Positions 1 through 64,000 of a DNA stretch of 64,000 nucleotides are shown one piece after another; position 1 is the stretch's first letter, and every line of letters begins with the position of its first letter. Under the pieces are notes generated by a model. The model saw nothing but the letters and a program-made list of their open reading frames with translations, did not search any database and was not told the DNA's origin. This DNA is from Quadrisphaera sp. RL12-1S (GTDB lineage Bacteria; Actinomycetota; Actinomycetes; Actinomycetales; Quadrisphaeraceae). A program made the translations under genes and the position numbers. The stretch covers positions 124,001 through 188,000 of the forward strand of contig NZ_JACNME010000004.1 of NCBI RefSeq assembly GCF_014270065.1. Direction: 5' to 3'.

Positions 1-751
1 CGAGGTGGGAGGGCTGCACCACCCCGTAGCGCGCCGAGCCCTGCTGCAGCAGCGCGCTCCAGTACGGCAGCGCGGCCAGCACCACGCCCCCGGGCAGCAC
101 GAGCACCGCGCCGGTGCGGTCCGCCCAGCGCTCGGCGCGCTCGCGGCCCGCGCAGGCCACGACCAGGGCCCTCACCACCAGCACGATGACGATGACCTGC
201 ACCAGCACCCACAGGAACCACAGGTGCGCCGGGTCCCTGAACAGCCAGAACGGGATGCCGGAGGGCAGGGGCGGCAGCGGTTCCGGGTCTCCGCGCAGGC
301 GCCGGGCCAGCTCCTCGATGCCGATGATCGACAGCAGGACCAGCGGGCTGAAGACCGCCAGCGGGAGCAGGATCCGCTGGGCGCGGTCCGTGGCGTAGGC
401 GCGGACGCCGCGGCGGCTGAGCACCAGGCGCCCGAAGTACCCCGCCAGCATCATGAAGAGCACCATGCGGAACAGGTGGATCACAGTGGTCGCGGCGTCC
501 GCGGCGGGAGCGAACACCGGGTCCGGCCGGAACCAGACGGTGCCCGGGAGGAAGGGCGAGAGGGTGTGCAGCACGATGCCGAGCCCGAGCGCCACGGCGC
601 GCAGCGCGTCCAGGCCGTGCAGCCGCGCACCCTGGGTCGCGGAGGTCGCAGGGGTCGCGGGGGCCGTGGGGGACGGGGCGGGCGACGGCGTCTCGGTCTG
701 CGGAGCCGACGGCCCCGGGGCGGCGGCCGCCGCCCCCGAGTGGGTCGTCAC
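1..751 (-). CDS. acyltransferase family 3 membrane protein, 3' part beyond window
   Basis: Reading the minus strand from a GTG at 751 gives an open frame of 250 codons that runs off the left edge. The first 40 residues are rich in Pro, Ala and Thr. They are followed by LHGLDALRAVALGLGIVLH, the usual opening of acyltransferase-3 (OafA/MdoC-like) proteins, and then by several hydrophobic segments. HLWFLWVLVQVIVIVLVV, near residue 180, is a family-typical membrane segment. Such proteins transfer acyl groups from inside the cell to surface carbohydrate or lipid; the substrate cannot be inferred here. The gene is divergent from the Ada-like gene at 869. Confidence 0.8.
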   Translation of the reverse strand, partial: MTTHSGAAAAAPGPSAPQTETPSPAPSPTAPATPATSATQGARLHGLDALRAVALGLGIVLHTLSPFLPGTVWFRPDPVFAPAADAATTVIHLFRMVLFMMLAGYFGRLVLSRRGVRAYATDRAQRILLPLAVFSPLVLLSIIGIEELARRLRGDPEPLPPLPSGIPFWLFRDPAHLWFLWVLVQVIVIVLVVRALVVACAGRERAERWADRTGAVLVLPGGVVLAALPYWSALLQQGSARYGVVQPSHL

Positions 752-868
752 CCCCCGACGCTACGTGATGAACCCCTCCTCGACCGAGTGGAAGCGGAAG
801 CCGCACGGGCCTGCGGGGCGTCCGCAAGCGGAGTGCCGCGCCCGGGTGCGGGCGCCTAGCGTCGCGGT

Positions 869-1822
869 GTGGTGCTCGAGATGACGGTCCCCGCTGGTCC
901 CCGGCCCGCCGGTCGCGGAGGCGGCGGCCGTGACGCCGGCAGTGACGACGTCCAAGACGACGGCGGAGCGCGCGAGCGCGTGCTGCGGGCGTGCCGCGCG
1001 ATGGACGACGCCGGCGGGCCTCTGCCCCTGGAGGATCTGGCGGCACTGGCCGGGTGGAGCACGCGGCAGCTGGGGCGCCGCTTCGCCGAGGTGCTCGGCA
1101 CCTCCCCGCGCGCCTACGGCGAGGCGCTGCGCACGCAGCGGCTGCGTCCGGCGCTGCGGGAGGGCCGCGCAGAGGGCGGCACCGTGCTCGACGCGGCGTT
1201 CACCGCCGGGTACGGCTCGGTGCGCGCCTTCTACGAGCAGGGCGCCGCCCGCCTGGGCATGACGCCGTCGCAGTACGCCGCCGGAGGCACGGGCGAGCGG
1301 CTGCTGTGGTCGGCCGGGCCGGCCGACGTGGGCGGCGTCGAGGGGCGCCGGGTGCTCGTCGTCGTCTCGCTGACCGGGGTGGTGGCGGTCCGGATCGGCG
1401 ACGACGACGACGCGCTGCTCGCCGAGGTGGCCGCCGAGCTGCCGCTCGCCGAGCTCGACCACGAGCCGGAGGTTCTCATCGACGTGGTGGCCGCCGTCGC
1501 GGCCCTGGCCCGCGGGACCGGGAGCGGCGCCCCGGGCGGCGGCGCCCCGCTGCCGCTGGACGTGCGCGGCACCGCGTTCCAGGCGGCGGTGTGGGCGGCG
1601 CTGCGGCGCATCCCCGCCGGCGAGACGCGCTCCTACGCCGAGGTCGCCGCGGAGCTGGGCCGCCCCACCGCGGTGCGGGCGGTGGCCCGGGCCTGCGCGA
1701 CCAACCCCGCAGCCCTGGTGACCCCGTGCCACCGCGTGGTGCGCTCGGACGGCGGCCTGGGCGGCTTCCGGTGGGGGCTGGAGGTCAAGCGGGCCCTCCT
1801 GGCCGCGGAGCGCGGAGCCTGA
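869..1822 (+). CDS. Ada-like AraC-type regulator fused to O6-alkylguanine-DNA alkyltransferase
   Basis: This 317-residue protein has an AraC-type helix-turn-helix region (about residues 35-135, including LAALAGWSTRQLGRRFAEVL) and a C-terminal DNA alkyltransferase domain (about 190-315). The alkyl-acceptor cysteine is Cys287 in the signature PCHRVV. The enzyme repairs O6-alkylguanine by irreversible transfer to this cysteine. The N-terminal zinc-binding phosphotriester-repair domain of classical Ada is missing: the AraC part begins almost at the start. Methyl-phosphotriester sensing through the usual Cys is therefore not expected. GTG 869 is used; ATG 881 in the same frame is an alternative. 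Confidence 0.85.
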   Translation: MVLEMTVPAGPRPAGRGGGGRDAGSDDVQDDGGARERVLRACRAMDDAGGPLPLEDLAALAGWSTRQLGRRFAEVLGTSPRAYGEALRTQRLRPALREGRAEGGTVLDAAFTAGYGSVRAFYEQGAARLGMTPSQYAAGGTGERLLWSAGPADVGGVEGRRVLVVVSLTGVVAVRIGDDDDALLAEVAAELPLAELDHEPEVLIDVVAAVAALARGTGSGAPGGGAPLPLDVRGTAFQAAVWAALRRIPAGETRSYAEVAAELGRPTAVRAVARACATNPAALVTPCHRVVRSDGGLGGFRWGLEVKRALLAAERGA

Positions 1823-1877
1823 GGCGGTCTGCCACCGGTGCTGCCCGCCGCGCCCGGGGCCGTGGCATCCTCCCGGC

Positions 1878-2117
1878 GTGGCGGGGCTGATCGGGGCTGA
1901 GGAGTTCGGCGGGGACGGCGTGCACGTGGAGCGCCACCGCGACGGCTCCGTGCGCGCCCGCGGCCCCGTGCTTGACGGCAAGCCGGAGGGCTACTGGGAG
2001 TGGTTCCGCCTCGACGGGACCAAGCTGCGCTCGGGCCACTTCACCGACGGCGAGCCGGTGGGGGAGTGGGCCACGTACGACCGCCAGGGCCGGCTGTACA
2101 AGACCACCCACCGCTGA
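1878..2117 (+). CDS. MORN-repeat small protein
   Basis: This 79-residue protein starts at GTG 1878. It contains MORN/YwqK-type repeats: a G..EGYWEWFRLDG.K...G.F.DG pattern appears about twice (residues 30-70). In related proteins these strands form an open beta-meander used for membrane or protein contacts, and some are annotated as antitoxins of the YwqK type. No partner toxin is visible next to it, so a specific role is not assigned. It is followed directly by a tandem intergenic repeat. Confidence 0.7.
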   Translation: MAGLIGAEEFGGDGVHVERHRDGSVRARGPVLDGKPEGYWEWFRLDGTKLRSGHFTDGEPVGEWATYDRQGRLYKTTHR

Positions 2118-2123
2118 CCCACC

Positions 2124-2176
2124 GTGATCATGGGCGTTGTGCGCACGACCCCTCGTGATCATGGGCGCTGTGCGCA
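2124..2176. repeat. tandem pair of GTGATCATGG-type intergenic repeats
   Basis: Two copies of GTGATCATGGGCG(T/C)TGTGCGCA start at 2124 and 2155, a 31-bp period. They lie between the MORN gene and the convergent rhodanese gene. A second pair with the same period and near-identical sequence lies at 27493. The core ATGATCAT-like palindrome also occurs at 54520-54575 and 56424-56479. Confidence 0.8.
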
Positions 2177-2179
2177 GTC

Positions 2180-2575
2180 TCAGGGCCTGACGTCCGCGGG
2201 CCCCGTGTGCACGGGCAGGCCCGCCGCCTTCCAGGCCTCCACCCCGCCGATGACGTCCGTGGCCCGGTGCAGCCCCACGGCCTGCAGCGACGCCGCCGCC
2301 AGGCTGGAGCTGTACCCGTGGCGGCAGACCAGCACCACCTCCACGTCGTCGGTGGTCGCCTCGGGGATGCGGTGCGGGCAGGCCGGGTCGAGCCGCCACT
2401 CCAGCACCGTCCTGTCGATGACCAGCGCGTCGGGCAGCTCGCCCTGCTCGGCGCGGTGCGCCGGGGTCCGGGTGTCGACCAGCAGCGCTCCGCGCGCCAC
2501 GGCGGCGGCCGCCTCGTGCGGTGTCAGGCGCTGCAGCCGGGCCCGCGCCGCCGCCAGGACTTCCGCCGCTCCCAC
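2180..2575 (-). CDS. rhodanese-like domain protein
   Basis: This 131-residue single-domain protein starts at GTG 2575. It has the rhodanese pattern LLVDTRTPAHRAEQGELPDAL early and the active-site loop VCRHGYSSSLAA, whose Cys would carry the persulfide, near residue 84. The C-terminal GGVEAWKAAGLPV is the usual closing motif. It may act as a sulfurtransferase or sulfur carrier. It lies 44 bp downstream of the LigD-type polymerase gene on the same strand and could be cotranscribed with it. A much longer open frame through this region is not real. Confidence 0.85.
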   Translation of the reverse strand: MGAAEVLAAARARLQRLTPHEAAAAVARGALLVDTRTPAHRAEQGELPDALVIDRTVLEWRLDPACPHRIPEATTDDVEVVLVCRHGYSSSLAAASLQAVGLHRATDVIGGVEAWKAAGLPVHTGPADVRP

Positions 2576-2619
2576 GTCGTGCAGTCTCCGCGACCGCGGC
2601 CACCCGCGCCCCTGGGCCG

Positions 2620-3594
2620 CTACCCCTGGTCCCGGCGGGCGCGGGCCCGCCGCTTGCCCTCGTGCATCGCCGCCACCCGCGGCACCGGGATCTCCTGGCC
2701 CTCGCTGACCAGGACCTCCGGCAGGACCTGCGCGGCGGGCAGCGCGTCGCGCCACGGGTCGCCGCTGTCCGGCGCAGCGGCGGCGGCCAGCCGCGCGGCG
2801 TTGTGCACGGTCACGTCGCCGGGCACGACGTCGTCGAGGGCGTCCCACGGCACCGGGAACGACACCGGCACGCCCGGCCGCACGCGCGGGCTGTAGCAGC
2901 AGGCGAGGCTGCCGCCGCCGGCGCGCGTGGGGTCCACGAACACGCGGCCGCCGCGGTCGGCCAGGAGGAACGCCGTGGTGGCCACCTCGGGCCCGAGGCG
3001 CTCGGCCCGTGCGGCCAGGGCGCGCGTGGCCGCCGCGGCGTCGTCGACGGCGACGTCGCGCACGGGCACCACCACGTGCAGCCCCTTCGCGCCGCTCGTC
3101 TTCACCGCTGCCGCGAGCCCCGCGTCCCCCAGGGCCCGTTCCACCAGCCGGGCGGCCGCCACCACGGCGGAGAAGGGCGCTCCGGGCGGCGGGTCGAGGT
3201 CGAGCACGAGGTGCGTGACCCTCCCCTCGCCGGACAGGACCGTCGGGTGCAGCTCGACCGCTCGCTGTCCGGCCAGCCAGACGAGCGTGCGAGCGTCCTC
3301 GGCGAGCGGGTACCTCACGGTCCGCTGCGACGCCTCCGCCCACACGTCCGCGGTGCGCACCCAGTCCGGTGCCGACGCCGGCAGGTTCTTCTGCACGAAC
3401 GGGCGCTGCCCCGGGCGCACGCGCGTCACCGTGAGCGGCCGCCCATGCAGCTCGGCGACCAGCGGCCCGGCCAGCGCCCGCACGTGCTCCACGAGGTCCC
3501 TCTTGGTGGCGCCCGCCCCGTCGAAGAGCTCCGCGTCGAGGTGCTTGAGCTCGACGCCCTCCACCACCTCGACGTCGTCGTCCGCGCGAGCCAT
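2620..3594 (-). CDS. LigD-type primase-polymerase domain protein (NHEJ)
   Basis: This 324-residue protein corresponds to the stand-alone polymerase domain of LigD. The metal-binding signature appears as HLVLDLDPPPG, followed by KTSGAKGLHVVVPV and later PVSFPVPWDALD, all typical of the bacterial archaeo-eukaryotic primase-like NHEJ polymerase. It would add nucleotides or ribonucleotides at broken ends before ligation. It is not fused to a ligase: a separate ATP-dependent ligase lies at 30975-32039, and no Ku gene is seen in the window. The start ATG 3594 leaves 36 bp to the upstream VOC gene, so it is probably in the same operon. Confidence 0.85.
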   Translation of the reverse strand: MARADDDVEVVEGVELKHLDAELFDGAGATKRDLVEHVRALAGPLVAELHGRPLTVTRVRPGQRPFVQKNLPASAPDWVRTADVWAEASQRTVRYPLAEDARTLVWLAGQRAVELHPTVLSGEGRVTHLVLDLDPPPGAPFSAVVAAARLVERALGDAGLAAAVKTSGAKGLHVVVPVRDVAVDDAAAATRALAARAERLGPEVATTAFLLADRGGRVFVDPTRAGGGSLACCYSPRVRPGVPVSFPVPWDALDDVVPGDVTVHNAARLAAAAAPDSGDPWRDALPAAQVLPEVLVSEGQEIPVPRVAAMHEGKRRARARRDQG

Positions 3595-3630
3595 GCGCCG
3601 ACGCTAGGGCCGCGCCGGGCCGGACGCCGC

Positions 3631-4020
3631 TCAGGCCTGCTCGCCCCACGTGAGGCAGAAGGGGTGGCCGGCGGGGTCGGCGTAGGCGCGGAAGCCCGCC
3701 GGGGCGTCGAGGTCGTCGGCCGCCAGCAGCAGCCGGGCGCCCTTCGCGAGGACCTCCGCCTCGGCGGCGCGCGGGTCGTCGACCTCGAGGTCGAGGTGCA
3801 CCTGCTGGCGCACCTCCGGGTCCGGCCAGGTCGGCGGCACGTGGTCGGGGGCCAGCTGCACGCCGACCACCGGCTCGCCGTCCACGTGGACGCTGTGCCA
3901 GCGCTGCCCGTCCGACCACGGAGGCACCACCACCTCGCCCTCGAGCAGGTCCGCCCAGAACGCGCTCTCCGCCGCCACGTCGGCCGCGTCGAAGACCACG
4001 AGGCGGTGGCGCGGGCGCAT
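3631..4020 (-). CDS. VOC (glyoxalase-fold) family protein, copy 2
   Basis: This 129-residue single VOC domain (Glyoxalase_6 type) has FWADLLEGEV near the start, a WHSVHVDG core and the ending DPAGHPFCLTWG. Its function is unknown: VOC proteins include dioxygenases, isomerases and resistance proteins, and the residues here do not fix a substrate. It is a close tandem paralogue of the gene at 4020-4391. The ATG overlaps that gene's TGA by one base, so the two are translated together. Confidence 0.85.
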   Translation of the reverse strand: MRPRHRLVVFDAADVAAESAFWADLLEGEVVVPPWSDGQRWHSVHVDGEPVVGVQLAPDHVPPTWPDPEVRQQVHLDLEVDDPRAAEAEVLAKGARLLLAADDLDAPAGFRAYADPAGHPFCLTWGEQA

Positions 4021-4391
4021 CAGTCGCCCCAGCACAGGCAGAAGGGGTGCCCGGCCGGGCTGGCGTACACGCGGAAGCCCTCGGCGGCGTCCAGCGGGTG
4101 GGTCTCCTCCAGCAGCCGCGCGCCCACGGCCAGGGCGTCGGCCTCGGCGGCGCGCACGTCGTCCACGTCGAGGTCGAGGTGGACCTGCTGGCGCACCGCC
4201 GGGTCGGGCCAGGTGGACGGCACGTGGTCGGGGGAGAGCTGCACGCACACGTCCGGCAGGCCCGGGGTGCGCACGGTGTGCCAGTCGTCGTCGGTGCGCA
4301 CCACCTCACCGCCCAGCAGGTCGGCCCAGAACCTGCTCTCGGCGGCGAGGTCGCTCGCGTCGAAGGCGATGGTCAGTCCGGTGGTCCGCAT
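4020..4391 (-). CDS. VOC (glyoxalase-fold) family protein, copy 1
   Basis: This 123-residue single VOC domain begins at ATG 4391. FWADLLGGEVV, QLSPDHVPSTWPDP and RVYASPAGHPFCLCWG align almost position for position with the next gene downstream, showing recent tandem duplication. A longer upstream frame exists, but it runs through the 4445 hairpin and lacks family similarity, so I reject it. Substrate is unknown. It is the first gene after the large hairpin at 4445-4504. Confidence 0.85.
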   Translation of the reverse strand: MRTTGLTIAFDASDLAAESRFWADLLGGEVVRTDDDWHTVRTPGLPDVCVQLSPDHVPSTWPDPAVRQQVHLDLDVDDVRAAEADALAVGARLLEETHPLDAAEGFRVYASPAGHPFCLCWGD

Positions 4392-4444
4392 GCCCCCGCA
4401 TGCTGCTCTCCTGTCCCGGTGACGTCGAGCGAGCGGCCCCGGGC

Positions 4445-4504
4445 CGACCGTGGACGCTCCGTCCCGGTCTGGAGCCGCACACCGGGACGCAGCGTCCACG
4501 GTCG
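4445..4504. repeat. large inverted repeat, dispersed family
   Basis: Two 24-base arms with a single mismatch (CGACCGTGGACGCT..CGTCCCGGT) flank a 12-base loop. A second, perfect copy of this element with longer arms lies at 28558-28619. Its location just below the GNAT stop codon could make it a transcription terminator or a REP-like mobile hairpin. There is no T-tract. Confidence 0.8.
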
Positions 4505-4508
4505 CCCG

Positions 4509-5072
4509 TCAGCGCAGCTCAGAGGCGAGCAGGGAGCCGATCCAGCCATCGTCGCGCTGACCGCGGGCCACGAGCAGACCGCGCACCTCGCCCTCCACGG
4601 TGAAGCCGCACTTCTCCGCCACGCTCCGCGAGGCGCGGTTGCCCACGACGGCGCGCCAGTGCACGCCCACCAGGCCCAGCTCCTCGAACCCCCACCGCAG
4701 CGCTGTACGGGCAGCACGCGTCATGACGCCGCGCCCGCGCGCCGCCGGGTGCAGGCCGAAGCCGATCTCGGCCCACCCGCCCTCGCCCAGGCGCAGGTCG
4801 ACGGTGCCGCCGAAGCGCCCGTCGACCTCGATGGCGAACGCCGCCATGGTCCCGTCGGCCCAGCCGGCGGCGACCTTCTCGAGGAACTCGTCCGCGTGGT
4901 GGCGCTCGTAGGGCACGGGGACCGTGGTCCAGCGCTGCATGGCGGGGTCGGTGCCCTGCTCGAAGACCCCGGTGGCGTCCTCGGGGCGGTGGCGGCGCAG
5001 CAGCACGCCGTCGCCGGCGTCCAGGGGCGGCGGCTCGGGCAGCGGCGGGCGCTCGGGGGCAGGGTCGTCCAC
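4509..5072 (-). CDS. GNAT family N-acetyltransferase (RimJ/RimL type)
   Basis: This protein of about 187 residues has the RimJ/RimL-like pattern: LLRRHRPEDATGVFEQGTD at the start, GTVDLRLGEGGWAEIGFGLH, then the acetyl-CoA loop ARGRGVMTRAARTAL and WRAVVGNRASRSVAEKCGF. It would acetylate a protein N-terminus or small amine. I chose GTG 5072 because it starts just before the conserved domain. The same frame extends upstream across the divergent CYTH-CHAD start, which is unlikely to be coding. Confidence 0.75.
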   Translation of the reverse strand: MDDPAPERPPLPEPPPLDAGDGVLLRRHRPEDATGVFEQGTDPAMQRWTTVPVPYERHHADEFLEKVAAGWADGTMAAFAIEVDGRFGGTVDLRLGEGGWAEIGFGLHPAARGRGVMTRAARTALRWGFEELGLVGVHWRAVVGNRASRSVAEKCGFTVEGEVRGLLVARGQRDDGWIGSLLASELR

Positions 5073-5226
5073 GCAGAGCAGGCTGTCAGGGCCGAGGTCG
5101 CTCCCGCGACGGGGTTTCCGGATGGCTGCGGCAGACCGGAGCCCTGTCCGACAGCGCTCCGGCTCCCAGAACTCGACGGCTCCCGCGACGGGCGGCCGCC
5201 GGTGATCATCAGTAGGGTCGACGGGC

Positions 5227-6867
5227 ATGGCGAGGAAGTCGGTCGAGGGCTCGGCGGCAAGCGCGTCCGGGGGTGTCGCCACCTCTCGTGAGTCGGAGCG
5301 CAAGTTCACCCTCGGCGAGGACGCCACCCTGCCCGACCTGGTCGGCGCCGGTCGCGTCGCCTCCGTGGACGACGCGGTCACCCACGACATGGTGGCCGTC
5401 TACTACGACACCGCCGACCTGCGCCTGGCCCGCGAGGGCGTCACGCTGCGCCGCCGCCACGGCGGCTCCGACGACGGCTGGCACCTCAAGCTCCCCGTCG
5501 GCTCCAGCTCCGACCGCGACGAGCTGGCCGTGCCCCTGTCCGACGGGGGCGCCCCGCGCGAGGAGGGCGGTCCGCCGACCGTCCCGGCCGCGCTGACCGC
5601 GCTGGTCACGGCGCTGGTGAGGGTCTCCCCGCTCGGACCGGTCGCTGAGCTGCGCACCCACCGGGAGGTCCACGTGCTGCGCGACGCCGACGGTCGCGCG
5701 CTCGCCGAGGCCGCCCTCGACGACGTCGAGGTGGCCGTCCCCGCCGGCGCCGGCGACGGCTCGTCCGGCGTGGTGCCGGGGCGCTTCCGCGAGCTGGAGG
5801 TGGAGCTGCTCGACGACGGCGACGAGACCGACCTCGACGCCGTCTCCGACGCCCTCGTCGCGGCGGGCGCGGTGCTCGGCGCGCAGGTGTCCAAGGCCAA
5901 GCGGGCCCTCGGCGCTCCGGCCACCGGGCTGTCCGACGTGCCCGAGCCCGACGAGGTGGGCCCGAGCTCGTCCGCCGCCGACCTCGTGCGCGCCTACACC
6001 GCGCAGCAGGTCCGCGCGCTGCGCACGCACGACCTGGGCGTGCGCCGCGGCGAGGACGACGCCGTGCACCAGATGCGCGTGGCCGCCCGCCGCCTGCGCA
6101 GCGGCCTGCGCGTGTTCCGCCCCCTGCTCGACCGGGCCTGGGCCGACGACCTGCGCGGAGAGCTCGCGTGGCTCGCCGGTGAGCTCGGGGCCGCCCGTGA
6201 CGGCGAGGTGCTCGCCGAGCGGCTGTCGCTGGCTCTCGCGGCGCTGCCCCCCGAGGTGGACGCCGCCGACGCCGCGCGCCTGCTGCAGGCCCACCTGGCC
6301 GAGCAGCACCGCGACGGCGAGGCCGTCGCGCTCGCCGCGCTCGGGTCGCAGCGGTACGCGGCGCTGCTGGACCGGCTGGTCGACGCGGCGTCGTCCCCGC
6401 CGACCACGGCTGCCGCCGAGGGCGAGTGCCGCGACGTCCTCCCGCCGCTGGTCAAGAAGGCGTGGAAGAAGCTGGCGCGGGAGGTGGGGGCGCTGCGCAT
6501 GGCCGGCGGCGACGACTCCTGGCACGACGCCCGCAAGACCGCCAAGCGCGTCCGGTACGCCGCGGAGGCCGTCGCCCCGGCGCTCGGCAAGCCGGCCAAG
6601 AAGTTCGCGAAGCAGGTCGAGCGCGTCACTGAGCTGCTGGGCCAGCACCAGGACGCCGCCGTGGCCGCCGACGTGCTCGCGCACCTCGCCACCGACCGCA
6701 GCCGCGCCCTGCACCTGCCGCGCAGCGCTGCCGCCGCGGCGAAGGTGGGCTTCGCCCTCGGGTCCCTGCACGCCGCGCAGCGCGCCGAGGTGCGCGTGCT
6801 GCGCGCCGACCTCCTGGAGATCTGGCCCGAGGTCTCCCACGGCGGCCACCGCGCCTGGCTCGGCTGA
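5227..6867 (+). CDS. CYTH and CHAD domain protein
   Basis: This 546-residue protein has a CYTH domain (about 20-225) opened by the ExExK-type motif SESERKF, with the strand YYDTADLRLAREGVTLRRR. A CHAD domain (about 250-540) follows, with conserved basic helices such as VHQMRVAARRLRSGLRVF and HDARKTAKRVRYAAE. CYTH proteins form a tunnel that binds triphosphates or polyphosphate, and CHAD domains bind inorganic polyphosphate. A role in polyphosphate metabolism or granules is therefore likely. It stands alone, divergent from the GNAT gene. Confidence 0.9.
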   Translation: MARKSVEGSAASASGGVATSRESERKFTLGEDATLPDLVGAGRVASVDDAVTHDMVAVYYDTADLRLAREGVTLRRRHGGSDDGWHLKLPVGSSSDRDELAVPLSDGGAPREEGGPPTVPAALTALVTALVRVSPLGPVAELRTHREVHVLRDADGRALAEAALDDVEVAVPAGAGDGSSGVVPGRFRELEVELLDDGDETDLDAVSDALVAAGAVLGAQVSKAKRALGAPATGLSDVPEPDEVGPSSSAADLVRAYTAQQVRALRTHDLGVRRGEDDAVHQMRVAARRLRSGLRVFRPLLDRAWADDLRGELAWLAGELGAARDGEVLAERLSLALAALPPEVDAADAARLLQAHLAEQHRDGEAVALAALGSQRYAALLDRLVDAASSPPTTAAAEGECRDVLPPLVKKAWKKLAREVGALRMAGGDDSWHDARKTAKRVRYAAEAVAPALGKPAKKFAKQVERVTELLGQHQDAAVAADVLAHLATDRSRALHLPRSAAAAAKVGFALGSLHAAQRAEVRVLRADLLEIWPEVSHGGHRAWLG

Positions 6868-6936
6868 GCCCACCTCACCGCAGCCGAGCGCCTGGTTGCG
6901 GTTCGTGGGGTGACGCAGTCGATCGAGGTGAGGACC

Positions 6937-6955
6937 TGGCAACGGGTGGTTGCCA
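6937..6955. promoter_or_regulatory. 7-bp-arm palindrome upstream of nitrilase cluster
   Basis: TGGCAAC and GTTGCCA are separated by five bases, a perfect inverted repeat 45 bp before the first gene of the Nit1C-like operon. The size suits a dimeric repressor or activator operator. The cognate protein is unknown; no regulator gene lies next to the operon. Confidence 0.45.
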
Positions 6956-6960
6956 CGGAT

Positions 6961-6976
6961 GTGACCAGCCGGAAAC
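6961..6976 (+). promoter_or_regulatory. GlnR-like box upstream of nitrilase cluster
   Basis: GTGAC-N6-GAAAC matches the a-site/b-site half of the actinobacterial GlnR consensus (GTnAC-n6-GaAAC). It ends 23 bases before the ATG at 7000. GlnR is the OmpR-type nitrogen regulator of many actinomycetes, and the downstream families are named for nitrogen starvation. The second half of a full GlnR box is not clear, and such short motifs can occur by chance. Confidence 0.45.
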
Positions 6977-6999
6977 ACCCCGCTCGTTGACTCCCTGGC

Positions 7000-7857
7000 A
7001 TGGCAGCGGGAGGCGCCGCAGGGCGCCGGGGGATCGGGAGCGGCGTCCACGACGCCCACCGCCACCTCGGCGTGCTGCCCGCGCACCCCTTCTACGGCGG
7101 TCCGCCGGTCAACCCCGACACCTCCGCCGTCGCCGACGTCGACGCGCTGCTGCGCTCCCTCGACGAGGAGGGCGTCGAGCGCGCCCTCGTCATCCCCAAC
7201 TACGGCGTCCCGGACGTCAGCGCCTCCTTCGCCCTCAACGAGCTGGTGCTCGAGGCCGCCGCCCGCGACGACAGGGTCCGCGCCGGCCTGTGGGTCTCAC
7301 CCCGCCCGCAGGACGCCGCGCTCACCGCGCAGGCGCTGGCGCTCGCGGGGGAGAGCGGCGTCGTCGCGCTCAAGACGTCGTTCCTGCTCGGCGGGCGCGC
7401 CACCGACGACGCCTGCCGCCCGCAGCTCGACGCCGTCTTCGAGGCCGCGCGCCAGCACGGCCTCGTCGTCCACGTCCACACCAGCCCGGGCGCGGCCTCC
7501 GACGTCGACGAGGTGGGCGAGCTGGTGGAGCGCTACGGCGACGACGTGGCGATCCACCTCGTGCACCTCGGCGGCGGGATGAGCGGCCACATCAAGCTCA
7601 TCGGCTCGCGCTTCTTCGACTGGATCGCGGCCGGTAAGCGCGTCTACACCGACACCTCCTGGGCCATCGGCTTCGCGCCGCGCTGGCTGGCCGCCGAGGT
7701 GCAGCGCCGCGGGACCGGCCACGACCGCGTGCTCTACGCCTCCGACGAGCCCTGGGGCGACGCCGCCGGAGAGCTGGCGCGCCTGCGCGCCGCCGCCGGA
7801 GACGGAGAGCTGGCCCGCCTGTGGCTCACCGAGAACGCCGCAGCCCTCTACGGCTGA
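7000..7857 (+). CDS. amidohydrolase (TIM-barrel) at head of nitrilase cluster
   Basis: This 285-residue protein of the amidohydrolase-2 family has VHDAHRHLG near residue 12 (metal-binding HxH-like strand), VVHVHTSPG, HLVHLGGGMSG and the terminal ASDEPWGD, whose Asp is the usual catalytic residue. Such enzymes hydrolyse or decarboxylate cyclic or amide substrates in one metal-dependent step. It lies 51 bp ahead of the Sll0783-like gene and appears to be the first operon gene. It is not one of the seven standard Nit1C families as I know them, so it may supply or clear a pathway intermediate. ATG 7000 has no good ribosome-binding site, so leaderless translation is possible. Confidence 0.75.
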   Translation: MAAGGAAGRRGIGSGVHDAHRHLGVLPAHPFYGGPPVNPDTSAVADVDALLRSLDEEGVERALVIPNYGVPDVSASFALNELVLEAAARDDRVRAGLWVSPRPQDAALTAQALALAGESGVVALKTSFLLGGRATDDACRPQLDAVFEAARQHGLVVHVHTSPGAASDVDEVGELVERYGDDVAIHLVHLGGGMSGHIKLIGSRFFDWIAAGKRVYTDTSWAIGFAPRWLAAEVQRRGTGHDRVLYASDEPWGDAAGELARLRAAAGDGELARLWLTENAAALYG

Positions 7858-7908
7858 GCGACCACCACCTCACCCACCCCACCCACCCCACCCAGCGAGG
7901 AGCCCGAG

Positions 7909-8457
7909 ATGACCACCACCGCCGCCGCCACGTCCGACGAGACCGCCGCCGCCATCAAGGAGGCCGCCGAGAAGTCGAAGGCCGAGATCCAGCACCCCTC
8001 GCTGGAGAAGGGCAGCAGCCTGTACGGCTCCACCAAGATCTTCCCCGACTACCAGGCCGAGCCCGGCCAGAGCTACCTCACGCTCGTGCACGGCATCGCG
8101 CACGAGTCGTCGGTGAGCTTCGTGGCGATCCTCCAGGCCACCCGCGCGCTGCGGAAGGGCTTCGACTCGGTCCTGTACTTCTACGGGCCCGGCTCGATGA
8201 ACTGCATGGCCACCCGCGGCTTCCCGACGACCGGCGACTCCGCCTTCCCCGGCGAGCACAACATCAACAACAGCCTGGAGACGTTCATCGCCGAGGGCGG
8301 CACGGTCTACTGCTGCCGCTTCGGGCTGTCGCTGCACGGGCTGCGCGAGGAGGACCTCATCGCCGGCGTCATCCCCTGCCACCCGCTCGACGTGCAGGAC
8401 GCGCTCATCCACTACGCCAGCAAGGGCGCCATCATCAACAGCACCTACATGGTCTGA
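7909..8457 (+). CDS. MSMEG_0572/Sll0783 family nitrogen-starvation protein
   Basis: This 182-residue protein follows a good ribosome-binding site (GAGGAG). After a polar helix it carries ILQATRALRKGFDSVLYFYG, RGFPTTGDSAFPGEHNINNS and the Cys pair TVYCCRFGLSLHG. I recognise it as the Sll0783/MSMEG_0572 family. The Synechocystis member was reported to be needed for polyhydroxybutyrate accumulation in nitrogen starvation; the biochemical role is unknown. The fold resembles DsrE-like sulfur-relay proteins, which is only my impression. It is the second gene of the operon. Confidence 0.88.
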   Translation: MTTTAAATSDETAAAIKEAAEKSKAEIQHPSLEKGSSLYGSTKIFPDYQAEPGQSYLTLVHGIAHESSVSFVAILQATRALRKGFDSVLYFYGPGSMNCMATRGFPTTGDSAFPGEHNINNSLETFIAEGGTVYCCRFGLSLHGLREEDLIAGVIPCHPLDVQDALIHYASKGAIINSTYMV

Positions 8458-8480
8458 GGCTGACTGATGGGACTGCTCCC

Positions 8481-9566
8481 GTGAGCCTGGACACGAGGGT
8501 CGCCGTCGCCATCCGCGGCGTGCGCACCGCCACCGGCGTTCCGGTGAACCGCCGCGGGGGCGCAGGCCCCAGCGACGACGGCCACGTCCGCCTCGGCGGC
8601 CGCGGCGCCGCGCTGCCGATCGACCCGACCAGCCCCTACCTCGTCCGCGACGGACGGCTGCTGCGCTCCACCGGTGGCCTCACCGAGGAGCTGTGGGTCG
8701 ACACCGGGCTGGAGGCCGAGGCCGTCGCCAGGCCGCGCTTCTACGACCTGACCACCGCCGACGGCGTCCGCTACGACCAGCTCGCCCGCCTGCACGGCGC
8801 CGACGTGCTCGCCACCACGGTGGTGCAGACGTGCATCCGGTACGCCGAGGACCAGCGATGCCGGTTCTGCTCCATCGAGGAGTCGCTGCGCGCCGGTGCC
8901 ACCACCGCCGTCAAGCGGCCCGAGCAGCTGGCGGAGGTGGCCGAGGCCGCCGTTCGGCTCGACGGCGTGCGGCAGGTGGTCATGACCACCGGCACGTCCA
9001 ACGGGCGCGACCGCGGCGCCCGCCACGTGGCCCGCTGCGTGCGCGCGGTGAAGGAGGCCGTCCCGGGCCTGCCCGTCCAGGTGCAGGTGGAGCCCCCGGA
9101 GGACCTCGGCGCGCTCGCCGAGCTGCGGGACGCCGGGGCCGACTCCCTCGGCATCCACGTGGAGTCCCTCGACGACGACGTCCGCCGGCGCTGGATGCCC
9201 GGCAAGGCCACCGTCTCGCTGGAGCGCTACCGCGAGGCGTGGGCCGAGGGCGTGCGCCTGTTCGGCCGCAACCAGGTCTCGACCTACCTCATCCTCGGGC
9301 TGGGGGAGGATCCTGACGAGCTCGTCGCCGGGGCCTCCGAGCTGGCGGCGATGGGCGTCTACCCGTTCGTCGTCCCGTTCCGGCCGATCGCCGGGACGCT
9401 CGCCGTGGACGTCGACGGCGCCCGCCCGCCCGCCCCCGAGGTGCTCGCCGACGTCACGGCCCGCGTGGCTGCCGACCTGCGCGCCCGCGGGATGCTGAGC
9501 AGCGGCCAGAAGGCCGGGTGCGCGGCGTGCGGGGCGTGCAGCGCGCTGCAGGCGGCCGGGGCGTGA
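8481..9566 (+). CDS. MSMEG_0568 family radical SAM protein
   Basis: This 361-residue radical SAM enzyme starts at GTG 8481, 23 bp after the previous gene. The cluster cysteines are Cys118, Cys127 and Cys130, a CX8CX2C spacing instead of the standard CX3CX2C, followed by SIEESLRAG. TTGTSNGRDRG and VQVQVEPPEDL are typical SAM-barrel strands. The C-terminus has three further cysteines (347, 350, 353; CAACGAC) that could bind a second cluster or zinc. It would make 5'-deoxyadenosyl radicals for an unknown step in the nitrile-related pathway. Its stop overlaps the next start by four bases. Confidence 0.9.
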   Translation: MSLDTRVAVAIRGVRTATGVPVNRRGGAGPSDDGHVRLGGRGAALPIDPTSPYLVRDGRLLRSTGGLTEELWVDTGLEAEAVARPRFYDLTTADGVRYDQLARLHGADVLATTVVQTCIRYAEDQRCRFCSIEESLRAGATTAVKRPEQLAEVAEAAVRLDGVRQVVMTTGTSNGRDRGARHVARCVRAVKEAVPGLPVQVQVEPPEDLGALAELRDAGADSLGIHVESLDDDVRRRWMPGKATVSLERYREAWAEGVRLFGRNQVSTYLILGLGEDPDELVAGASELAAMGVYPFVVPFRPIAGTLAVDVDGARPPAPEVLADVTARVAADLRARGMLSSGQKAGCAACGACSALQAAGA

Positions 9567-11101
9567 GCGTCGTCGACAGCACGACCGACCTCGGCAGCGT
9601 CCTGCTGGGCGCCGTGCCCGCGCCGGCCCGCGCGCAGGCGCCGTCGTGGTGCATCGGGGTGGCTGACGCTGCGGGCGTCGCCGCCCACCGCGCGCTGCGG
9701 CGCGAGGTGTTCGTCGCGGAGCAGGGGCTCTTCGGGGCCGGCGCCGGTCGGACGGAGACCGACGACGTCGACGACGACCCGCGCGCCGTCGTCCTCGTGG
9801 CCCGCGAGGTGACCTCCGACGGTGCTCCGGGTCGGGTGCTCGGCGGCGTGCGGCTGGCTCCCGCGGGCCAGCACCTCACCGGTGGGGTCGACGTCGGGTG
9901 GTGGGCCGGCTCGCGGCTCGCGGTGGCGCGCGACGCCCGCGCCTCGCGGATCGGACCCGCACTCGTCCGGGCCGCCTGCGCGCACGCCGAGGCGACCGGG
10001 GCGCTGCGGTTCGACGCCACGGTGCAGGCCGCCGCCGAGCCCATGTTCCGCAGGCTCGGCTGGGAGCGCGTGCGCGACGTCGTCGTCCCCGGGGCCGAGG
10101 CGGTGCCGCACGTGCTGGTGCGGTGGCCCATCGGCAGGACCGCCGCCCTGCTCGAGGCCACCAAGGCTCCGCTCGGCGGGCTGCTGGCGGGGTTGCTGAC
10201 CGGTGGCGCGCACCTCGGTGACGACTCCGCGCCCGTGCCGGGCAGCGACCTCGTGGCCGCGTGCGACGCCGTCGTTCCGTCCATGGTCGAGCGCGACCCG
10301 GAGTGGGCGGGCTGGTGCGCGGCGCTGGTCAACGTCAACGACGTCGCCGCGATGGGCGCTGTGCCAGTGGGGCTGCTCGACTCCGTCGGCGCTCGAGACG
10401 CCTCCTTCGCCGCCCGCGTGCTGTCCGGGCTGCGCGCCGCGTGCGAGGCGTACGGGGTGCCGCTGCTCGGCGGCCACACGCAGCTCGGGGTGCCCGCAGC
10501 GCTGTCGGCGACAGCGCTCGGCCGGGTCCCGACCGGCTGCGAGCCCGTGCCGGGCGGTGGAGGTCACCCCGGGCACGCGGTGTGGCTCGCCGTCGACACC
10601 GCCGGCGGCTGGCGTCGCGGGTACGCCGGGCGCCAGTGGGACTCCACCACGTCCCGCGCCCCGGAGGTGCTGCGCGCGCTGACCGCCGTGGTGGGGCGGG
10701 TCCGGCCCGCGGCGGCCAAGGACGTCTCCATGGCCGGCGTGGTCGGGACGCTGGCGATGCTCGCCGAGGCCAGCGGCACCGGCGCGGTGCTCGACGTGGC
10801 CGCCGTGCCCCGGCCCGCGGGCGCTACCCCGGGGGACTGGCTGACGTGCTTCCCCGGCACCGGCTTCCTGCTCACCGACGACGCGTCCGCCGACCTGGCC
10901 GCCGCGGTCCCCGACCTGCTGCGGGCCGAGGGGTTCCGCCTCGAGCGGTGCGGCGAGCTCACCGACCCCTCCGCCGGCTCATCGGGCGTGCTCCTGCGCT
11001 GGCCCGACGGCGAGACCACCCCCGGCACGACCCCGGACGGCCGCGCCACCGGGCTCGGTCCTGCCACCCCAGCAGCCCCCCACCTGGAGGTGAACCCCTG
11101 A
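9563..11101 (+). CDS. MSMEG_0567/Sll0787 family GNAT-AIR synthase fusion
   Basis: This 512-residue two-domain protein starts at GTG 9563 within GTGA overlapping the radical SAM stop. Residues about 25-195 form a GNAT acetyltransferase (AHRALRREVFVAEQGLF, ARDARASRIGPALVRAA, FRRLGWERV). Residues about 200-490 resemble AIR synthase/PurM-type ATP-binding proteins (GDDSAPVPGSDLVAACDAVV, NVNDVAAMGAVPVGLLDSV, GGHTQLGVPAALSATALG). A PurM-like enzyme uses ATP to activate an amide-like oxygen, fitting assembly of a nitrogen-rich molecule; this is inference. In many Nit1C clusters these domains are separate genes. Confidence 0.88.
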   Translation: MSVVDSTTDLGSVLLGAVPAPARAQAPSWCIGVADAAGVAAHRALRREVFVAEQGLFGAGAGRTETDDVDDDPRAVVLVAREVTSDGAPGRVLGGVRLAPAGQHLTGGVDVGWWAGSRLAVARDARASRIGPALVRAACAHAEATGALRFDATVQAAAEPMFRRLGWERVRDVVVPGAEAVPHVLVRWPIGRTAALLEATKAPLGGLLAGLLTGGAHLGDDSAPVPGSDLVAACDAVVPSMVERDPEWAGWCAALVNVNDVAAMGAVPVGLLDSVGARDASFAARVLSGLRAACEAYGVPLLGGHTQLGVPAALSATALGRVPTGCEPVPGGGGHPGHAVWLAVDTAGGWRRGYAGRQWDSTTSRAPEVLRALTAVVGRVRPAAAKDVSMAGVVGTLAMLAEASGTGAVLDVAAVPRPAGATPGDWLTCFPGTGFLLTDDASADLAAAVPDLLRAEGFRLERCGELTDPSAGSSGVLLRWPDGETTPGTTPDGRATGLGPATPAAPHLEVNP

Positions 11102-12057
11102 TGCTCACCGTCGCGGCGGTCTCCGCCGGCTTCACCCGAGACCTCGACGCCTGCTTCGCGCAGGTCGAGAGCCTGGTCGCCGAAGCGCGCGAGCGCGGCG
11201 TCGGCCTGCTCGCCCTGCCCGAGGCCGCCATGGGCGGCTACCTGTCGACCCTCGGCTCCCACGGCGACGTCGCCGACCCCACCCGTCCGTCCCGCTCCCA
11301 GCCGCCCGCGCTGCGCCTCGACGGTCCCGAGGTGGCGCGCCTGCGCGCGATCGCCGGAGACCTCGTGCTGTGCGTCGGCCTGTGCGAGCTCGCCCCCGAC
11401 GAGCCGGGCGCCGACGGAGGGGGAGCGCGGTACAACACCGCCGTCTGCCTCACCGGCGACGCCGTGCTCGGCGCCTACCGCAAGGTCCACCAGCCCCTCG
11501 GAGAGCATCTCTCCTACGCCGCGGGCAGTGGCTTCGGCGCCGTCGAGACGCCGGTCGGACGGATCGGGATGCAGATCTGCTACGACAAGGCCTTCCCCGA
11601 GGCGGCCCGCGCGCTCGCGCTGGACGGGGCCCAGCTGGTCGTGAGCATGTCGGCCTGGCCGGCCTCGCGCACCGGGGCCGCAGCCGTGCTCGCCGACGAC
11701 CGCTGGACCCACCGGTTCGACCTGCTCGACAGGGCCAGGGCGCTCGACAACCAGCTGTTCTGGGTGGCCTCCAACCAGGCAGGCACCTTCGGCTCCCTGC
11801 GCTACGTCGGGTCGGCTAAGGTGGTCGACCCCGGCGGCGCGGTGCTGGCCCACACGGGGACCGGTCCCGGGACGGCGGTGGCCACCATCGACCTCGACGG
11901 CGGCCTGACCGCCGCGCGCGGCGGGATGTACCACCTGCGCGACCGGCGCCCCGACGCCTACGGCGCTGCGGTGTCGGCCATTCCCGCACCGCTGCCCGAG
12001 CCGGTCTGGGAGCGGGCAGCTGCCTCGGGCCTGCGGCAGGGGGCCGGTCGTGCCTGA
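11101..12057 (+). CDS. nitrilase of Nit1C type (Nit6803 family), catalytic triad intact
   Basis: This 318-residue carbon-nitrogen hydrolase has Glu41 in LALPEAAMGGY, Lys128 in GAYRKVHQPLGE and Cys160 in GMQICYDKAFPEAAR, the Glu-Lys-Cys triad needed for nitrile hydrolysis. The family converts nitriles to carboxylic acids and ammonia. Nit1C clusters have been linked to assimilation of nitriles and to growth on cyanide in pseudomonads; the natural substrate here is not known. Its ATG overlaps the upstream TGA (TGATG), and it overlaps the next gene by eight bases. A paralogue with lost catalytic residues follows at 13614. Confidence 0.92.
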   Translation: MLTVAAVSAGFTRDLDACFAQVESLVAEARERGVGLLALPEAAMGGYLSTLGSHGDVADPTRPSRSQPPALRLDGPEVARLRAIAGDLVLCVGLCELAPDEPGADGGGARYNTAVCLTGDAVLGAYRKVHQPLGEHLSYAAGSGFGAVETPVGRIGMQICYDKAFPEAARALALDGAQLVVSMSAWPASRTGAAAVLADDRWTHRFDLLDRARALDNQLFWVASNQAGTFGSLRYVGSAKVVDPGGAVLAHTGTGPGTAVATIDLDGGLTAARGGMYHLRDRRPDAYGAAVSAIPAPLPEPVWERAAASGLRQGAGRA

Positions 12058-12352
12058 GGCCACGTTCCGCGTCCGCTGGCCCGACGGCAGCACCGACGCC
12101 TGCTACTCGCCCAGCCTCGTCGTCCACGACCACCTCGCGCCGGGCGCGGAGTACCCGGTGGCCGACTTCGCCGCCAGGGTCGGGGCGGCCATGGACGAGG
12201 CGTCCGAGCGGGTCCGCGCCAGGTACGGCATGGCGTGCACCTCCGCAGCCGCCACGGCCGCCGGCGTGCGCTCGCGCGCCGCGCGCTTCTCGGCCGACGG
12301 CGTCGTGCGGGTGCTGTCCATCGAGCCGCCGCTGCCGGGGGGCGTCTCATGA
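12050..12352 (+). CDS. MSMEG_0570 family nitrogen-starvation protein
   Basis: This 100-residue protein starts at GTG 12050 inside the end of the nitrilase gene. It opens with ATFRVRWPDGSTDACYSPS and has AGAEYPVADFAARV-like spacing, typical of the MSMEG_0570 family found in Nit1C loci. It contains two cysteines (about residues 18 and 63). No enzymatic motif is seen; a small accessory or carrier role is possible. Its TGA overlaps the ATG of the flavoprotein. Confidence 0.87.
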   Translation: MPEATFRVRWPDGSTDACYSPSLVVHDHLAPGAEYPVADFAARVGAAMDEASERVRARYGMACTSAAATAAGVRSRAARFSADGVVRVLSIEPPLPGGVS

Positions 12353-13617
12353 GCGGGGACCTCGACGGGCGCCACCTGCCCGTCGTCGTCGTCGGGGGAG
12401 GACAGGCGGGCCTGTCGATGAGCTGGCACCTGGTGCGGGCGGGCGTGGAGCACGTCGTCCTGGAGCGCGGCACCGCCTGCCACGACTGGGCCGACCGCCG
12501 CTGGGACGCGTTCACGCTGGTCACCCCCAACTGGCAGTGCCAGCTGCCGGGGTACGGCTACGACGGCGACGACCCCGACGGCTTCATGACCCGCGACCAG
12601 GTGGTGGCGTGGCTGCGCCGCTACCCCGCGACCTTCGGCGCGCCGCTGCACGAGGGTGTCGCCGTGACGGCGCTGCGCGAGCGGCCCGGGGGCGGCTTCA
12701 CCCTGGCCACCACCGCGGGCCAGCTGACCGCGGACCAGGTGGTCGTCGCCACCGGCGGCTACCACCAGCCGGTGCTGCCGGCCGTCTCCCAGCGCCTCCC
12801 CGACGACGTCGTCCAGCTCCACTCGGCCGCCTACCGGTCGCCGGAGGCGCTGCCCGACGGCGCGGTGCTCGTGGTCGGGTCGGGGCAGTCCGGCGCGCAG
12901 ATCGCCGAGGACCTGCACCTGGCCGGCCGCGACGTGCACCTGGCGCTGGGGAGCGCGCCCCGGGTGGCGCGGCGCTACCGCGGCCGCGACTGCGTGGCGT
13001 GGCTGCACGACATGGGCGTCTACGACGTCGGGATCGAGGCGCACGCCGGCGGGCTGTCGAAGCGCGAGTCGACCAACCACTACGTCACGGGCCGTGACGG
13101 CGGGCGCGACATCGACCTGCGGGCCTTCGCTCGCGAAGGGATGCACCTGCACGGGCGGCTGGAGCGGGTGCGAGGTGCCTCGCTGCGCTTCACCCGCACG
13201 ACGGCGGCCTCGCTGGACGCCGCCGACGCCGTCGCCGAGTCCATCAAGGACGACATCGACAGGTACATCGCCCGGCAGGGCATCGACGCGCCGGCGGAGC
13301 CGAGGTACGTCCCGGTGTGGCGCCCACCGTCGCCGCAGGACGAGGACGTCGACCTCGACCTGCGCGCCGCGGGCGTCTCCGCCGTCGTCTGGGCGGTCGG
13401 GTTCCGCGCCGACTTCCGGTGGGTGCAGGTCGGGGTCTTCGACGGCACCGGGGCGCCCACCCACCGCCGCGGCACCACCGCCGTGCCGGGGCTGCACTTC
13501 CTCGGGCTGCCCTGGCTGCACACGTGGGGGTCGGGGCGCTTCGCGGGCGTGGCGCGCGACGCCGAACACCTCGCCGAGCAGGTGGTGCGGCGCGCGGCGC
13601 CCAGCCGCGCCGCGTGA
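12349..13617 (+). CDS. MSMEG_0569 family flavin-dependent oxidoreductase
   Basis: This 422-residue protein begins at ATG 12349 (ATGA overlap). It has an N-terminal FAD-binding Rossmann motif (VVVVGGGQAGLSMSWHL) and a second nucleotide motif VVGSGQSGAQIAEDL near residue 178, like flavin monooxygenases that use NADPH. It closes with GLHFLGLPWLHTWGSGRFAG, which carries the conserved FAD contact. It probably oxygenates an amine or related nitrogen compound within the cluster pathway, which is inference from the fold. The next gene starts in its stop codon. Confidence 0.9.
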   Translation: MSGDLDGRHLPVVVVGGGQAGLSMSWHLVRAGVEHVVLERGTACHDWADRRWDAFTLVTPNWQCQLPGYGYDGDDPDGFMTRDQVVAWLRRYPATFGAPLHEGVAVTALRERPGGGFTLATTAGQLTADQVVVATGGYHQPVLPAVSQRLPDDVVQLHSAAYRSPEALPDGAVLVVGSGQSGAQIAEDLHLAGRDVHLALGSAPRVARRYRGRDCVAWLHDMGVYDVGIEAHAGGLSKRESTNHYVTGRDGGRDIDLRAFAREGMHLHGRLERVRGASLRFTRTTAASLDAADAVAESIKDDIDRYIARQGIDAPAEPRYVPVWRPPSPQDEDVDLDLRAAGVSAVVWAVGFRADFRWVQVGVFDGTGAPTHRRGTTAVPGLHFLGLPWLHTWGSGRFAGVARDAEHLAEQVVRRAAPSRAA

Positions 13618-14540
13618 GGGACGGCGCGGGGGTGGCCGACGAGGTGGTGCTCGCCGCGGTCGCGGGGCACTTCGGTCGCGACGTCGGGAGGACCCTGCTC
13701 AAGCTCGAAGGCGTGGTCGGTGCGGCCCGCTCGGCCGGCGCGCACCTGCTGGTGCTGCCGGACGCGACGATCGGCGGCTACGTCGACGACCTCGTGGACC
13801 CCGCCCTCGAAGGGGAGGGCGCCCTGCCGCCCGCCGTCGACCTCGACGGGCCGGAGGTGGCGCGGGTGGCGGAGCTCGCCGGCGACCTCGTCGTGTGCTT
13901 CGGCATCAGCGAGCGCGCCGCGAGCGACGAGCCGGGACGGGCCGCCCGCCACAACACCGCCGTCTGCGTGCACCGCGGCCGCGTGCTCGGGGTGCACCGC
14001 AAGGTGCACCTGCCGCTGGGGGAGTCGCGCGCGTACCGCGCCGGTGACCGCTTCTGCGCGTTCGACACCCCGGTGGGCCGGCTGGGGATGCTCGTCGACT
14101 TCGACAAGACCTTCCCCGAGAGCGCCCGCACGCTGGCGCTCGACGGGGCGCAGGTGCTGGCGTGCCTGTCGGCGTGGCCGGCGAGCGCCACCGAGCGCGC
14201 AGACCGGATCCGCCTGGACCGCCAGGCCCGCCTGTTCGACCTCTACGACGCCGCCCGCGCCGCGGAGAACCAGGTCTGGCTGGTCTCCTCCAACCAGACC
14301 GGCGTGCAGGGCGGCCTGCGCTTCCTCGGCCAGGCCAAGGTGGTCGACCCGGCGGGGGAGGTGGTGGCGCGCACCTGGACGCAGGGCGGCATGGCGGTGG
14401 CGCCGGCGCGGGTGGCCGACGGGGTCGCGCGGGCGCGGCGACGGGTCCACCACCTGCGCGACAGGGTGCTGTCCGCCTACGACTGCGACCGCCCCTTCCC
14501 CGACGCCCCCGACGACGACGAGGGGGGAGGCGACCGGTGA
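13614..14540 (+). CDS. nitrilase-fold protein lacking catalytic Cys and Glu (predicted pseudo-enzyme)
   Basis: This 308-residue nitrilase-superfamily protein is paralogous to the one at 11101. Shared blocks include LDGPEVAR, NTAVC, HRKVH.PLGE, PVGR.GM and DKTFPESAR. At the triad positions Glu is replaced by Asp50 (LVLPDATIGGY) and Cys by Asp162 (GMLVDFDKTFPE); Lys130 is kept. Without the thiol nucleophile normal nitrile or amide hydrolysis is not expected. It may bind an intermediate, scaffold, or regulate the active nitrilase by mixed oligomers. GTG 13614 overlaps the flavoprotein stop (GTGA). The frame is clean, so it is under selection and not a decaying gene. Confidence 0.88.
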   Translation: MRDGAGVADEVVLAAVAGHFGRDVGRTLLKLEGVVGAARSAGAHLLVLPDATIGGYVDDLVDPALEGEGALPPAVDLDGPEVARVAELAGDLVVCFGISERAASDEPGRAARHNTAVCVHRGRVLGVHRKVHLPLGESRAYRAGDRFCAFDTPVGRLGMLVDFDKTFPESARTLALDGAQVLACLSAWPASATERADRIRLDRQARLFDLYDAARAAENQVWLVSSNQTGVQGGLRFLGQAKVVDPAGEVVARTWTQGGMAVAPARVADGVARARRRVHHLRDRVLSAYDCDRPFPDAPDDDEGGGDR

Positions 14541-15760
14541 GGGTCTGGCTCGCCACGTACTCCACCAAGCCGCGGGGCGGGGTGGTCCACACGCTCGGGC
14601 TGGCCGAGGCGCTCGCCGCCCGCGGCCACGACGTCACCGTCTGGACGCTCGGACGCGGCGGCGACACGACCTTCTTCCGGCCCGTCGACGCCGCCGTGCG
14701 CGTCGAGGCGGTGCGCTTCGCCCCGGTGGACGGTGAGGACGTCGGCGCGCGCATCGTGCGGTCCATCGACGTGCTCGGCGGGGCGCTCGCGGAGCACCTG
14801 CTGGCCCCCGGGCCGCCCCTGCCGGACGTCGTCCACGCCCAGGACTGCATCTCCGCCAACGCGGCGCTCGCCCCCGTGCGCGCCGCGGGCGTGCCGCTGG
14901 TCCGCACCGTCCACCACCTCGACGCCTTCACCACCCCGCAGCTCGTGGCCTGCCACGACGCCGCCGTCCGCGAGCCTGACGCCCTCGTCTGCGTCTCCGC
15001 GGCGGTGGCGGCCGAGGTGCGGGCCGGCTACGGGCTGGAGGCGGCGGTGATCCCGGGTGCCGTCGACGCCGGCCGGTTCGCCGCCGCCGCGCGCCGCGAC
15101 GACGCCGCGGCGAGCGCTTCCCGCCGGGCCTGGCGGTCCCGGCTGGGCCGGTACGTGCTCGCGGTGGGCGGCGTCGAGCCGCGCAAGGGCAGCCTCGACC
15201 TGCTGGAGGCGTGGGCGCTGCTGCGCCGCCACCGCCTCGACCTGCGCGACGTCGCGCTGGTGCTCGCCGGCGGGGAGACCCTCTTCGACCACCGCCCGTA
15301 CCGGGAGGCGTTCGACGCGCGCTCCGCCGAGCTGGCCCGCGAGCTGGGCGCGGCGCCGGTGGTGCTGGGACCTGTCGACGACGACGCGCTGCCGTCCCTC
15401 GTGGCCGCCGCGGACGCCGTGGCCTTCCCCTCCACGAAGGAGGGGTTCGGGATGGCGCCGCTCGAGGCCCTCGCCGCGGGCGTGCCGGTGGTGGCCCGCG
15501 GCCTGCCGGTGCTGCGCGAGGTGCTCGGGGAGGCGGCGCTCTTCGCCGGTGGCGTGCCGGACCTCGCCGACGCCCTGGCCGCTGCCCTGGACGGACGCGC
15601 CCCGAGCGCGGGACTGGGCCGAGCGGTCGCCGCCGGGTACGGCTGGGAGAGGGCCGCCGCCGCCCACGAGGCGTTCTACGAGGGGCTGGTGGGAGACCGC
15701 AGCGCCATGCCCGGGGCCACGGTGAGACCCTCGAGGCCGGACCCGGCCTCCGGGTCCTGA
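14537..15760 (+). CDS. MSMEG_0565 family glycosyltransferase
   Basis: This 407-residue GT-B glycosyltransferase follows a strong ribosome-binding site (GGGGGAGG), GTG 14537 overlapping the previous stop. The N-terminal domain opens with VWLATYSTKPRGGVVHTLGLA. The C-terminal half has YVLAVGGVEPRKGSLDLLEA and the nucleotide-sugar signature FPSTKEGFGMAPLEALAAGVPVV typical of GT4. It is the last gene of the Nit1C-like operon and probably glycosylates the product. The C-terminal coding end contains a GGACCCGG/CCGGGTCC hairpin just before the stop, which might act as terminator. Confidence 0.9.
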   Translation: MRVWLATYSTKPRGGVVHTLGLAEALAARGHDVTVWTLGRGGDTTFFRPVDAAVRVEAVRFAPVDGEDVGARIVRSIDVLGGALAEHLLAPGPPLPDVVHAQDCISANAALAPVRAAGVPLVRTVHHLDAFTTPQLVACHDAAVREPDALVCVSAAVAAEVRAGYGLEAAVIPGAVDAGRFAAAARRDDAAASASRRAWRSRLGRYVLAVGGVEPRKGSLDLLEAWALLRRHRLDLRDVALVLAGGETLFDHRPYREAFDARSAELARELGAAPVVLGPVDDDALPSLVAAADAVAFPSTKEGFGMAPLEALAAGVPVVARGLPVLREVLGEAALFAGGVPDLADALAAALDGRAPSAGLGRAVAAGYGWERAAAAHEAFYEGLVGDRSAMPGATVRPSRPDPASGS

Positions 15761-15810
15761 CGTGGCACCCGGACCTGACGCTGCGGCGCACGGAGAGCCA
15801 GGATCGGGGC

Positions 15811-16977
15811 GTGACGCATCCGCCCGGCCGCCCCGACGTCGACCGCGAACGCCTCGCGAGGTCCGCGGCCCGGGCGCTCGGGCTGGCGGGCGGCGTGGTG
15901 CTGGGCGAGGAGCTGGGGGGCTCGCAGCGCTCCCTCGTGCTCCGCGCCACCGCGGACGGGCGTCCCGTCGTCCTCAAGCTGCCGCTGACCGACCCGGAGG
16001 CCGCCGCCCGCGAGGAGGCGGCGCTCCGGGTGGCGGCCGGGACCAGCGCCCCGGGCGTCGTGCCGCTGCTGGGCGTGGGGGACGACCCGCTGGTGCTCGT
16101 CCTGGACGACCTCGGGGCCGCGCCGACCCTGGCGGACAGGCTGCTCGGCGCCGACCCCGCGGCCGCCACCGACGCCCTCGTGGCGTGGGGCTCGGCAGTG
16201 GGGAGGCTGCAGGCCGCCACCGCGGGCGCGCGACCCGCCTTCGAGTCCGCGCTCGCGCAGGCCTCGCCGCTCGGCGCCCCTGACGCGCAGGGGGTGCGTG
16301 ACGGGGTCACCGACGCTGTCGCCGTCCTGCGGCGCGAGCTGCCGCGCCTGGGCGAGAGCGCAGCGCTCGACGACGCCGCGGCGGACGAGCTCACCGCGCT
16401 GGTCGACCACCTCGAGCGCGACGGCGCGCCGCGCGGCCTGGTGCCCGGCGACACCTGCCCCGACAACGCCCTGCTCGTGGGGCGGGGCGAGGGGGCGCCC
16501 GACGGCGTCCGCCTGCTGGACTTCGAAGGGGCCGCGCACCGGCACGTCGCGTGGGAGGCCGCCTACCTCGCGCTGCCCTGGCCGTCGTGCTGGTGCAGCT
16601 GGCGGCTGCCGGAGCCCGCGGTCGAGGCGGCGCTCGCCGCGTGGCGGGAGGCCGTGGCCCCCGCCGTCCCGGCGTCGTGCAGCGCGGCCGACCTGGCCGC
16701 CGACGTCGACGCCGCCGTCGTCGCCTGGACCGCAGTCACCGCCGCGTGGTTCCTCCCCAGCGCCCTCGACGGCGACCACGGCACCCCCGACCCGGCGCGC
16801 GACCACCTCGTGCCGCGCCGGCGGGCGCTGCTGCAGCACCGCAGCCGGGTGGCCGCAGGGCGTGCCGCCGAGGGAGGCGCGTGGCCGGCACTCGCGGACT
16901 GGTGCGAGCGGCTGCACGCGGCGGCGGTCAGCGCGTGGGGTGAGCGGCCCCTGGCGCTGGCCCCCGCCTACCGCTGA
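15811..16977 (+). CDS. aminoglycoside phosphotransferase-like kinase
   Basis: This 388-residue protein has the protein-kinase-like APH pattern: LKLPLTDPEAAAREEAAL (ATP-site Lys and Glu), DDPLVLVLDDLG (hinge), a catalytic-loop region LVPGDTCPDNALL and LLDFEGAAHRHVAWEAAYL (metal-binding Asp). The usual HGD of the catalytic loop is PGD here, but the Asp and Asn remain. It would phosphorylate a small hydroxylated molecule; the substrate is unknown. It lies 50 bp after the glycosyltransferase, so it may be a loose extension of the operon. GTG 15811 was chosen because the kinase fold begins soon after. Confidence 0.72.
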   Translation: MTHPPGRPDVDRERLARSAARALGLAGGVVLGEELGGSQRSLVLRATADGRPVVLKLPLTDPEAAAREEAALRVAAGTSAPGVVPLLGVGDDPLVLVLDDLGAAPTLADRLLGADPAAATDALVAWGSAVGRLQAATAGARPAFESALAQASPLGAPDAQGVRDGVTDAVAVLRRELPRLGESAALDDAAADELTALVDHLERDGAPRGLVPGDTCPDNALLVGRGEGAPDGVRLLDFEGAAHRHVAWEAAYLALPWPSCWCSWRLPEPAVEAALAAWREAVAPAVPASCSAADLAADVDAAVVAWTAVTAAWFLPSALDGDHGTPDPARDHLVPRRRALLQHRSRVAAGRAAEGGAWPALADWCERLHAAAVSAWGERPLALAPAYR

Positions 16978-17014
16978 CACTGCGAGGAGGCTCCGGGCGA
17001 GGCAGGGTGGAGGC

Positions 17015-17434
17015 GTGCCGAAGATCTCCGAGAAGCCCATGCCCGCCGACGTCCTCGAGCTGTTCCGCAAGCCCAACCCGGCAGTGATGGCGACCGTGGC
17101 GAAGGACGGCCGCCCGGTCACCGTGGCCACCTGGTACCTGCTCGACGACGACGGCCGCCTCCTGCTCGGCCTCGACGCCAGCCGCGCCCGCCTCAAGCAC
17201 CTCACCGACGACGGCCGCGTCTCGCTCACGGCGCTGGCCGAGGGCGACTGGTACACCCACGTCAGCGTGCAGGGCCGCGTGGTGGAGGTGCGCGACGACG
17301 AGTGCCTGGCCGGCATCGACAGGATCAGCCGCCACTACACCGGGAGCGACTACCCGAACCGCACGAGCCCCCGCGTCCTCGTCTGGGTGGAGCTGGACCG
17401 CTGGCACGGCTGGGGCGGCGCCTCCGCCGAGTGA
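17015..17434 (+). CDS. PPOX-class F420-dependent oxidoreductase family protein
   Basis: This 139-residue split-barrel protein of the pyridoxamine-oxidase-like class carries NPAVMATVAKDGRPVTVATW, LLLGLDASRARLKHL and DGRVSLTALA. The ordered pattern matches the Rv1155-type F420 or flavin binding proteins common in actinomycetes, which reduce or bind biliverdin- or F420-like cofactors. Substrate cannot be told from sequence. GTG 17015 follows GGTGGAGG. The region between this gene and efeB holds two repeats and no gene. Confidence 0.85.
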   Translation: MPKISEKPMPADVLELFRKPNPAVMATVAKDGRPVTVATWYLLDDDGRLLLGLDASRARLKHLTDDGRVSLTALAEGDWYTHVSVQGRVVEVRDDECLAGIDRISRHYTGSDYPNRTSPRVLVWVELDRWHGWGGASAE

Positions 17435-17630
17435 GCGTCGGTGCAGCAGTCGGCGCACGCCAAGAGCTCGCCGGGCGCACCGCGGCGCGTCGCTGGCAGC
17501 GCTCGCCGTCGTCGTCGCCGACCCCTCCCCGCCACCACGATCACGAAGGTCCGCGTCACATCCCTCTCCACGACCCAGGAAGTGGCGCTCACATGCATGA
17601 TCGTCGCGGGTGAGTGGGGAGGCCCAGGGC

Positions 17631-17688
17631 CGGTGGGCAGCGTGAGGCCCGGGTCCGGGCGCTGGAACGGACCTCAGCCTGCCCACCG
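17631..17688. terminator. imperfect hairpin between convergent genes
   Basis: CGGTGGGCAG..TGAGG and CCTCA..CTGCCCACCG form arms of about 17 bases with two central mismatches and a loop of about 25 bases. It lies in the 324-bp gap between the convergent PPOX and efeB genes, where a bidirectional terminator is expected. No other gene is seen in this gap. Confidence 0.5.
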
Positions 17689-17714
17689 GGCTCCAGGCTC
17701 CCCACTGACCGGCG

Positions 17715-17748
17715 GATGTGGCGCGTAGGCGCTTGATCGTCGAGGAGG
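17715..17748. repeat. GATGTGGCGCG intergenic repeat, copy 1
   Basis: The 34-bp sequence GATGTGGCGCGTAGGCGCTT followed by GATCGTCGAGGAGG recurs at 28635 with two substitutions and a two-base insertion. Both copies are intergenic. The family is distinct from the GTGATCATGG repeats but shares a GATC-centred segment. Confidence 0.7.
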
Positions 17749-17758
17749 GGTGGGTGGG

Positions 17759-19009
17759 TCAGGCGCCGAGGAGCTGCTGGCCGAGGTAGCCGCCCTGCGG
17801 CACCCCGGGGAAGACGGCCCAGACGCCGGACGCCGTGTGCTCCAGGTACTCCGAGAGCGCGTCCTGGCGGGCCAGCGCCGTCTGGATCGGGATGAACGCC
17901 TTGCGCACGTCCCGCTGGTAGGCCAGGAAGAACAGCCCCGCGTCGAGGTGGCCGAGCCCGTCGGTGCCGTCGGTGAAGTTGTAGCCGCGGCGCAGCATCT
18001 GCGCGCCGCCGTTCATGGACGGGTGCGCCAGCCGCACGTGGGAGGACGCCGGGAGGGTCCGCGCGTCGAAGGCGTCGTGCTCGCCGGCGTGCCCGAGCGG
18101 GGCGCCGGCGGCCTTGGTGCGGCCGATGACCTGCTCCTGCTCGGTCAGCGACGTGCGGTCCCAGGTCTCGATGTGCATCCGGATCCGCCGCGCCACGAGG
18201 TAGGAGCCACCTGCCACCCAGGCGGCAGCGCCGGTCTCGTCGCCGGGCTGCACCCACACCTGCTCGTCGAGCGTCTTCGCGTCCGAGGCGGGCGGGTTGG
18301 CGGTGCCGTCCTTGAAGCCGAAGAGGTTGCGCGGCGTCGGGGCGCTCGGGTCGACCGTCGCGGCCCGTCCGTACCCGAGCTGCGCCCACCGGACGGCGGC
18401 GCGCCCGGCGGCGATGCGGGTGAGCGTGCGGATGGCGTGCACGGCCACCTGCGGGTCGTCGGCGCAGGCCTGCACGCACAGATCACCGTCGGAGCGCTCC
18501 GGCACCAGCGCGTCGGCGGGGAACGCGGGCAGGTCCACCAGCGCGGCCGGACGCGCACCCGCCAGCCCGAACCTGCCGTCGAACAGCGACGGCCCGGCGC
18601 CCACGGTCAGGGTGAGCCGGTTGGCGTGCAGGTCCACGGCCTCACCGGTGTCCGACGGCGGGGCCAGCGGCTTCCCACCGGTCGCTCCGCCCTCGCCGAC
18701 CTCCTTGCCGGCGGTCAGCGCCACCGCGGCGGTGGTCCAGTCCTGCAGGAGCGAGACCAGCTCGTCGCGGGAGGTGGCGGTGACGTCGAAGGCGGCGAAG
18801 TGCAGGTTGGCCTGCACGTCCGTGGCGATGCCGGCCTGGTGCTCGCCGTGGAACGGCACCACCGCCGACGCCTCGGCACCGCCGGACGGCCCCGAGGACG
18901 ACGCGCGCCCGGACGCCTCGGCCGCCACCACGCCCGCGCCCACGAGCCCGGCACCGACGGCGCCCGACCCGAGGGCGGCGAGCAGGCCGCGGCGCGAGAC
19001 GGCGGCCAT
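17759..19009 (-). CDS. efeB: EfeB deferrochelatase/DyP-type peroxidase
   Basis: This 416-residue DyP-type haem peroxidase has a twin-arginine signal (SRRGLLAALGSGAVGAG) at the N-terminus. It holds the DyP motif NLFGFKDGTANP with the catalytic Asp, and a probable haem-ligand His in SHVRLAHPS. EfeB works with EfeO and EfeU in ferrous iron uptake or extraction of iron from haem outside the membrane. Its ATG overlaps the efeO stop by one base, and it is the last gene of the efeUOB operon. Confidence 0.93.
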   Translation of the reverse strand: MAAVSRRGLLAALGSGAVGAGLVGAGVVAAEASGRASSSGPSGGAEASAVVPFHGEHQAGIATDVQANLHFAAFDVTATSRDELVSLLQDWTTAAVALTAGKEVGEGGATGGKPLAPPSDTGEAVDLHANRLTLTVGAGPSLFDGRFGLAGARPAALVDLPAFPADALVPERSDGDLCVQACADDPQVAVHAIRTLTRIAAGRAAVRWAQLGYGRAATVDPSAPTPRNLFGFKDGTANPPASDAKTLDEQVWVQPGDETGAAAWVAGGSYLVARRIRMHIETWDRTSLTEQEQVIGRTKAAGAPLGHAGEHDAFDARTLPASSHVRLAHPSMNGGAQMLRRGYNFTDGTDGLGHLDAGLFFLAYQRDVRKAFIPIQTALARQDALSEYLEHTASGVWAVFPGVPQGGYLGQQLLGA

Positions 19010-20187
19010 CAGGCCTGGCCCGCGGCCGCGGCACCCAGCTGCGACAGCGGCTCGGAGAGGGCGTCGACCACCCGGGCCAGCTCGCGGCGCTGGTCGGCCG
19101 TCACGGTGTCGTAGGAGACGTACCCGCCCGGGACCTCCGCGTCGGCGTAGGGCGCCAGCGCCGCCTGCACCGCGGCGAACTGCGTGGTCAGCTCCGTGAC
19201 GAGCTTCGGGTCGTTGGCCTGCACCACCGGCGTGAGCACCTCGAAGGCCTTCTGGGCGCCGTCGACGTTGCCCTTGAAGTCGACGAGGTCGGTGTGGCTG
19301 AACGCCTCCTCCTCGCCGGTGATCTTGCCGGTGGCCACCTCGTCGAGCAGCTCCTTGGCGCCGTTGCCGATGGAGGTGGGCGTGATGGCCGCGTTCGGCA
19401 CCCGCTGGGACAGCTCCTTGACGTCGGCCAGCAGCTGGTCGGCCACGGGGACGACGGTCGCGAGGTCCTCGCCGGTCCAGAGCGCCTTCTCCAGGCGGTG
19501 CCAGCCGGTGAACTGCTGGCCCGCCTCGAGGTCGGCCTCGCGGACGTCCATGCGCGGGTCGAGGTCGCCGAAGCTCTCCGCCACCGGCTCCACCGACTCC
19601 CACCCGACGCGCGAGGGCGCGTACAGCGACTGCGCCTTCGCGCGGTCGCCGGAGGCGATGGCGTCGCGCAGCTGCTGCACCAGGGGCACGGTCGCGTCGG
19701 CCTGCTGCTGCACGTAGGAGCGGTAGGCGTCGACGGCGGTCTGCTCGGCGGCGGTGAGCTGGGAGGTGCCGCCGGTCACGGCGATGGCTTGCCGGATGCC
19801 GTCGCCGACCATGCCGGGCTTGCACGCCACCTGGTACTTCCCCTCCGTGAGGTCCACGGTGAGGTCGTAGCTGGTGCCGGGCCCGATGTTCTCCTTCTCG
19901 GTGACGATGCGGTCGCCGTCGTAGACGTAGACCTCCGTCACCTGGCTGCCCGTGTTGGTGATGGAGAACGTGGTGACACCGCCGGGCAGGTCGGTCTTCG
20001 CCACCTGGCAGGCGCTGTCGGAGGCGTTGATGGCCACCGACGCCGCGGCTGCGTCGGAGGCACCCGCGGAGGCGGCCGCCGACGACGACGACGAGGGCGC
20101 GTCCACGAGGGCCCCGCACGAGCTCAGGGACAGCGCGGCGAGGGAGGCCAGGGGCAGGACGACGAGGGCGCGGGCGCGCGAGGGCAC
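19009..20187 (-). CDS. efeO: EfeO iron-binding lipoprotein (cupredoxin plus M75 domain)
   Basis: This 392-residue lipoprotein has a signal peptide ending in the lipobox LSSC. An N-terminal cupredoxin-like domain (about 45-130) is followed by an imelysin/M75 domain with the metal-site motif FTGWHRLEKALW. EfeO binds iron outside the membrane and passes it to EfeU. GTG 20187 lies close behind GGAGCT. The 63-bp gap to efeU fits a single operon. Confidence 0.93.
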   Translation of the reverse strand: MPSRARALVVLPLASLAALSLSSCGALVDAPSSSSSAAASAGASDAAAASVAINASDSACQVAKTDLPGGVTTFSITNTGSQVTEVYVYDGDRIVTEKENIGPGTSYDLTVDLTEGKYQVACKPGMVGDGIRQAIAVTGGTSQLTAAEQTAVDAYRSYVQQQADATVPLVQQLRDAIASGDRAKAQSLYAPSRVGWESVEPVAESFGDLDPRMDVREADLEAGQQFTGWHRLEKALWTGEDLATVVPVADQLLADVKELSQRVPNAAITPTSIGNGAKELLDEVATGKITGEEEAFSHTDLVDFKGNVDGAQKAFEVLTPVVQANDPKLVTELTTQFAAVQAALAPYADAEVPGGYVSYDTVTADQRRELARVVDALSEPLSQLGAAAAGQA

Positions 20188-20250
20188 GGGAGCTCCAGGT
20201 GTTCGGGTGGCCGGCCGGCCGGCCGTGGTCGCGGTCGGCGAGCGGGGTGG

Positions 20251-21123
20251 TCAGGCGGCGTGGGCGTCCGAGCGGACGGCGCGCAGCCGCGGCGCCTCCG
20301 AGGAGGAGGCCGCGGGCGCCGCCGGGCGGCGCTGGGGACGCAGGTACAGAGCGAGGACGGGCACCACGTACGCGGTCCACGCGATCGCCTGCGCCCACGT
20401 GGTGGCCGGGGAGAAGTTGAGGACGCCCTTGAGCAACTCGCCGTACCAGCTCGACGGCGGCACCTGGGCGCTGACGTCGAAGGCGAGGCTGTGCAGGCCG
20501 GGCAGGACGCCGGCCTCCTGCAGGTCGTGGACGCCGTAGGCGAGCACCCCGCCGGCCACGACGACGAGCGCCGCGCCGGTCCAGGTGAAGAACCGGCGCA
20601 GGTCGAGCTTCACGGTCTGGCGGTACAGCGCCCAGCCCAGGACCACGGCGACGGCGAGGCCGAGCACCGCGCCGACCAGCGGCTGCCACGTCTGACCGGT
20701 GGCCTGGCCGGCGGCGTAGACGAAGAAGACCGTCTCCAGGCCCTCGCGCCCGACGGCGAGGAACGCGGTCAGCCCCACGGCGAAGGCGCTGACGCCGACG
20801 GCCGCGCGCATCTTGTCCGTGAGGTGGGAGGCCAGGGAGCGCCCGGCCCGACGCATCCAGAAGACCATCCACGTGACGAAGGCGACAGCGACGATCGACA
20901 GGGTTCCGCCGAGCAGCTCCTGCGCCTCGAAGGTGAGGGCCTTGGCGGCCACGGCCAGTGCCACGGCGATCGCGACCGGCAGGGCGACGGCCACGGCCAC
21001 GCCCCAGCGCACCGCGCCGAGGCGGTCGCGACGGCCGGTCTTCACCAGGAACGCCACGAGGATGGAGACCATGATCGTGGCCTCGAGCCCCTCGCGGAGG
21101 CCGATCAGGAAGTTGGCGATCAC
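20251..21123 (-). CDS. efeU: EfeU FTR1-family iron permease
   Basis: This 290-residue permease has about seven membrane segments. It carries the two REGLE iron-binding motifs of the FTR1 family: IGLREGLEATIMV at the start and AVGREGLETVFFVY in the middle. It transports iron through the membrane after EfeO/EfeB handling. The GTG at 21123 places the first REGLE at residue 9, as in homologues. The longer upstream frame overlaps the IdeR-like box and is not coding. It is the first gene of efeUOB. Confidence 0.93.
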   Translation of the reverse strand: MIANFLIGLREGLEATIMVSILVAFLVKTGRRDRLGAVRWGVAVAVALPVAIAVALAVAAKALTFEAQELLGGTLSIVAVAFVTWMVFWMRRAGRSLASHLTDKMRAAVGVSAFAVGLTAFLAVGREGLETVFFVYAAGQATGQTWQPLVGAVLGLAVAVVLGWALYRQTVKLDLRRFFTWTGAALVVVAGGVLAYGVHDLQEAGVLPGLHSLAFDVSAQVPPSSWYGELLKGVLNFSPATTWAQAIAWTAYVVPVLALYLRPQRRPAAPAASSSEAPRLRAVRSDAHAA

Positions 21124-21171
21124 ACCGGGTCCTTCGAGCTCGCCGGGCGCGACGCCGTGGTCGGCGCCGTG

Positions 21172-21190
21172 TGAGGCGAGCCTAACCTCA
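21172..21190. promoter_or_regulatory. IdeR/DtxR-like iron box upstream of efeUOB
   Basis: Read on the minus strand, TGAGGTTAGGCTCGCCTCA matches the 19-bp DtxR/IdeR consensus (TTAGGTTAGSCTAACCTAA) at 15 positions. It lies about 50 bp upstream of the efeU start, where the iron-loaded repressor would block transcription. Repression of iron uptake by Fe-IdeR is the expected regulation. Confidence 0.75.
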
Positions 21191-21281
21191 TGCCGATCGT
21201 GGTGTCGGTCAAGAGCAGGTAAAGGATCTGCGACGCCGCCGTGCGCCTCGTCACAGGCGCCCCCGTCGGCGGACCGCGGGA

Positions 21282-22568
21282 TCAGCCGGCGAGGGCGCGG
21301 GCCAGCAGCTCCGCCGTGAGCTCCCGCTGCCAGGGGCGTGCGCCGGCGGTGGCCAGCCAGGCGCTGACGCCCTCGGTGCCGGCGTCGGCCGGGGGCTCCC
21401 AGCACAGGCGGCGCACCGCGTCAGGGGACAGGAGGTTCTCCAGCGGCACGTCCACCTCCTCGGACAGCTCCGTCAGCGCGGCGCGGGCGCGGGTGAGGCG
21501 CTCGGCGGCCTCCGGGTCCCGGTCCTTCCAGGCCCGGGGCGGCGGCGGGCCGTCGGTGGGCAGGGAGTGCGGGGGCAGCTGGGACTCGGGGAGCGCGCGG
21601 GCGCGGTCGATGGCCTCCAGCCAGCGGGCGCCCAGGCGGCGGTTGGCCGGCCCGGAGAAGACGGGCAGCGCCGCCAGCTCGCGCGTGGAGGTGGGCATCG
21701 CCTGGGCGGCGGCCACCACCGCCCGGTCGGGCAGGACCCGCCCCGGCGCGGTGTCGCGCTTGCGGGCCAGCTCGTCACGGGAGAGCCACAGCTCGCGCAC
21801 GGCCGCCAGCTGGCGGCGCTGGCGCACGGCGTGCAGCCCGGAGGTCCGCCGCCACGGGTCGGTGCGGGGAGGCGCCGGCGGGGCGTCGCGCACGGCGGCG
21901 AACTCCTGGCGGGCCCACTCGAGCTTGCCCTGGGCGGCGAGGTCGGCGGCGAGCGCGTCGCGGAGGTCCACCAGCAGCTCCACGTCGAGCGCGGCGTACA
22001 GCAGCCACGGCTCGGGCAGGGGGCGGGCGGACCAGTCGACCGCGGAGTGCTCCTTGGCCAGGCGGACGCCCAGCAGCCGCTCGACCACGGCGCCCAGGCC
22101 GACGCGCTGGTACCCGGCCAGGCGCCCGCCCAGCTCGGTGTCGAACAGCTCACCGCCGGGGCGCAGCCCCACGCCCGCCAGGCAGGCCAGGTCCTGGTTG
22201 GCCGCGTGGAGCACCCACTCGGCGCTCCCGAGGGCCTCGCCCACGGCGGACAGGTCGGGCAGGGCGCGGGGGTCCACCAGCACCGTGCCGGCGCCCGCGC
22301 GGCGCAGCTGCACCAGCTGGGCGTCCTGCCCGTAGCGGTAGCCCGAGGCGCGCTCGGCGTCCACGGCCACCGGCCCGGTGCCCGCGGCCAGGGCGTCCAC
22401 CGCGGCGGCCAGGGCCTCGGGGGTGTCCGTCAGCGGCGGCAGCCCGTCCGCGGGGGCGGCCAGCAGCGGCAGCTCGGGGGCTTCGGGCGCGGCGACGGCC
22501 CCGGGGACCTCAGGGGTCTCCGGGGCCGTGCCGTGTCCGGATGGGGTGCTGCTGGGCGATCTGCTCAT
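21282..22568 (-). CDS. rnd: ribonuclease D-like 3'-5' exonuclease with HRDC domain
   Basis: This 428-residue protein has a DEDDy exonuclease domain (about 60-240; PVAVDAERASGYRY, then LHAANQDLACL, and LLYAALDVELLVDL) followed by an HRDC domain (about 250-330). RNase D trims the 3' ends of structured RNAs. The Asp/Glu carboxylates needed for two metals are visible. The gene ends a minus-strand group with the LuxR-type and DUF3000 genes, an arrangement common in actinomycetes. Confidence 0.9.
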   Translation of the reverse strand: MSRSPSSTPSGHGTAPETPEVPGAVAAPEAPELPLLAAPADGLPPLTDTPEALAAAVDALAAGTGPVAVDAERASGYRYGQDAQLVQLRRAGAGTVLVDPRALPDLSAVGEALGSAEWVLHAANQDLACLAGVGLRPGGELFDTELGGRLAGYQRVGLGAVVERLLGVRLAKEHSAVDWSARPLPEPWLLYAALDVELLVDLRDALAADLAAQGKLEWARQEFAAVRDAPPAPPRTDPWRRTSGLHAVRQRRQLAAVRELWLSRDELARKRDTAPGRVLPDRAVVAAAQAMPTSTRELAALPVFSGPANRRLGARWLEAIDRARALPESQLPPHSLPTDGPPPPRAWKDRDPEAAERLTRARAALTELSEEVDVPLENLLSPDAVRRLCWEPPADAGTEGVSAWLATAGARPWQRELTAELLARALAG

Positions 22569-22610
22569 GTCAGCCGCCCATTCTGCACCGCAGCGCCGAC
22601 AGCGCTGACG

Positions 22611-23228
22611 TCAGGAGATGACGCCCGCACGCAGCGTGATGAGGACCATCTCGGCGCGGTCGCCGGTGCCGAGCTTGCGGGCGATGCGCGCCAGGTGGCT
22701 CTTCACCGTGAGCGCGGACAGGCCCAGCTCCTCGCCGACCTCGCGGTTGGAGCGGCCGTCGGCCACCAGCTGCAGCACCTCGACCTCGCGGGCAGACAGG
22801 GTGGACAGCCCGTCCGGAGAGGTCGGCACCAAGGGCGCCTCGGTGCCGCGCGCGGCGGTGGACAGGAAGCAGCGCACCCCCGAGGACAGCGCGGAGCGCA
22901 CCGTCCACGGGTCCTCGGAGGTGGAGACCACCACGGCGCGGGTCCAGCCCGCGGCGCGCAGGTCGCGGGCCAGCGCCACGCCGGCGCCGTCCTGCAGGCC
23001 CGCCTCGATGACGCACAGGTCGCCCTGGTGGTGCACCGCGGCGCGGCGCGCCTCGGTGACCGAGCTGGCCGCGACCACGTCGCTGGCGCCGAGGGCGCGC
23101 AGCACCCGCACCGCCACCTCGCGCGCGGCGAGGTCCTGCACCGCCACGAGCGCGGTGGTGCGGCGTCCACGCGCCACGGCACCCGCGCGCGGGGCCCGAG
23201 CGAGTGCGCTCTCCGCCATGGTCGTCAT
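22611..23228 (-). CDS. LuxR-family regulator with atypical receiver domain
   Basis: This 205-residue protein has an N-terminal receiver-like domain (about 25-130) and a C-terminal LuxR helix-turn-helix (about 140-205; STLSAREVEVLQLVADGRSN). The start ATG 23228 follows a perfect AGGAGG six bases upstream. The receiver lacks the acidic pair, the phospho-Asp position is Glu75 (LCVIEAGLQDG) and the conserved Lys is gone. Normal phosphorylation by a histidine kinase is therefore unlikely. It probably acts constitutively or through a ligand. It sits between DUF3000 and rnd on the same strand. Confidence 0.85.
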   Translation of the reverse strand: MTTMAESALARAPRAGAVARGRRTTALVAVQDLAAREVAVRVLRALGASDVVAASSVTEARRAAVHHQGDLCVIEAGLQDGAGVALARDLRAAGWTRAVVVSTSEDPWTVRSALSSGVRCFLSTAARGTEAPLVPTSPDGLSTLSAREVEVLQLVADGRSNREVGEELGLSALTVKSHLARIARKLGTGDRAEMVLITLRAGVIS

Positions 23229-23357
23229 CCCTGACCTCCTGCTCATGCACCCGGCCGGGTGCGTCCTGCAGGGGGTATCGGGCGTCCGAGGGGGTGCCTT
23301 GACACGTTCGGAGCAGGAGTTGTCCACCCTTCCGGCGGACGGCGCAGGGGGACGCGG

Positions 23358-23960
23358 TCAGCGGCGGGGGAGGCGCACCACGCCGTCGGGCAGCGGGGGC
23401 AGGCCCGCGGCCGCGCCGAGCAGCTGCGCCCACGCCAGCACGGCGTCCCCGACGGCCTCGGGCACCTCGGCCGGGCGCGGGCTGAACGACGCGCGCACCT
23501 CCAGCTCGCCGTCCACGGGCCGCGCCGCCAGCTGGCCGTAGGAGCGCGACGTCGAGGTGGTGACCGTCCCGCCCAGCGTGCGCACGGGCAGGCCGTGGTC
23601 CTCCAGGGCCTCCACCAGCCAGCTCCACGCCACGTCGGCCAGCAGCGGGTCGTCGGCGTCCTCGGTGGCGGGGGAGCAGCGCGCCAGCACCACCACCCGC
23701 CACGGGCCGTCCCACCCCTCCTGGCCGGCCGGGTCGTGCAGGAGCACGAAGCGGCCCTCGGCCACCTCGTCCCCGGACTCGTCGAGCACGTCGGCGGACA
23801 GCGCCAGCGAGTGCGGCGCCATCGACCGCGGCCCGGGGCCCTCCTCCACCACGATCTCGGGGCGCAGCGCGGTGGCCCGCACCTGCTGCACCGCCGCGGC
23901 GAAGGCCGGGGGAGCCGCCGCCTGGCCCCCGGGGCCGGGCCCTCCACCGCGCGCGTCCAT
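23358..23960 (-). CDS. DUF3000 family protein
   Basis: This 200-residue protein matches the actinobacterial DUF3000 family: [44 protein letters not shown] and [30 protein letters not shown]. Its function is unknown, but it is regularly found beside hemE and rnd in actinomycetes. I prefer ATG 23960, preceded by GGAAGG; an in-frame ATG at 23996 would add 12 residues. It is divergent from hemE by 68 bp. Confidence 0.88.
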
Positions 23961-24028
23961 GCGGGCATCCTTCCCCACCAGGTCCGCCACCAGCACCTCC
24001 GGCCCGCCGCAGCGGCGATGATGGGGAG

Positions 24029-25114
24029 GTGAGCACCCCCGTCGCCCCGCTCGTCGCCGCCTGCCGCCGGGAGCCGGTCGCGCGCACGCCGGTGTGGTTC
24101 ATGCGGCAGGCCGGTCGCTCCCTGCCCGAGTACAAGAGGGTCCGCGAGGGGATCCCCATGCTCCAGGCCTGCACCACGCCCGACCTCGTCACCGAGATCA
24201 CCCTGCAGCCGGTCCGCCGCTACGGCGTGGACGGGGCCGTCCTCTACTCCGACATCGTGCTGCCGCTCAAGGCCGCCGGCGTGGACCTCGACATCGTCCC
24301 CGGCACGGGACCCGTCGTCGCGAAGCCCGTCCGCACCGCCGCCGACGTCGACGCCCTCCCCGAGCTCCACCCCGACCAGCTCGAGCCCGTCGCCCAGGCG
24401 GTGCGCCAGCTGGTCGCCGAGCTGGACGGGCTGGGAGGGGTGCCGCTCATCGGCTTCGCGGGCGCCCCCTTCACCCTCGCCAGCTACCTCGTGGAGGGCG
24501 GTCCCAGCAAGGACCACGCCGCCACCAAGACCTTCATCCACACCGACCCCGGCCTGTGGCGAGCGCTCGCGGAGAAGCTGGCGCGCACCTCGGCGACGTT
24601 CCTGCAGGTGCAGGTGGAGAACGGCGCCCGGGTGGTGCAGCTGTTCGACTCCTGGGCCGGCGCGCTGTCCCTGGCCGACTACCGCGAGCACGCGATGCCC
24701 GCCTCGGCGTCGGTGCTGTCCGCGGTCGGCGCGCTGCGCGGGGCCGACGGCCTGCCCGTGCCGCGCATCCACTTCGGGGTGGGGACGGGGGAGCTGCTCG
24801 GAGCCATGGGGGAGGCCGGCGCGGACGTCGTCGGCGTCGACTACCGCGTGAGCCTGCGCGACGCCGCCGCCCGCGCCAGCGCCGACGGCACGCCCCGCGC
24901 GCTGCAGGGCAACCTCGACCCTGCCCTGCTCGGCGCCCCGCCGGCGGTGCTCGAGGCCGCCGTCGACGCGGTCCTGGACGACGCCGCCGCAGCCGTCGGC
25001 AGCCCGGCCGCCGGGGGGCACGTCTTCAACCTCGGCCACGGCGTGCCGCCCACCACGGACCCGGACGCGCTCCTGCGCGTGGTGGAGCGGGTGCACGAGC
25101 GCACCGCTCGATGA
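24029..25114 (+). CDS. hemE: uroporphyrinogen decarboxylase
   Basis: This 361-residue enzyme carries [21 protein letters not shown] at the N-terminus, [16 protein letters not shown] and [16 protein letters not shown], the diagnostic HemE motifs. It converts uroporphyrinogen III to coproporphyrinogen III by four decarboxylations. GTG 24029 is the only start consistent with the family N-terminus. The stop overlaps the start of cgoX (ATGA), and chdC follows the same way, giving a compact haem operon. Confidence 0.96.
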
Positions 25115-26658
25115 GCGCGCGGCCCCGCGTCGTCGTCGTCGGGGGAGGCGTCAGCGGGCTCGCCGCGGCCTGGGCCCTGGGCGCCGAGGACGTCGACGTC
25201 GTCCTCCTGGAGGCCTCCGCCCGCCTCGGCGGCCCGCTGCAGACCGCCGAGCTGGGGGGCGTGGTCCTGGACGTCGGGGCGGAGTCGCTGCTGGCGCGCC
25301 GCCCCGAGGCCGTCGACCTGGCCCGCGAGGTGGGCCTGGGCCGCGACCTGGTGCAGCCGGCCACCACGCGCGCCGCGGTGGTCCTGCGGGGGGAGCGCCA
25401 CCCGGTGCCGCGCGGCACGGTCATGGGCGTCCCGGCGGACCCGTCGTCGATGGCCGGCCTGCTCACCGCCGCCGAGGTCGCCCGCGCCGCCGACGAGCGG
25501 CTCACGGGGCCGCTGGGGGAGGACGGCGACGTCGACGTCGCCTCCTTCGTCGCGGCCCGCCTCGGCAGCGCCGTGGTGGACGCCCTGGTGGAGCCGCTGC
25601 TGGGCGGGGTCTACGCGGGGCGCGCATCGGGGCTGTCGATGCGGTCGGTGCTGCCCGCGCTGTGGCCCGCCGCGCGCGACGGCGCCCCCCTGCTGGAAGC
25701 GGTGCGCGCCGCGGCGCGGGCCTCGCAGGCGGGGGCCGCCAGCGGCGGGGACAGCGGCGGGGGCAGCGGCGGGGGCGGCGGCGCGCAGGGCGCGGTGGGG
25801 CTGGTGGGCACCGCCGCCGGTGGCGGGGTGTTCGCCGGCGTCCGCGGCGGCGTCGGCCGCCTCCCGGCGGCGGTGGCCGCCGCGCTGACCGCCCGCGGCG
25901 CCGAGGTGCGCACGTCCGCGCGCGTGCGGCGGCTCCGCCGGGCCGATGGCGCCTGGCAGGTGGACGTCGAGGACCGCTGGACCGGCCTGCGCCGCGCCGA
26001 GCGCGCCGACGGCGTGGTGCTCGCGGTGCCGCCGCCCGCCGCCTCGGCCCTGCTGGCCGGCGAGGCCCCGGACGCGTCCGCGGCGATGGCGCAGGTGGAC
26101 GACGCGGGGCTCGCGCTCGTGACGCTGCTGCTGCCCCCCGGCTCGCTCGACGCCCTGGTCGACGAGGACGGCCAGCCCCTGTCCGGGCTGCTCGTCCCGC
26201 CGTCCGAGGGGCGGCTGGTCAAGGCGGTGACCGCTTCCAGCCGCAAGTGGGCGTGGGTGGCGCAGGCGGCGGGGAAGGCCGCGGGGAAGGGCACCGAGGT
26301 GCTGCGGCTCTCCGTCGGGCGCCGCGGCGAGGGCGCCGTGCTGGCCCGGCCGGACGCGGAGCTGCTGGCCGCGGTGGTGGAGGACGGCAGCGGGCTCGTC
26401 GGCCACCGCCTGGAGCCGCTGGCGTCCCTGGTGACCCGGTGGCCGGCGGCGCTGCCCCAGCCCGACGTCGGGCACGCCGCGCGGGTCGCCGCGGTCCAGG
26501 CCGACGTGGCCTCGCTGCCGGGACTGGCCGTGGCGGGCGCCGCCGTCGACGGCGTCGGGGTGCCTGCCTGCATCGCGGCGGCCCGCCGGGCGGCGGCCGC
26601 GGTGGTGGCGGACCTCACGGCTGGCCGGCCGCCGGCCGGGGGGAGGATGGAGCCATGA
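25111..26658 (+). CDS. cgoX: coproporphyrinogen III oxidase / protoporphyrinogen oxidase-like flavoprotein
   Basis: This 515-residue FAD enzyme of the HemY/CgoX family has the Rossmann motif [45 protein letters not shown] and the C-terminal [15 protein letters not shown]. With a ChdC next door the coproporphyrin-dependent route is implied, so it likely oxidises coproporphyrinogen III to coproporphyrin III. An unusual Gly/Ser-rich stretch (about residues 210-225) interrupts the substrate-domain region, probably a surface loop. It was historically called hemG or hemY. Confidence 0.92.
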
Positions 26659-27482
26659 CGTCGCTGCAGCACTCACCGGCCTCCAGCGCCCCGGAGGCCG
26701 CCGTCACCACGGCCACCACCACCGCCACCGAGCTGCCGGACGGGCGCACCGCGCGGCAGGTCGCCGACGAGATCAACCAGACCATCCGATACACGATGTG
26801 GTCGGTCTTCGCCCTCGACCCGTCGGCGCACACCGGCGGCGGGCTCGGCGGAGAGGCCGACCGGACCGCGGCCACCTCCGAGGTGGAGGCGCTGCTGCGC
26901 TCCCTGGGCGCCGGCTCCGCCGAGGACGGCGGGCCGGACCTGGAGGTCCGCGGCTTCTACGACCTGTCGGGCATGCGCGCCGACGCCGACCTCATGGTCT
27001 GGTGGCACGCCTCCGACGTCGAGGTGGTCCAGGAGGCCTACCGCCGGCTGCGCCGCACGGCGCTGGGGCGCCTGCTGCGGCCGGTGTGGTCGAGCGTGGG
27101 CGTGCACCGCACCGCCGAGTTCAACAAGGGCCACGTGCCGGCGTTCATGGCCGGCGAGGCGCCCCGCAAGTACCTCAACCTCTACCCGTTCGTGCGCTCC
27201 TACGAGTGGTACCTGCTCCCCGAGGACCAGCGCCGCACCATGCTGCGCGACCACGGCCTGGCCGCCCGCCCCTACCCGGACGTGCGCGCCAACACCGTCT
27301 CCGCGTTCGCCCTCGGCGACTACGAGTGGCTGCTCGCCTTCGAGGCCGACGAGCTGCACCGCATCGTCGACCTCATGCGCGACCTGCGGAACACCGAGGC
27401 CCGCCGCCACGTCCGCGAGGAGCTGCCCTTCTTCACCGGCCGCCGCGTGGAGCTGCGCGAGCTGGTCGCCCTCCTCCCCTGA
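26655..27482 (+). CDS. chdC: coproheme decarboxylase ChdC (HemQ)
   Basis: This 275-residue protein shows [35 protein letters not shown] and [15 protein letters not shown], where the Tyr of YPF near residue 177 is the conserved radical-bearing residue. It converts coprohaem to haem b with peroxide in the last step of the monoderm haem pathway. It has an N-terminal extension of about 35 polar residues. ATG 26655 overlaps the cgoX stop. No ferrochelatase gene is seen in the window. Confidence 0.94.
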
Positions 27483-27492
27483 CCGCCCGGCC

Positions 27493-27545
27493 GTGATCAT
27501 GGGCGTTGTGCACACGACGGGCCGTGATCATGGTCGCTGAGCGCA
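27493..27545. repeat. tandem pair of GTGATCATGG-type intergenic repeats, second locus
   Basis: Copies starting at 27493 and 27524 have the same 31-bp period as the pair at 2124. The first is GTGATCATGGGCGTTGTGCA; the second differs at a few bases. They lie directly after chdC and run into the remnant of a 2'-5' RNA ligase-like gene. Confidence 0.8.
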
Positions 27546-27852
27546 CCGACGAGGTGGACGACGACGACGTCGAGCGCGTGGTCGCGGTCGCTCGGACCCG
27601 CCTGGCGGCGCTCGCGCCCTTCGACGTCGAGCTGGGCCCGGCCGTCGTCCACGGCGGCGGGGTGCTGCTCCCCGCCTCGCCCGCCGCGCCGTTCGAGGAG
27701 CTGCTGCGCGAGCTGCGCGCCGCCGTCGCCGCTCCTGGGACGCCTCAGCGCTCGCCCGGCAGGTTCGCGGGGTGGAGCCCTCCACCGCACGCGTGCGCGT
27801 CAGCGAGGCGCAGCTGATCCGGCTCGGCCGCGACGAGCACGTCTACCGCTGA
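27530..27852 (+). pseudogene. remnant of a 2'-5' RNA ligase-like gene
   Basis: One frame has FDVELGPAVVHGGGVLLPAS and then EELLRELRAAV, the middle part of 2'-5' RNA ligase/phosphodiesterase-like proteins. After a frame change near 27735 a second frame continues with SWDASALARQVRGVEPSTAR and ends RLGRDEHVYR, resembling the family C-terminus. The N-terminal third with the first HxT motif is absent, and no second HxT is seen. This is a decayed or partly deleted gene. The family assignment rests on pattern recognition only. Confidence 0.5.
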
Positions 27853-27897
27853 GACGCCTCCCACCGCGCGCCGCTGGGGCCCTCGGTGCCGGCGTGA

Positions 27898-28383
27898 TCA
27901 GCGGGGAGCGCGGGTCATCGGCACGTGGGGGATGCCGTCCTCCAGGAAGCCCGGCCCGCTGACCTCGAAGCCCCACCGGGCGTACCAGCCCTCCAGGTGC
28001 GCCTGCGCGTCGAGCACCAGCGGCCGGTCGCCCTCGCGCGCGACCACGTCGTCGAGGAGCAGCCCGGCGAGGCCGTGTCCGCGCTCGCTCGGCGCCGTGA
28101 CCACGCGGCCGACCCGGCGCGTGCCCTCAGGGTCGGCGTGCTCACCGGACCGGCCGGCCAGCACCCGCAGGTAGGCGCCCACCGCCGTGCCGCCCGGTCC
28201 GGCCACCCACAGGTGGTCGGCGTCGGGCTCGAGGTCGCGCCCGTCCAGCTCTGGGTAGGCGCACTCCTGCTCCACCACGAAGACGTCCACCCGCAGCCTC
28301 AGCACGGCGTAGGCGAGCGCGGGGTCGAGGTCGCGCCACGTGGAGCGGTGGACGGTCGGACGGCTCGGAGCAGCGTCGGTCAC
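27898..28383 (-). CDS. ElaA-like GNAT family N-acetyltransferase
   Basis: This 161-residue protein contains LAYAVLRLRVDVFVVEQECA, YPELDGRD and DADHLWVAG, the pattern of the ElaA branch of GNAT proteins. VVTAPSERGHGLAGLLLDDVV is the acetyl-CoA loop. The substrate is unknown. GTG 28383 was chosen because it sits just upstream of the conserved region. It is divergent from the LysE remnant at 28424. Confidence 0.85.
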   Translation of the reverse strand: MTDAAPSRPTVHRSTWRDLDPALAYAVLRLRVDVFVVEQECAYPELDGRDLEPDADHLWVAGPGGTAVGAYLRVLAGRSGEHADPEGTRRVGRVVTAPSERGHGLAGLLLDDVVAREGDRPLVLDAQAHLEGWYARWGFEVSGPGFLEDGIPHVPMTRAPR

Positions 28384-28423
28384 CCGCCCATCCTGCGGCA
28401 CCCGCCCCACTAGCCTCGCCGGT

Positions 28424-28500
28424 GTGTCGGTGCACGAGGCGGTCGCGGGGTTCGCGCTGGTGGCGGCGCTGCTGACGCTGGTGCCCGGGCTCGACCTCCG
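28424..28500 (+). pseudogene. 5' fragment of a LysE-family transporter gene
   Basis: A GTG at 28424 opens a short frame whose residues 4-25, including GFALVAALLTLVPGLDL, look like the first membrane segment of LysE/RhtB exporters. Similarity then stops and the sequence runs into the large inverted repeat at 28558. Only about 25 residues remain, so this is a truncated remnant. The repeat element may have replaced or deleted the rest. Confidence 0.45.
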
Positions 28501-28557
28501 GCGCCGGGGTGACCCTGTCTGCCCGCGCGCTCTCGACGACCGTGGACCGACCGCGGA

Positions 28558-28619
28558 CCGACCGTGGACGCTGTGTCCCGGTACCAGGCCTCGTACCGGG
28601 ACACAGCGTCCACGGTCGG
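28558..28619. repeat. perfect 27-bp inverted repeat, dispersed family
   Basis: Arms 28558-28584 and 28593-28619 are exact reverse complements around an 8-base loop. The sequence starts CCGACCGTGGACGCTGTGTC and matches the 4445 element for most of the arm. Partial extra copies of GACCG(T/C)GGACC precede it at 28540-28560. It could be a REP-like element or a strong structure terminator. Confidence 0.85.
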
Positions 28620-28634
28620 AACGGGTCGCTCCGC

Positions 28635-28670
28635 GATGTGGCGCGGAGGCGCGTGATCGTCGAGAGGAGG
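28635..28670. repeat. GATGTGGCGCG intergenic repeat, copy 2
   Basis: This sequence is nearly the same as at 17715: GATGTGGCGCGGAGGCGCGT followed by GATCGTCGAGAGGAGG. It lies right after the large inverted repeat and 17 bp upstream of the permease start, so it could also influence that promoter. Confidence 0.7.
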
Positions 28671-28686
28671 GGGCGCGGGTCACGAG

Positions 28687-30021
28687 GTGTTCACCTGGCC
28701 CGGGCAGGGTCGGGCGGTGACCAGCACCACCTCCGGCTCGGCCAGCGCTCCTGGGCTGCGGCGCGACCTCGGCCTGCGCGACGCGGTGGTGGTCGGGCTG
28801 GGCGCCATGCTCGGCGCGGGCGTCTTCGGCGCCGTCGGCCCCGCCGCCGCGGCCGTCGGACCCTCGGCGCCTGGCCTGCTCGCCGCCCTCGCGCTCGCGG
28901 CCCTCGTCGCCACCGGCAACGCCACCTCCACCGCGCGCCTGGCCGGCCTGCACCCCCTCGCCGGCGGTGCCTACGCCTACGGCCGCCGCGAGCTGGGGCA
29001 GTGGTGGGGCTTCGCGGCCGGGTGGGCGTTCGTCGTCGGCAAGACCGCCAGCTGCGCCGCCATCGCCCTGGTGGCCGGCGCCGCGGTCTGGCCGCAGCAC
29101 CCTGGCGTGCCCGCTGCCGTCGCGGTGGCCCTGTTCACCGCCCTCACGTGCGCGGGCGTGCAGCGCACGGCGCGCGTGACGGCGGTGCTCGTCGTCGTCG
29201 TCCTCGCGGTGCTGGTCATCACCCTCGTGGCGGCGTCCGGGGGCGGGCTCGACCTCGCCGCCCTCACCAGCGGTGGACCGGTCACCCCGCGGGGCGTGCT
29301 GCAGGCGGCGGGCCTGCTGTTCTTCGCCTTCGCCGGGTACGCGCGCATCGCCACGCTCGGCGAGGAGGTCCGCGACCCGGAGCGGACCATCGGCCGGGCC
29401 GTGGCGACCGCGCTGGCCGTGGTGCTCGTGGTCTACGCCGCCGTCGTCGTGGTGGTCCTCGGGGCGCTCGGGACGACGACGACCGCGTCCAGCGCTCTCC
29501 CGCTGCGCGACGCCGTGGCCGCCGGGCCCGCGCCGCAGCTCGCGGTGCTCGTGACCGCCGGGGCGGCTCTCGCGGCGCTCGGGTCCCTGCTCACCGTCAT
29601 GACCGGAGTCGGCCGCACGGCGCTCGCCATGGCGCGCGACCGCGAGCTGCCGGCGCCGCTGGCCGCCATCAGCCCGCGCACCGGCGCGCCGGCGGTGGCG
29701 CAGCTGGTGGTCGGCGCCGTCGTCGTCGTGCTGGTGCTCACCACCGACCTGCGCGGCGCCATCGCCGCCAGCTCCACCGGGGTGCTCGTCTACTACGCCG
29801 TGGCCAACCTCGCGGCGTGGGCGCGCGCCAGCCGTGACCCGGGCCGGCGCGCGTGGGAGCGACCGGTTGCCGCGCTCGGGCTGCTCGGCTGCCTCGGGCT
29901 GGTGGTGGCGCTGCCGCCCGCCGCCGTGGCCGCCGGGCTGGCGGTGCTGGCGGCGGGCCTGGCCGGCCGGGCCCTGCTGCGGCGGGTCAGCCCTGCGCGC
30001 CGGCCTCGAGGTCGAGGCTGA
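28687..30021 (+). CDS. APC-family amino acid permease
   Basis: This protein of about 444 residues has 11-12 membrane segments. The family opening [20 protein letters not shown], the helix-2 region [21 protein letters not shown] and [22 protein letters not shown] are typical of APC amino acid transporters. It probably imports an amino acid or amine by proton or substrate coupling. GTG 28687 or GTG 28717 may be the start, neither with a strong ribosome-binding site. Its 3' end overlaps the convergent msrB gene by 35 bp. Confidence 0.85.
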
Positions 30022-30415
30022 TGGAGTTGATGCAGTAGCGCTGGTCGGTGGGGGTGTCGAAGCCCTCGCCCTCGAAGACGTGGCCGAGGTGGGAGCCGCA
30101 GGAGGCGCAGCGCACCTCGGTGCGGACCATGCCGAGCGACCTGTCGGTGATGAGCTCCACCGCGTCGGACTCCGAGGGCGCGTAGAACGACGGCCACCCG
30201 CAGTTGGAGTGGAACTTGGTGGTGGAGCGGAACAGCTCCGCGCTGCACGCCTTGCAGCGGTAGACGCCCTCGGTCTCGGTGTCGGTGTACTCACCGACCC
30301 ACGCGCGCTCCGTGCCGGCCTCGCGCAGCACGCGGTACTCGGCGGGGGAGAGCTGCTGGCGCCACTCGGTGTCGGACTTCGTGACGGGGTACTTGCCGGT
30401 GCTCTGCGTGGTCAT
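29987..30415 (-). CDS. msrB: peptide-methionine (R)-S-oxide reductase
   Basis: This 142-residue enzyme has both zinc CxxC pairs (CKAC, CASC), the GWPSF motif and catalytic Cys in [11 protein letters not shown]. MsrB reduces methionine-R-sulfoxide in proteins using thioredoxin. The start ATG 30415 fits the usual N-terminus ([23 protein letters not shown]-type). The gene is convergent with the permease. Confidence 0.95.
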
Positions 30416-30463
30416 GTCCCGTCCAACACCCGTCGCGGACGACGCGTTCCCGTGCGGACCGGG

Positions 30464-30964
30464 TCAGCCGACCTGGCCGGTGCCCGCGTACGTGTGCAGC
30501 ACCGGCACGCCGAGCACCTCGCGGGCGCGGCTGGCCCAGTCGCGGTGGAACGTCTCCTCGACGGCGTGCGGCCGCGTGACCACCACCACCTCGCGCGCCC
30601 CGTGCTGCTGCACGGCGGCCTCCAGGGCGGGCACCGGGTCGTCGTCGGTGATGACGCCGTCGGCGTCGCGGCCCAGCGCCCGCAGCGCCGCGAGCGTGGT
30701 CGCCAGCACGGTGGCGGCCTCCGTGCGCGCCAGCTGCCCGTCGCGGTGGCTGCCCTCGCGCAGCGCCGCGGCGGCCTCGCGCCAGTGCGCCAGGCTGAGG
30801 GCGTCCACCACCTCGGTGAGCACGGACCGCTTCGTGTCCGCCGGCACGAGCACCCGGTAGACCAGCTGCTCGCCCTCGTGCAGCGCGAGGACCCGCTCCG
30901 CGTCAGGGCCCTCCACCGGCTGCTCGGTGAGGACGACGACGACGGGGGACCCGATCTCTGGCAC
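30464..30964 (-). CDS. universal-stress-like alpha/beta protein of unknown function
   Basis: This 166-residue protein with an alternating strand-helix pattern begins VVVVLTEQPVEGPDAERVL and ends EVVVVTRPHAVEETFHRDW. The latter resembles an adenine-binding Usp-like domain in actinomycetes. No ATP-binding G-rich motif is visible, so nucleotide binding is uncertain. It lies 10 bp from the ligase stop and downstream of it, so it may be cotranscribed. Function is unknown. Confidence 0.65.
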   Translation of the reverse strand: MPEIGSPVVVVLTEQPVEGPDAERVLALHEGEQLVYRVLVPADTKRSVLTEVVDALSLAHWREAAAALREGSHRDGQLARTEAATVLATTLAALRALGRDADGVITDDDPVPALEAAVQQHGAREVVVVTRPHAVEETFHRDWASRAREVLGVPVLHTYAGTGQVG

Positions 30965-30974
30965 GCCCCGGACG

Positions 30975-32039
30975 CTATCCGCCCGTCAGGACCTCCGCGA
31001 GGTCGTAGTCGGCCGGTACGTCGAGCTGGTCGAACCGACAGGAGGCCGGGTCCCGGTCCGGGCGCCAGCGCGCCAGCTGCACGGTGTGGCGGAACCTGTC
31101 GCCCTCCAGCTGGTCGTACCTCACCTCGGCGACCAGGTCGGGCTGCAGCGGGATCCAGCTGGCGTCCTTGTCGGCGGCGGCGAAGCGGTTCTTCTCCCCG
31201 GCCTGCCGGCGCGGGGCGCCGTCGGCGTCGCGCAGCACCAGCGGCTGCAGCTCCTGCTCGAGCTCCAGGCGCACCTTGTCGGTGAACGCGCTGGCCCCGC
31301 CCACCTGGCGCAGCTGGCCGTCGTCGTCGTGCAGGCCCAGCAGCAGGGAGCCCACGCCGGTGCCGGACTTGTGCACCCGGTAGCCGACGACGACGACGTC
31401 CGCCGTCCGCGCGTGCTTCACCTTGAGCATGACGCGCTTGCCGGGGGAGTAGGGGGCGGCGAGCGGCTTGGCCACCACGCCGTCCAGCCCGGCGCCCTCG
31501 AAGGTCTGCAGCCACTCCTGCGCGAGGGCGGCGTCGGTGGTGGTGCGGGTGAGGTGGACGGGCGCGGTGACCGTGCCGAGGGCCTGCTCGAGCGCGGCGC
31601 GCCGGTCGGAGAAGGGGCGGGCGGTGAGGTCGTCGTCGCCGACGGCCAGGAGGTCGAACGCCACGAACGAGGCGGGCGTGGCCTCGGACAGGGTCTTGAT
31701 GCGGCTCGCGGCCGGGTGGATGCGCTGGGCGAGGGCCTCCCAGTCAAGGCGCTCGGCGCCGGGCTCGCCGCGGCGGACCACCACCTCGCCGTCCACCACG
31801 CACCGGTCGGGCAGCTGGGCGCGCAGGTGCTCGACCAGCTCCGGGAAGTACCGGGTGAGGGGCTTGGAGCCGCGGCTGCCGAGCTCGACCTCGTCGCCGT
31901 CCTTGAACACGATGCAGCGGAACCCGTCCCACTTCGGGTCAACTCTTACGTCGCCGCGTTCGAGCAGCTCAACGACCTTCTCCATGGTGGTGGCCTTGGC
32001 CAGCATGGGGGAGACCGGTGGCATGACGGGCAGCTTCAC
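30975..32039 (-). CDS. ATP-dependent DNA ligase (LigD-ligase type)
   Basis: This 354-residue ligase has the adenylation motif DPKWDGFRC, whose Lys becomes adenylated, and later motifs LDGVVAKP and RVMLKVKH. The C-terminal OB domain contains GTGVGSLLLGLHDDDGQL. It seals double-strand breaks in bacterial NHEJ and may act with the LigD-type polymerase at 2620. I chose GTG 32039 (MPPVSPMLAKA motif just after). The residues between this motif and KWDGFR differ from the usual pattern and the DNA there is less GC-rich. The upstream side abuts mobile-element debris. Confidence 0.85.
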   Translation of the reverse strand: MKLPVMPPVSPMLAKATTMEKVVELLERGDVRVDPKWDGFRCIVFKDGDEVELGSRGSKPLTRYFPELVEHLRAQLPDRCVVDGEVVVRRGEPGAERLDWEALAQRIHPAASRIKTLSEATPASFVAFDLLAVGDDDLTARPFSDRRAALEQALGTVTAPVHLTRTTTDAALAQEWLQTFEGAGLDGVVAKPLAAPYSPGKRVMLKVKHARTADVVVVGYRVHKSGTGVGSLLLGLHDDDGQLRQVGGASAFTDKVRLELEQELQPLVLRDADGAPRRQAGEKNRFAAADKDASWIPLQPDLVAEVRYDQLEGDRFRHTVQLARWRPDRDPASCRFDQLDVPADYDLAEVLTGG

Positions 32040-32152
32040 GGCGCCATCGTCTGCGGCTTGGGGTGCGGAAGCCAGGCAGATCCTCAAGAGGCGTTGTGTG
32101 TTGACCTGGTGGGAGCAGCCGAGCTGCTCGCCGGGGGGTCCCTATGGCGGCG

Positions 32153-32693
32153 TCAAGCCGCCAGGGCCACCTGCGATGTCGTCGGACTCGTCCTCGGCCG
32201 ATAGGGCTGGTGGTCGCGCAGCATCGCGAACATGACGTCGATGTGGCGGCGGGCCAGGCAGATCAGAGCGGCGTTGTGGCGACGTCCCTCAGCGCGCTTG
32301 CGGTCGTAGTAGGCCCGGCTGGCGGGGTCTGACAATGGCCGCGAACGCGCATAGGAACAGCGCTGACTTCAACGCGTGGTGCCCGCGCTGGGAGTGGCTC
32401 TCACCCTTGATCGACGAGCCTGACCGGCGGGTCACCGGCGCCAGCCCGGCGTGGGAGGCCGGGGGCGCAGCGCTGGCGAAGGAGCTGCCGTCCACGACGA
32501 TGGTGAGGATCTTGATGGCGGTTCTGACCCCAACGCCGGGCATCGAGGTCAGGACCTCGGAAAGAGGGTGGGCCTCCAGGCGCGCCTCGAGCTCGACGAC
32601 CAGCGCCGCGCGTTCGTCGCGGACCTCGCGCAGCTGGGCAGCGACGCCGGTGATGACCCGCCCGAAGGCCAGCTGTGTGCATATCGAGGCCAC
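32153..32693 (-). pseudogene. truncated, frameshifted IS110-family transposase
   Basis: On the minus strand one frame reads LTSMPGVGVRTAIKILTIV, then APPASHAGLAPVTRRSGSS and HALKSALFLCAFAAI, the Transposase_20 part of IS110/IS116 transposases. A second frame then gives ASRAYYDRKRAEGRRHNAAL and ICLARR, the family C-terminus. The frame change is near 32335. The N-terminal DEDD catalytic domain is absent, replaced near 32690 by an IS256 fragment. The element is dead. Confidence 0.85.
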
Positions 32694-32904
32694 GACGAGT
32701 GGGCCGCCGGGGATGGCCGCTACCTGTTCGAGGCGTCCATGGCCGCGCTGAACGGCACCAACATCACCGAGCTGCGGGCAAGCCTCACCACTGGCGACAT
32801 CAGCATCGACATCAGCATCGACACCGGAGCTGCCATGACGGCATGATCCCCACCAGCTGACCCCGCACGGTGAAAATGAACTACACCGCTCCAGGGGACG
32901 TGAG
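32682..32904 (+). mobile_element. 3' remnant of an IS256-family element with terminal repeat
   Basis: The frame HDEWAAGDGRYLFEASMAAL followed by NGTN..., then AMTA and a stop at 32846, is nearly the same as the C-terminus of the transposase at 35365-36620. The 50 bp after the stop match the downstream end of that element, ending in CCAGGGGACGTGAG, the probable terminal inverted repeat. The rest of the element has been lost next to the IS110 fragment. Its outer end faces the GGDEF-EAL gene. Confidence 0.8.
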
Positions 32905-32924
32905 CCGGGCGATCGCGACGAGGA

Positions 32925-35135
32925 TCAGTCGTGGTGGCAGTGCTGAGCGGGAAGAGGATGCCGCGCTACAGGAGAGCTCGGAGATGGCAGTGACCCGTCA
33001 CTTCCTGAGGCGCCCACCAAGAATGGTTGCAGTTCAGTGGCGGGAGCGGGTCGACCGTGGTGGTAGCCCTGGCTGATGTCGCACTTGAGATCGGCGAGCA
33101 GCGCAAGGGTCGCGGTGTCCTCGACCCCCTCGGCCACCACGCGCATTCCCAGCTCGTGCGCGAGCTCGATGGTGCTTCGCACGACGAGCGTCCCGGCGAC
33201 GTCGCCAGAGGCGAGCCGCGCGACAAAAGACCGGTCGATCTTCACCTCGGAGAACGGCACGTTAAGCAAGAGTGCCAGCGAGGAGAAACCAGTTCCAAAG
33301 TCATCAATGCTGACGTGGACACCGACCTGGCGCAGTTCTCGCACCACCGCGGCTGCTCCGCGAAGGTCCTCCACCAGACTCGTCTCGGTGACTTCAAGGA
33401 CGAGAAGGTGCGCGGGCAGCCCGTGCCCGACCAGGAGCTGCGCCACCTCTTCGACCAGGTCCGCTACAAGGTCTCGCGCAGTGAGGTTGACCGAGACCGG
33501 CACGGCATGACCCCGTGCATGCCACCGAGCTGCTTCGCGCACGGACTGCTGCAGCACCACGCGCGTCATACCGCTGGACAGGCCAGACTTCTCTGCCCAT
33601 GCGACGAAAGCGTCGGGGTAGAGCAGGCCGCGGCGGGGGTGACGCCAGCGCACGAGCGCCTCCATTCCACAGGTGCGACCCGAAGCGATGTCGACCTGGG
33701 GTTGGAAGTGCATCTCAAGCTCGCCCTCTGTCAGCGCGCGCCGCCAGTCCTCTATACGCTCCAGCTGCTGGCGCTCCTCGGCGTCCAGTCCGTCGTGGTG
33801 GAGAACAACGCCCGACCGCTCCGACTTGGCGGCGTGGAGCGCGGACTCGGCTCGCCTGAGGAGATCCATCGCTTCAGCAGGTCCGTCGATAGCGGTGACG
33901 TGCTCCGTATCCCCTCCGGGGTTGTCGTAGTTGGCGAGCGCCACTCCAGCACTGGCAGACATGGTGAAGTGGCGTCCTTCGGAGTCAGTCAGCACCGCTA
34001 CGGATTCACGCGTCGTCGCAACGGCGCGCAAGACCCGCTCGAGAGGGAGACGCGCTGTCACGATGGCGAAGGCGTCGCCCTCAACGCGGGCGAGCAGCGC
34101 CCCCTTCGGCGCGGCCCCCTTGAGGCTGTTGGCGGTCTGCCGCAGGTACTCGTCACCGGCTGAGTGCCCCAGCGCGTCGTTAACGCTCTTGAAGCGGTCC
34201 AGGTCGAGCAGCACGATGGCGACGCCGCGGTTGCCTCCCTCGACCAACGTGCTCAGGTGCGCTATGGCCGCCCGGCGGTTCGGCAGGCCCGTCAGGTCGT
34301 CGGTCAAGGCCGCCTCGTGGGAGTCCTGCAGCGCGATGAGCTCTCGGACGAGGAGTGCCACCTTGGTGACGAGCGCCAGGCCGGCGAGAAAGGCGAGTAC
34401 TGCTGCCTCGCGAGGAACATCGATGAACCACCCCAGCACGGGAACCGCCATGACCATGGCGACAGACGGAACCGTGCTCAGTGCATCCTTCCAGCGTCCC
34501 AGGTCGACCTGCGGGGGCTGAACGCGCGGACGCAGGCAGCAGACCGCCGCGCAGCTGACGGCTGAACCCGCCCACAGCACGACCTCTACAGGCGGCAGCC
34601 AGTCCTGCCCGGTCGTGACACGGCCCAGCGCGAGCAGATGCGCCGCGAACAGCGGTGCATCCACCGCCAAGAGCGTCAGCGGTCGACGGTCCGCGCGTCG
34701 GCCGCACACACCCACCAGCAGTAGGGCGAAGTGCGTGCTCGCCGAACCGCAGGCCAGGAGCGTCAGCAGCAGCGCGCTCTGCAGTGCACCCATCGCTGTA
34801 GACGACTGCAGCCACTGCCCGAAGAACGTGACCAGGAGAGCCGATGCTGCGAGGACTCCCGCTGCACCCTCAGCCCACCACCCCGGCAGCTGGCGGGTGA
34901 TGCGTTCCTGCAGCAGCTCGACGTGGACGACGAAAAGCAGGGCTTGCCCCGTGATGGCCGCTAGCAACGACCACGTGGTCAGCTGAGGCAGCACCACCGA
35001 GGGCAGGACCAGCAGGACTGCTGTCGCCAGGACGGGAATCGTCGCCGCCGAGGCCTGCGGGTGGTTCTCCGAGGTTCCCGTGACTCGTGCGAGCGCCCGT
35101 CGTCGGGAACGGGTCAAAGGCGGGGACAGTGCCAC
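32925..35135 (-). CDS. membrane protein with degenerate GGDEF and intact EAL domains
   Basis: This 736-residue protein has roughly eight membrane helices (about 25-265), a GGDEF domain (about 285-440) and an EAL domain (about 465-715). The GGDEF signature is replaced by VEGDAF near residue 350, so diguanylate cyclase activity is doubtful. The EAL domain keeps EALVRW, SVNLTARDL, LEVTETSL, SIDDFGTGFSS, EVKIDRSF and VVAEGVED, so it should hydrolyse cyclic di-GMP. The degenerate domain may bind GTP as an activator. DNA here is less GC-rich than the flanks, and IS256 ends lie on both sides. Confidence 0.9.
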   Translation of the reverse strand: MALSPPLTRSRRRALARVTGTSENHPQASAATIPVLATAVLLVLPSVVLPQLTTWSLLAAITGQALLFVVHVELLQERITRQLPGWWAEGAAGVLAASALLVTFFGQWLQSSTAMGALQSALLLTLLACGSASTHFALLLVGVCGRRADRRPLTLLAVDAPLFAAHLLALGRVTTGQDWLPPVEVVLWAGSAVSCAAVCCLRPRVQPPQVDLGRWKDALSTVPSVAMVMAVPVLGWFIDVPREAAVLAFLAGLALVTKVALLVRELIALQDSHEAALTDDLTGLPNRRAAIAHLSTLVEGGNRGVAIVLLDLDRFKSVNDALGHSAGDEYLRQTANSLKGAAPKGALLARVEGDAFAIVTARLPLERVLRAVATTRESVAVLTDSEGRHFTMSASAGVALANYDNPGGDTEHVTAIDGPAEAMDLLRRAESALHAAKSERSGVVLHHDGLDAEERQQLERIEDWRRALTEGELEMHFQPQVDIASGRTCGMEALVRWRHPRRGLLYPDAFVAWAEKSGLSSGMTRVVLQQSVREAARWHARGHAVPVSVNLTARDLVADLVEEVAQLLVGHGLPAHLLVLEVTETSLVEDLRGAAAVVRELRQVGVHVSIDDFGTGFSSLALLLNVPFSEVKIDRSFVARLASGDVAGTLVVRSTIELAHELGMRVVAEGVEDTATLALLADLKCDISQGYHHGRPAPATELQPFLVGASGSDGSLPSPSSPVARHPLPAQHCHHD

Positions 35136-35297
35136 GCAGGCTCCACATCACGTTGGTATCCCGAAGTGCCACCGGGTGAGCAGCACGCACACCTTCGGCA
35201 AACCCGTGCGGCCAGGCCAACGTCCGTGCGGCACCATCAGCCATTTGATCATTACGCACAGGTGCAACTCGACCCGTTCGGTCGAGTGGGAGCGTGC

Positions 35298-35306
35298 CTC
35301 GCCAGG
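35298..35306. repeat. 9-bp target-site duplication, left copy
   Basis: CTCGCCAGG here and again at 36773-36781 directly flank the IS256-type element. An exact 9-bp direct repeat is the expected footprint of IS256-family insertion and indicates a recent, unrearranged event. Confidence 0.75.
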
Positions 35307-36772
35307 GTCACGTCCCCTGCAGTGATGTAGATCGTTCTCACCGTGCGGGGTCAGCTGGTGGGGATCATGCCGTCATCGCGGCTCCGGTGTCGACGCCGGT
35401 GCCGCCGACCGTGACAGCTCCGGCGATGGCCGGCAGGGTCGTGACGTTGGTGCCGTTCAGCGCGGCCATCGAGGCCTCGGACAGGTAGCGCCGCTCCCCG
35501 GCGGCCCACTCATCGTGGGCCTCGATCAGCACACAGCTGGTCAGGCGCAGCAAGGCGGCGTCGTGGGGGAAGACCCCCACCACGTCGGTGCGGCGCTTGA
35601 CCTCCTTGTTCAGCCGCTCTAGCGGGTTGGTCGACCAGATCTTCTTCCAGTGGCTGGGCGGGAAGCCGATGAACGCCAGCACGTCCTCACGGGCGGTGTC
35701 CATCACCGCGGCGACCTTCGGGTGCGTGCCCTGGAACGTGGCCGCGACGGAGTCCCACTGCGCGGCGACACCGGCCGCGCTCGGCTGGGCGAACACCGTG
35801 CGGTAGGCGGCGGTGACGACCTCACCGTCAGCCTTGGCCACATGGGCCAGCAGGTTCCTCGCAAAGTGCACCCGACACCGCTGCCAGGACGCCCCAACAT
35901 GGCCTTGGCGAGGGCCTTCTTCAAGCCCTCGTGGGCGTCACTGATGACCAGCTGCACCCCGGACAGCCCACGTCGCTTCAGGGACGTCAGGAACGCCTTC
36001 CAGAACGCCTCCTCCTCGGAGTCACCGACGTCGGCGCCGAGGACCTCGCGGTGACCTTCGGCGGTGACTCCGGTGGCGATGACCACCGCGCGACTGACGA
36101 CGCGGGCCTTGCAGTAGGTGGCGTCCAAGAACACGTACGGGTAGACGTGCTCACCCAGTGGCCGGTCGCGGAACGCCGCGACTTCCACGTCCAGATCGGC
36201 GCAGATCCGGGACACCTCCGACTTCGAGATCCCGCTGGCAACACCCAAGGCAGCCACCAGATCGTCGACCTTGCGGGTGGAGACCCCGTGGACGTAGGCC
36301 TCGGCGACCACCGCGAACAGGGCCACGTCGATGCGACGGCGCCGCTCGAGCAGGCTCGGGTAGAAGGAGCCGGTGCGCAGCTTGGGGATGCGCAGCTGCG
36401 GGTCCCCGGCGGTGGTGGAGAAGGTCTTGGGGCGGGTGCCGTTGCGGTGGGCCAGGCGCTCTTCGGTGCGCTCGTAGCGTCCGGCGCCGATCACCGCGCC
36501 GGCTTCGGCGTCGATGAGCTTCTGCAGGGCGTCTTTGGTGATGCGGCGGATCCGGTCGGACTCTGCCGTGTCGTGCAGCTCGGCGAGCAGGGTCAGCAGG
36601 GCAGAGTGGTCATCGGTCATCGCGTGGTGTCCTTCGGTGCGTTCCCTAGGCAGGTCTCACTGACATCGCGCGGTGACCGCTCAACTTGATCGCTGCGCCG
36701 TCGTCAACGTGGACGACCGCGTCGATCACCGGCAGCGGCTCCGGGATCTACACCACTTCACGGGCCATGACT
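35307..36772. mobile_element. IS256-family insertion sequence
   Basis: A 1466-bp element is bounded by imperfect inverted repeats: GTCACGTCCCCTGCAGTGAT... on the left and, on the opposite strand, GTCATGGCCCGTGAAGTGGT... on the right, both continuing to TGTAGATC (27 bases, seven mismatches). It carries one frameshifted transposase gene on the minus strand. The 9-bp flanking duplication marks the ends. It inserted a few bases beyond a CTCGACC/GGTCGAG hairpin upstream of the GGDEF-EAL gene. Confidence 0.82.
35365..36620 (-). pseudogene. IS256-family transposase with a single frameshift
   Basis: The first frame (36620 to about 35892) has the mutator-type N-terminus, FLDATYCKARV (first catalytic Asp) and LVISDAHEGLKKALAKAMLG (second Asp). 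The reading then shifts: a second frame to 35365 has CRVHFARNLLAHVAKADGEV and NPLERLNKEVKRRTD with the catalytic Glu. One G missing from a G-run at 35892-35895 (four instead of five) accounts for the break. It could be real inactivation or a base-call error. Confidence 0.85.
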
Positions 36773-36781
36773 CTCGCCAGG
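36773..36781. repeat. 9-bp target-site duplication, right copy
   Basis: Exact repeat of the left copy at 35298 (CTCGCCAGG), immediately after the right inverted repeat of the IS256-type element. From here to 37010 (about 230 bp) no gene is visible; the stretch is the upstream region of the surface-protein gene. Confidence 0.75.
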
Positions 36782-37010
36782 CTCGCGGCTACGCCAGCGA
36801 CCCCGAGATGCATGCGCAAAAGCTCCCGGCAACGGCGCCGCCGAGTGGGCTCAACCAACAAGGTCCCTCGGGGCCCAACGTCGAGCCCTTGAGGCCGCAC
36901 GCCCATGGTGACCCGTTCAGCGCATGTAGTTCAAGGACCGACTCAGCCACAAGGTCAACACGCCGTGGTCAATGCACCACTTTTGATCATCGTCGCGCCA
37001 CCATGGCGGC

Positions 37011-39758
37011 ATGTCTCCCCTGACTGAGCGCCGCAACACGCTGGCGTCCCCCGCCCCTCTCGTCCGCCCGTCGCGTCGCAGGCGCGCGACGCGGAGCCTT
37101 GGCATCAGCCTCGTTGCGGCCACAGTGCTGCCTTGCCTCGCCGCCAGCATGGCGAGCGCCACGCCGACTCCCGCGTATGACCCGGTGCTCTCGTACATCG
37201 CGGGCAGTGGGACCCGTGGAACGGTCGGCGGCACCCCGATGACGGGAGCCGCCAGCTCGGTTGACCTTGTCTACCCTGGTGCTATCGTCAGTGATTCGGC
37301 TGGGAATATTTACTTCGGCGAATCTGCCGGGAACCGCGTCGGAAGAATCGACGCATCAACAGGGAATGTCACCACCGTCATCGGCACCGGAGCCAACACG
37401 GACCCCTCGCCTGGTGCGGCCGCCGGTCAACCTATCGCCAATCCTTCCGGGCTGGCCCGGAAGGGCAGCGACCTTTTCGTGGTTTCAATCAACGCCAAGC
37501 GCGTCTACAAGATCGACGCCTCTGGTCAGCTCAGTGTCTTCGCGGGTGATGGCAATGTTCCGGCGACTGGCACTGCGCCAACTGGACTCGCCACGGCGAC
37601 CAGTCTGCGGTTCCCGACGAAGATGGCTTTCGACAGTGCCGGAAACGCCTACGTCTCAGACACGAGCGGTCACCGTATCGTCAAGATTGACACCTCTGGG
37701 CAGCTCACCAACCTCCTCGGTGACGGCACAGCTGGTGTGCTCGTTCCGGGCCCGGTCGCCGCGTCTCGGACCGCATCGCCAGGCGATGTGGTGGTCGATG
37801 CGAACGACAACCTGTACTTCACCGAGTACGGATCTGACCGAGTGGCAAAGATCGTTCTCAGCACAGGGCAGCTGTCCATCATCGCCGGTAACGGTACTCA
37901 GGCTACCGCTGTACCTGGACCGGCCGTCTCCAGTCCCTTATTCGATCCGGCGGCCATCACGGTAGATGCCCAGGGCAACGTTTATGTCAGTGACAGGAAC
38001 AACGGTTCTAGTCAGATCCTTCGAGTCTCTACTACCGGAATGCTGACCCGTATCGCCGGGTCTCCTACCAATGCTGCAGGGACGTCTACTCCAGGACTAG
38101 CCTCGAGCAGTTCATTGGAAGGAGTCCGCGGTCTTTCGATCGACAACTCCGGGCATCTGCTGTTGAGCGAGGGAGTGGGTTCCCGGATCGACCGGATCAC
38201 CCTTCCCTACAGCACTCTGCCGACCATCACCTCTGCGGCGCCGACCGCTGCCACCGCTGGTTCTGCCTTCAGTGCCACGCTTGCGGCCTCCGGGAACGCC
38301 TCGACGTGGTCGGTGCCGTCGAACAACCTCCCCAGCTGGCTGACGCTGAACTCCTCCACCGGTGTTCTTTCTGGGCCCGTTCCCTCCACCCTTGGCGCAC
38401 AGCCGACCTTCACGGTGCGGGCCACTAATGCGTCCGGGTACGACGAGCAGACCATCACCCTCAACGTCAGCGCTGCCCCCAGTGGTGGTGGTGGTGGTGG
38501 TGGGTCCTTCGGTGGCGGTGCGGGTCTGGGAGTGCAGACCATCATCACCGCCGCTCCGAAGACCCTGCCCCTGAACACCCGCACCGTGGCCATCAACGCC
38601 ACCGCCTCGGCCGCTGGCAAGCTCACCTACACCAGCGCCACCCCCTCCATCTGCTCGGTCGATGCCGCCGGGGTTGTCACCGCCCTGAAGGCCGGGGTCT
38701 GCTCGGTCAAGGTCGACGCTGCCGCCTCCACCACCGGTGCGGCAGCTTCGACCACGGTCAGCGTCTCCGTGGCCGCTTCGGCTGCTGCGACCCTGCCCGC
38801 CGGCCCGCAGCGCCTTGCCGGCAATGACCGGGTCGCGACCTCCTCGGCCACCGCCGAGAAGGTCTTCCCCACCCCCGCGGCCGGGACCTCCTACGACGTC
38901 GTGGTCACCACCGCCGGCTTCTACGCCGACTCCCTGGCTGGTGCCCGCCTGGCTGGCCAGGTTGGTGGCCCGCTACTGCTCACTGACGGGCGCACCCTGA
39001 GTGAGTCCACCGCTGACCAGCTCAAGCGCCTGGTCGCCAAGGGGGGCACCATCTATCTGCTCGGCGGCAAGAACGCGGTCTCCGAGGACGTGGAGAACTC
39101 CATCAATGCCCTCATCGACGGCGACACCGTCGTCCGAGTCGCTGGTGACGATCGTTATGAGACCGCTGCGGCCATCGCGGATGCCACGGTGAAGCGTTCT
39201 GGTGACGTCGGGCCGATCTACCTGGTCACGGCTCGTGACTTCGCCGACGGAGTCTCGGTGGGTGCCTACGCCCAGTCCACCGGGGGTGTGGTGCTGCTGA
39301 CCGACGGGGACAAGATGCCCGAGGCTACGGCGACCTACCTGAAGCTCCACGACCCCAAGGGTGACCGCGCCATCGCCATCGGTGGTCCCGCCAAGAACGC
39401 TGCTGCGACGGCGGGGCTGCCCGGTGCCGTCGAGCGCGCCATCGTGGGGGCCGACCGGTTCGACACGTCCGCCAAGCTGGCTGCTGAGCTCAAGGCCGCT
39501 GCGGACAAGAACGGCATCAAGGTGACCTCCGTCGGCATGGCGGGCGGCTCTTCGTGGCCCGACGCACTCTCCGGATCGGCGGCTATGGCCGCTCTGGGTG
39601 GTCCGCTGCTGCTGACCCCCACCGGGGCGGACAGCGTCCCGGCGGTGACCACCGAGGCGGTGGCCAAGACCGCCGCTGAGCGCTTGGTCGCCTTCGGTGG
39701 CGAGAAGGTCATCACCGGCAAGGCCTACGAGGCGATCGGCGCCAACCTGGCCAAGTAG
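37011..39758 (+). CDS. secreted NHL beta-propeller / Ig-like / CWB2 surface protein A
   Basis: This 915-residue exported protein has a basic N-terminus and a hydrophobic signal (RSLGISLVAATVLPCL). Residues about 55-400 carry NHL-type propeller repeats (DSAGNIYFGES.., VDAQGNVYVSDR..). A putative-Ig module (about 402-488), a Gly-rich linker, a Big-like module (about 505-590) and three cell-wall-binding CWB2 repeats (about 600-915; RLAGNDRVATS, RVAGDDRYETAAAIAD, IVGADRFDTSAKLA) follow. CWB2 repeats bind cell-wall polymers non-covalently, so the propeller would be displayed outside. No LPXTG is present. The 5' half is lower in GC than the flanking core genes. Confidence 0.9.
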   Translation: MSPLTERRNTLASPAPLVRPSRRRRATRSLGISLVAATVLPCLAASMASATPTPAYDPVLSYIAGSGTRGTVGGTPMTGAASSVDLVYPGAIVSDSAGNIYFGESAGNRVGRIDASTGNVTTVIGTGANTDPSPGAAAGQPIANPSGLARKGSDLFVVSINAKRVYKIDASGQLSVFAGDGNVPATGTAPTGLATATSLRFPTKMAFDSAGNAYVSDTSGHRIVKIDTSGQLTNLLGDGTAGVLVPGPVAASRTASPGDVVVDANDNLYFTEYGSDRVAKIVLSTGQLSIIAGNGTQATAVPGPAVSSPLFDPAAITVDAQGNVYVSDRNNGSSQILRVSTTGMLTRIAGSPTNAAGTSTPGLASSSSLEGVRGLSIDNSGHLLLSEGVGSRIDRITLPYSTLPTITSAAPTAATAGSAFSATLAASGNASTWSVPSNNLPSWLTLNSSTGVLSGPVPSTLGAQPTFTVRATNASGYDEQTITLNVSAAPSGGGGGGGSFGGGAGLGVQTIITAAPKTLPLNTRTVAINATASAAGKLTYTSATPSICSVDAAGVVTALKAGVCSVKVDAAASTTGAAASTTVSVSVAASAAATLPAGPQRLAGNDRVATSSATAEKVFPTPAAGTSYDVVVTTAGFYADSLAGARLAGQVGGPLLLTDGRTLSESTADQLKRLVAKGGTIYLLGGKNAVSEDVENSINALIDGDTVVRVAGDDRYETAAAIADATVKRSGDVGPIYLVTARDFADGVSVGAYAQSTGGVVLLTDGDKMPEATATYLKLHDPKGDRAIAIGGPAKNAAATAGLPGAVERAIVGADRFDTSAKLAAELKAAADKNGIKVTSVGMAGGSSWPDALSGSAAMAALGGPLLLTPTGADSVPAVTTEAVAKTAAERLVAFGGEKVITGKAYEAIGANLAK

Positions 39759-39786
39759 CACGCCGCACCACACAGCACCGCGAACA

Positions 39787-39827
39787 CGCTGAGGGCTCCC
39801 CGCCACACCGGTGGGGAGCCCTCAGCG
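39787..39827 (+). terminator. strong hairpin after surface protein A
   Basis: CGCTGAGGGCTCCCC and GGGGAGCCCTCAGCG are perfect 15-base arms around an 11-base loop, 29 bp after the stop codon. There is no clear T-run. A truncated copy follows surface protein B at 43930. Confidence 0.8.
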
Positions 39828-39884
39828 CTGTGCGACAACAGGACCAGCGCCGGGTCAGCAGCGAGAACACTGCCTGCTGGGCTG

Positions 39885-40830
39885 AGACGCTTTGCCGTAG
39901 CAGACCGAGTGGACACTTCGGCCGCCGTAGCGAAGGAGACAATCCCTGCCCCTTGTAGCCAGCAGCTCCTACGACGTCGTCATCACCGCTGCCGGCTCCT
40001 ACGCCGACGCCTTGGCCGGTGCACGACATGTCGGTCCGATCGGCGGACCGCTGGTGCTGATTGACAGGCGTCAGCTCAGCGACACCACGCCACGACTGCT
40101 GAGCTGAAGCGGTTGGTCGCCAAAGGCGGAACCGTGTACCTGCTCGGCGGCCACGACGCCCCACCCGCCTCCCTGCAGGCTGACGGCAGCGCTCTCATCA
40201 CCGGCGACAGCGACATCCGCGTCGGCGGTGCCGACCGCTGCGCCACCGCAGCCGTCTTGACCGACGCCACAGTCAGACGCTCCGGGCGACGTTGGCCCGA
40301 TCTGGCTGTTCACGGCTCGCGACTTCGCGGACGACGTCTCTATGAGCGCCGACGCCCAGTCCTCCGGCGGCGTGATCCTGCTCACCGACGGCGGAGGATG
40401 CCCGTGGCGACATCGGCCTACCTGGAGGCGCACGACTCCAGCGGGGAACGTGGCGTGGCCATCGGCGGCCCAGCGCAGGCCGCCGCAGCAGATGCGGGGC
40501 TTCTCGGGTCCGTCGAGCGCGCTGTCGTGGGGCCGACCGATATGAAAGCTCCGCCAAGCTCGCCAGCGCTTTCAAGGCGAGCAGTGGCAGTACCGTCGCC
40601 TCAGCCGCTCTGGCCGGCGGCACTCCTGGCCCGACGCCGAGTCCGGCTCGGCGGCCATGGCCGCTCTGGGCGGCCCGTTGCTGGTGACCCCCACGGGGTC
40701 AGACGTCGTCCCCAGCGCGACCATCGGAATGATGGGCCAGGGGGAACACAGCGGATGACCGCTTTCGGTGGCAGCTGCGTCATCACGGCTGACGCGTACG
40801 ACAGCCTCAGCAGGCTGCCCAGCAAGTAGG
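39885..40830 (+). pseudogene. decayed CWB2-repeat gene between the two surface proteins
   Basis: Fragments of all three CWB2 repeats occur in order but in different frames: RRFAVADRVDTSAAVAKE, SYDVVITAAGSYADALAGAR, then LVAKGGTVYLLGGHDAPPAS, ITGDSDIRVGGADRCATAAV, SYLEAHDSSGERGVAIGGPA-like text and RMTAFGGSCVITADAYDSL before a stop at 40830. Several frameshifts and one in-frame stop break it. Only the C-terminal wall-binding part is present; there is no NHL or signal region. It looks like the 3' end of a third paralogue left after deletion. Confidence 0.8.
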
Positions 40831-40933
40831 CGACTGGGATGTGCCAGCGGAGGTCTCGTCGCCCACTGCGGGCGAGGACGACACGCTGTGGCAAATCCGC
40901 CGCCGGTGATCCACTACGGGCCAGCATGATCGG

Positions 40934-43900
40934 GTGCTCATCTCCACGCCGCCTCCCGCGCAAGCGGATCCGCAAGCTCCCGCCGCTGCTGGTCCGTCGC
41001 GGCGCCGCCGTGTCGCCACCGTGACGTGCGTCGGGGCGCTGGTCGCCGTGTTGCTGCCGGTGACCACGACAACGTCCACGGCTGCACCCACTCCCGCGCC
41101 GGCCACCCTGTCCTTCTTCGCCGGCACCGGCGTGCAAGGTCCCGGCGTCGTGGGGCCTGCGACGTCATCGACCCTGTGGTGGCCCAAGAGCACCGCGGTG
41201 GACACGGCCGGCAACGTCTACATCGCCGACTCCAACAACGCACGCATCGAGAAGGTCGACACCTCCGGCAACCTCACGTTCGTCGCCGGAACCGGATCGA
41301 GCGGCGCCCCCGTCTCGGGCCCTGCGACCTCGTCACCGCTGAATGGCCCTTCTGGCGTGGCTACCGACTCCTCGGGCAACCTCTACATCTCGGACTCGAA
41401 CAACCATCGCATCGAGAAGGTCGACAGCTCGGGCAACCTGACGGTCATCGCCGGGACGGGCACGCAAGGAACCGCAGCAACGGCGACCAGCAACGTGGCG
41501 GCCACCACCTCCAACCTCAACTTCCCGCGGTCGCTGGCCGTGGACAGCGCAGGCAACGTCTACTTCGCCGACTCCGGCAACCACCGCATCGCGAAGATCG
41601 ACACCGGCGGAACGCTGACGACCGTGGCCGGTAATGGCACCCGCGGCGCACCTACTGCTGGGGCGGCGACCTCGTCACCGCTGAACACACCCGCTGCCAT
41701 CGCCATCGACAGTGCAGGCAACATCTACTCAGGCGGCACGGACAAGCGCGTCTACAAGATCAGTCCCTCTGGCAACCTCACGTTCGTCGCAGGTACCGGC
41801 ACCGGTGGCGCAGCAACTGCCGGGTCGGCGCTGTCGTCGAACCTCAGTTCCATCCAGGGTGTCGCGGTCGACGGGACGGGCAACGTCTACATCGCCGACA
41901 CGAGCAACCACCGCATCGAAAAGGTCGACACGTCCGGCAACCTGAGCTTCATCGCCGGCACCGGTAGCAGCGGGTCACCCACTGCCGGGCCCGCCACGGC
42001 GTCGAGCTTCAACTCGGTGAACAGCGTCAGCGTCGGAACCGGTGGGGTGCTTTACGCCACCGACACGTTCAACAACCGTGTCCACGCGATCACGCTGCCC
42101 GCCGGATCCGTTCCTACCGTGACCTCGTCCGCGCCCACCAGCGCCACCGTCAGCACGGCTTTTTCGACCACGCTGACCGCCTCGGGAGTCCCTTCCCCCA
42201 CCTGGACGGTGGCCTCCGGGGCTTTGCCCTCGTGGCTTTCGCTGAACGCGGGCACGGGGGTCCTGTCCGGGAACGCCCCCGCCTCCACGGGCCCCGTCCC
42301 CGCCTTCACCGTGCGGGCCACGAACAGCGCCGGCTACGACGAGCAGACTGTCAACCTCACCGTCAACCCCGTCATCACTACCCCCGCGGCCCCGTCTAGT
42401 GTGAGAGCCGCTGGGGGGGACACCTCTGCAACCGTCACGTGGTCCGCTCCGAGCAGCAACGGCGGCGCGGCCATCACCGGCTACACCGTCACGGCCACGC
42501 CCGGGGGAGCGACCTGCGCAGCCTTGACTGCACCCTGCACCGTGAGTGGACTGACAAACGGCATCCCGTACACCTTCACTGTGACTGCCGCCAACAGCGC
42601 CGGGGCAGGGCCGGCCTCGACCCCTTCGGCTCCGACCACTCCGGCGGCCCTCGGCGGAGGCGGCTCCTCGAGCAGTGGCCTGCCTCCGCAGGTGCTGACG
42701 GCGAACGCACCCAAGATGCTGCCATTGAAGGCACGTACGGCCGCCTTGAACGTCATCGCCGCCGGCAAGGTCACCTACTCCTCGTCCAGCCCCTCGGTGT
42801 GCATCGTTGACGCAGCCGGTGTCATCACGGCGCTGGCTCCTGGAACGTGCTCCATCATGATCAACGCTGCAGCCACGGAGACCAGGGCAGCGGCCTCCCA
42901 GGCCCTGTCGGTGACCATCACGACTCCCGAGAGCACCACCTCGGCTCTTCCCTCCGGGCCTCGGCGCCTTGCAGGTCCGGATCGCATCGCGACCTCGGCG
43001 GGCGTGGCTCAAGAGGTCTTCAGCACCCCCACGCTTGGCAGCTCGCATGATGTGGTGCTGAGCGGTGCGGGTTTGTATGCCGATTCGCTGGCGGGCGCCC
43101 GTCTGGCCGGTCAGATCGGCGGTCCCCTGCTGCTGACCGATGGCGACCGGCTGAGCCCGGAGACCGCTGGGCAGATCCGTCGCCTTGTCAGAGCGGGTGG
43201 CACGGTGTACCTGCTCGGAGGGGATGCCGCCATCTCCGAGGGCGTTGAACAGGCGGTCAACGAGCTTGTTCAGGGGGACACGGTAGTGCGCGCCGGAGGT
43301 GCTGACCGCTACGCCACCGCCGTCGCGATCGCCGCCGCCACGACTCAGCGGGCTGGCGACGTCGGGCCCATCTACCTCGTCACCGGACGCGACTTCGCCG
43401 ACGGCGTCTCGGTGGCGGCTTTCGCCCAGTCGACGGGTGGTGTGGTCCTGCTCACCGACGGCGACCGAATGCCGAGAGCTACGGCGGACTACCTCGGGAG
43501 GCACGACCCCCAGGGCGACCGTGCCGTCGCGATCGGCGGACCTGCGAAGGCGGCTGCCGTCAAGGCCGGTCTTGACGGCGCCGCCGACCGGGCCGTCACC
43601 GGCATCGACCGCTTCGAGACGTCGGCGAAGCTGGCAGCGGCCATGCGCGCTTCATCCGGTGACATCTCCTCGGTGGGCCTCGCCGGTGGTGCCTCCTGGC
43701 CGGACGCCCTTCCTGGCGCGGCAGCTATGGCAGCCCTCGGTGGACCGCTGCTGCTGACCGCCACCGGTGTCGACGAGGTACCGGTGATGACCACCCGTGC
43801 TGTAGCCGAGACCGGCGCCACGCGTCTGGTCGCCTTTGGCGGCAAGAAGGTGATCACCGAGAAGGCCTACGAGGCGATCAGCGCCAACCTGGCCAGGTGA
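40934..43900 (+). CDS. secreted NHL beta-propeller / Ig / FN3 / CWB2 surface protein B
   Basis: This 988-residue paralogue of the protein at 37011 starts at GTG 40934, with a basic-hydrophobic signal (RRRRVATVTCVGALVAVLLP). About six NHL repeats follow (VDTAGNVYIADSNNARIEKV-type, residues 62-395). Next come an Ig-like module (395-478), a fibronectin type III module (about 480-575; SVRAAGGDTSATVTWSAPSS), a Gly/Ser linker, a Big-like module and three CWB2 repeats (about 676-988). The extra FN3 module distinguishes it from protein A. It is probably surface-displayed and involved in adhesion or wall-associated binding, which is inference. Confidence 0.9.
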   Translation: MLISTPPPAQADPQAPAAAGPSRRRRVATVTCVGALVAVLLPVTTTTSTAAPTPAPATLSFFAGTGVQGPGVVGPATSSTLWWPKSTAVDTAGNVYIADSNNARIEKVDTSGNLTFVAGTGSSGAPVSGPATSSPLNGPSGVATDSSGNLYISDSNNHRIEKVDSSGNLTVIAGTGTQGTAATATSNVAATTSNLNFPRSLAVDSAGNVYFADSGNHRIAKIDTGGTLTTVAGNGTRGAPTAGAATSSPLNTPAAIAIDSAGNIYSGGTDKRVYKISPSGNLTFVAGTGTGGAATAGSALSSNLSSIQGVAVDGTGNVYIADTSNHRIEKVDTSGNLSFIAGTGSSGSPTAGPATASSFNSVNSVSVGTGGVLYATDTFNNRVHAITLPAGSVPTVTSSAPTSATVSTAFSTTLTASGVPSPTWTVASGALPSWLSLNAGTGVLSGNAPASTGPVPAFTVRATNSAGYDEQTVNLTVNPVITTPAAPSSVRAAGGDTSATVTWSAPSSNGGAAITGYTVTATPGGATCAALTAPCTVSGLTNGIPYTFTVTAANSAGAGPASTPSAPTTPAALGGGGSSSSGLPPQVLTANAPKMLPLKARTAALNVIAAGKVTYSSSSPSVCIVDAAGVITALAPGTCSIMINAAATETRAAASQALSVTITTPESTTSALPSGPRRLAGPDRIATSAGVAQEVFSTPTLGSSHDVVLSGAGLYADSLAGARLAGQIGGPLLLTDGDRLSPETAGQIRRLVRAGGTVYLLGGDAAISEGVEQAVNELVQGDTVVRAGGADRYATAVAIAAATTQRAGDVGPIYLVTGRDFADGVSVAAFAQSTGGVVLLTDGDRMPRATADYLGRHDPQGDRAVAIGGPAKAAAVKAGLDGAADRAVTGIDRFETSAKLAAAMRASSGDISSVGLAGGASWPDALPGAAAMAALGGPLLLTATGVDEVPVMTTRAVAETGATRLVAFGGKKVITEKAYEAISANLAR

Positions 43901-43929
43901 GCCCTAGGCCGCACAGCACCACGAGCGCG

Positions 43930-43962
43930 CTGAGGGCTCCCCGCCACACCGGCAGGGAGCCG
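43930..43962 (+). terminator. truncated copy of the surface-protein terminator
   Basis: The sequence GAGGGCTCCCCGCCACACCG is the same as after protein A, but the 3' arm is cut back: only GGCTCCC/GGGAGCC (7 bp) still pairs before unrelated DNA begins at about 43963. This marks the junction with IS481-related debris. Confidence 0.6.
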
Positions 43963-44042
43963 GGACTGCCCCTGCTCCGGTTGACTCCTGATCTGTGAGG
44001 ACTGCGGTCCTCACTGGAAGGATGACCACCGTGCCCAAGGCG

Positions 44043-44531
44043 CTCGCCCTGAGCTCGTCCGACGTAGCGCCACCCGCCCCCGTCAGGGGTATTGCCGAGC
44101 TTCTTCACATCGACGTGGATCAACGATCCGGGGGTCTGGTGCTCGTAGCGCCGGATCGGCTCCCCGGTGCGGATGTCGACGTGGGAGAGCTTGTTCAGTC
44201 GACAGCGGGTCAGCACCGCATGGACGGTGGAGGCGGGTATCCCGGTGCGGGAGGAGATCGCCAGCGGTGACAGGCGCTGCTTCCAGCGCAGGTGCACCAC
44301 GCGCTTGACCGCGTGCTGGGGGGTGCGGTTCGGCGACCGGTGCGGCCGTGAGGAGCGGTCGCTCATGCCGGCTTCGCCCATGGCGGCGGAGCGGGTCGCC
44401 CAGCGCTTGGCGGTGGGCCAGGCGACGTGGAAGTGCTCCGCGGCGCGGGCGATCGGCCAGTGCTCGTCGATGACCAGGCGGGCCAGGGTGAGGCGGGCCT
44501 TGGGGGTCAGGGCGGCATTAGCGTGGGTCAC
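44043..44531 (-). pseudogene. 5' part of an IS481-family transposase
   Basis: From GTG 44531 the frame has the IS481 N-terminus (THANAALTPKARLTLARLV, ARAAEHFHVAWPTAKRWA), KRVVHLRWKQRLSPLAISSR and HQTPGSLIHVDVKKLGN with the first catalytic Asp. After YVGRAQGE (about 44043) similarity ends and an unrelated tail follows. The rest of the DDE domain is lost. Beyond the break lies a perfect GTGAGGAC/GTCCTCAC hairpin at 43995-44014. Confidence 0.85.
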
Positions 44532-44863
44532 GAGGACGTCCTGATGTTGTGGTGCGGAACCTTCAGCAGTCCCACTTCGCACCCGGGAGGTCCTCGTTGT
44601 GTCAGTCGGGGTCAGTCCTCACGGCTGCACGGGCTCGACCAACGTGTCTGGGCAGTACATCTAGAGCTCCTCGGCGCCCGCGAGGTGCTCCTCACGTATG
44701 GCGGTTCGCCACAGCTGTTCCGAGACCAGTTCGGCCTGCAGCCGGATGGCGGCGGCCCGTCGAGCTTGCGCCGCGTCTCCGTCCCCGAGGGTTCGTCCAG
44801 TGACCTCCAGGGTACGTCGACGACGAGCTTGATCTTGTCCTGCTTCGGAACGTCGGCCCATGC
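44532..44863. other. intergenic island DNA with no recognised gene
   Basis: The first 60 bases are the probable left end of the IS481 element. The remainder has open frames on both strands, but none resembles a known protein or has a convincing start. It separates the IS481 remnant from the ligase fragment. Confidence 0.5.
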
Positions 44864-45097
44864 CTAGCGATTGGGGTGGACGCCGACGGAGGGCTGACCG
44901 CGGACGAGGTTGAGCGCATCGAGGAGCTGGCCGGTTGCGACCGACGACGGATCGCCGCTCACCAGGTCGCGGAACCCGTCCCACTTCGGCTCGTAGAGGA
45001 GCCCGCCCGCCACCGAGCTCGGCTCGGGGACGGTGGTGACGTCCTTCACGCCCTTGGCCAGCATCGGCGCGACGGGCGGCATGACGGGCAGCTGCAC
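44864..45097 (-). pseudogene. 5' fragment of an ATP-dependent DNA ligase gene
   Basis: GTG 45097 opens MPPVAPMLAKGVKDVTT, then LLYEPKWDGFR, the start and adenylation motif of a LigD-type ligase. After KWDGFR the similarity stops, and an unrelated tail (DLVSGDPSSVATGQLL...) ends at 44864. The fragment has the same orientation as the intact ligase at 30975 but is clearly divergent from it. It marks the right end of the accessory island. Confidence 0.75.
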
Positions 45098-45334
45098 GTC
45101 CCCCAGCCTGCCCGCCCTTCGCGCACTTTCCCCGGCGAGCGCGCTCCCCGGGCCACGAGATGCGCACGTTCGGCGGACAGGGCGGGGCCGTGGGAGCCGG
45201 CGGGGTGTCCGGGACGGGCGCGGTCACGCACCGTGGCGGTCCGGGGCGCCCGGCCCACCTGTCGACCGGCCGTCCGGGTCCGCCTCGGCGCCGGGGCCTA
45301 CCGCGCGTGCCCGCCACCCTCCACGATCCGCTCC

Positions 45335-46069
45335 GTGACGAGCACCGACACCCCTGACCACTCGCCGGGCACCGCCCCGGGACGGCCCGCCCGCGAGGGG
45401 GAGTGCGTCCTGTGCGGATGGGCCCCCGCCGCCCCCGTCAGGCTCCGGCGGGTGACGGGGATGGTGCTGCTGTGGCGCACCAGCGTCACCGACGTCCCCG
45501 GGCTGTGCCGGCTGTGCGCGGACCGTGCGTTCCACGACGCGCAGAGCCACAACCTCGCCGCGGGCTGGTGGGGCGTCGTCGCCCCGGTCGTCAACGCGGT
45601 CGCCCTCGTCTCCAACGCCGTCCGGCTCCACCGCCACCGCGCTGCCGTCCCGACCGGGCTGACCCGCGACCCGGACGTCGTGACGCCCCTGCCGGGTCCG
45701 GCCTCGTACGCCACGACGTGGCGGCGTCCCGGGCCCTGGCTCGGGACGGTGGCGGCCGCGGCGGTCCTGGGCGTGCTGGGGTACAACGCGTTCATCGCAC
45801 CGGCCGACCGCGACGCGTCGGGCACCGTGGTGAGCGCGGGCACCGGTGACGCGACGTCGCTGCACGTGGGGGACTGCGTCTCCACCGTCTCCCAGGACGA
45901 GGACGGCTTCACCGACGTGCCGCTGGTGCCCTGCAGCCAGGCCCACGTCAGCGAGGTCTTCGCCACCGGCACCATGACCACGTCGCACTACCCCAGCGAC
46001 GACGAGATGGAGGCGTGGGTGCGGGCCACCTGCCTGCCGGCCTTGCAGGCGTACGTCGGCACGGCCTAG
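45335..46069 (+). CDS. septum-formation-like membrane protein, ends at an in-frame TAG
   Basis: This 244-residue frame starts at GTG 45335. Two CxxC pairs (CVLCGW, CRLCAD) in the first 70 residues suggest zinc binding, with one membrane segment at about 130-150 (TVAAAAVLGVLGYNAF). The extracytoplasmic part begins HVGDCVSTVSQDEDGFTDVP and contains CSQAHVSEVFA, like septum-formation (DUF4190-associated) domains. The TAG at 46067 is followed by 44 more sense codons in the same frame, which continue the domain. The expressed product is therefore probably shortened. Confidence 0.65.
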   Translation: MTSTDTPDHSPGTAPGRPAREGECVLCGWAPAAPVRLRRVTGMVLLWRTSVTDVPGLCRLCADRAFHDAQSHNLAAGWWGVVAPVVNAVALVSNAVRLHRHRAAVPTGLTRDPDVVTPLPGPASYATTWRRPGPWLGTVAAAAVLGVLGYNAFIAPADRDASGTVVSAGTGDATSLHVGDCVSTVSQDEDGFTDVPLVPCSQAHVSEVFATGTMTTSHYPSDDEMEAWVRATCLPALQAYVGTA

Positions 46070-46204
46070 GACGACTCGTCGTGGGACGTCACCACCATCG
46101 CTCCCGTCGAGGGTGACTGGACGGCGTCGAACCCCGTCGAGTGCCTCGTCGAGACCGCCGACGGGTCGACGTGGACGGGCTCTGCCCGGGGCTCGCACGT
46201 CTGA
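46070..46204 (+). other. in-frame continuation of the septum-formation-like gene beyond the TAG
   Basis: The frame continues DDSSWDVTTIAPVEGDWTAS and VECLVETADGSTWTGSARGS to a TGA at 46202. These residues, with the third conserved Cys, are what a complete septum-formation domain normally ends with. So one nonsense substitution appears to separate them from the rest of the gene. Confidence 0.65.
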
Positions 46205-46219
46205 CCCGGCAGCGGCGGG

Positions 46220-46259
46220 CCCTGCGCAGCCGAGCGACCGGACGCTCGGCTGCGCAGGG
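46220..46259. terminator. bidirectional terminator hairpin
   Basis: Perfect 17-base arms (CCCTGCGCAGCCGAGCG / CGCTCGGCTGCGCAGGG) surround a six-base loop between two convergent genes, the septum-formation-like gene and glgX. It lies five bases from the glgX stop. Confidence 0.85.
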
Positions 46260-46264
46260 GGTGG

Positions 46265-48511
<2,247 letters not shown>

Positions 48512-48631
48512 GGCCCTGATCGTGGTGGCGGGCACCGCGCCGCGCGACCCGAGGGTGACACCCGCGCCCCCGAGGGCGGGAGGCGCGGGCGGCCCGCGCA
48601 CGTCCGGCGCAGCGCTGGCAGGATCGGCGGC

Positions 48632-49057
48632 ATGAGTCGACGCGGGCGAGCCACGCCGCTCGGCACCGGTCCCGCCGCTCGCGCGGCGCTCGCGGTGCTG
48701 CTGGGCACGGCGGGCGTCGCGCACGTCGTGGCCCCGGGCCCGTTCGAGCGGATCGTGCCCCGGGCGCTGGGCCGTCCCGGTCCGTGGGTCGCGGGCTCCG
48801 GGGTCGCTGAGCTCGCCTGCGCGGCCGGGCTGCTGCCCCGCGCTACCCGGCGCTGGGCGGGGCTGGCCAGCGCGGCGCTGTTCGTGGCCGTGTACCCCGC
48901 CAACGTGACGATGGCGGTGCAGGCGCTCCGCAGCGACCGCGCGCCGGGCTGGTACCGGGCGGTGGCCCTCGCGCGGCTGCCCCTGCAGGTGCCGCTGGTC
49001 GTGTGGGGCCTGCGCGTGGCCGCCGCGGCGGCACCGGCCGGCAGGAGGGCCGCGTGA
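48632..49057 (+). CDS. DoxX-like small membrane protein
   Basis: This 141-residue protein has four predicted membrane segments. The opening AALAVLLGTAGVAHVVAPGPFERIVPRALG and the later VAVYPANVTMAVQAL fit the DoxX/DUF4267-like family. Such proteins are often redox or lipid-associated, but no role can be assigned. Its TGA overlaps the GTG of the hydrolase downstream, suggesting coupled translation. ATG 48632 is used. Confidence 0.75.
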   Translation: MSRRGRATPLGTGPAARAALAVLLGTAGVAHVVAPGPFERIVPRALGRPGPWVAGSGVAELACAAGLLPRATRRWAGLASAALFVAVYPANVTMAVQALRSDRAPGWYRAVALARLPLQVPLVVWGLRVAAAAAPAGRRAA

Positions 49058-50316
49058 GCACCCCGGGGACCCCCACCGGCGGCGACGTGACCGCCGCGGC
49101 GCTGCGCGCCGCCTCGCTGACCCGGGCCGTGGTCCGCAGCGCCGTGGTGGGCGGGGCGGTCGGCCTGGCGGCCTCGGCCGCCGCGTCCGCGCTGGCCACG
49201 CACTTCGCCCGCCGCGTCGTGACGCCCGAGAAGGTCCGCGCGGACGACGTCCGGGTGCTGGCCGTCGAGCCGGACCGCGTGGTGCTCACCGCCAGCGACC
49301 TGACGCGGGCACCGGGGCGCTACGGCCTGTGGACCGACGGCGGCGCCACGCACTCCCAGCTGGGAGAGGTCCTCGAGGACGGAGACCGTGCTGGCGAGCG
49401 GGTCCCCGGCCGGGGGGCGGCCCGCCGCGGGACCGTGGTGCGCGCGCTGCTCGGCACCGACGCCGGCGAGCTGCGGCCCGGTCCGGGCCGCTGGAGCGGC
49501 TGGTTCCACACCGGGGACCCGGGCCGCGCGCTCGGGCTCCCCTTCGACGACGTCGTGGTCGACTCGCCGGTCGGCGAGCTGCCCGCGTGGCTGGTGCACC
49601 CGGCCGACGGCGAGCTGCAGGGCAGGGTCTGGGCGGTGCTCGTCCACGGCCGCGGCGGCACGCGCGAGGAGTGCCTGCGCGCGCTGCCGGTGCTGCACCG
49701 CCTGGGCGTGCCGGCGCTCGTGCCCAGCTACCGCAACGACCCGGGCGCCCCGGCGAGCCTGTCGGGCCGCTACGGGCTCGGCGACACCGAGTGGGAGGAC
49801 GTCGAGGCCGCCGTCCTGCACGCCCTCGACGCCGGCGCGCGCGACGTCGTCCTCGTGGGCTGGTCGATGGGCGGGGCGATCGTCCTCTCGGCGCTGTCGC
49901 GCTCGTGGACGGCGGACCGGGTGCGCGCCCTGGTGCTGGACGGCCCGGTCCTCGACTGGCGCTCGGTGCTGGCGCACCAGGCGCGCGTGCACCGCGTGCC
50001 CCCGCCCCTGGGCCGCGCTGGCGCCGCGCTCATGGGCTCGCCGCTGGCCCGCGCGACGCTCGGCGTGGAGGGCCCGCTCGACCTGGACCGGCTCGACTGG
50101 GTCGCGCGGGCCGAGGAGCTGCGGGTACCGCTCCTGCTGCTGCACGGGGAGGCCGACGCGGTGGTCCCGGTCGGGCCGAGCCGCCTGCTGGCCAGCGCCC
50201 GGCCCGACCTCGTCACGCTGCTGGAGTTCCCCGGGGCCGGCCACTGCCGGGAGTGGAACTCCGACCCCGACCGCTGGGAGCGCGAGGTCGCGAGGTTCCT
50301 CCTCGAGCACCTCTGA
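49054..50316 (+). CDS. alpha/beta hydrolase
   Basis: This 420-residue protein has an N-terminal hydrophobic segment (about 20-45) and a C-terminal hydrolase fold. The oxyanion motif is AVLVHGRGG, the nucleophile elbow GWSMGG, the acid in HGEADAVVP and the His in GAGHCREW. It is probably membrane-anchored with an exposed hydrolase or esterase domain. The first 170 residues have no clear family match. GTG 49054 follows AGGAGGG within the end of the DoxX-like gene. Confidence 0.8.
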   Translation: MSTPGTPTGGDVTAAALRAASLTRAVVRSAVVGGAVGLAASAAASALATHFARRVVTPEKVRADDVRVLAVEPDRVVLTASDLTRAPGRYGLWTDGGATHSQLGEVLEDGDRAGERVPGRGAARRGTVVRALLGTDAGELRPGPGRWSGWFHTGDPGRALGLPFDDVVVDSPVGELPAWLVHPADGELQGRVWAVLVHGRGGTREECLRALPVLHRLGVPALVPSYRNDPGAPASLSGRYGLGDTEWEDVEAAVLHALDAGARDVVLVGWSMGGAIVLSALSRSWTADRVRALVLDGPVLDWRSVLAHQARVHRVPPPLGRAGAALMGSPLARATLGVEGPLDLDRLDWVARAEELRVPLLLLHGEADAVVPVGPSRLLASARPDLVTLLEFPGAGHCREWNSDPDRWEREVARFLLEHL

Positions 50317-50340
50317 CGGCTCTCACGTGCAGGGCGCGGC

Positions 50341-50610
50341 TCAGCGCCGGCGGTTCTGCACCAGCTGCACCACGCCGTAGACGGCCACGGCCACGCCGAC
50401 CACCGCCAGCACCACCTTCAGCCACAGCGAGGACTCCAGGCTCCACACCGACTGCGCGAAGTAGCCCCCCAGCAGCACGAAGCCCACCCCCGCGAGGTTG
50501 CGCTTCGGGTCGGGCCGGCGCTGCGGCGCCAGCTCGGACGGCTGGTCGGACGGCTGCTCGGAGGGCTGCTCGGAGGGCTGCTCGGACGGCGGCGGAGGGG
50601 TCGTCGACAC
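50341..50610 (-). CDS. small membrane protein with SEQP repeats
   Basis: This 89-residue protein starts at GTG 50610. Residues about 8-26 are short SEQP/SDQP repeats caused by a 12-bp tandem repeat in the DNA. Two hydrophobic segments follow (NLAGVGFVLLGGYFA and VVLAVVGVAVAVYGVVQLV). It is convergent with the hydrolase at 49054 and divergent from the PAP2 gene. No family is recognised; it may be a membrane accessory. Confidence 0.6.
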   Translation of the reverse strand: MSTTPPPPSEQPSEQPSEQPSDQPSELAPQRRPDPKRNLAGVGFVLLGGYFAQSVWSLESSLWLKVVLAVVGVAVAVYGVVQLVQNRRR

Positions 50611-50709
50611 CCCGGCAGTCAAACAGGCCGCGCCGACGGTTCGCTGCACGTCCAGCAGGTGACGCGCAGGTGACCGGTCCGTGGACGCGCGGAGACCGCA
50701 GGCTGGGCC

Positions 50710-51876
50710 ATGATGGCCCGCATGGCTCTCGGTACCACGCCCGGCGAGTCCGCGCCGGCCGTCGCCACCGTCGAGGTCCCGAACCGCCGCCACCGCCACC
50801 GGGTCCTCCTGCTGGCCGTCGGCACCGCCGCCCTGACCGGCGGTCTGGCGGTCGTCGGGTCGGTCGCCCTCGGCATCCCCCTGCGCGACCCGGACGGCTT
50901 CCTCGGCCCCGGCTGGGTGCGCATGCCCGCCATCGTGGCCGCCTGCCTGCTGGTCGACGTGCTGCCGCGCGCCGCCTGGCGCCTGCGCGCCCACACCGAC
51001 CTGCGCTCCGCGCGCGGCCTGGCCCGGTCCGTGCGCGACGTCGCCGCGGCGCGGTGGCCGTGGCGGCGCCTGGTGCCGGTGCTCGTCGCGGTGGCGAGCT
51101 TCTACACCACCTACGTGGGCTACCGGAACCTCAAGAACTACCTGCCGTTCATCCACGAGGGCTCCCAGGACCTCGCCCTCGTGGCCAGCGACCGGCTGCT
51201 GGCGTTCGGCAACAACCCCGCCGAGGTGCTCCACGCCGTGCTCGGCACGGGCTTCTCCGCGCACGTGCTGTCGTTCGTGTACATGGGCTACCTGATCTTC
51301 GTGCCGGTCTCGGTGGCCGTGGCGCTGATCTTCTGGAAGCACCTCTCGCACGGGCTCTGGTACGTCACCGCGCTGTGCCTGAACTGGGCCCTGGGCGCCG
51401 CCAGCTACTACCTCATCCCGGCGTCGGGCCCGTTCTACGCGCTCCCGTGGGACTTCACCGACCTCACCCGCACCGACGTCACCGGCCTGCAGGCCGCGCT
51501 GGTGCGCAACCGCTCGATCGTCCGGGCGGACCCGGACGTGTCGGGCACCGTCTCCGGCATCGCCGCGTTCGCGTCGCTGCACGTCTCGGTGGTCTTCACC
51601 GCCGCCCTCATCGTGCAGCTCATCCGCATGCCCGCCCTGGCGCGCCGCCTCATGTGGACCTACTTCGTGCTGACGGTGCTCGCCACCATCTACTTCGGCT
51701 GGCACTACATCGTCGACGACCTCGCCGGCGTCGCCATCGGCGGCATCGCCGTGTGGGCCGGCGCGTGGGCCACCGGCAACCTCAAGGACCCCAGCAGGCG
51801 CCCTGAGGACGAGGACGACGTCGCGGGCAGCGCGGACCTCGTCGAGGCGCGTCGGCGCAGCGCGGCGGTCTCCTGA
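50710..51876 (+). CDS. PAP2-superfamily membrane phosphatase / AUR1-like phosphotransferase
   Basis: This 388-residue protein has about six membrane helices. Its catalytic residues are in AAFASLHVSVVF (His) and YFGWHYIVDDLAG (His, Asp) of the PAP2 superfamily. The long spacing and SYYLIPASGPFYALPW region resemble the AUR1/inositol phosphorylceramide-synthase branch. It may remodel polar lipids; the exact reaction is unknown. ATG 50710 is followed by a second ATG at 50722. Confidence 0.8.
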   Translation: MMARMALGTTPGESAPAVATVEVPNRRHRHRVLLLAVGTAALTGGLAVVGSVALGIPLRDPDGFLGPGWVRMPAIVAACLLVDVLPRAAWRLRAHTDLRSARGLARSVRDVAAARWPWRRLVPVLVAVASFYTTYVGYRNLKNYLPFIHEGSQDLALVASDRLLAFGNNPAEVLHAVLGTGFSAHVLSFVYMGYLIFVPVSVAVALIFWKHLSHGLWYVTALCLNWALGAASYYLIPASGPFYALPWDFTDLTRTDVTGLQAALVRNRSIVRADPDVSGTVSGIAAFASLHVSVVFTAALIVQLIRMPALARRLMWTYFVLTVLATIYFGWHYIVDDLAGVAIGGIAVWAGAWATGNLKDPSRRPEDEDDVAGSADLVEARRRSAAVS

Positions 51877-51905
51877 CCGCACCCGCGCCCCGTGAGGCGG
51901 GCCGG

Positions 51906-52370
51906 TCAGGCGGACGCGCTCTCGCGCACCTGCCGCTTGATCCGCCCGAGCATGCCGGCCATGCCGCGCAGCCGCAGGGGGCTCACGGCCCGGGCCAGGC
52001 CCAGGCGGTCGCTGACGTCGTCGGGGACGGCGAGCAGCTCCGCCGCCGGCAGCCCGTCCAGGCCCTCCACGAGGATCCCGGCGAAGCCGCGCGTGGTGGG
52101 AGCCTCCCGCGGCGCGGTCGCGAAGACCCGCACCGCGCGCTGCAGCGGCGGCGTGGCGCCGTCGCCGTCGTCGAGCTCGGTGATGACGAACACCGGCGAC
52201 TGGCACTCCGGCACCGGCTCGAGCAGCTCGGGGTGCTCGGCGTAGCGCGCGGGCAGCTCGGGCAGGCCCTCGCTGAACTCCAGCAGCAGCTGCAGCCGCT
52301 CCCGCTCGGTGACGGCGGCGAAGTCGTCGACGACGTCGGCCAGCTTGTCCGGCAGGTCCTCAGCGGTCAC
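51906..52370 (-). CDS. sufE: SufE-like sulfur acceptor protein
   Basis: This 154-residue protein has the SufE opening [23 protein letters not shown] and the sulfur-accepting Cys in [10 protein letters not shown], followed by [19 protein letters not shown]. SufE receives persulfide sulfur from a cysteine desulfurase or sulfurtransferase for Fe-S cluster assembly. It is coupled to sseA by a four-base GTGA overlap. A sulfurtransferase partner encoded immediately upstream is a common actinobacterial layout. Confidence 0.92.
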
Positions 52371-53278
52371 GGCTTCTCGCCGGTGGCGATGGGCACGCGC
52401 ACCGCGTTGCCCCACTCGGTCCAGGAGCCGTCGTAGTTCTTGACGTCGTCGAAGCCGAGCAGGTGGTGCAGCACGAACCAGGTGTGGCTGGAGCGCTCCC
52501 CGATGCGGCAGTACGCGATGGTCGCGCGGCCGGCGTCCAGCCCCTTCTCCTGCGCGTAGACGGCCTCCAGCTCGGCGCGGGGCTTGAAGCCGCCGTCCTC
52601 GGCCACGGCGCGCGCCCACGGCACGGACTGGGCGCCCGGGATGTGGCCGCCGCGCAGCGCGCCCTCGTCCGGGTAGGCCGGCATGTGGGTGCGGGCGCCC
52701 GAGTACTCCTCGGGGGAGCGGACGTCCACCAGCTGCGGGCGCTCGGTGCCCAGGAACGCCAGCACGTCGTCCTTGTAGGCGCGGATGCGGGAGTCGTCCC
52801 GCTCCACCGCCGGGTACTCGACCGGGGTGACCTCCGGGGCGTCGCGGGTGTACTCGCGGCCCTCGGCCTCCCACTTCGCCCGGCCGCCGTCGAGCAGGCG
52901 CACGTCCTCGTGGCCGAACAGGCTGAACACCCACAGGGCGTACGCGGCCCACCAGTTGTTCTTGTCGCCGTAGACCACCACGGTGGTGTCCCGGGTGATG
53001 CCGCGCTCGCCCAGGAGCCGCGCGAAGGTCTCGCCGTCCACGTAGTCGCGGGTGACGGGGTCGTTGAGGTCGGTGTGCCAGTCGAGCTTGACCGCGCCGG
53101 GGATGTGGCCGGTCTCGTAGAGCAGCACGTCCTCGTCGCTCTCCACCACCACGAGGCCCGGCTCGCCGAGGTGCTCGGCCAGCCACGCGGTGCTCACGAG
53201 GCGCTCGGGGTGGGCGTACTCCGCGAAGCGGGGCGAGGGGTCCGGGGCGATCCGCGGCGTCGTCGTCTCAGCAGCCAT
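52367..53278 (-). CDS. sseA: thiosulfate / 3-mercaptopyruvate sulfurtransferase
   Basis: This 303-residue protein has two rhodanese domains. The N-terminal one has [18 protein letters not shown] and [14 protein letters not shown] with an inactive Asp at the Cys position. The C-terminal one carries the active Cys in [14 protein letters not shown]. It transfers sulfane sulfur from thiosulfate or mercaptopyruvate to a thiol acceptor, perhaps SufE. ATG 53278 begins MAAETT. Confidence 0.92.
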
Positions 53279-53415
53279 GCTGCGAGATTAGGTCACGACC
53301 TCGTGCCCCAACCACCCAGGACGCCCTTGCAGGACGGCTGTGACCTGCGGCTCACCGCGGCCCCGACCGGTGGCCGCGGGCGGCGGGGCGCCTCCGCTCC
53401 GCCTAGGCTCGGCCG

Positions 53416-54510
53416 GTGCCTGACGCGACCGCGCTCGACGCGGTGGAGACCACCGACGCCGTGCCCTCCCTCGTCCAGCGAGACCCGCGCCCCAGCCCGC
53501 AGCGGCTCCTGGACGACCTCGTGCCGCCGCCGCACTTCGCGGCCGCGAGCTTCGACAGCTACCGCCCCGACCCCTCCCAGCCCACGCAGGCCGAGGCCGT
53601 GGAGGCGCTGCGGGACCGGGCGGAGCGCTGGAGCGGCGGGAAGGGCTCGAAAGGCGGCCGCGGCGGCCTGGCGCGGCTGTTCAGCCGGGGCGGAGGTGAG
53701 GCGCCCAAGGAGGGCATCTACCTCGACGGCGGCTTCGGCGTGGGCAAGACCCACCTGCTGACCTCGCTCTTCCACGCCGTCAACAGCCCGTCGGCTCCTG
53801 CCGCGTACGGCACGTTCGTGGAGTACACCAACCTCGCCGGCGCCCTGGGGTTCCGCCAGGCCGTGGAGGCGCTGTCGGCCAAGCGCCTGGTCTGCATCGA
53901 CGAGTTCGAGCTGGACGACCCGGGCGACACCGTCCTCATGAGCCGCCTGCTGCGCGAGCTGTCCGACGCGGGCACGGCGCTGGCGGCCACGTCCAACACG
54001 CTCCCCGACGCGCTGGGGGAGGGCCGGTTCGCCGCGGAGGACTTCCTGCGGGAGATCCAGGCGGTCGCCTCCCGCTTCGACGTCCACCGGGTCGACGGCG
54101 AGGACTACCGCCACCGCGGCCTGCCCGCTCCGCCGGAGCCCGCCACGGACGCCGAGGTGCGCGAGCGCGCCTCTCAGCGGCTGGCGCGCGGGGAGGGTGT
54201 GGTGCTGGACTCCTTCGACGCCCTGCTGGCGCACCTGGCCACCGTGCACCCCAGCCGCTACGGCGCCCTGCTGGACGGGGTCAGCGCCGTCTGCTGGACC
54301 GGGGTGCGGCCGGTGTCCGACCAGAGCGTCGCGCTGCGGCTGGTGGTGCTGGGCGACCGCATGTACGACCGCGACCTGCCGCTGGTCGCCTCCGGCGCCC
54401 CGCTCGACCAGCTCTTCCCGGACGAGCTCATGAACGGCGGCTACCGCAAGAAGTACGCCCGCGCCGTCTCCCGCCTCACCGCCCTGGCCCGGGAGGGCTC
54501 TGCGTCCTGA
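53416..54510 (+). CDS. zapE: ZapE-like AFG1-type ATPase
   Basis: This 364-residue AAA-type ATPase has Walker A GGFGVGKTHLLTSL, Walker B RLVCIDEFELDDPGD and sensor-1 ALAATSNTLPDAL, the marks of the AFG1/ZapE family. In E. coli ZapE destabilises FtsZ in late division; the actinobacterial role is not established. GTG 53416 was used. The N-terminal 35 residues are variable. It is divergent from sseA. Confidence 0.9.
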   Translation: MPDATALDAVETTDAVPSLVQRDPRPSPQRLLDDLVPPPHFAAASFDSYRPDPSQPTQAEAVEALRDRAERWSGGKGSKGGRGGLARLFSRGGGEAPKEGIYLDGGFGVGKTHLLTSLFHAVNSPSAPAAYGTFVEYTNLAGALGFRQAVEALSAKRLVCIDEFELDDPGDTVLMSRLLRELSDAGTALAATSNTLPDALGEGRFAAEDFLREIQAVASRFDVHRVDGEDYRHRGLPAPPEPATDAEVRERASQRLARGEGVVLDSFDALLAHLATVHPSRYGALLDGVSAVCWTGVRPVSDQSVALRLVVLGDRMYDRDLPLVASGAPLDQLFPDELMNGGYRKKYARAVSRLTALAREGSAS

Positions 54511-54519
54511 CCCGGAACC

Positions 54520-54575
54520 GCACGGGAAGCCCATGATCACGGTCAGCCCCGGCCGTGATCATGGACTTCCCGTGC
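54520..54575. terminator. palindromic intergenic hairpin containing the GTGATCATGG core
   Basis: Arms 54520-54542 and 54553-54575 (GCACGGGAAGCCCATGATCA.. and its complement) pair with one mismatch around a 10-base loop. It lies between convergent zapE and treZ, so it may terminate both. The same TGATCATGG core is seen in the repeats at 2124, 27493 and 56424, which suggests a shared intergenic element family. Confidence 0.75.
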
Positions 54576-54579
54576 ACTT

Positions 54580-56409
54580 TCAGCGGAGGCGGACGACGGC
54601 GCTGGCCCGGGCGGGCAGCCGCACCGCGGTGCCGGACGGACCCGCGGTGACGTCGGTTTCCTCGGCGTCCCAGGCGAGGACCACCTCGGCGCGCGCGTCG
54701 TCGTCGTCCAGAGCGCCGGCCAGCGGGACCACCTGCTCGTGGGCGGCGAGGTTCGCCACCAGCGCCAGGGAGCCGCGCCGGGCCACCAGCCAGGGGCTGC
54801 CGCCCTCGCGCAGCTCGGCGTCACCGCTGGTGGCGGTGCGGACGGCGCGCAGGTCGTCACCGGCGAGGTCGGGCTCGGAGCGGCGCAGTGCGAGGAGGTC
54901 GCGCGTCCAGGCGAGGTGCCTCGCCCCGCGCGCCGAGGTCGGCTCGTCCCAGTCGAGCTTCGAGCCCGTGAAGGTCGACTCCTCCTGCGGGTCGGGCACC
55001 TCCTCGGTGTCCCAGCCGTGGGAGGCGAACTCCTCCGCACGTCCCTTGCTCACCAGGGCGCCGAGCTCGGCGTCGTGGTCGGTGAAGAACATCCACGGCG
55101 TGGTGGCACCCCACTCCTCGCCCATGAAGATCATGGGCGTGAAGGCGCTGGTGAGGACCACGGCCTGGGCCGTGGCGAGCGCGGCGTCGTCCAGGGACGC
55201 CGAGAGCCGGTCGCCGGTGGCCCGGTTGCCGGTCTGGTCGTGCGTGGTGGTGTACGCGACGAACGCGTGACCGCCGAAGCGCGCGGTGTCCACCGGCGCG
55301 CCCCAGGTCTTGCCGCGGAACGGGCTGTACGTGCCCGCGTGGTGGAACACCCGCTCCAGCACGCCGCCGAGCACCTCGAGGCTGGCGAAGTCCTTGTAGT
55401 AGCCGCCGCGCTCACCAGTCATCACCGAGCGCAGGGCGTGGTGGACGTCGTCGGCCCACTGCGCCTGCATCCCCCGGGCGCCCAGGCCGGTGCCGGTCGA
55501 CTGGCCGAGCGGCGTGACCATCCCGGTGTCGTTGAGGTCGCTCTCCGCGATGAGCGTCAGCGGCCGCCCGAGCTGCTGCGACAGGGCGGCTGTCTCGCGG
55601 GCCAGCTGGGCCAGCACGTGCTCGTCGGAGGTGTCGACGAGGGCGTGGACGGCGTCCAGGCGCAGCGCGTCCACGTGGAAGTCGCGGAACCACCGCAGGG
55701 CGTTGTCGACGACGAAGCGCCGCACCCCGTCGGCGCCCGGCTGGTCGAGGTTGACCGCCGCGCCCCACGGCGTGTGGTGCTCCTCGGTGAAGTACGGCCC
55801 GAACTCCCCGAGGTAGTTCCCCGCCGGTCCCAGGTGGTTGTAGACGCAGTCGAGCGCCACGCCCAGGCCCGCCTGGTGGGCGGCGTCGACGAAGCGCTGC
55901 AGCGCCGCAGGCCCGCCGTAGGCGTCGTGCACCGCGTAGAGGTCCACGCCGTCGTAGCCCCAGCCCCGCCGCCCCGGGAAGGCGGCCACCGGCAGCAGCT
56001 CGACGACGTCGACGCCGAGGGCGGTCAGGTGGCCCAGCTTCGCGATGGCCGCCTCGAGGGTGCCCTCGGGCGTGAAGGTGCCGACGTGCATCTCGTAGAC
56101 CACGGCGCCGCGGGCGTCGCGGCCCGTCCACGCGCCGTCGCCCCAGGCGTGGGCGCCGGGGTCGAAGACGCGGCTGGGGCCGTGCACGTCGTGCGGCTGG
56201 TGCGCGCTGCGCGGGTCGGGGCGGGGGTCGCCGCCGTCCACGCGGTAGGCGTAGTCGGTGCCGTCACCGGCCTCGTCGACGTCGAGGGCCCACCAGCCGG
56301 GGGCCGGGTCGTCGGTGCGCTGCATCGGCAGCGTCTTGACACCGGAGGAGAGGTGGACGTCGATCTCGACGCGGTCAGCAGAGGGCGCCCAGACGGCGAA
56401 GCGGTGCAC
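54580..56409 (-). CDS. treZ: maltooligosyl trehalose trehalohydrolase
   Basis: This 609-residue GH13 enzyme has a CBM48-like N-terminus (VHRFAVWAPSADRVEIDVHL), VALDCVYNHLGP, ALRLDAVHAL (nucleophile Asp), TLIAESDLND (Glu) and TTTHDQTGNR, typical of TreZ. It releases trehalose from maltooligosyl trehalose made by TreY. GTG 56409 begins at the domain edge. It is separated from def by a strong hairpin and the 56424 repeat, so it probably has its own transcript. Confidence 0.92.
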   Translation of the reverse strand: MHRFAVWAPSADRVEIDVHLSSGVKTLPMQRTDDPAPGWWALDVDEAGDGTDYAYRVDGGDPRPDPRSAHQPHDVHGPSRVFDPGAHAWGDGAWTGRDARGAVVYEMHVGTFTPEGTLEAAIAKLGHLTALGVDVVELLPVAAFPGRRGWGYDGVDLYAVHDAYGGPAALQRFVDAAHQAGLGVALDCVYNHLGPAGNYLGEFGPYFTEEHHTPWGAAVNLDQPGADGVRRFVVDNALRWFRDFHVDALRLDAVHALVDTSDEHVLAQLARETAALSQQLGRPLTLIAESDLNDTGMVTPLGQSTGTGLGARGMQAQWADDVHHALRSVMTGERGGYYKDFASLEVLGGVLERVFHHAGTYSPFRGKTWGAPVDTARFGGHAFVAYTTTHDQTGNRATGDRLSASLDDAALATAQAVVLTSAFTPMIFMGEEWGATTPWMFFTDHDAELGALVSKGRAEEFASHGWDTEEVPDPQEESTFTGSKLDWDEPTSARGARHLAWTRDLLALRRSEPDLAGDDLRAVRTATSGDAELREGGSPWLVARRGSLALVANLAAHEQVVPLAGALDDDDARAEVVLAWDAEETDVTAGPSGTAVRLPARASAVVRLR

Positions 56410-56423
56410 GCGACCACCCAACC

Positions 56424-56479
56424 GGTGATCATGGGCCTCCGCCACCCGGCCCACGCCGGCTCCCGCCCCCATGATCATG
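56424..56479. repeat. inverted TGATCATGG motifs upstream of treZ
   Basis: GGTGATCATGGGC at 56424 and GCCCCCATGATCATG at 56465 are partial inverted copies of the GTGATCATGG family. They lie just upstream of the treZ start and could contribute to its expression or simply be another insertion of the repeat. Confidence 0.6.
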
Positions 56480-56521
56480 AGTATCCGGAACACCCCGGGT
56501 GGATCCGGTCCACTCCTGGAA

Positions 56522-56574
56522 CGGCTCAGGGTGGCCCTGGTCCGGTCCTGTCGGACCAGGGCCACCCTGAGCCG
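56522..56574 (-). terminator. strong hairpin downstream of def
   Basis: Perfect 23-base arms (56522-56544 and 56552-56574; CGGCTCAGGGTGGCCCTGGT... and complement) surround a seven-base loop. It lies 13 bp beyond the def stop, so it probably ends the glgX-treY-def transcript before treZ. There is no T-run. Confidence 0.85.
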
Positions 56575-56587
56575 AAGCGGAGCAGGG

Positions 56588-57229
56588 TCAGACGCGGCCC
56601 GTCCAGGACAGCGAGGCCAGGTCCGCCTTGTCGATGTAGAGGCCGCCGCCGAGGTGGTCGATCTCGTGCTGCATGATCCGCGCCGACCAGCCGTGGAAGA
56701 CGTCGTCGAAGGCGCGCCCGGTCTCGTCCTGCCCGACCACGCGCACCGAGCGGAAGCGCGCCACCTCGGCCTCGTAGCCGACCACCGACAGGCAGCCCTC
56801 CTCGAAGACCACCCGCTCGGCGGCCTCGACGTCCAGCGCCTCGCCGGAGGCGTCCACCGGCGAGTACGACGGGTTGACGATCACGCGGAACGGCAGGTCG
56901 GTGCGCTCGCGCGGGTCGTCGTCGTCGTCCCCGGAGTCCTCGACGACGGCGAGGGCCAGGCCCAGCCCGACCTGCGGCGCGGCCAGCCCCACGCCGGGCG
57001 CGGCGTGCATGGACACCTTCATCGCCTCGACGAGGTCGGCCATGAGCTCGGGGGAGAGCTCGCCGTCGTAGGGCTGGGCCACCTCGCGCAGCACCGGGTG
57101 GCCGGCCTGCACGATGGGCAGCGGCTGCGCTCCGCGCAGCAGCTTGCCCACCGCCTTGCGCAGGTCCTTGCTGCTCATCGGGCGGCGGATGGCGTCCACC
57201 GCACTGGTGGGGCTCGACTGCTGGGCCAT
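56588..57229 (-). CDS. def: peptide deformylase
   Basis: This 213-residue deformylase has all three motifs: GVGLAAPQVG, EEGCLSV and QHEIDHLGGGLYID, giving the Cys and two His metal ligands. It removes the N-formyl group from new proteins. The ATG at 57229 is two bases after the treY stop, so it appears translated as part of the trehalose operon. An Asp-rich insertion (about residues 95-105) lies between the metal motifs. Such placement of def is unusual. Confidence 0.92.
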   Translation of the reverse strand: MAQQSSPTSAVDAIRRPMSSKDLRKAVGKLLRGAQPLPIVQAGHPVLREVAQPYDGELSPELMADLVEAMKVSMHAAPGVGLAAPQVGLGLALAVVEDSGDDDDDPRERTDLPFRVIVNPSYSPVDASGEALDVEAAERVVFEEGCLSVVGYEAEVARFRSVRVVGQDETGRAFDDVFHGWSARIMQHEIDHLGGGLYIDKADLASLSWTGRV

Positions 57230-57231
57230 GC

Positions 57232-59853
57232 TCACGGCGCAGCATCCTCCACCACGGCGCCGGCGGCGGCGGCAGCCACCTCGCTGGTGCCCTCGCGGAC
57301 GAGCAGCGCGACGGGCATGGCCGAGAGCAGCCGTGCCAGGGGCACGGCGCCGCCGTCGTGCAGGGCGCCGGTGAGCAGGTCGCGCCAGCCGTCCCCGGCC
57401 TCCGGGAGCACCACGGTGTGCTGCCCCCAGCCGCCGAGGCGCTCCAGGGAGGCGGCCAGGCGCGTGGCCACGACCACCACCTGCGGCGACCCGCCGTCGA
57501 GCGCCCCGGAGCCGCGCCCGAAGGCGACGGCGTTGCCGGTGGAGGTGGCCACCGCGGTGTAGGTGGCGCCGTCGCCGACGAACCACTCCGGGTGCTCGCG
57601 GCGCAGCCGCAGCGCCCGCGAGGTGACGAGCAGCTTCTCGTCGGACAGGTCGCTGGGCCGCGCGCCGGAGTCGAGCCGCGTCAGCCGGGTGCGGCGGTCG
57701 GCGTAGTCGACGGGGCGGCGGTTGTCGGGGTCCACCAGCGACAGCGAGACCACCTCGGTGCCCTGGTAGACGTCGGGCACGCCCGGCATCGTCAGCTGCA
57801 CGAGCTTCTGCCCGAGCACGCCGACCCGCACCGGCCCGGCGATGCGCTGCGAGAACGCCTGCACGGCGTCCAGCACCGCGGTGTCGCCCAGGACGCCCAC
57901 GGCGAACGACCGCACGGCCTCCTCGTAGGCCTCGTCGGGGTTCGTCCACGTCGTGTGGAGCTTGGCCTCGCGGATCGCCTTCTCGAGGTAGCCCAGGAGG
58001 CGCTCCCCGCTGATCGGCCCGCCCGGCTTCCCGTCGCGCAGGCCCGAGCCCCACGTGCCCAGCAGCGTCTGCCAGATGAGGTGCTCGGTCTGCCCGTCCA
58101 GCTCCTGGCGCCGGTGCTCGGCGGCCAGGCGCCGCCAGTGCCGCAGCGCCTCGGCGAACTCCAGCGGCAGCTCCGAGAGCACGGCCAGGCGCGCCCGCAC
58201 GTCCTCGTCGCGCTTGGTGTCGTGCGTGGTCAGCGTGGTCATCGCCACCGGCCAGTCGCGCACCTGCTGGGCGCAGTAGGCGTGGAACTCCTCCGGCGCC
58301 ACACCCACGCGGTCGGGGTCGCCGCCCACCTCGTTGAGCCCGGCCAGGCGGAACCAGCGGTAGAACGCCGTGTCCTCCACGCCCTTCGCCATGACGGGCC
58401 CGCAGGTCTGCTGGAAGCGCACCACGAGCTCGGCGCGGTCGGCGTCGGCCAGCCTCCCGGCGCTGCCGACCTCACGGCCCAGCAGCAGGTCGACGACGAC
58501 GGCGAGGGTGTCCCACCGCTCCTCGGGCAGGTGCTCGCGCGCCTGCTCCGCGGCCTCCTCGAGCACCCGCTGCGCCTCGGCCGGGGCGGGCTCACCCGGC
58601 ACCACGTACGCGCGGTACCGCGGGAAGGCCACCAGCAGCTCCACCACGCACTCGCGCAGGGCGCGCTCGGTGTGGTCGCGCAGGCGCACGTCCGCCGCGA
58701 CGATCTGCACCAGCAGCTGGACGAGGCGGTGGACCTCGGCGTACAGGCCCGCCTCGACCACCTCGCGCTTTGCGGCGGCGACGACGGCGGGGAAGCCGGT
58801 CGCCTCGCCCGTGACCTCCGCCAGCAGCGCCGACAGCGGACCGGCGCCGGCCGGGTCCACGAACAGCCCTCCCACGCGCAGCAGCGCGTCGTAGCCGGTG
58901 GTGCCGGCCACGGGCCAGTCGTCGGGGAGCGCCTCGGCACCCTCGAGGATCTTCTCGACCACCACCCACGCCCCGCCGGAGCGCTCGGCGAGGCGCCGCA
59001 CGTACCCGCGCGGGTCGGCGAGGCCGTCCGGGTGGTCGATGCGCAGGCCCTCGAGCTCACCGGAGGCGAGCAGCTCGAGCAGCAGCTCGTGGCTGGCGTC
59101 GAAGACCTCGGGGTCCTCGACGCGGATGGCGGCGAGGGTGTCGACGTCGAAGAAGCGGCGGTAGTTGAGCTCTTCGTCGGCCACGCGCCAGTGGGCCAGG
59201 CGGTACCACTGCCGGTCCACCAGCTCGGCCAGCGGCAGCGTCTCGGTGCCGGGGCGCACCGGGAAGACGTGGTCGTAGTAGCGCAGCAGCGGCTCGGGGC
59301 CGCTGGTGTCGAGCTCCAGCTCGCCGGAGCCCAGCACCTGGCCGATGCGCGAGCCGAGGACGGGCATGAGGATCGCGTGGCCCGACGTCCACCAGTCCAC
59401 GTCGAACCACCGCGCGTACGGCGAGTCCGGACCGTCGCGCAGCACGGACCACAGGGCGCGGTTGAGCCGCGCCGGCGTCGGCACCGCCATGTGGTTGGGG
59501 ACGACGTCGGCCACCGCGGCCAGGCCCTTGCTGCGCAGGCGCTTCACGAGCACGTCGAGGGCCTCGCGGCCGCCCGCCTCGGGGTTGACGCGGCTGTGGT
59601 CCACGACGTCGTAGCCGTGCGCCGAGCCCGGCGTGGGCTCGAGCAGCGGCGACAGGTACGCGTGGGAGACGCCCAGGGCGTCGAGGTGGTCGACGACGGC
59701 GGTGGCGTCGTCGTACCCGAACTCCGGGCGGATCTGCAGCCGGTACGTGGAGACGGGGACGGGCTTGCCCGGCGCGGGACGGTGCTGCGCGGCGGAGCCG
59801 CCCTGACCGCCCTGCTGGCCGGTCTGCTGGCCGGTCTGCTGGGGCTCGCTCAC
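57232..59853 (-). CDS. treY: maltooligosyl trehalose synthase
   Basis: This 873-residue GH13 enzyme has the TreY opening STYRLQIRPEFGYDDATAVV and LDALGVSHAYLSPLLEPTPG. VADVVPNHMAVP, GLRIDHPDGLADP and the C-terminal GQKLVQLTMPGVPDVYQGTE and ETNRRP-like segment complete the pattern. It rearranges the reducing end of maltodextrin to a trehalosyl end. A Gln/Gly-rich stretch opens the protein. GTG 59853 overlaps the glgX stop by four bases (GTGA). Confidence 0.94.
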   Translation of the reverse strand: MSEPQQTGQQTGQQGGQGGSAAQHRPAPGKPVPVSTYRLQIRPEFGYDDATAVVDHLDALGVSHAYLSPLLEPTPGSAHGYDVVDHSRVNPEAGGREALDVLVKRLRSKGLAAVADVVPNHMAVPTPARLNRALWSVLRDGPDSPYARWFDVDWWTSGHAILMPVLGSRIGQVLGSGELELDTSGPEPLLRYYDHVFPVRPGTETLPLAELVDRQWYRLAHWRVADEELNYRRFFDVDTLAAIRVEDPEVFDASHELLLELLASGELEGLRIDHPDGLADPRGYVRRLAERSGGAWVVVEKILEGAEALPDDWPVAGTTGYDALLRVGGLFVDPAGAGPLSALLAEVTGEATGFPAVVAAAKREVVEAGLYAEVHRLVQLLVQIVAADVRLRDHTERALRECVVELLVAFPRYRAYVVPGEPAPAEAQRVLEEAAEQAREHLPEERWDTLAVVVDLLLGREVGSAGRLADADRAELVVRFQQTCGPVMAKGVEDTAFYRWFRLAGLNEVGGDPDRVGVAPEEFHAYCAQQVRDWPVAMTTLTTHDTKRDEDVRARLAVLSELPLEFAEALRHWRRLAAEHRRQELDGQTEHLIWQTLLGTWGSGLRDGKPGGPISGERLLGYLEKAIREAKLHTTWTNPDEAYEEAVRSFAVGVLGDTAVLDAVQAFSQRIAGPVRVGVLGQKLVQLTMPGVPDVYQGTEVVSLSLVDPDNRRPVDYADRRTRLTRLDSGARPSDLSDEKLLVTSRALRLRREHPEWFVGDGATYTAVATSTGNAVAFGRGSGALDGGSPQVVVVATRLAASLERLGGWGQHTVVLPEAGDGWRDLLTGALHDGGAVPLARLLSAMPVALLVREGTSEVAAAAAGAVVEDAAP

Positions 59854-62018
59854 AGCGCCTCCACCGAGGGACGGGTCACCACGAGCAGGCTGCGGCCCGC
59901 CACGGTGACCTCGGAGCCGGCCGTGAACGGCCCGGCGGCCTCCGCGGCGGCCAGCGCCCTGGCCACCGGCACCACGGGCGGCGGGGTCTCGGGCGGTGAG
60001 GCGGTGTCCACCACCACCCGCCACTCGTGGCCGTACTCCGCCGGCGGCAGCGTGAACACGACGTCCTCGTGGGAGGCGTTGAACATGATGTAGAAGCTGT
60101 CGTCCACGATCTGCTCGCCGCGGGGGTCCGGCTCGGGGATCGCCCAGCCGTTGAGGAAGACGCCGAGGGACCGGGCGTACCCCGTGGACCAGTCGCTGTG
60201 CGTCATGTGGACGCCGGCGGGGGTGAACCACGCGATGTCGCCCAGGGCGCTCTCGCCGCCGTGCTGGGCGTCCCCGGCGAAGAACCGCCGGCGGCGGAAC
60301 ACCGGGTGGCTCATCCGCACCGAGATGACCTGCTGGGTGAAGCGCAGCAGGTCGCGCTGCTCGTCGGAGAGGTTCCAGTCCACCCACGAGGTGCGGTTGT
60401 CCTGGCAGTACGTGTTGTTGTTGCCCTTCTGCGTCCGCCCCAGCTCGTCGCCGTGCAGGATCATCGGCACGCCCTGGGACAGCAGCAGGGTGGCCAGCAT
60501 GTTGCGGTGCTGCCGGCCTCGGAGGGTGTTGACCTCCTTGTCCTTGGTCTCGCCCTCCACACCGCAGTTCCACGACCGGTTGTGGCTCTCGCCGTCCCGA
60601 CCGCCCTCGCCGTTCGCCTCGTTGTGCTTGTCGTTGTAGGAGACGAGGTCGCGCATGGTGAAGCCGTCGTGCGCGGTGACGAAGTTGATGGACGCGATCG
60701 GCTTGCGACCGTTGTGCTCGTACAGGTCGGAGGAGCCGGAGATGCGGCTGGCGAACTCGGCCAGCGCGCTCGGCTCGCCGCGCCAGAAGTCGCGGACGGT
60801 GTCGCGGTACTTGCCGTTCCACTCCGTCCACAGCGGGGGGAACCCGCCCACCTGGTAGCCGCCGTCGCCGACGTCCCAGGGCTCGGCGATGAGCTTGACC
60901 TGGGAGACCACCGGGTCCTGCTGGATGAGGTCGAAGAACGCCGAGAGCCGGTCCACCTCGTGGAACTGGCGGGCCAGGGTGCTCGCCAGGTCGAAGCGGA
61001 AGCCGTCGACGTGCATGTCGTTCACCCAGTACCGCAGCGAGTCCATGATCAGCTGCAGCACGTGGGGGGAGCGCATGAGCAGCGAGTTCCCCGTGCCGGT
61101 GGTGTCGTAGTAGTGCGCCTTGTCGGAGTCGACCAGGCGGTAGTAGGCCGCGTTGTCGATGCCGCGGAACGCCAGCGTCGGGCCCATGTGGTTGCCCTCG
61201 GCCGTGTGGTTGTAGACGACGTCGAGGATCACCTCGATGCCCGCCTGGTGCAGCGTGCGCACCATCGACTTGAACTCCATCACCTGCTGGCCGCGGGTGC
61301 CGGTGGAGGAGTAGGCGTTGTGCGGGGCGAAGAACCCGATCGTGTTGTAGCCCCAGTAGTTGGTCATGCCCTTCTCCTGCAGGTGGGTGTCCTGCACGAA
61401 CTGGTGGACGGGCATGAGCTCGATGGCGGTGACGCCGAGGTCGGTCAGGTGCTCGACCATCGCGGGGTGGCCGATGCCGGCGTAGGTGCCGCGGATCTCC
61501 TCCGGCAGGCCGGGGTGGGTCATCGTCAGGCCCTTGACGTGGGCCTCGTAGATGACCGTCTCGTGGTAGTCGCGCCGCGGCGGCCGGTCGGTGCCCCAGT
61601 CGAAGTAGGGGTTGACGACGACGGAGAGCATCGTGTGGCGGGCGCTGTCGGCCGTGTTCCGGCGCGAGGGGTCCTTGAAGGAGTAGCTGAACAGCGACTC
61701 GTGCCCGTCCACCTGGCCGTCGATGGCCTTCGCGTAGGGGTCGAGCAGCAGCTTGCTGGGGTTGCACCGGTGCCCGGCCGCCGGGTCGTAAGGGCCGTGA
61801 ACGCGGTAGCCGTACCGCTGCCCGGGCTGCACCCGCGGCAGGTAGGCGTGCCACACGAAGCCGTCGACCTCGGGCAGGTCGAGGCGGGTCTCGCGCCCCC
61901 GCTCGTCCACGAGGCAGAGCTCCACGCGCGAGGCGACCTCCGAGAAGAGCGCGAAGTTGGTCCCCGCGCCGTCGAAGGTGGCCCCCAGCGGGTAGGGGCG
62001 TCCTGGCCAGACCTGCAT
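59850..62018 (-). CDS. glgX: glycogen debranching enzyme of the trehalose operon (GlgX/TreX)
   Basis: This 722-residue GH13 isoamylase-type enzyme opens RPYPLGATFDGAGTNFALFS. It has VILDVVYNHTAEG, DGFRFDLAST (nucleophile Asp), KLIAEPWDVG (Glu) and NFVTAHDGFTM (Asp). As the first gene of glgX-treY it would debranch glycogen to supply linear maltodextrin to TreY. It is about half identical by eye to the copy at 46265 but lacks that Lys/Ser-rich N-terminal extension. ATG 62018 fits the conserved start. Confidence 0.93.
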   Translation of the reverse strand: MQVWPGRPYPLGATFDGAGTNFALFSEVASRVELCLVDERGRETRLDLPEVDGFVWHAYLPRVQPGQRYGYRVHGPYDPAAGHRCNPSKLLLDPYAKAIDGQVDGHESLFSYSFKDPSRRNTADSARHTMLSVVVNPYFDWGTDRPPRRDYHETVIYEAHVKGLTMTHPGLPEEIRGTYAGIGHPAMVEHLTDLGVTAIELMPVHQFVQDTHLQEKGMTNYWGYNTIGFFAPHNAYSSTGTRGQQVMEFKSMVRTLHQAGIEVILDVVYNHTAEGNHMGPTLAFRGIDNAAYYRLVDSDKAHYYDTTGTGNSLLMRSPHVLQLIMDSLRYWVNDMHVDGFRFDLASTLARQFHEVDRLSAFFDLIQQDPVVSQVKLIAEPWDVGDGGYQVGGFPPLWTEWNGKYRDTVRDFWRGEPSALAEFASRISGSSDLYEHNGRKPIASINFVTAHDGFTMRDLVSYNDKHNEANGEGGRDGESHNRSWNCGVEGETKDKEVNTLRGRQHRNMLATLLLSQGVPMILHGDELGRTQKGNNNTYCQDNRTSWVDWNLSDEQRDLLRFTQQVISVRMSHPVFRRRRFFAGDAQHGGESALGDIAWFTPAGVHMTHSDWSTGYARSLGVFLNGWAIPEPDPRGEQIVDDSFYIMFNASHEDVVFTLPPAEYGHEWRVVVDTASPPETPPPVVPVARALAAAEAAGPFTAGSEVTVAGRSLLVVTRPSVEAL

Positions 62019-62247
62019 GGCGTCCTCTCGCGGGCATCCGTGGTGCGCGTCACCGCACGGGGCGGCGGGCTCGGCTCATCCTGGCCGAGCGTCGGCCGGC
62101 GCGCCTCGCGGGAGGTCGCGATCGTGGCTGCCCGGTGACGTCCCGGTGACCGGCCGGGGACGTCACGGCGCGCTGCGGAGGGGGGCGGTTCGACGCAGCC
62201 CCCCGGCGTGAAGTAATGTTCTTCTCGTTCGGCCGTGAGGTCGATAC

Positions 62248-62320
62248 GCGGACGTGGCTCAGTTGGTAGAGCATCACCTTGCCAAGGTGAGGGTCGCGGG
62301 TTCGAATCCCGTCGTCCGCT
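62248..62320 (+). tRNA. tRNA-Gly (anticodon GCC)
   Basis: This 73-base cloverleaf has acceptor stem GCGGACG/CGTCCGC, D-loop CAGTTGGTAGA, anticodon loop with GCC and the T-arm motif GGTTCGAATCC. CCA is not encoded. It is the first of three tRNA genes in a row. Confidence 0.97.
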
Positions 62321-62362
62321 CGGAGGGCACCGCTCGAGGTAGCTCGGACTCGGATGCCCCTC

Positions 62363-62433
62363 GGTGGAGTGGCCGAGAGGCGAGGCAACGGCCTGCAAAG
62401 CCGTGTACACGGGTTCGAATCCCGTCTCCACCT
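62363..62433 (+). tRNA. tRNA-Cys (anticodon GCA)
   Basis: This 71-base cloverleaf has acceptor GGTGGAG/CTCCACC, anticodon GCA in CTGCAAA and the T-loop GTTCGAATC. It lies 42 bp after tRNA-Gly and has no encoded CCA. Confidence 0.96.
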
Positions 62434-62454
62434 CACGCGGGTCCTGACCCGCAC

Positions 62455-62529
62455 GGGCGATTGGCGCAGTGGTAGCGCGCTTCCTTGACACGGAAGAGGT
62501 CACTGGTTCGAACCCAGTATCGCCCACCA
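62455..62529 (+). tRNA. tRNA-Val (anticodon GAC)
   Basis: This 72-base body plus encoded CCA has acceptor GGGCGAT/ATCGCCC, anticodon GAC in TTGACAC and T-loop GTTCGAACC. It is the last of the tRNA group and is followed by a terminator. Confidence 0.97.
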
Positions 62530-62533
62530 GATC

Positions 62534-62566
62534 AGACCCCGGCTCCTCACGGACCGGGGTCTTCGT
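62534..62566 (+). terminator. hairpin ending the tRNA cluster
   Basis: AGACCCCGG and CCGGGGTCT pair perfectly (9 bp) around an 11-base loop, followed by TTCG. It lies 5 bp after the tRNA-Val CCA. Confidence 0.8.
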
Positions 62567-62589
62567 GCGTCTTGGGCCCGCCGGCCCCG

Positions 62590-62895
62590 CCCGCGGGTGA
62601 CCTGGGTCTGTTGCGGATGCTGCTGCGCAGGAGTTGGGCCCGCCCGCGAGTGACCTGGGTCAGTTGCGGATGAGTCGGCGCTGGGGCGAGGCCCGCGGGT
62701 GACCTGGGTCAGTTGCGGATGAGTCGGCGCGGGAGACGGGCCTGCCCGCGGGTGACCTGGGTCGGTTGCGGATGCATCGGCGCGGGAGGCGGGCCTTCCC
62801 GCGAGTGACCTCGGACAGTCGCGGATGCGTCGGCGCTGGGGCGAGGCCCGCGGGTGACCTGGGTCAGTCGCGGACGCGTCGGCAGGGGCACGTCA
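62590..62895. repeat. six-unit tandem repeat with 49/53-bp spacing
   Basis: Units begin CCCGCG(G/A)GTGACCT at 62590, 62643, 62692, 62745, 62798 and 62847, so the step is 53, 49, 53, 53, 49 bp. Each contains GGGTCAGTTGCGGATG (with small changes) and GTCGGCGC. The repeats do not form a convincing coding frame. They occupy the space after the tRNA terminator. From 62896 to 63009 nothing is recognised. Confidence 0.85.
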
Positions 62896-63009
62896 CCGCA
62901 GGCCACGGCCGGGCGCTGAGGCTCGCCGCGCCGTCGCGCTCGACGCCCCCGCGCCCGTCGACCCTGCGCGGGGTGCCCCGCGCACGCCCCGTCCACAGGA
63001 CGCAGATGT

Positions 63010-63050
63010 GAGGAGGGCGCCACCCCGTCATCGGGGTGGCGCCCTCCTCG
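63010..63050 (-). terminator. strong hairpin after the SsgA-family gene
   Basis: GAGGAGGGCGCCACCCCG pairs exactly with CGGGGTGGCGCCCTCCTC around a short loop. It starts 24 bp after the stop of the minus-strand SsgA-family gene. Confidence 0.85.
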
Positions 63051-63074
63051 TCCGAGCGGGAGCTGGGTCTCGGG

Positions 63075-63497
63075 CTAGACAGCGCGGCCCAGGAGCTCGG
63101 CGAGCTCGTCGTCGACGTGGACGTGGCGGCTCTCGGCCCCTGCGGGCACGAGGGCGTGGGTGCGGTCGAGGAAGTCGCGCAGGTCGGCCGCATCGGCCTC
63201 CAGCACGGCGTGGCCGTCCGGGGAGCTGAGGGAGACCAGCACGACCTCGGTGCCGTCCACCTCACCGGGCCACACCTGGACGTCGCCCTCGCCGGTGGGG
63301 CGGCGCAGGCCCTCGCGCAGCAGGTCGCGGGCGAAGACCCACTCGATGGACCCGCCGTCACCCCGGAACGAGGCGGTCACGGCGAACGGGTCGTGCACGC
63401 CGTAGCCGAACTCCACGGAGACCGGCACCTTGCCCGACTCGGGGACGACGAGGCGCAGCTCGACCTCGGCGTCGACGTGAGCGGAGCCCTTGGGCAC
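63075..63497 (-). CDS. SsgA-family sporulation/cell-division regulator
   Basis: This 140-residue protein matches the SsgA-like family: DPFAVTASFRGDGGSIEWVF, ARDLLREGLRRPTGEGDVQV and LVSLSSPDGHAVLEA. In Streptomyces SsgA/SsgB localise FtsZ to division or sporulation septa. The present sequence does not show whether it is the SsgB-type orthologue of non-sporulating actinomycetes, though its length and arrangement suggest that. GTG 63497 follows a strong site GGGGAGGA; the longer upstream frame has no family similarity. Confidence 0.9.
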   Translation of the reverse strand: MPKGSAHVDAEVELRLVVPESGKVPVSVEFGYGVHDPFAVTASFRGDGGSIEWVFARDLLREGLRRPTGEGDVQVWPGEVDGTEVVLVSLSSPDGHAVLEADAADLRDFLDRTHALVPAGAESRHVHVDDELAELLGRAV

Positions 63498-63632
63498 GGT
63501 GGTCCTCCCCGGTGAGCGGCGGCCGGAGCCGGCGGTGCCGACCCCAGCGGGTCGGACACCATCGATGTTCCCCCGCCCGGGGCGGATCAAACACCCCCGG
63601 GCGGCGTGTCGTACGAGACGTACCCTAGGCGG

Positions 63633-64000
63633 GTGCAGCCCGCGCCGCCGGTCCCTCCGGCACCCGACGACGCCGAGACCGCCGCTCCGGTGCGTCCCGC
63701 CGCAGGTCGGAAGCGCACCAGGGCCTCACGGGGCGGTCCGGGGTCGACCCGCCAGGAGCGCCGTGACCGGTGGGAGTGGCGCGCCAGGGTCCGCGCGGAC
63801 CCCCGCAAGCACCGCGTCTACCGCGTGGTGGTCGCCTGCGTGGGCGTCTTCCTCATCCTCCTGGGCGCCGCGACCGGCTGGCTGCCCGGACCGGGCGGCA
63901 TCCCGCTGGTCCTCGCCGGCCTGGCCGTGCTCGCGAGCGAGTTCGCCTGGGCGCACCGCCTCCTCAAGCGCGCCCGCCTGCTCGTCCACCGGTTCACGCG
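63633..64000 (+). CDS. PGPGW-motif membrane protein (TIGR02611-like), 3' end beyond window
   Basis: From GTG 63633 the frame runs to the right edge. A polar, basic N-terminal region (about 55 residues) is followed by RVVVACVGVFLILLGAATGW and LPGPGGIPLVLAGLAVLASE, two membrane segments joined at the PGPG motif of small actinobacterial membrane proteins. The function is unknown. The gene is divergent from the SsgA-family gene. Confidence 0.8.
   Translation, partial: MQPAPPVPPAPDDAETAAPVRPAAGRKRTRASRGGPGSTRQERRDRWEWRARVRADPRKHRVYRVVVACVGVFLILLGAATGWLPGPGGIPLVLAGLAVLASEFAWAHRLLKRARLLVHRFT

What the first reader, a model, noticed from the sequence alone, without database searches (positions are those of the whole stretch)
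13614..14540. Cysteine-less nitrilase paralogue inside a Nit1C-like cluster
The second nitrilase-fold protein keeps Lys130 but has Asp162 in place of the catalytic Cys and Asp50 in place of the catalytic Glu, while the first copy (11101) has a full Glu-Lys-Cys triad. Both are in one translationally coupled operon. The clean frame argues for a selected non-hydrolytic role, such as a binding, scaffold or regulatory subunit.
Basis: partly seen in the sequence, partly recalled or inferred. Interest (0 to 1): 0.8.

Follow-up and report, generated by a model that had tools for sequence, protein, structure and literature searches.

The report
Conserved nucleophile-less nitrilase partner in Actinomycetes
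A nitrogen-starvation gene cluster of soil actinobacteria encodes two sister proteins of the nitrilase family, and one of them has lost its catalytic cysteine and its general-base glutamate yet is kept under strong selection across the group, so it probably works as a non-hydrolysing partner rather than as an amidase.

Summary
The window protein (13614-14540, nit2) keeps Lys130 and Glu137 but has Asp162 for the catalytic Cys and Asp50 for the catalytic Glu; its paralogue (11101-12057, nit1) has Glu41-Lys128-Glu135-Cys160. In 127 of 127 distinct nit2 sequences (window included) the Cys site is Asp, and in 0 of 127 is the Glu site Glu (Asp 113, Gly 7, His 3, Tyr 2, Gln 2); 123 of 124 nit1-type sequences read Glu-Lys-Glu-Cys, the last being partial but Cys-bearing. 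nit2 is one clade (support 99), as conserved as nit1, with dN/dS 0.08-0.14. It sits in the cluster known in Mycobacterium smegmatis as gpr (MSMEG_0565-0572); by gene order it is MSMEG_0566, annotated there as an aliphatic amidase. The cluster resembles Nit1C but lacks the Nit6803-type nitrilase. Best reading: an ancient pseudo-nitrilase acting with nit1, most likely as a non-catalytic subunit. That step is inferred: no interaction or activity was tested. An Asp-based new activity, or ligand sensing, is not excluded.

The parts
13614..14540 (+). nit2: nitrilase-fold protein with Asp50 (Glu site), Lys130, Glu137, Asp162 (Cys site); MSMEG_0566-type by synteny
13761..13763 (+). codon 50 (Asp) at the catalytic Glu position
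14001..14003 (+). codon 130 (Lys), retained
14097..14099 (+). codon 162 (Asp) at the catalytic Cys position
11101..12057 (+). nit1: active-type paralogue, Glu41-Lys128-Glu135-Cys160; MSMEG_0571-type by synteny
12050..12352 (+). MSMEG_0570 family (TIGR04042)
   Evidence: 121.1 bits, cut-off 79.85
12349..13617 (+). MSMEG_0569 family flavin-dependent oxidoreductase (TIGR04046)
   Evidence: 643.5 bits, cut-off 498.35
14537..15760 (+). MSMEG_0565 family glycosyltransferase (TIGR04047); follows nit2 in 77 of 80 named loci, the other 3 showing no further cluster gene
9563..11101 (+). MSMEG_0567: GNAT plus AIR-synthase-like fusion (start approximate)
8454..9566 (+). MSMEG_0568 family radical SAM protein (start approximate)
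   Evidence: 500.8 bits, cut-off 303.7
7909..8457 (+). MSMEG_0572/Sll0783 family
   Evidence: 249.8 bits, cut-off 109.85
7000..7857 (+). amidohydrolase at the head of the cluster (start approximate)
   Evidence: PF04909
6961..6976 (+). GlnR-box-like GTnAC-n6-GAAAC at the head of the cluster (consensus recalled)

Best explanation
nit2 is a pseudo-nitrilase that arose once from a Cys-type carbon-nitrogen hydrolase related to nit1 and became fixed in the GlnR-type nitrogen-starvation (gpr / MSMEG_0565-0572) cluster of Actinomycetes. Shown: it has lost the Cys nucleophile (always Asp in the 127 seen) and the Glu general base (Asp, Gly, His, Tyr or Gln), keeps Lys130, Glu137, Trp188, Asn227 and the fold, is under purifying selection, and nearly always occurs with nit1. 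Inferred: it performs no Cys-based amide or nitrile hydrolysis; it pairs with nit1 across the superfamily's dimer surface, or in a higher oligomer, as a non-catalytic subunit whose Lys-Glu-Asp pocket holds a ligand or keeps the subunit in shape; nit1 does the hydrolysis.
For: Asp at the Cys site in 127 of 127 distinct nit2 and Glu at the Glu site in 0 of 127; nit1-type Glu-Lys-Glu-Cys in 123 of 124. nit2 is one side of a branch with SH-aLRT 99; its sister rows (support 86) keep Cys, so the loss is derived. Mean pairwise identity 0.68 (52 nit2) against 0.64 (55 nit1), 93 against 89 columns conserved at 95% or more. dN/dS 0.083-0.141 in 6 pairs among 4 same-genus genomes. In 394 genomes of the class 49 have a hit at E 1e-40: 32 have two copies, 16 only a Cys-type copy and 1 only an Asp-type copy. 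In a genus sample 20 of 148 genomes have hits and all 20 have two. Loci L101, L128 and L093, without nit1 nearby, have it elsewhere in the genome. Confident nitrilase-fold model (pLDDT 91, pTM 0.89; best PDB matches carbamoylases and amidases). [quoted passage not shown]
Against: No physical interaction was shown, and no complex prediction was possible. 16 of the 48 nit1-bearing class genomes lack nit2, so nit1 can do without it. nit1 and nit2 are often apart: four genes lie between them in the Gordonia/MSMEG order, and in L101 and L128 nit1 is on another contig. One genome (G065) has nit2 with neither nit1 (E 1e-30) nor the cluster. The pseudo-active site is as conserved as a real one, which a pure scaffold would not need. 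The pattern of sites fixed differently in nit1 and nit2 (4 of 7 in the two helices after the nucleophile, p about 0.003) is weak support at best: the helices were chosen after the fact, and at several of these sites the nit2 residue also occurs in deep Cys-type homologues.
Confidence: 0.5

Rival explanations
1. nit2 is a working enzyme with new chemistry: Asp162 in the nucleophile elbow, with Lys130 and Glu137, acts as acid/base or carboxylate nucleophile on a pathway intermediate.
For: Asp162 is invariant (127 of 127) whereas the Glu site varies; Lys130, His132, Glu137, Trp188 and Asn227 are 52 of 52; nit2 is as conserved as nit1; one genome keeps nit2 without nit1.
Against: No Asp-type nitrilase-fold enzyme turned up in the paper searches made (open PMC papers only); the general-base site is not conserved; nit2 is nearly always found with nit1.
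Confidence: 0.22
2. nit2 is a homomeric ligand-binding protein (sensor or carrier) for the substrate or product of nit1, possibly serving the glycosyltransferase or the flavin enzyme next to it.
For: The pocket is conserved; the next cluster gene is the MSMEG_0565 glycosyltransferase in 77 of 80 loci; nit2 goes with the 0569 flavin gene over its cut-off (both 31, nit2 only 2, 0569 only 2, neither 14 of 49 genomes; Fisher p 2e-8; the 14 are from two genera of one family, so not independent).
Against: Glycosyltransferase and 0569 occur without nit2 (L152, L154; 0569 in L177 and L179).
Confidence: 0.2
3. nit2 still hydrolyses C-N bonds, by another residue or by Asp.
For: Fold and Lys are kept.
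Against: Cys lost in 127 of 127 and Glu in 127 of 127; no conserved Cys that is new to the family except a partly conserved one at position 213 (40% of 52).
Confidence: 0.05
4. nit2 is a decaying pseudogene or a sequencing artefact of this genome.
For: None found.
Against: 127 distinct sequences, three further genomes of the same genus at 90-94% identity, dN/dS about 0.1.
Confidence: 0.01

Closest known systems
gpr operon of Mycobacterium smegmatis, MSMEG_0565-0572 (PMC6039565)
   Same: All eight gene types are present. The order 0572, nit1, 0570, 0569, rSAM, 0567, nit2, GT of Gordonia loci L132 and L144, with matching pieces in the genus-g37 loci, equals the MSMEG numbering, so nit1 = MSMEG_0571 and nit2 = MSMEG_0566 by synteny. 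A GlnR-type box heads the window's cluster.
   Different: Order differs in the window, with an added amidohydrolase at the head. The paper calls MSMEG_0566 a putative aliphatic amidase that could contribute to nitrogen assimilation; the family lacks the residues for that. The MSMEG sequences themselves were not fetched by name.
Nit1C cluster (Podar et al. 2005, PMC1199592, passages) and Nit6803 (TIGR04048)
   Same: 0572-, rSAM-, GNAT/AIRS-, 0570- and flavin-type genes are shared.
   Different: Nit1C has one subfamily-1 nitrilase. In the window that nitrilase is absent and two carbon-nitrogen hydrolases of another branch stand in its place, one without its nucleophile.
Grass NIT4A/NIT4B2 heteromeric nitrilases (PMC5154151, PMC6214922, passages)
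   Same: Two nitrilase paralogues that work as one complex.
   Different: Plant enzymes; loss of the nucleophile was not mentioned in the passages seen. Heteromerisation here is only inferred.
Carbamoylases and amidases of the superfamily (6lei, 5h8i, archaeal nitrilase NF040852)
   Same: Nearest solved folds; nearest NCBIfam models are archaeal nitrilase (79.9 bits) and N-carbamoylputrescine amidase (71.5 bits).
   Different: nit2 scores far under the curated cut-offs of 500 and 410 bits and lacks Cys and Glu.

Membership tests
Nitrilase (CN_hydrolase) superfamily | Sequence profile PF00795 | tested here: met
   111.4 bits against cut-off 23.2
Nitrilase (CN_hydrolase) superfamily | Nitrilase fold | tested here: met
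   AlphaFold2 model pLDDT 91; Foldseek E 7.3e-24, TM 0.79 to 6lei_A
Active nitrilase/amidase of the superfamily | Catalytic Cys | tested here: not met
   Asp in 127 of 127 distinct nit2
Active nitrilase/amidase of the superfamily | Catalytic Glu (general base) | tested here: not met
   Glu in 0 of 127 distinct nit2
Active nitrilase/amidase of the superfamily | Catalytic Lys and second Glu | tested here: met
   Lys130 and Glu137 in 52 of 52 aligned representatives
Active nitrilase/amidase of the superfamily | Hydrolysis of an amide or nitrile | not testable with these tools
   Needs an assay
Nit1C cluster | Nit6803-type subfamily-1 nitrilase | tested here: not met
   nit1 25.5 bits against cut-off 502.6, nit2 not listed; no TIGR04048 match at E 1e-60 in the own genome
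Nit1C cluster | 0572, rSAM, GNAT, AIRS, 0570 and flavin genes | tested here: met
   TIGR04044, 04043, 04045, 04050, 04042 and 04046 over cut-off; GNAT and AIRS are in one gene
gpr / MSMEG_0565-0572 cluster | Eight gene types with two carbon-nitrogen hydrolases | tested here: met
   identity of MSMEG_0566 and 0571 rests on synteny and paper annotations
gpr / MSMEG_0565-0572 cluster | GlnR control | tested here: inconclusive
   Box at 6961-6976: 1 exact match in the window, 0.07 expected, 7 of 100 shuffles had one; within one mismatch in 40 of 64 relatives against 7.1% of 1280 random stretches; binding not shown
Heteromeric nitrilase | Complex of the two paralogues | not testable with these tools
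   Only co-occurrence and site patterns seen

The most novel reading that the evidence does not exclude
The family is a nitrilase-fold enzyme in which Asp has replaced the Cys nucleophile to run a new, non-hydrolytic reaction in a nitrogen-starvation pathway whose chemistry is still unknown, with nit1 handling a C-N hydrolysis before or after it.
Probability: 0.2. Interest if true: 0.85.

Novelty: new variant of a known kind. Interest (0 to 1): 0.62.

Why it matters
It argues against an annotation ('aliphatic amidase', 'carbon-nitrogen hydrolase') carried by a gene found in many Actinomycetes and relevant to models of the gpr / Nit1C-like pathway, whose substrate is unknown to me from the papers seen. 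It gives a clear, testable case of a pseudoenzyme kept beside its active paralogue in the nitrilase superfamily, and it shows that this cluster has a two-part hydrolase of another branch where Nit1C clusters have the Nit6803-type nitrilase.

Tried and rejected
Rejected: a replacement nucleophile among the other Cys (Cys95 is in 12 of 12 and Cys118 in 11 of 12 homologues that keep the catalytic Cys). Rejected: a local mutation or pseudogene. Rejected: membership in the Nit6803 family. Rejected: carriage in the IMG/VR viral contigs (63 pattern matches, none a relative; the phage record collection was not searched). Led nowhere: the relaxed GlnR pattern over the whole window was at chance level (16 seen, 18.7 expected); the stricter pattern was tried after that list had shown the site, and its consensus is recalled. 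Of 32 plasmid records with a hit, 28 were under 60% identity; the one of these that I fetched, Sinorhizobium L176, has Glu-Lys-Glu-Cys and none of the cluster genes. Nine paper searches (open PMC papers only) showed no described Cys-less nitrilase of this cluster; most of the listed papers, including PMC11049912 on Nit1C in Pseudomonas, were not opened. Weak points: the named-genome scan used a pattern containing the Asp ([IV]DYDKTFP) as one of its two, which favours Asp-bearing loci; the class and genus scans used whole-protein similarity and gave the same result. Rows were sorted into nit1 and nit2 by the better score, so 'nit1-type' includes deep homologues, three of which are sister to nit2 in the tree. 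Of 317 matched stretches, 36 weak, 2 short, 1 with an unknown residue and 27 duplicates were dropped before the count of 251. Some genomes are fragmented, so a missing copy may be unseen. No model coordinates were available, so no distances in the pocket were measured, and the place of the two helices in the dimer surface is recalled.

Full report
The observation. The frame 13614-14540 encodes a 308-aa nitrilase-fold protein (PF00795 111.4 bits). Its paralogue at 11101-12057 is identical at 143 of 288 aligned positions. At the four catalytic sites the paralogue reads Glu41, Lys128, Glu135, Cys160; the window protein reads Asp50, Lys130, Glu137, Asp162. The same correspondence is seen against the solved nitrilase 3ivz. 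Four junctions from nit1 to the glycosyltransferase overlap by 4 to 8 bases, in line with translational coupling.

The neighbourhood. Six cluster genes match NCBIfam families over cut-off (MSMEG_0572, rSAM 0568, 0567, 0570, 0569, 0565), with an amidohydrolase in front. Neither nitrilase belongs to the Nit6803 family of Nit1C: nit1 scores 25.5 bits against a cut-off of 502.6 and nit2 is not listed. No NCBIfam model is reached by the window's nit2 over its cut-off; 23 aligned relatives match amidase, nitrilase and other models of the superfamily, and for the first of them the listed scores are all far under cut-off.

How widespread. A whole-protein search of 394 genomes of the class gives a hit at E 1e-40 in 49. 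Of these, 32 have two copies, 16 have only a Cys-type copy and 1 (G065) has only an Asp-type copy. In the 32 two-copy genomes the Asp-type copy was read in 32 and has Asp at the Cys site in 32; the partner was read in 14 of 32 and has Glu-Lys-Glu-Cys in 14. In 148 genomes of one genus (unnamed; by gene order probably Mycobacterium) 20 have hits and all 20 have two; the Asp-type copy is Asp-Lys-Glu-Asp in 20 of 20, and the second copy, read in 10 of 20, is Glu-Lys-Glu-Cys in 10. In 296 genomes of the phylum 6 have such a hit, three of them outside the class; the five copies of those three are all Cys-type. For L093, L101 and L128 nit1 lies elsewhere in the genome; L110, a 4.9-kb contig, was not tested. 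Pooling everything fetched, after dropping 66 of 317 stretches (36 weak, 2 short, 1 with an unknown residue, 27 duplicates), 127 of 127 distinct nit2 have Asp, 0 of 127 have Glu at the Glu site, and 123 of 124 nit1-type rows read Glu-Lys-Glu-Cys, the last one partial but Cys-bearing. One search used a pattern that contains the Asp, so it favours it; searches did not.

Origin and selection. In a maximum-likelihood tree of 133 rows the 52 nit2 rows are one side of a branch (SH-aLRT 99). The nearest rows (support 86) are three Cys-type homologues from outside the class. Two of those genomes, G512 and G532, also have a Cys-type copy inside a cluster with 0567, 0570 and 0569 and no nit2. So the Cys was present first and its loss is derived, with one origin the simplest account. 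The tree was built by the quick method with long outgroup branches, so the rooting within the group is only moderately sure. nit2 is under constraint: mean pairwise identity 0.68 against 0.64 for nit1, 93 against 89 columns conserved at 95% or more, and dN/dS of 0.083-0.141 in six comparisons among four genomes of the genus. Lys130, His132, Glu137, Asp162, Asp164, Lys165, Trp188 and Asn227 are 52 of 52, while the Glu site holds Asp 43, Gly 3, His 3, Gln 2, Tyr 1. The general base is free to vary; the Asp at the Cys site is not.

Structure. The model of nit2 is confident (pLDDT 91, pTM 0.89) and matches carbamoylases, amidases and nitrilases. The model of nit1 is fair (pLDDT 81, with a low stretch at 132-138). 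Apart from the nucleophile, seven sites are fixed (90% or more) to different residues in nit1 and nit2; four of the seven lie in the two helices that follow the nucleophile (p about 0.003 by random draw, but the helices were chosen after seeing the sites). At several of the seven the nit2 residue also occurs in deep Cys-type homologues, so part of the change is on the nit1 side. That these helices belong to the A-interface is recalled; the passages seen say only that an A-interface dimer is preserved in most members (PMC6214922; PMC6637149). This is at best weak support for a mixed dimer.

Link to known biology. Gordonia loci L132 and L144 show the order 0572, nit1, 0570, 0569, rSAM, 0567, nit2, GT, and the genus shows the matching pieces (0572-nit1-0570-0569 and 0567-nit2-GT). 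That is the numbering MSMEG_0572 down to MSMEG_0565, which makes nit1 MSMEG_0571 ('hydrolase, carbon-nitrogen family') and nit2 MSMEG_0566 ('aliphatic amidase') in tables of PMC4222082 and PMC4617892 (passages). The passages list expression ratios for both genes (48.0 and 8.9 in the first, 4.1 and 3.0 in the second) in papers on nitrogen starvation; I did not see the table heads. GlnR binding upstream of MSMEG_0572 is reported (PMC4222082, PMC3662644, passages). PMC6039565 (sections 15 and 17 read) names the operon gpr, shows that its induction depends on GlnR and that its deletion makes starved cells peroxide-sensitive, reports that single genes could not be made responsible, and suggests that MSMEG_0566 could contribute to nitrogen assimilation as an amidase. 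The present data argue against that last step. In the window a GTnAC-n6-GAAAC box lies at 6961-6976 (1 found, 0.07 expected, 7 of 100 shuffles had one). A box with at most one mismatch lies in the 430 bases at the cluster head in 40 of 64 named relatives (exact in 11) against 7.1% of 1280 random stretches (exact in 0.8%); 24 of 64 show none. GlnR control of this cluster is therefore likely, not shown.

Mechanism. The loss of both nucleophile and base makes Cys-type hydrolysis by nit2 very unlikely. Near-obligate company of nit1, common descent with it, and the reported need of grass nitrilases for heterocomplexes (PMC6214922; PMC5154151; passages) make a non-catalytic partner subunit the best single reading, at about even odds. 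Against it: 16 of 48 nit1-bearing class genomes lack nit2, the two genes are often apart, one genome has nit2 alone, and the pocket is conserved like a real active site. The last point keeps the bolder reading, an Asp-based new enzyme, open. nit2 also goes with the flavin gene 0569 (31 both, 2 nit2 only, 2 0569 only, 14 neither of 49; Fisher p 2e-8), but the 14 come from two genera of one family, so this is not independent evidence.

Novelty. The cluster and the gene are known. That the gene's family is without nucleophile and base in every sequence seen, forms one clade and stands with nit1 where Nit1C clusters have the Nit6803 nitrilase was not found in the paper searches made (open PMC papers only, most listed papers not opened). 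I rate it a new variant of a known kind.

Noticed in passing
window 6961-6976: GlnR-box-like GTGACCAGCCGGAAAC at the head of the cluster; a similar box lies at nearly the same distance in many of the Nocardioides/Aeromicrobium-type loci and further upstream in Rhodococcus-type loci.
   Followed up: partly
L156-L161, L163-L165, L217-L221 (family f36, genera g79 and g94): 14 genomes with a nit1-only cluster; none of the 14 has the 0569 flavin gene over its cut-off anywhere.
   Followed up: partly
L153 7866-8678 (genome G065): A lone nit2 with Asp-Lys-Glu-Asp outside any cluster; no nit1 at E 1e-30 in that genome.
   Followed up: partly
L175 1036-13422: The whole cluster on a Rhodococcus qingshengii plasmid with the same IS3-family transposase (WP_231783803.1) on both sides, a possible route of transfer.
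   Followed up: no
L166, L167 (genomes G108, G357): Near-cut-off Nit6803-type nitrilases (484 and 460 bits against 502.6) with none of the cluster genes found nearby.
   Followed up: no
L094 (Nocardioides sp. TF02-7): Several cluster genes (0572, rSAM, 0567, nit1) match in two pieces each, possibly frameshift errors of the assembly. In G004 (L012) nit1 is also in two pieces, near a contig end.
   Followed up: no
L097, L105, L142; L044, L046, L048, L051, L052, L054, L056: The former Glu site is His in one nit2 clade and Gly in at least two places of the tree, so this site has drifted more than once.
   Followed up: no
PMC6039565, discussion: The paper proposes that MSMEG_0571 is read through a UGA as a selenoprotein into 0569; in the loci seen here nit1 has Cys as nucleophile, and 0570 often lies between nit1 and 0569. 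The UGA proposal was not tested.
   Followed up: no
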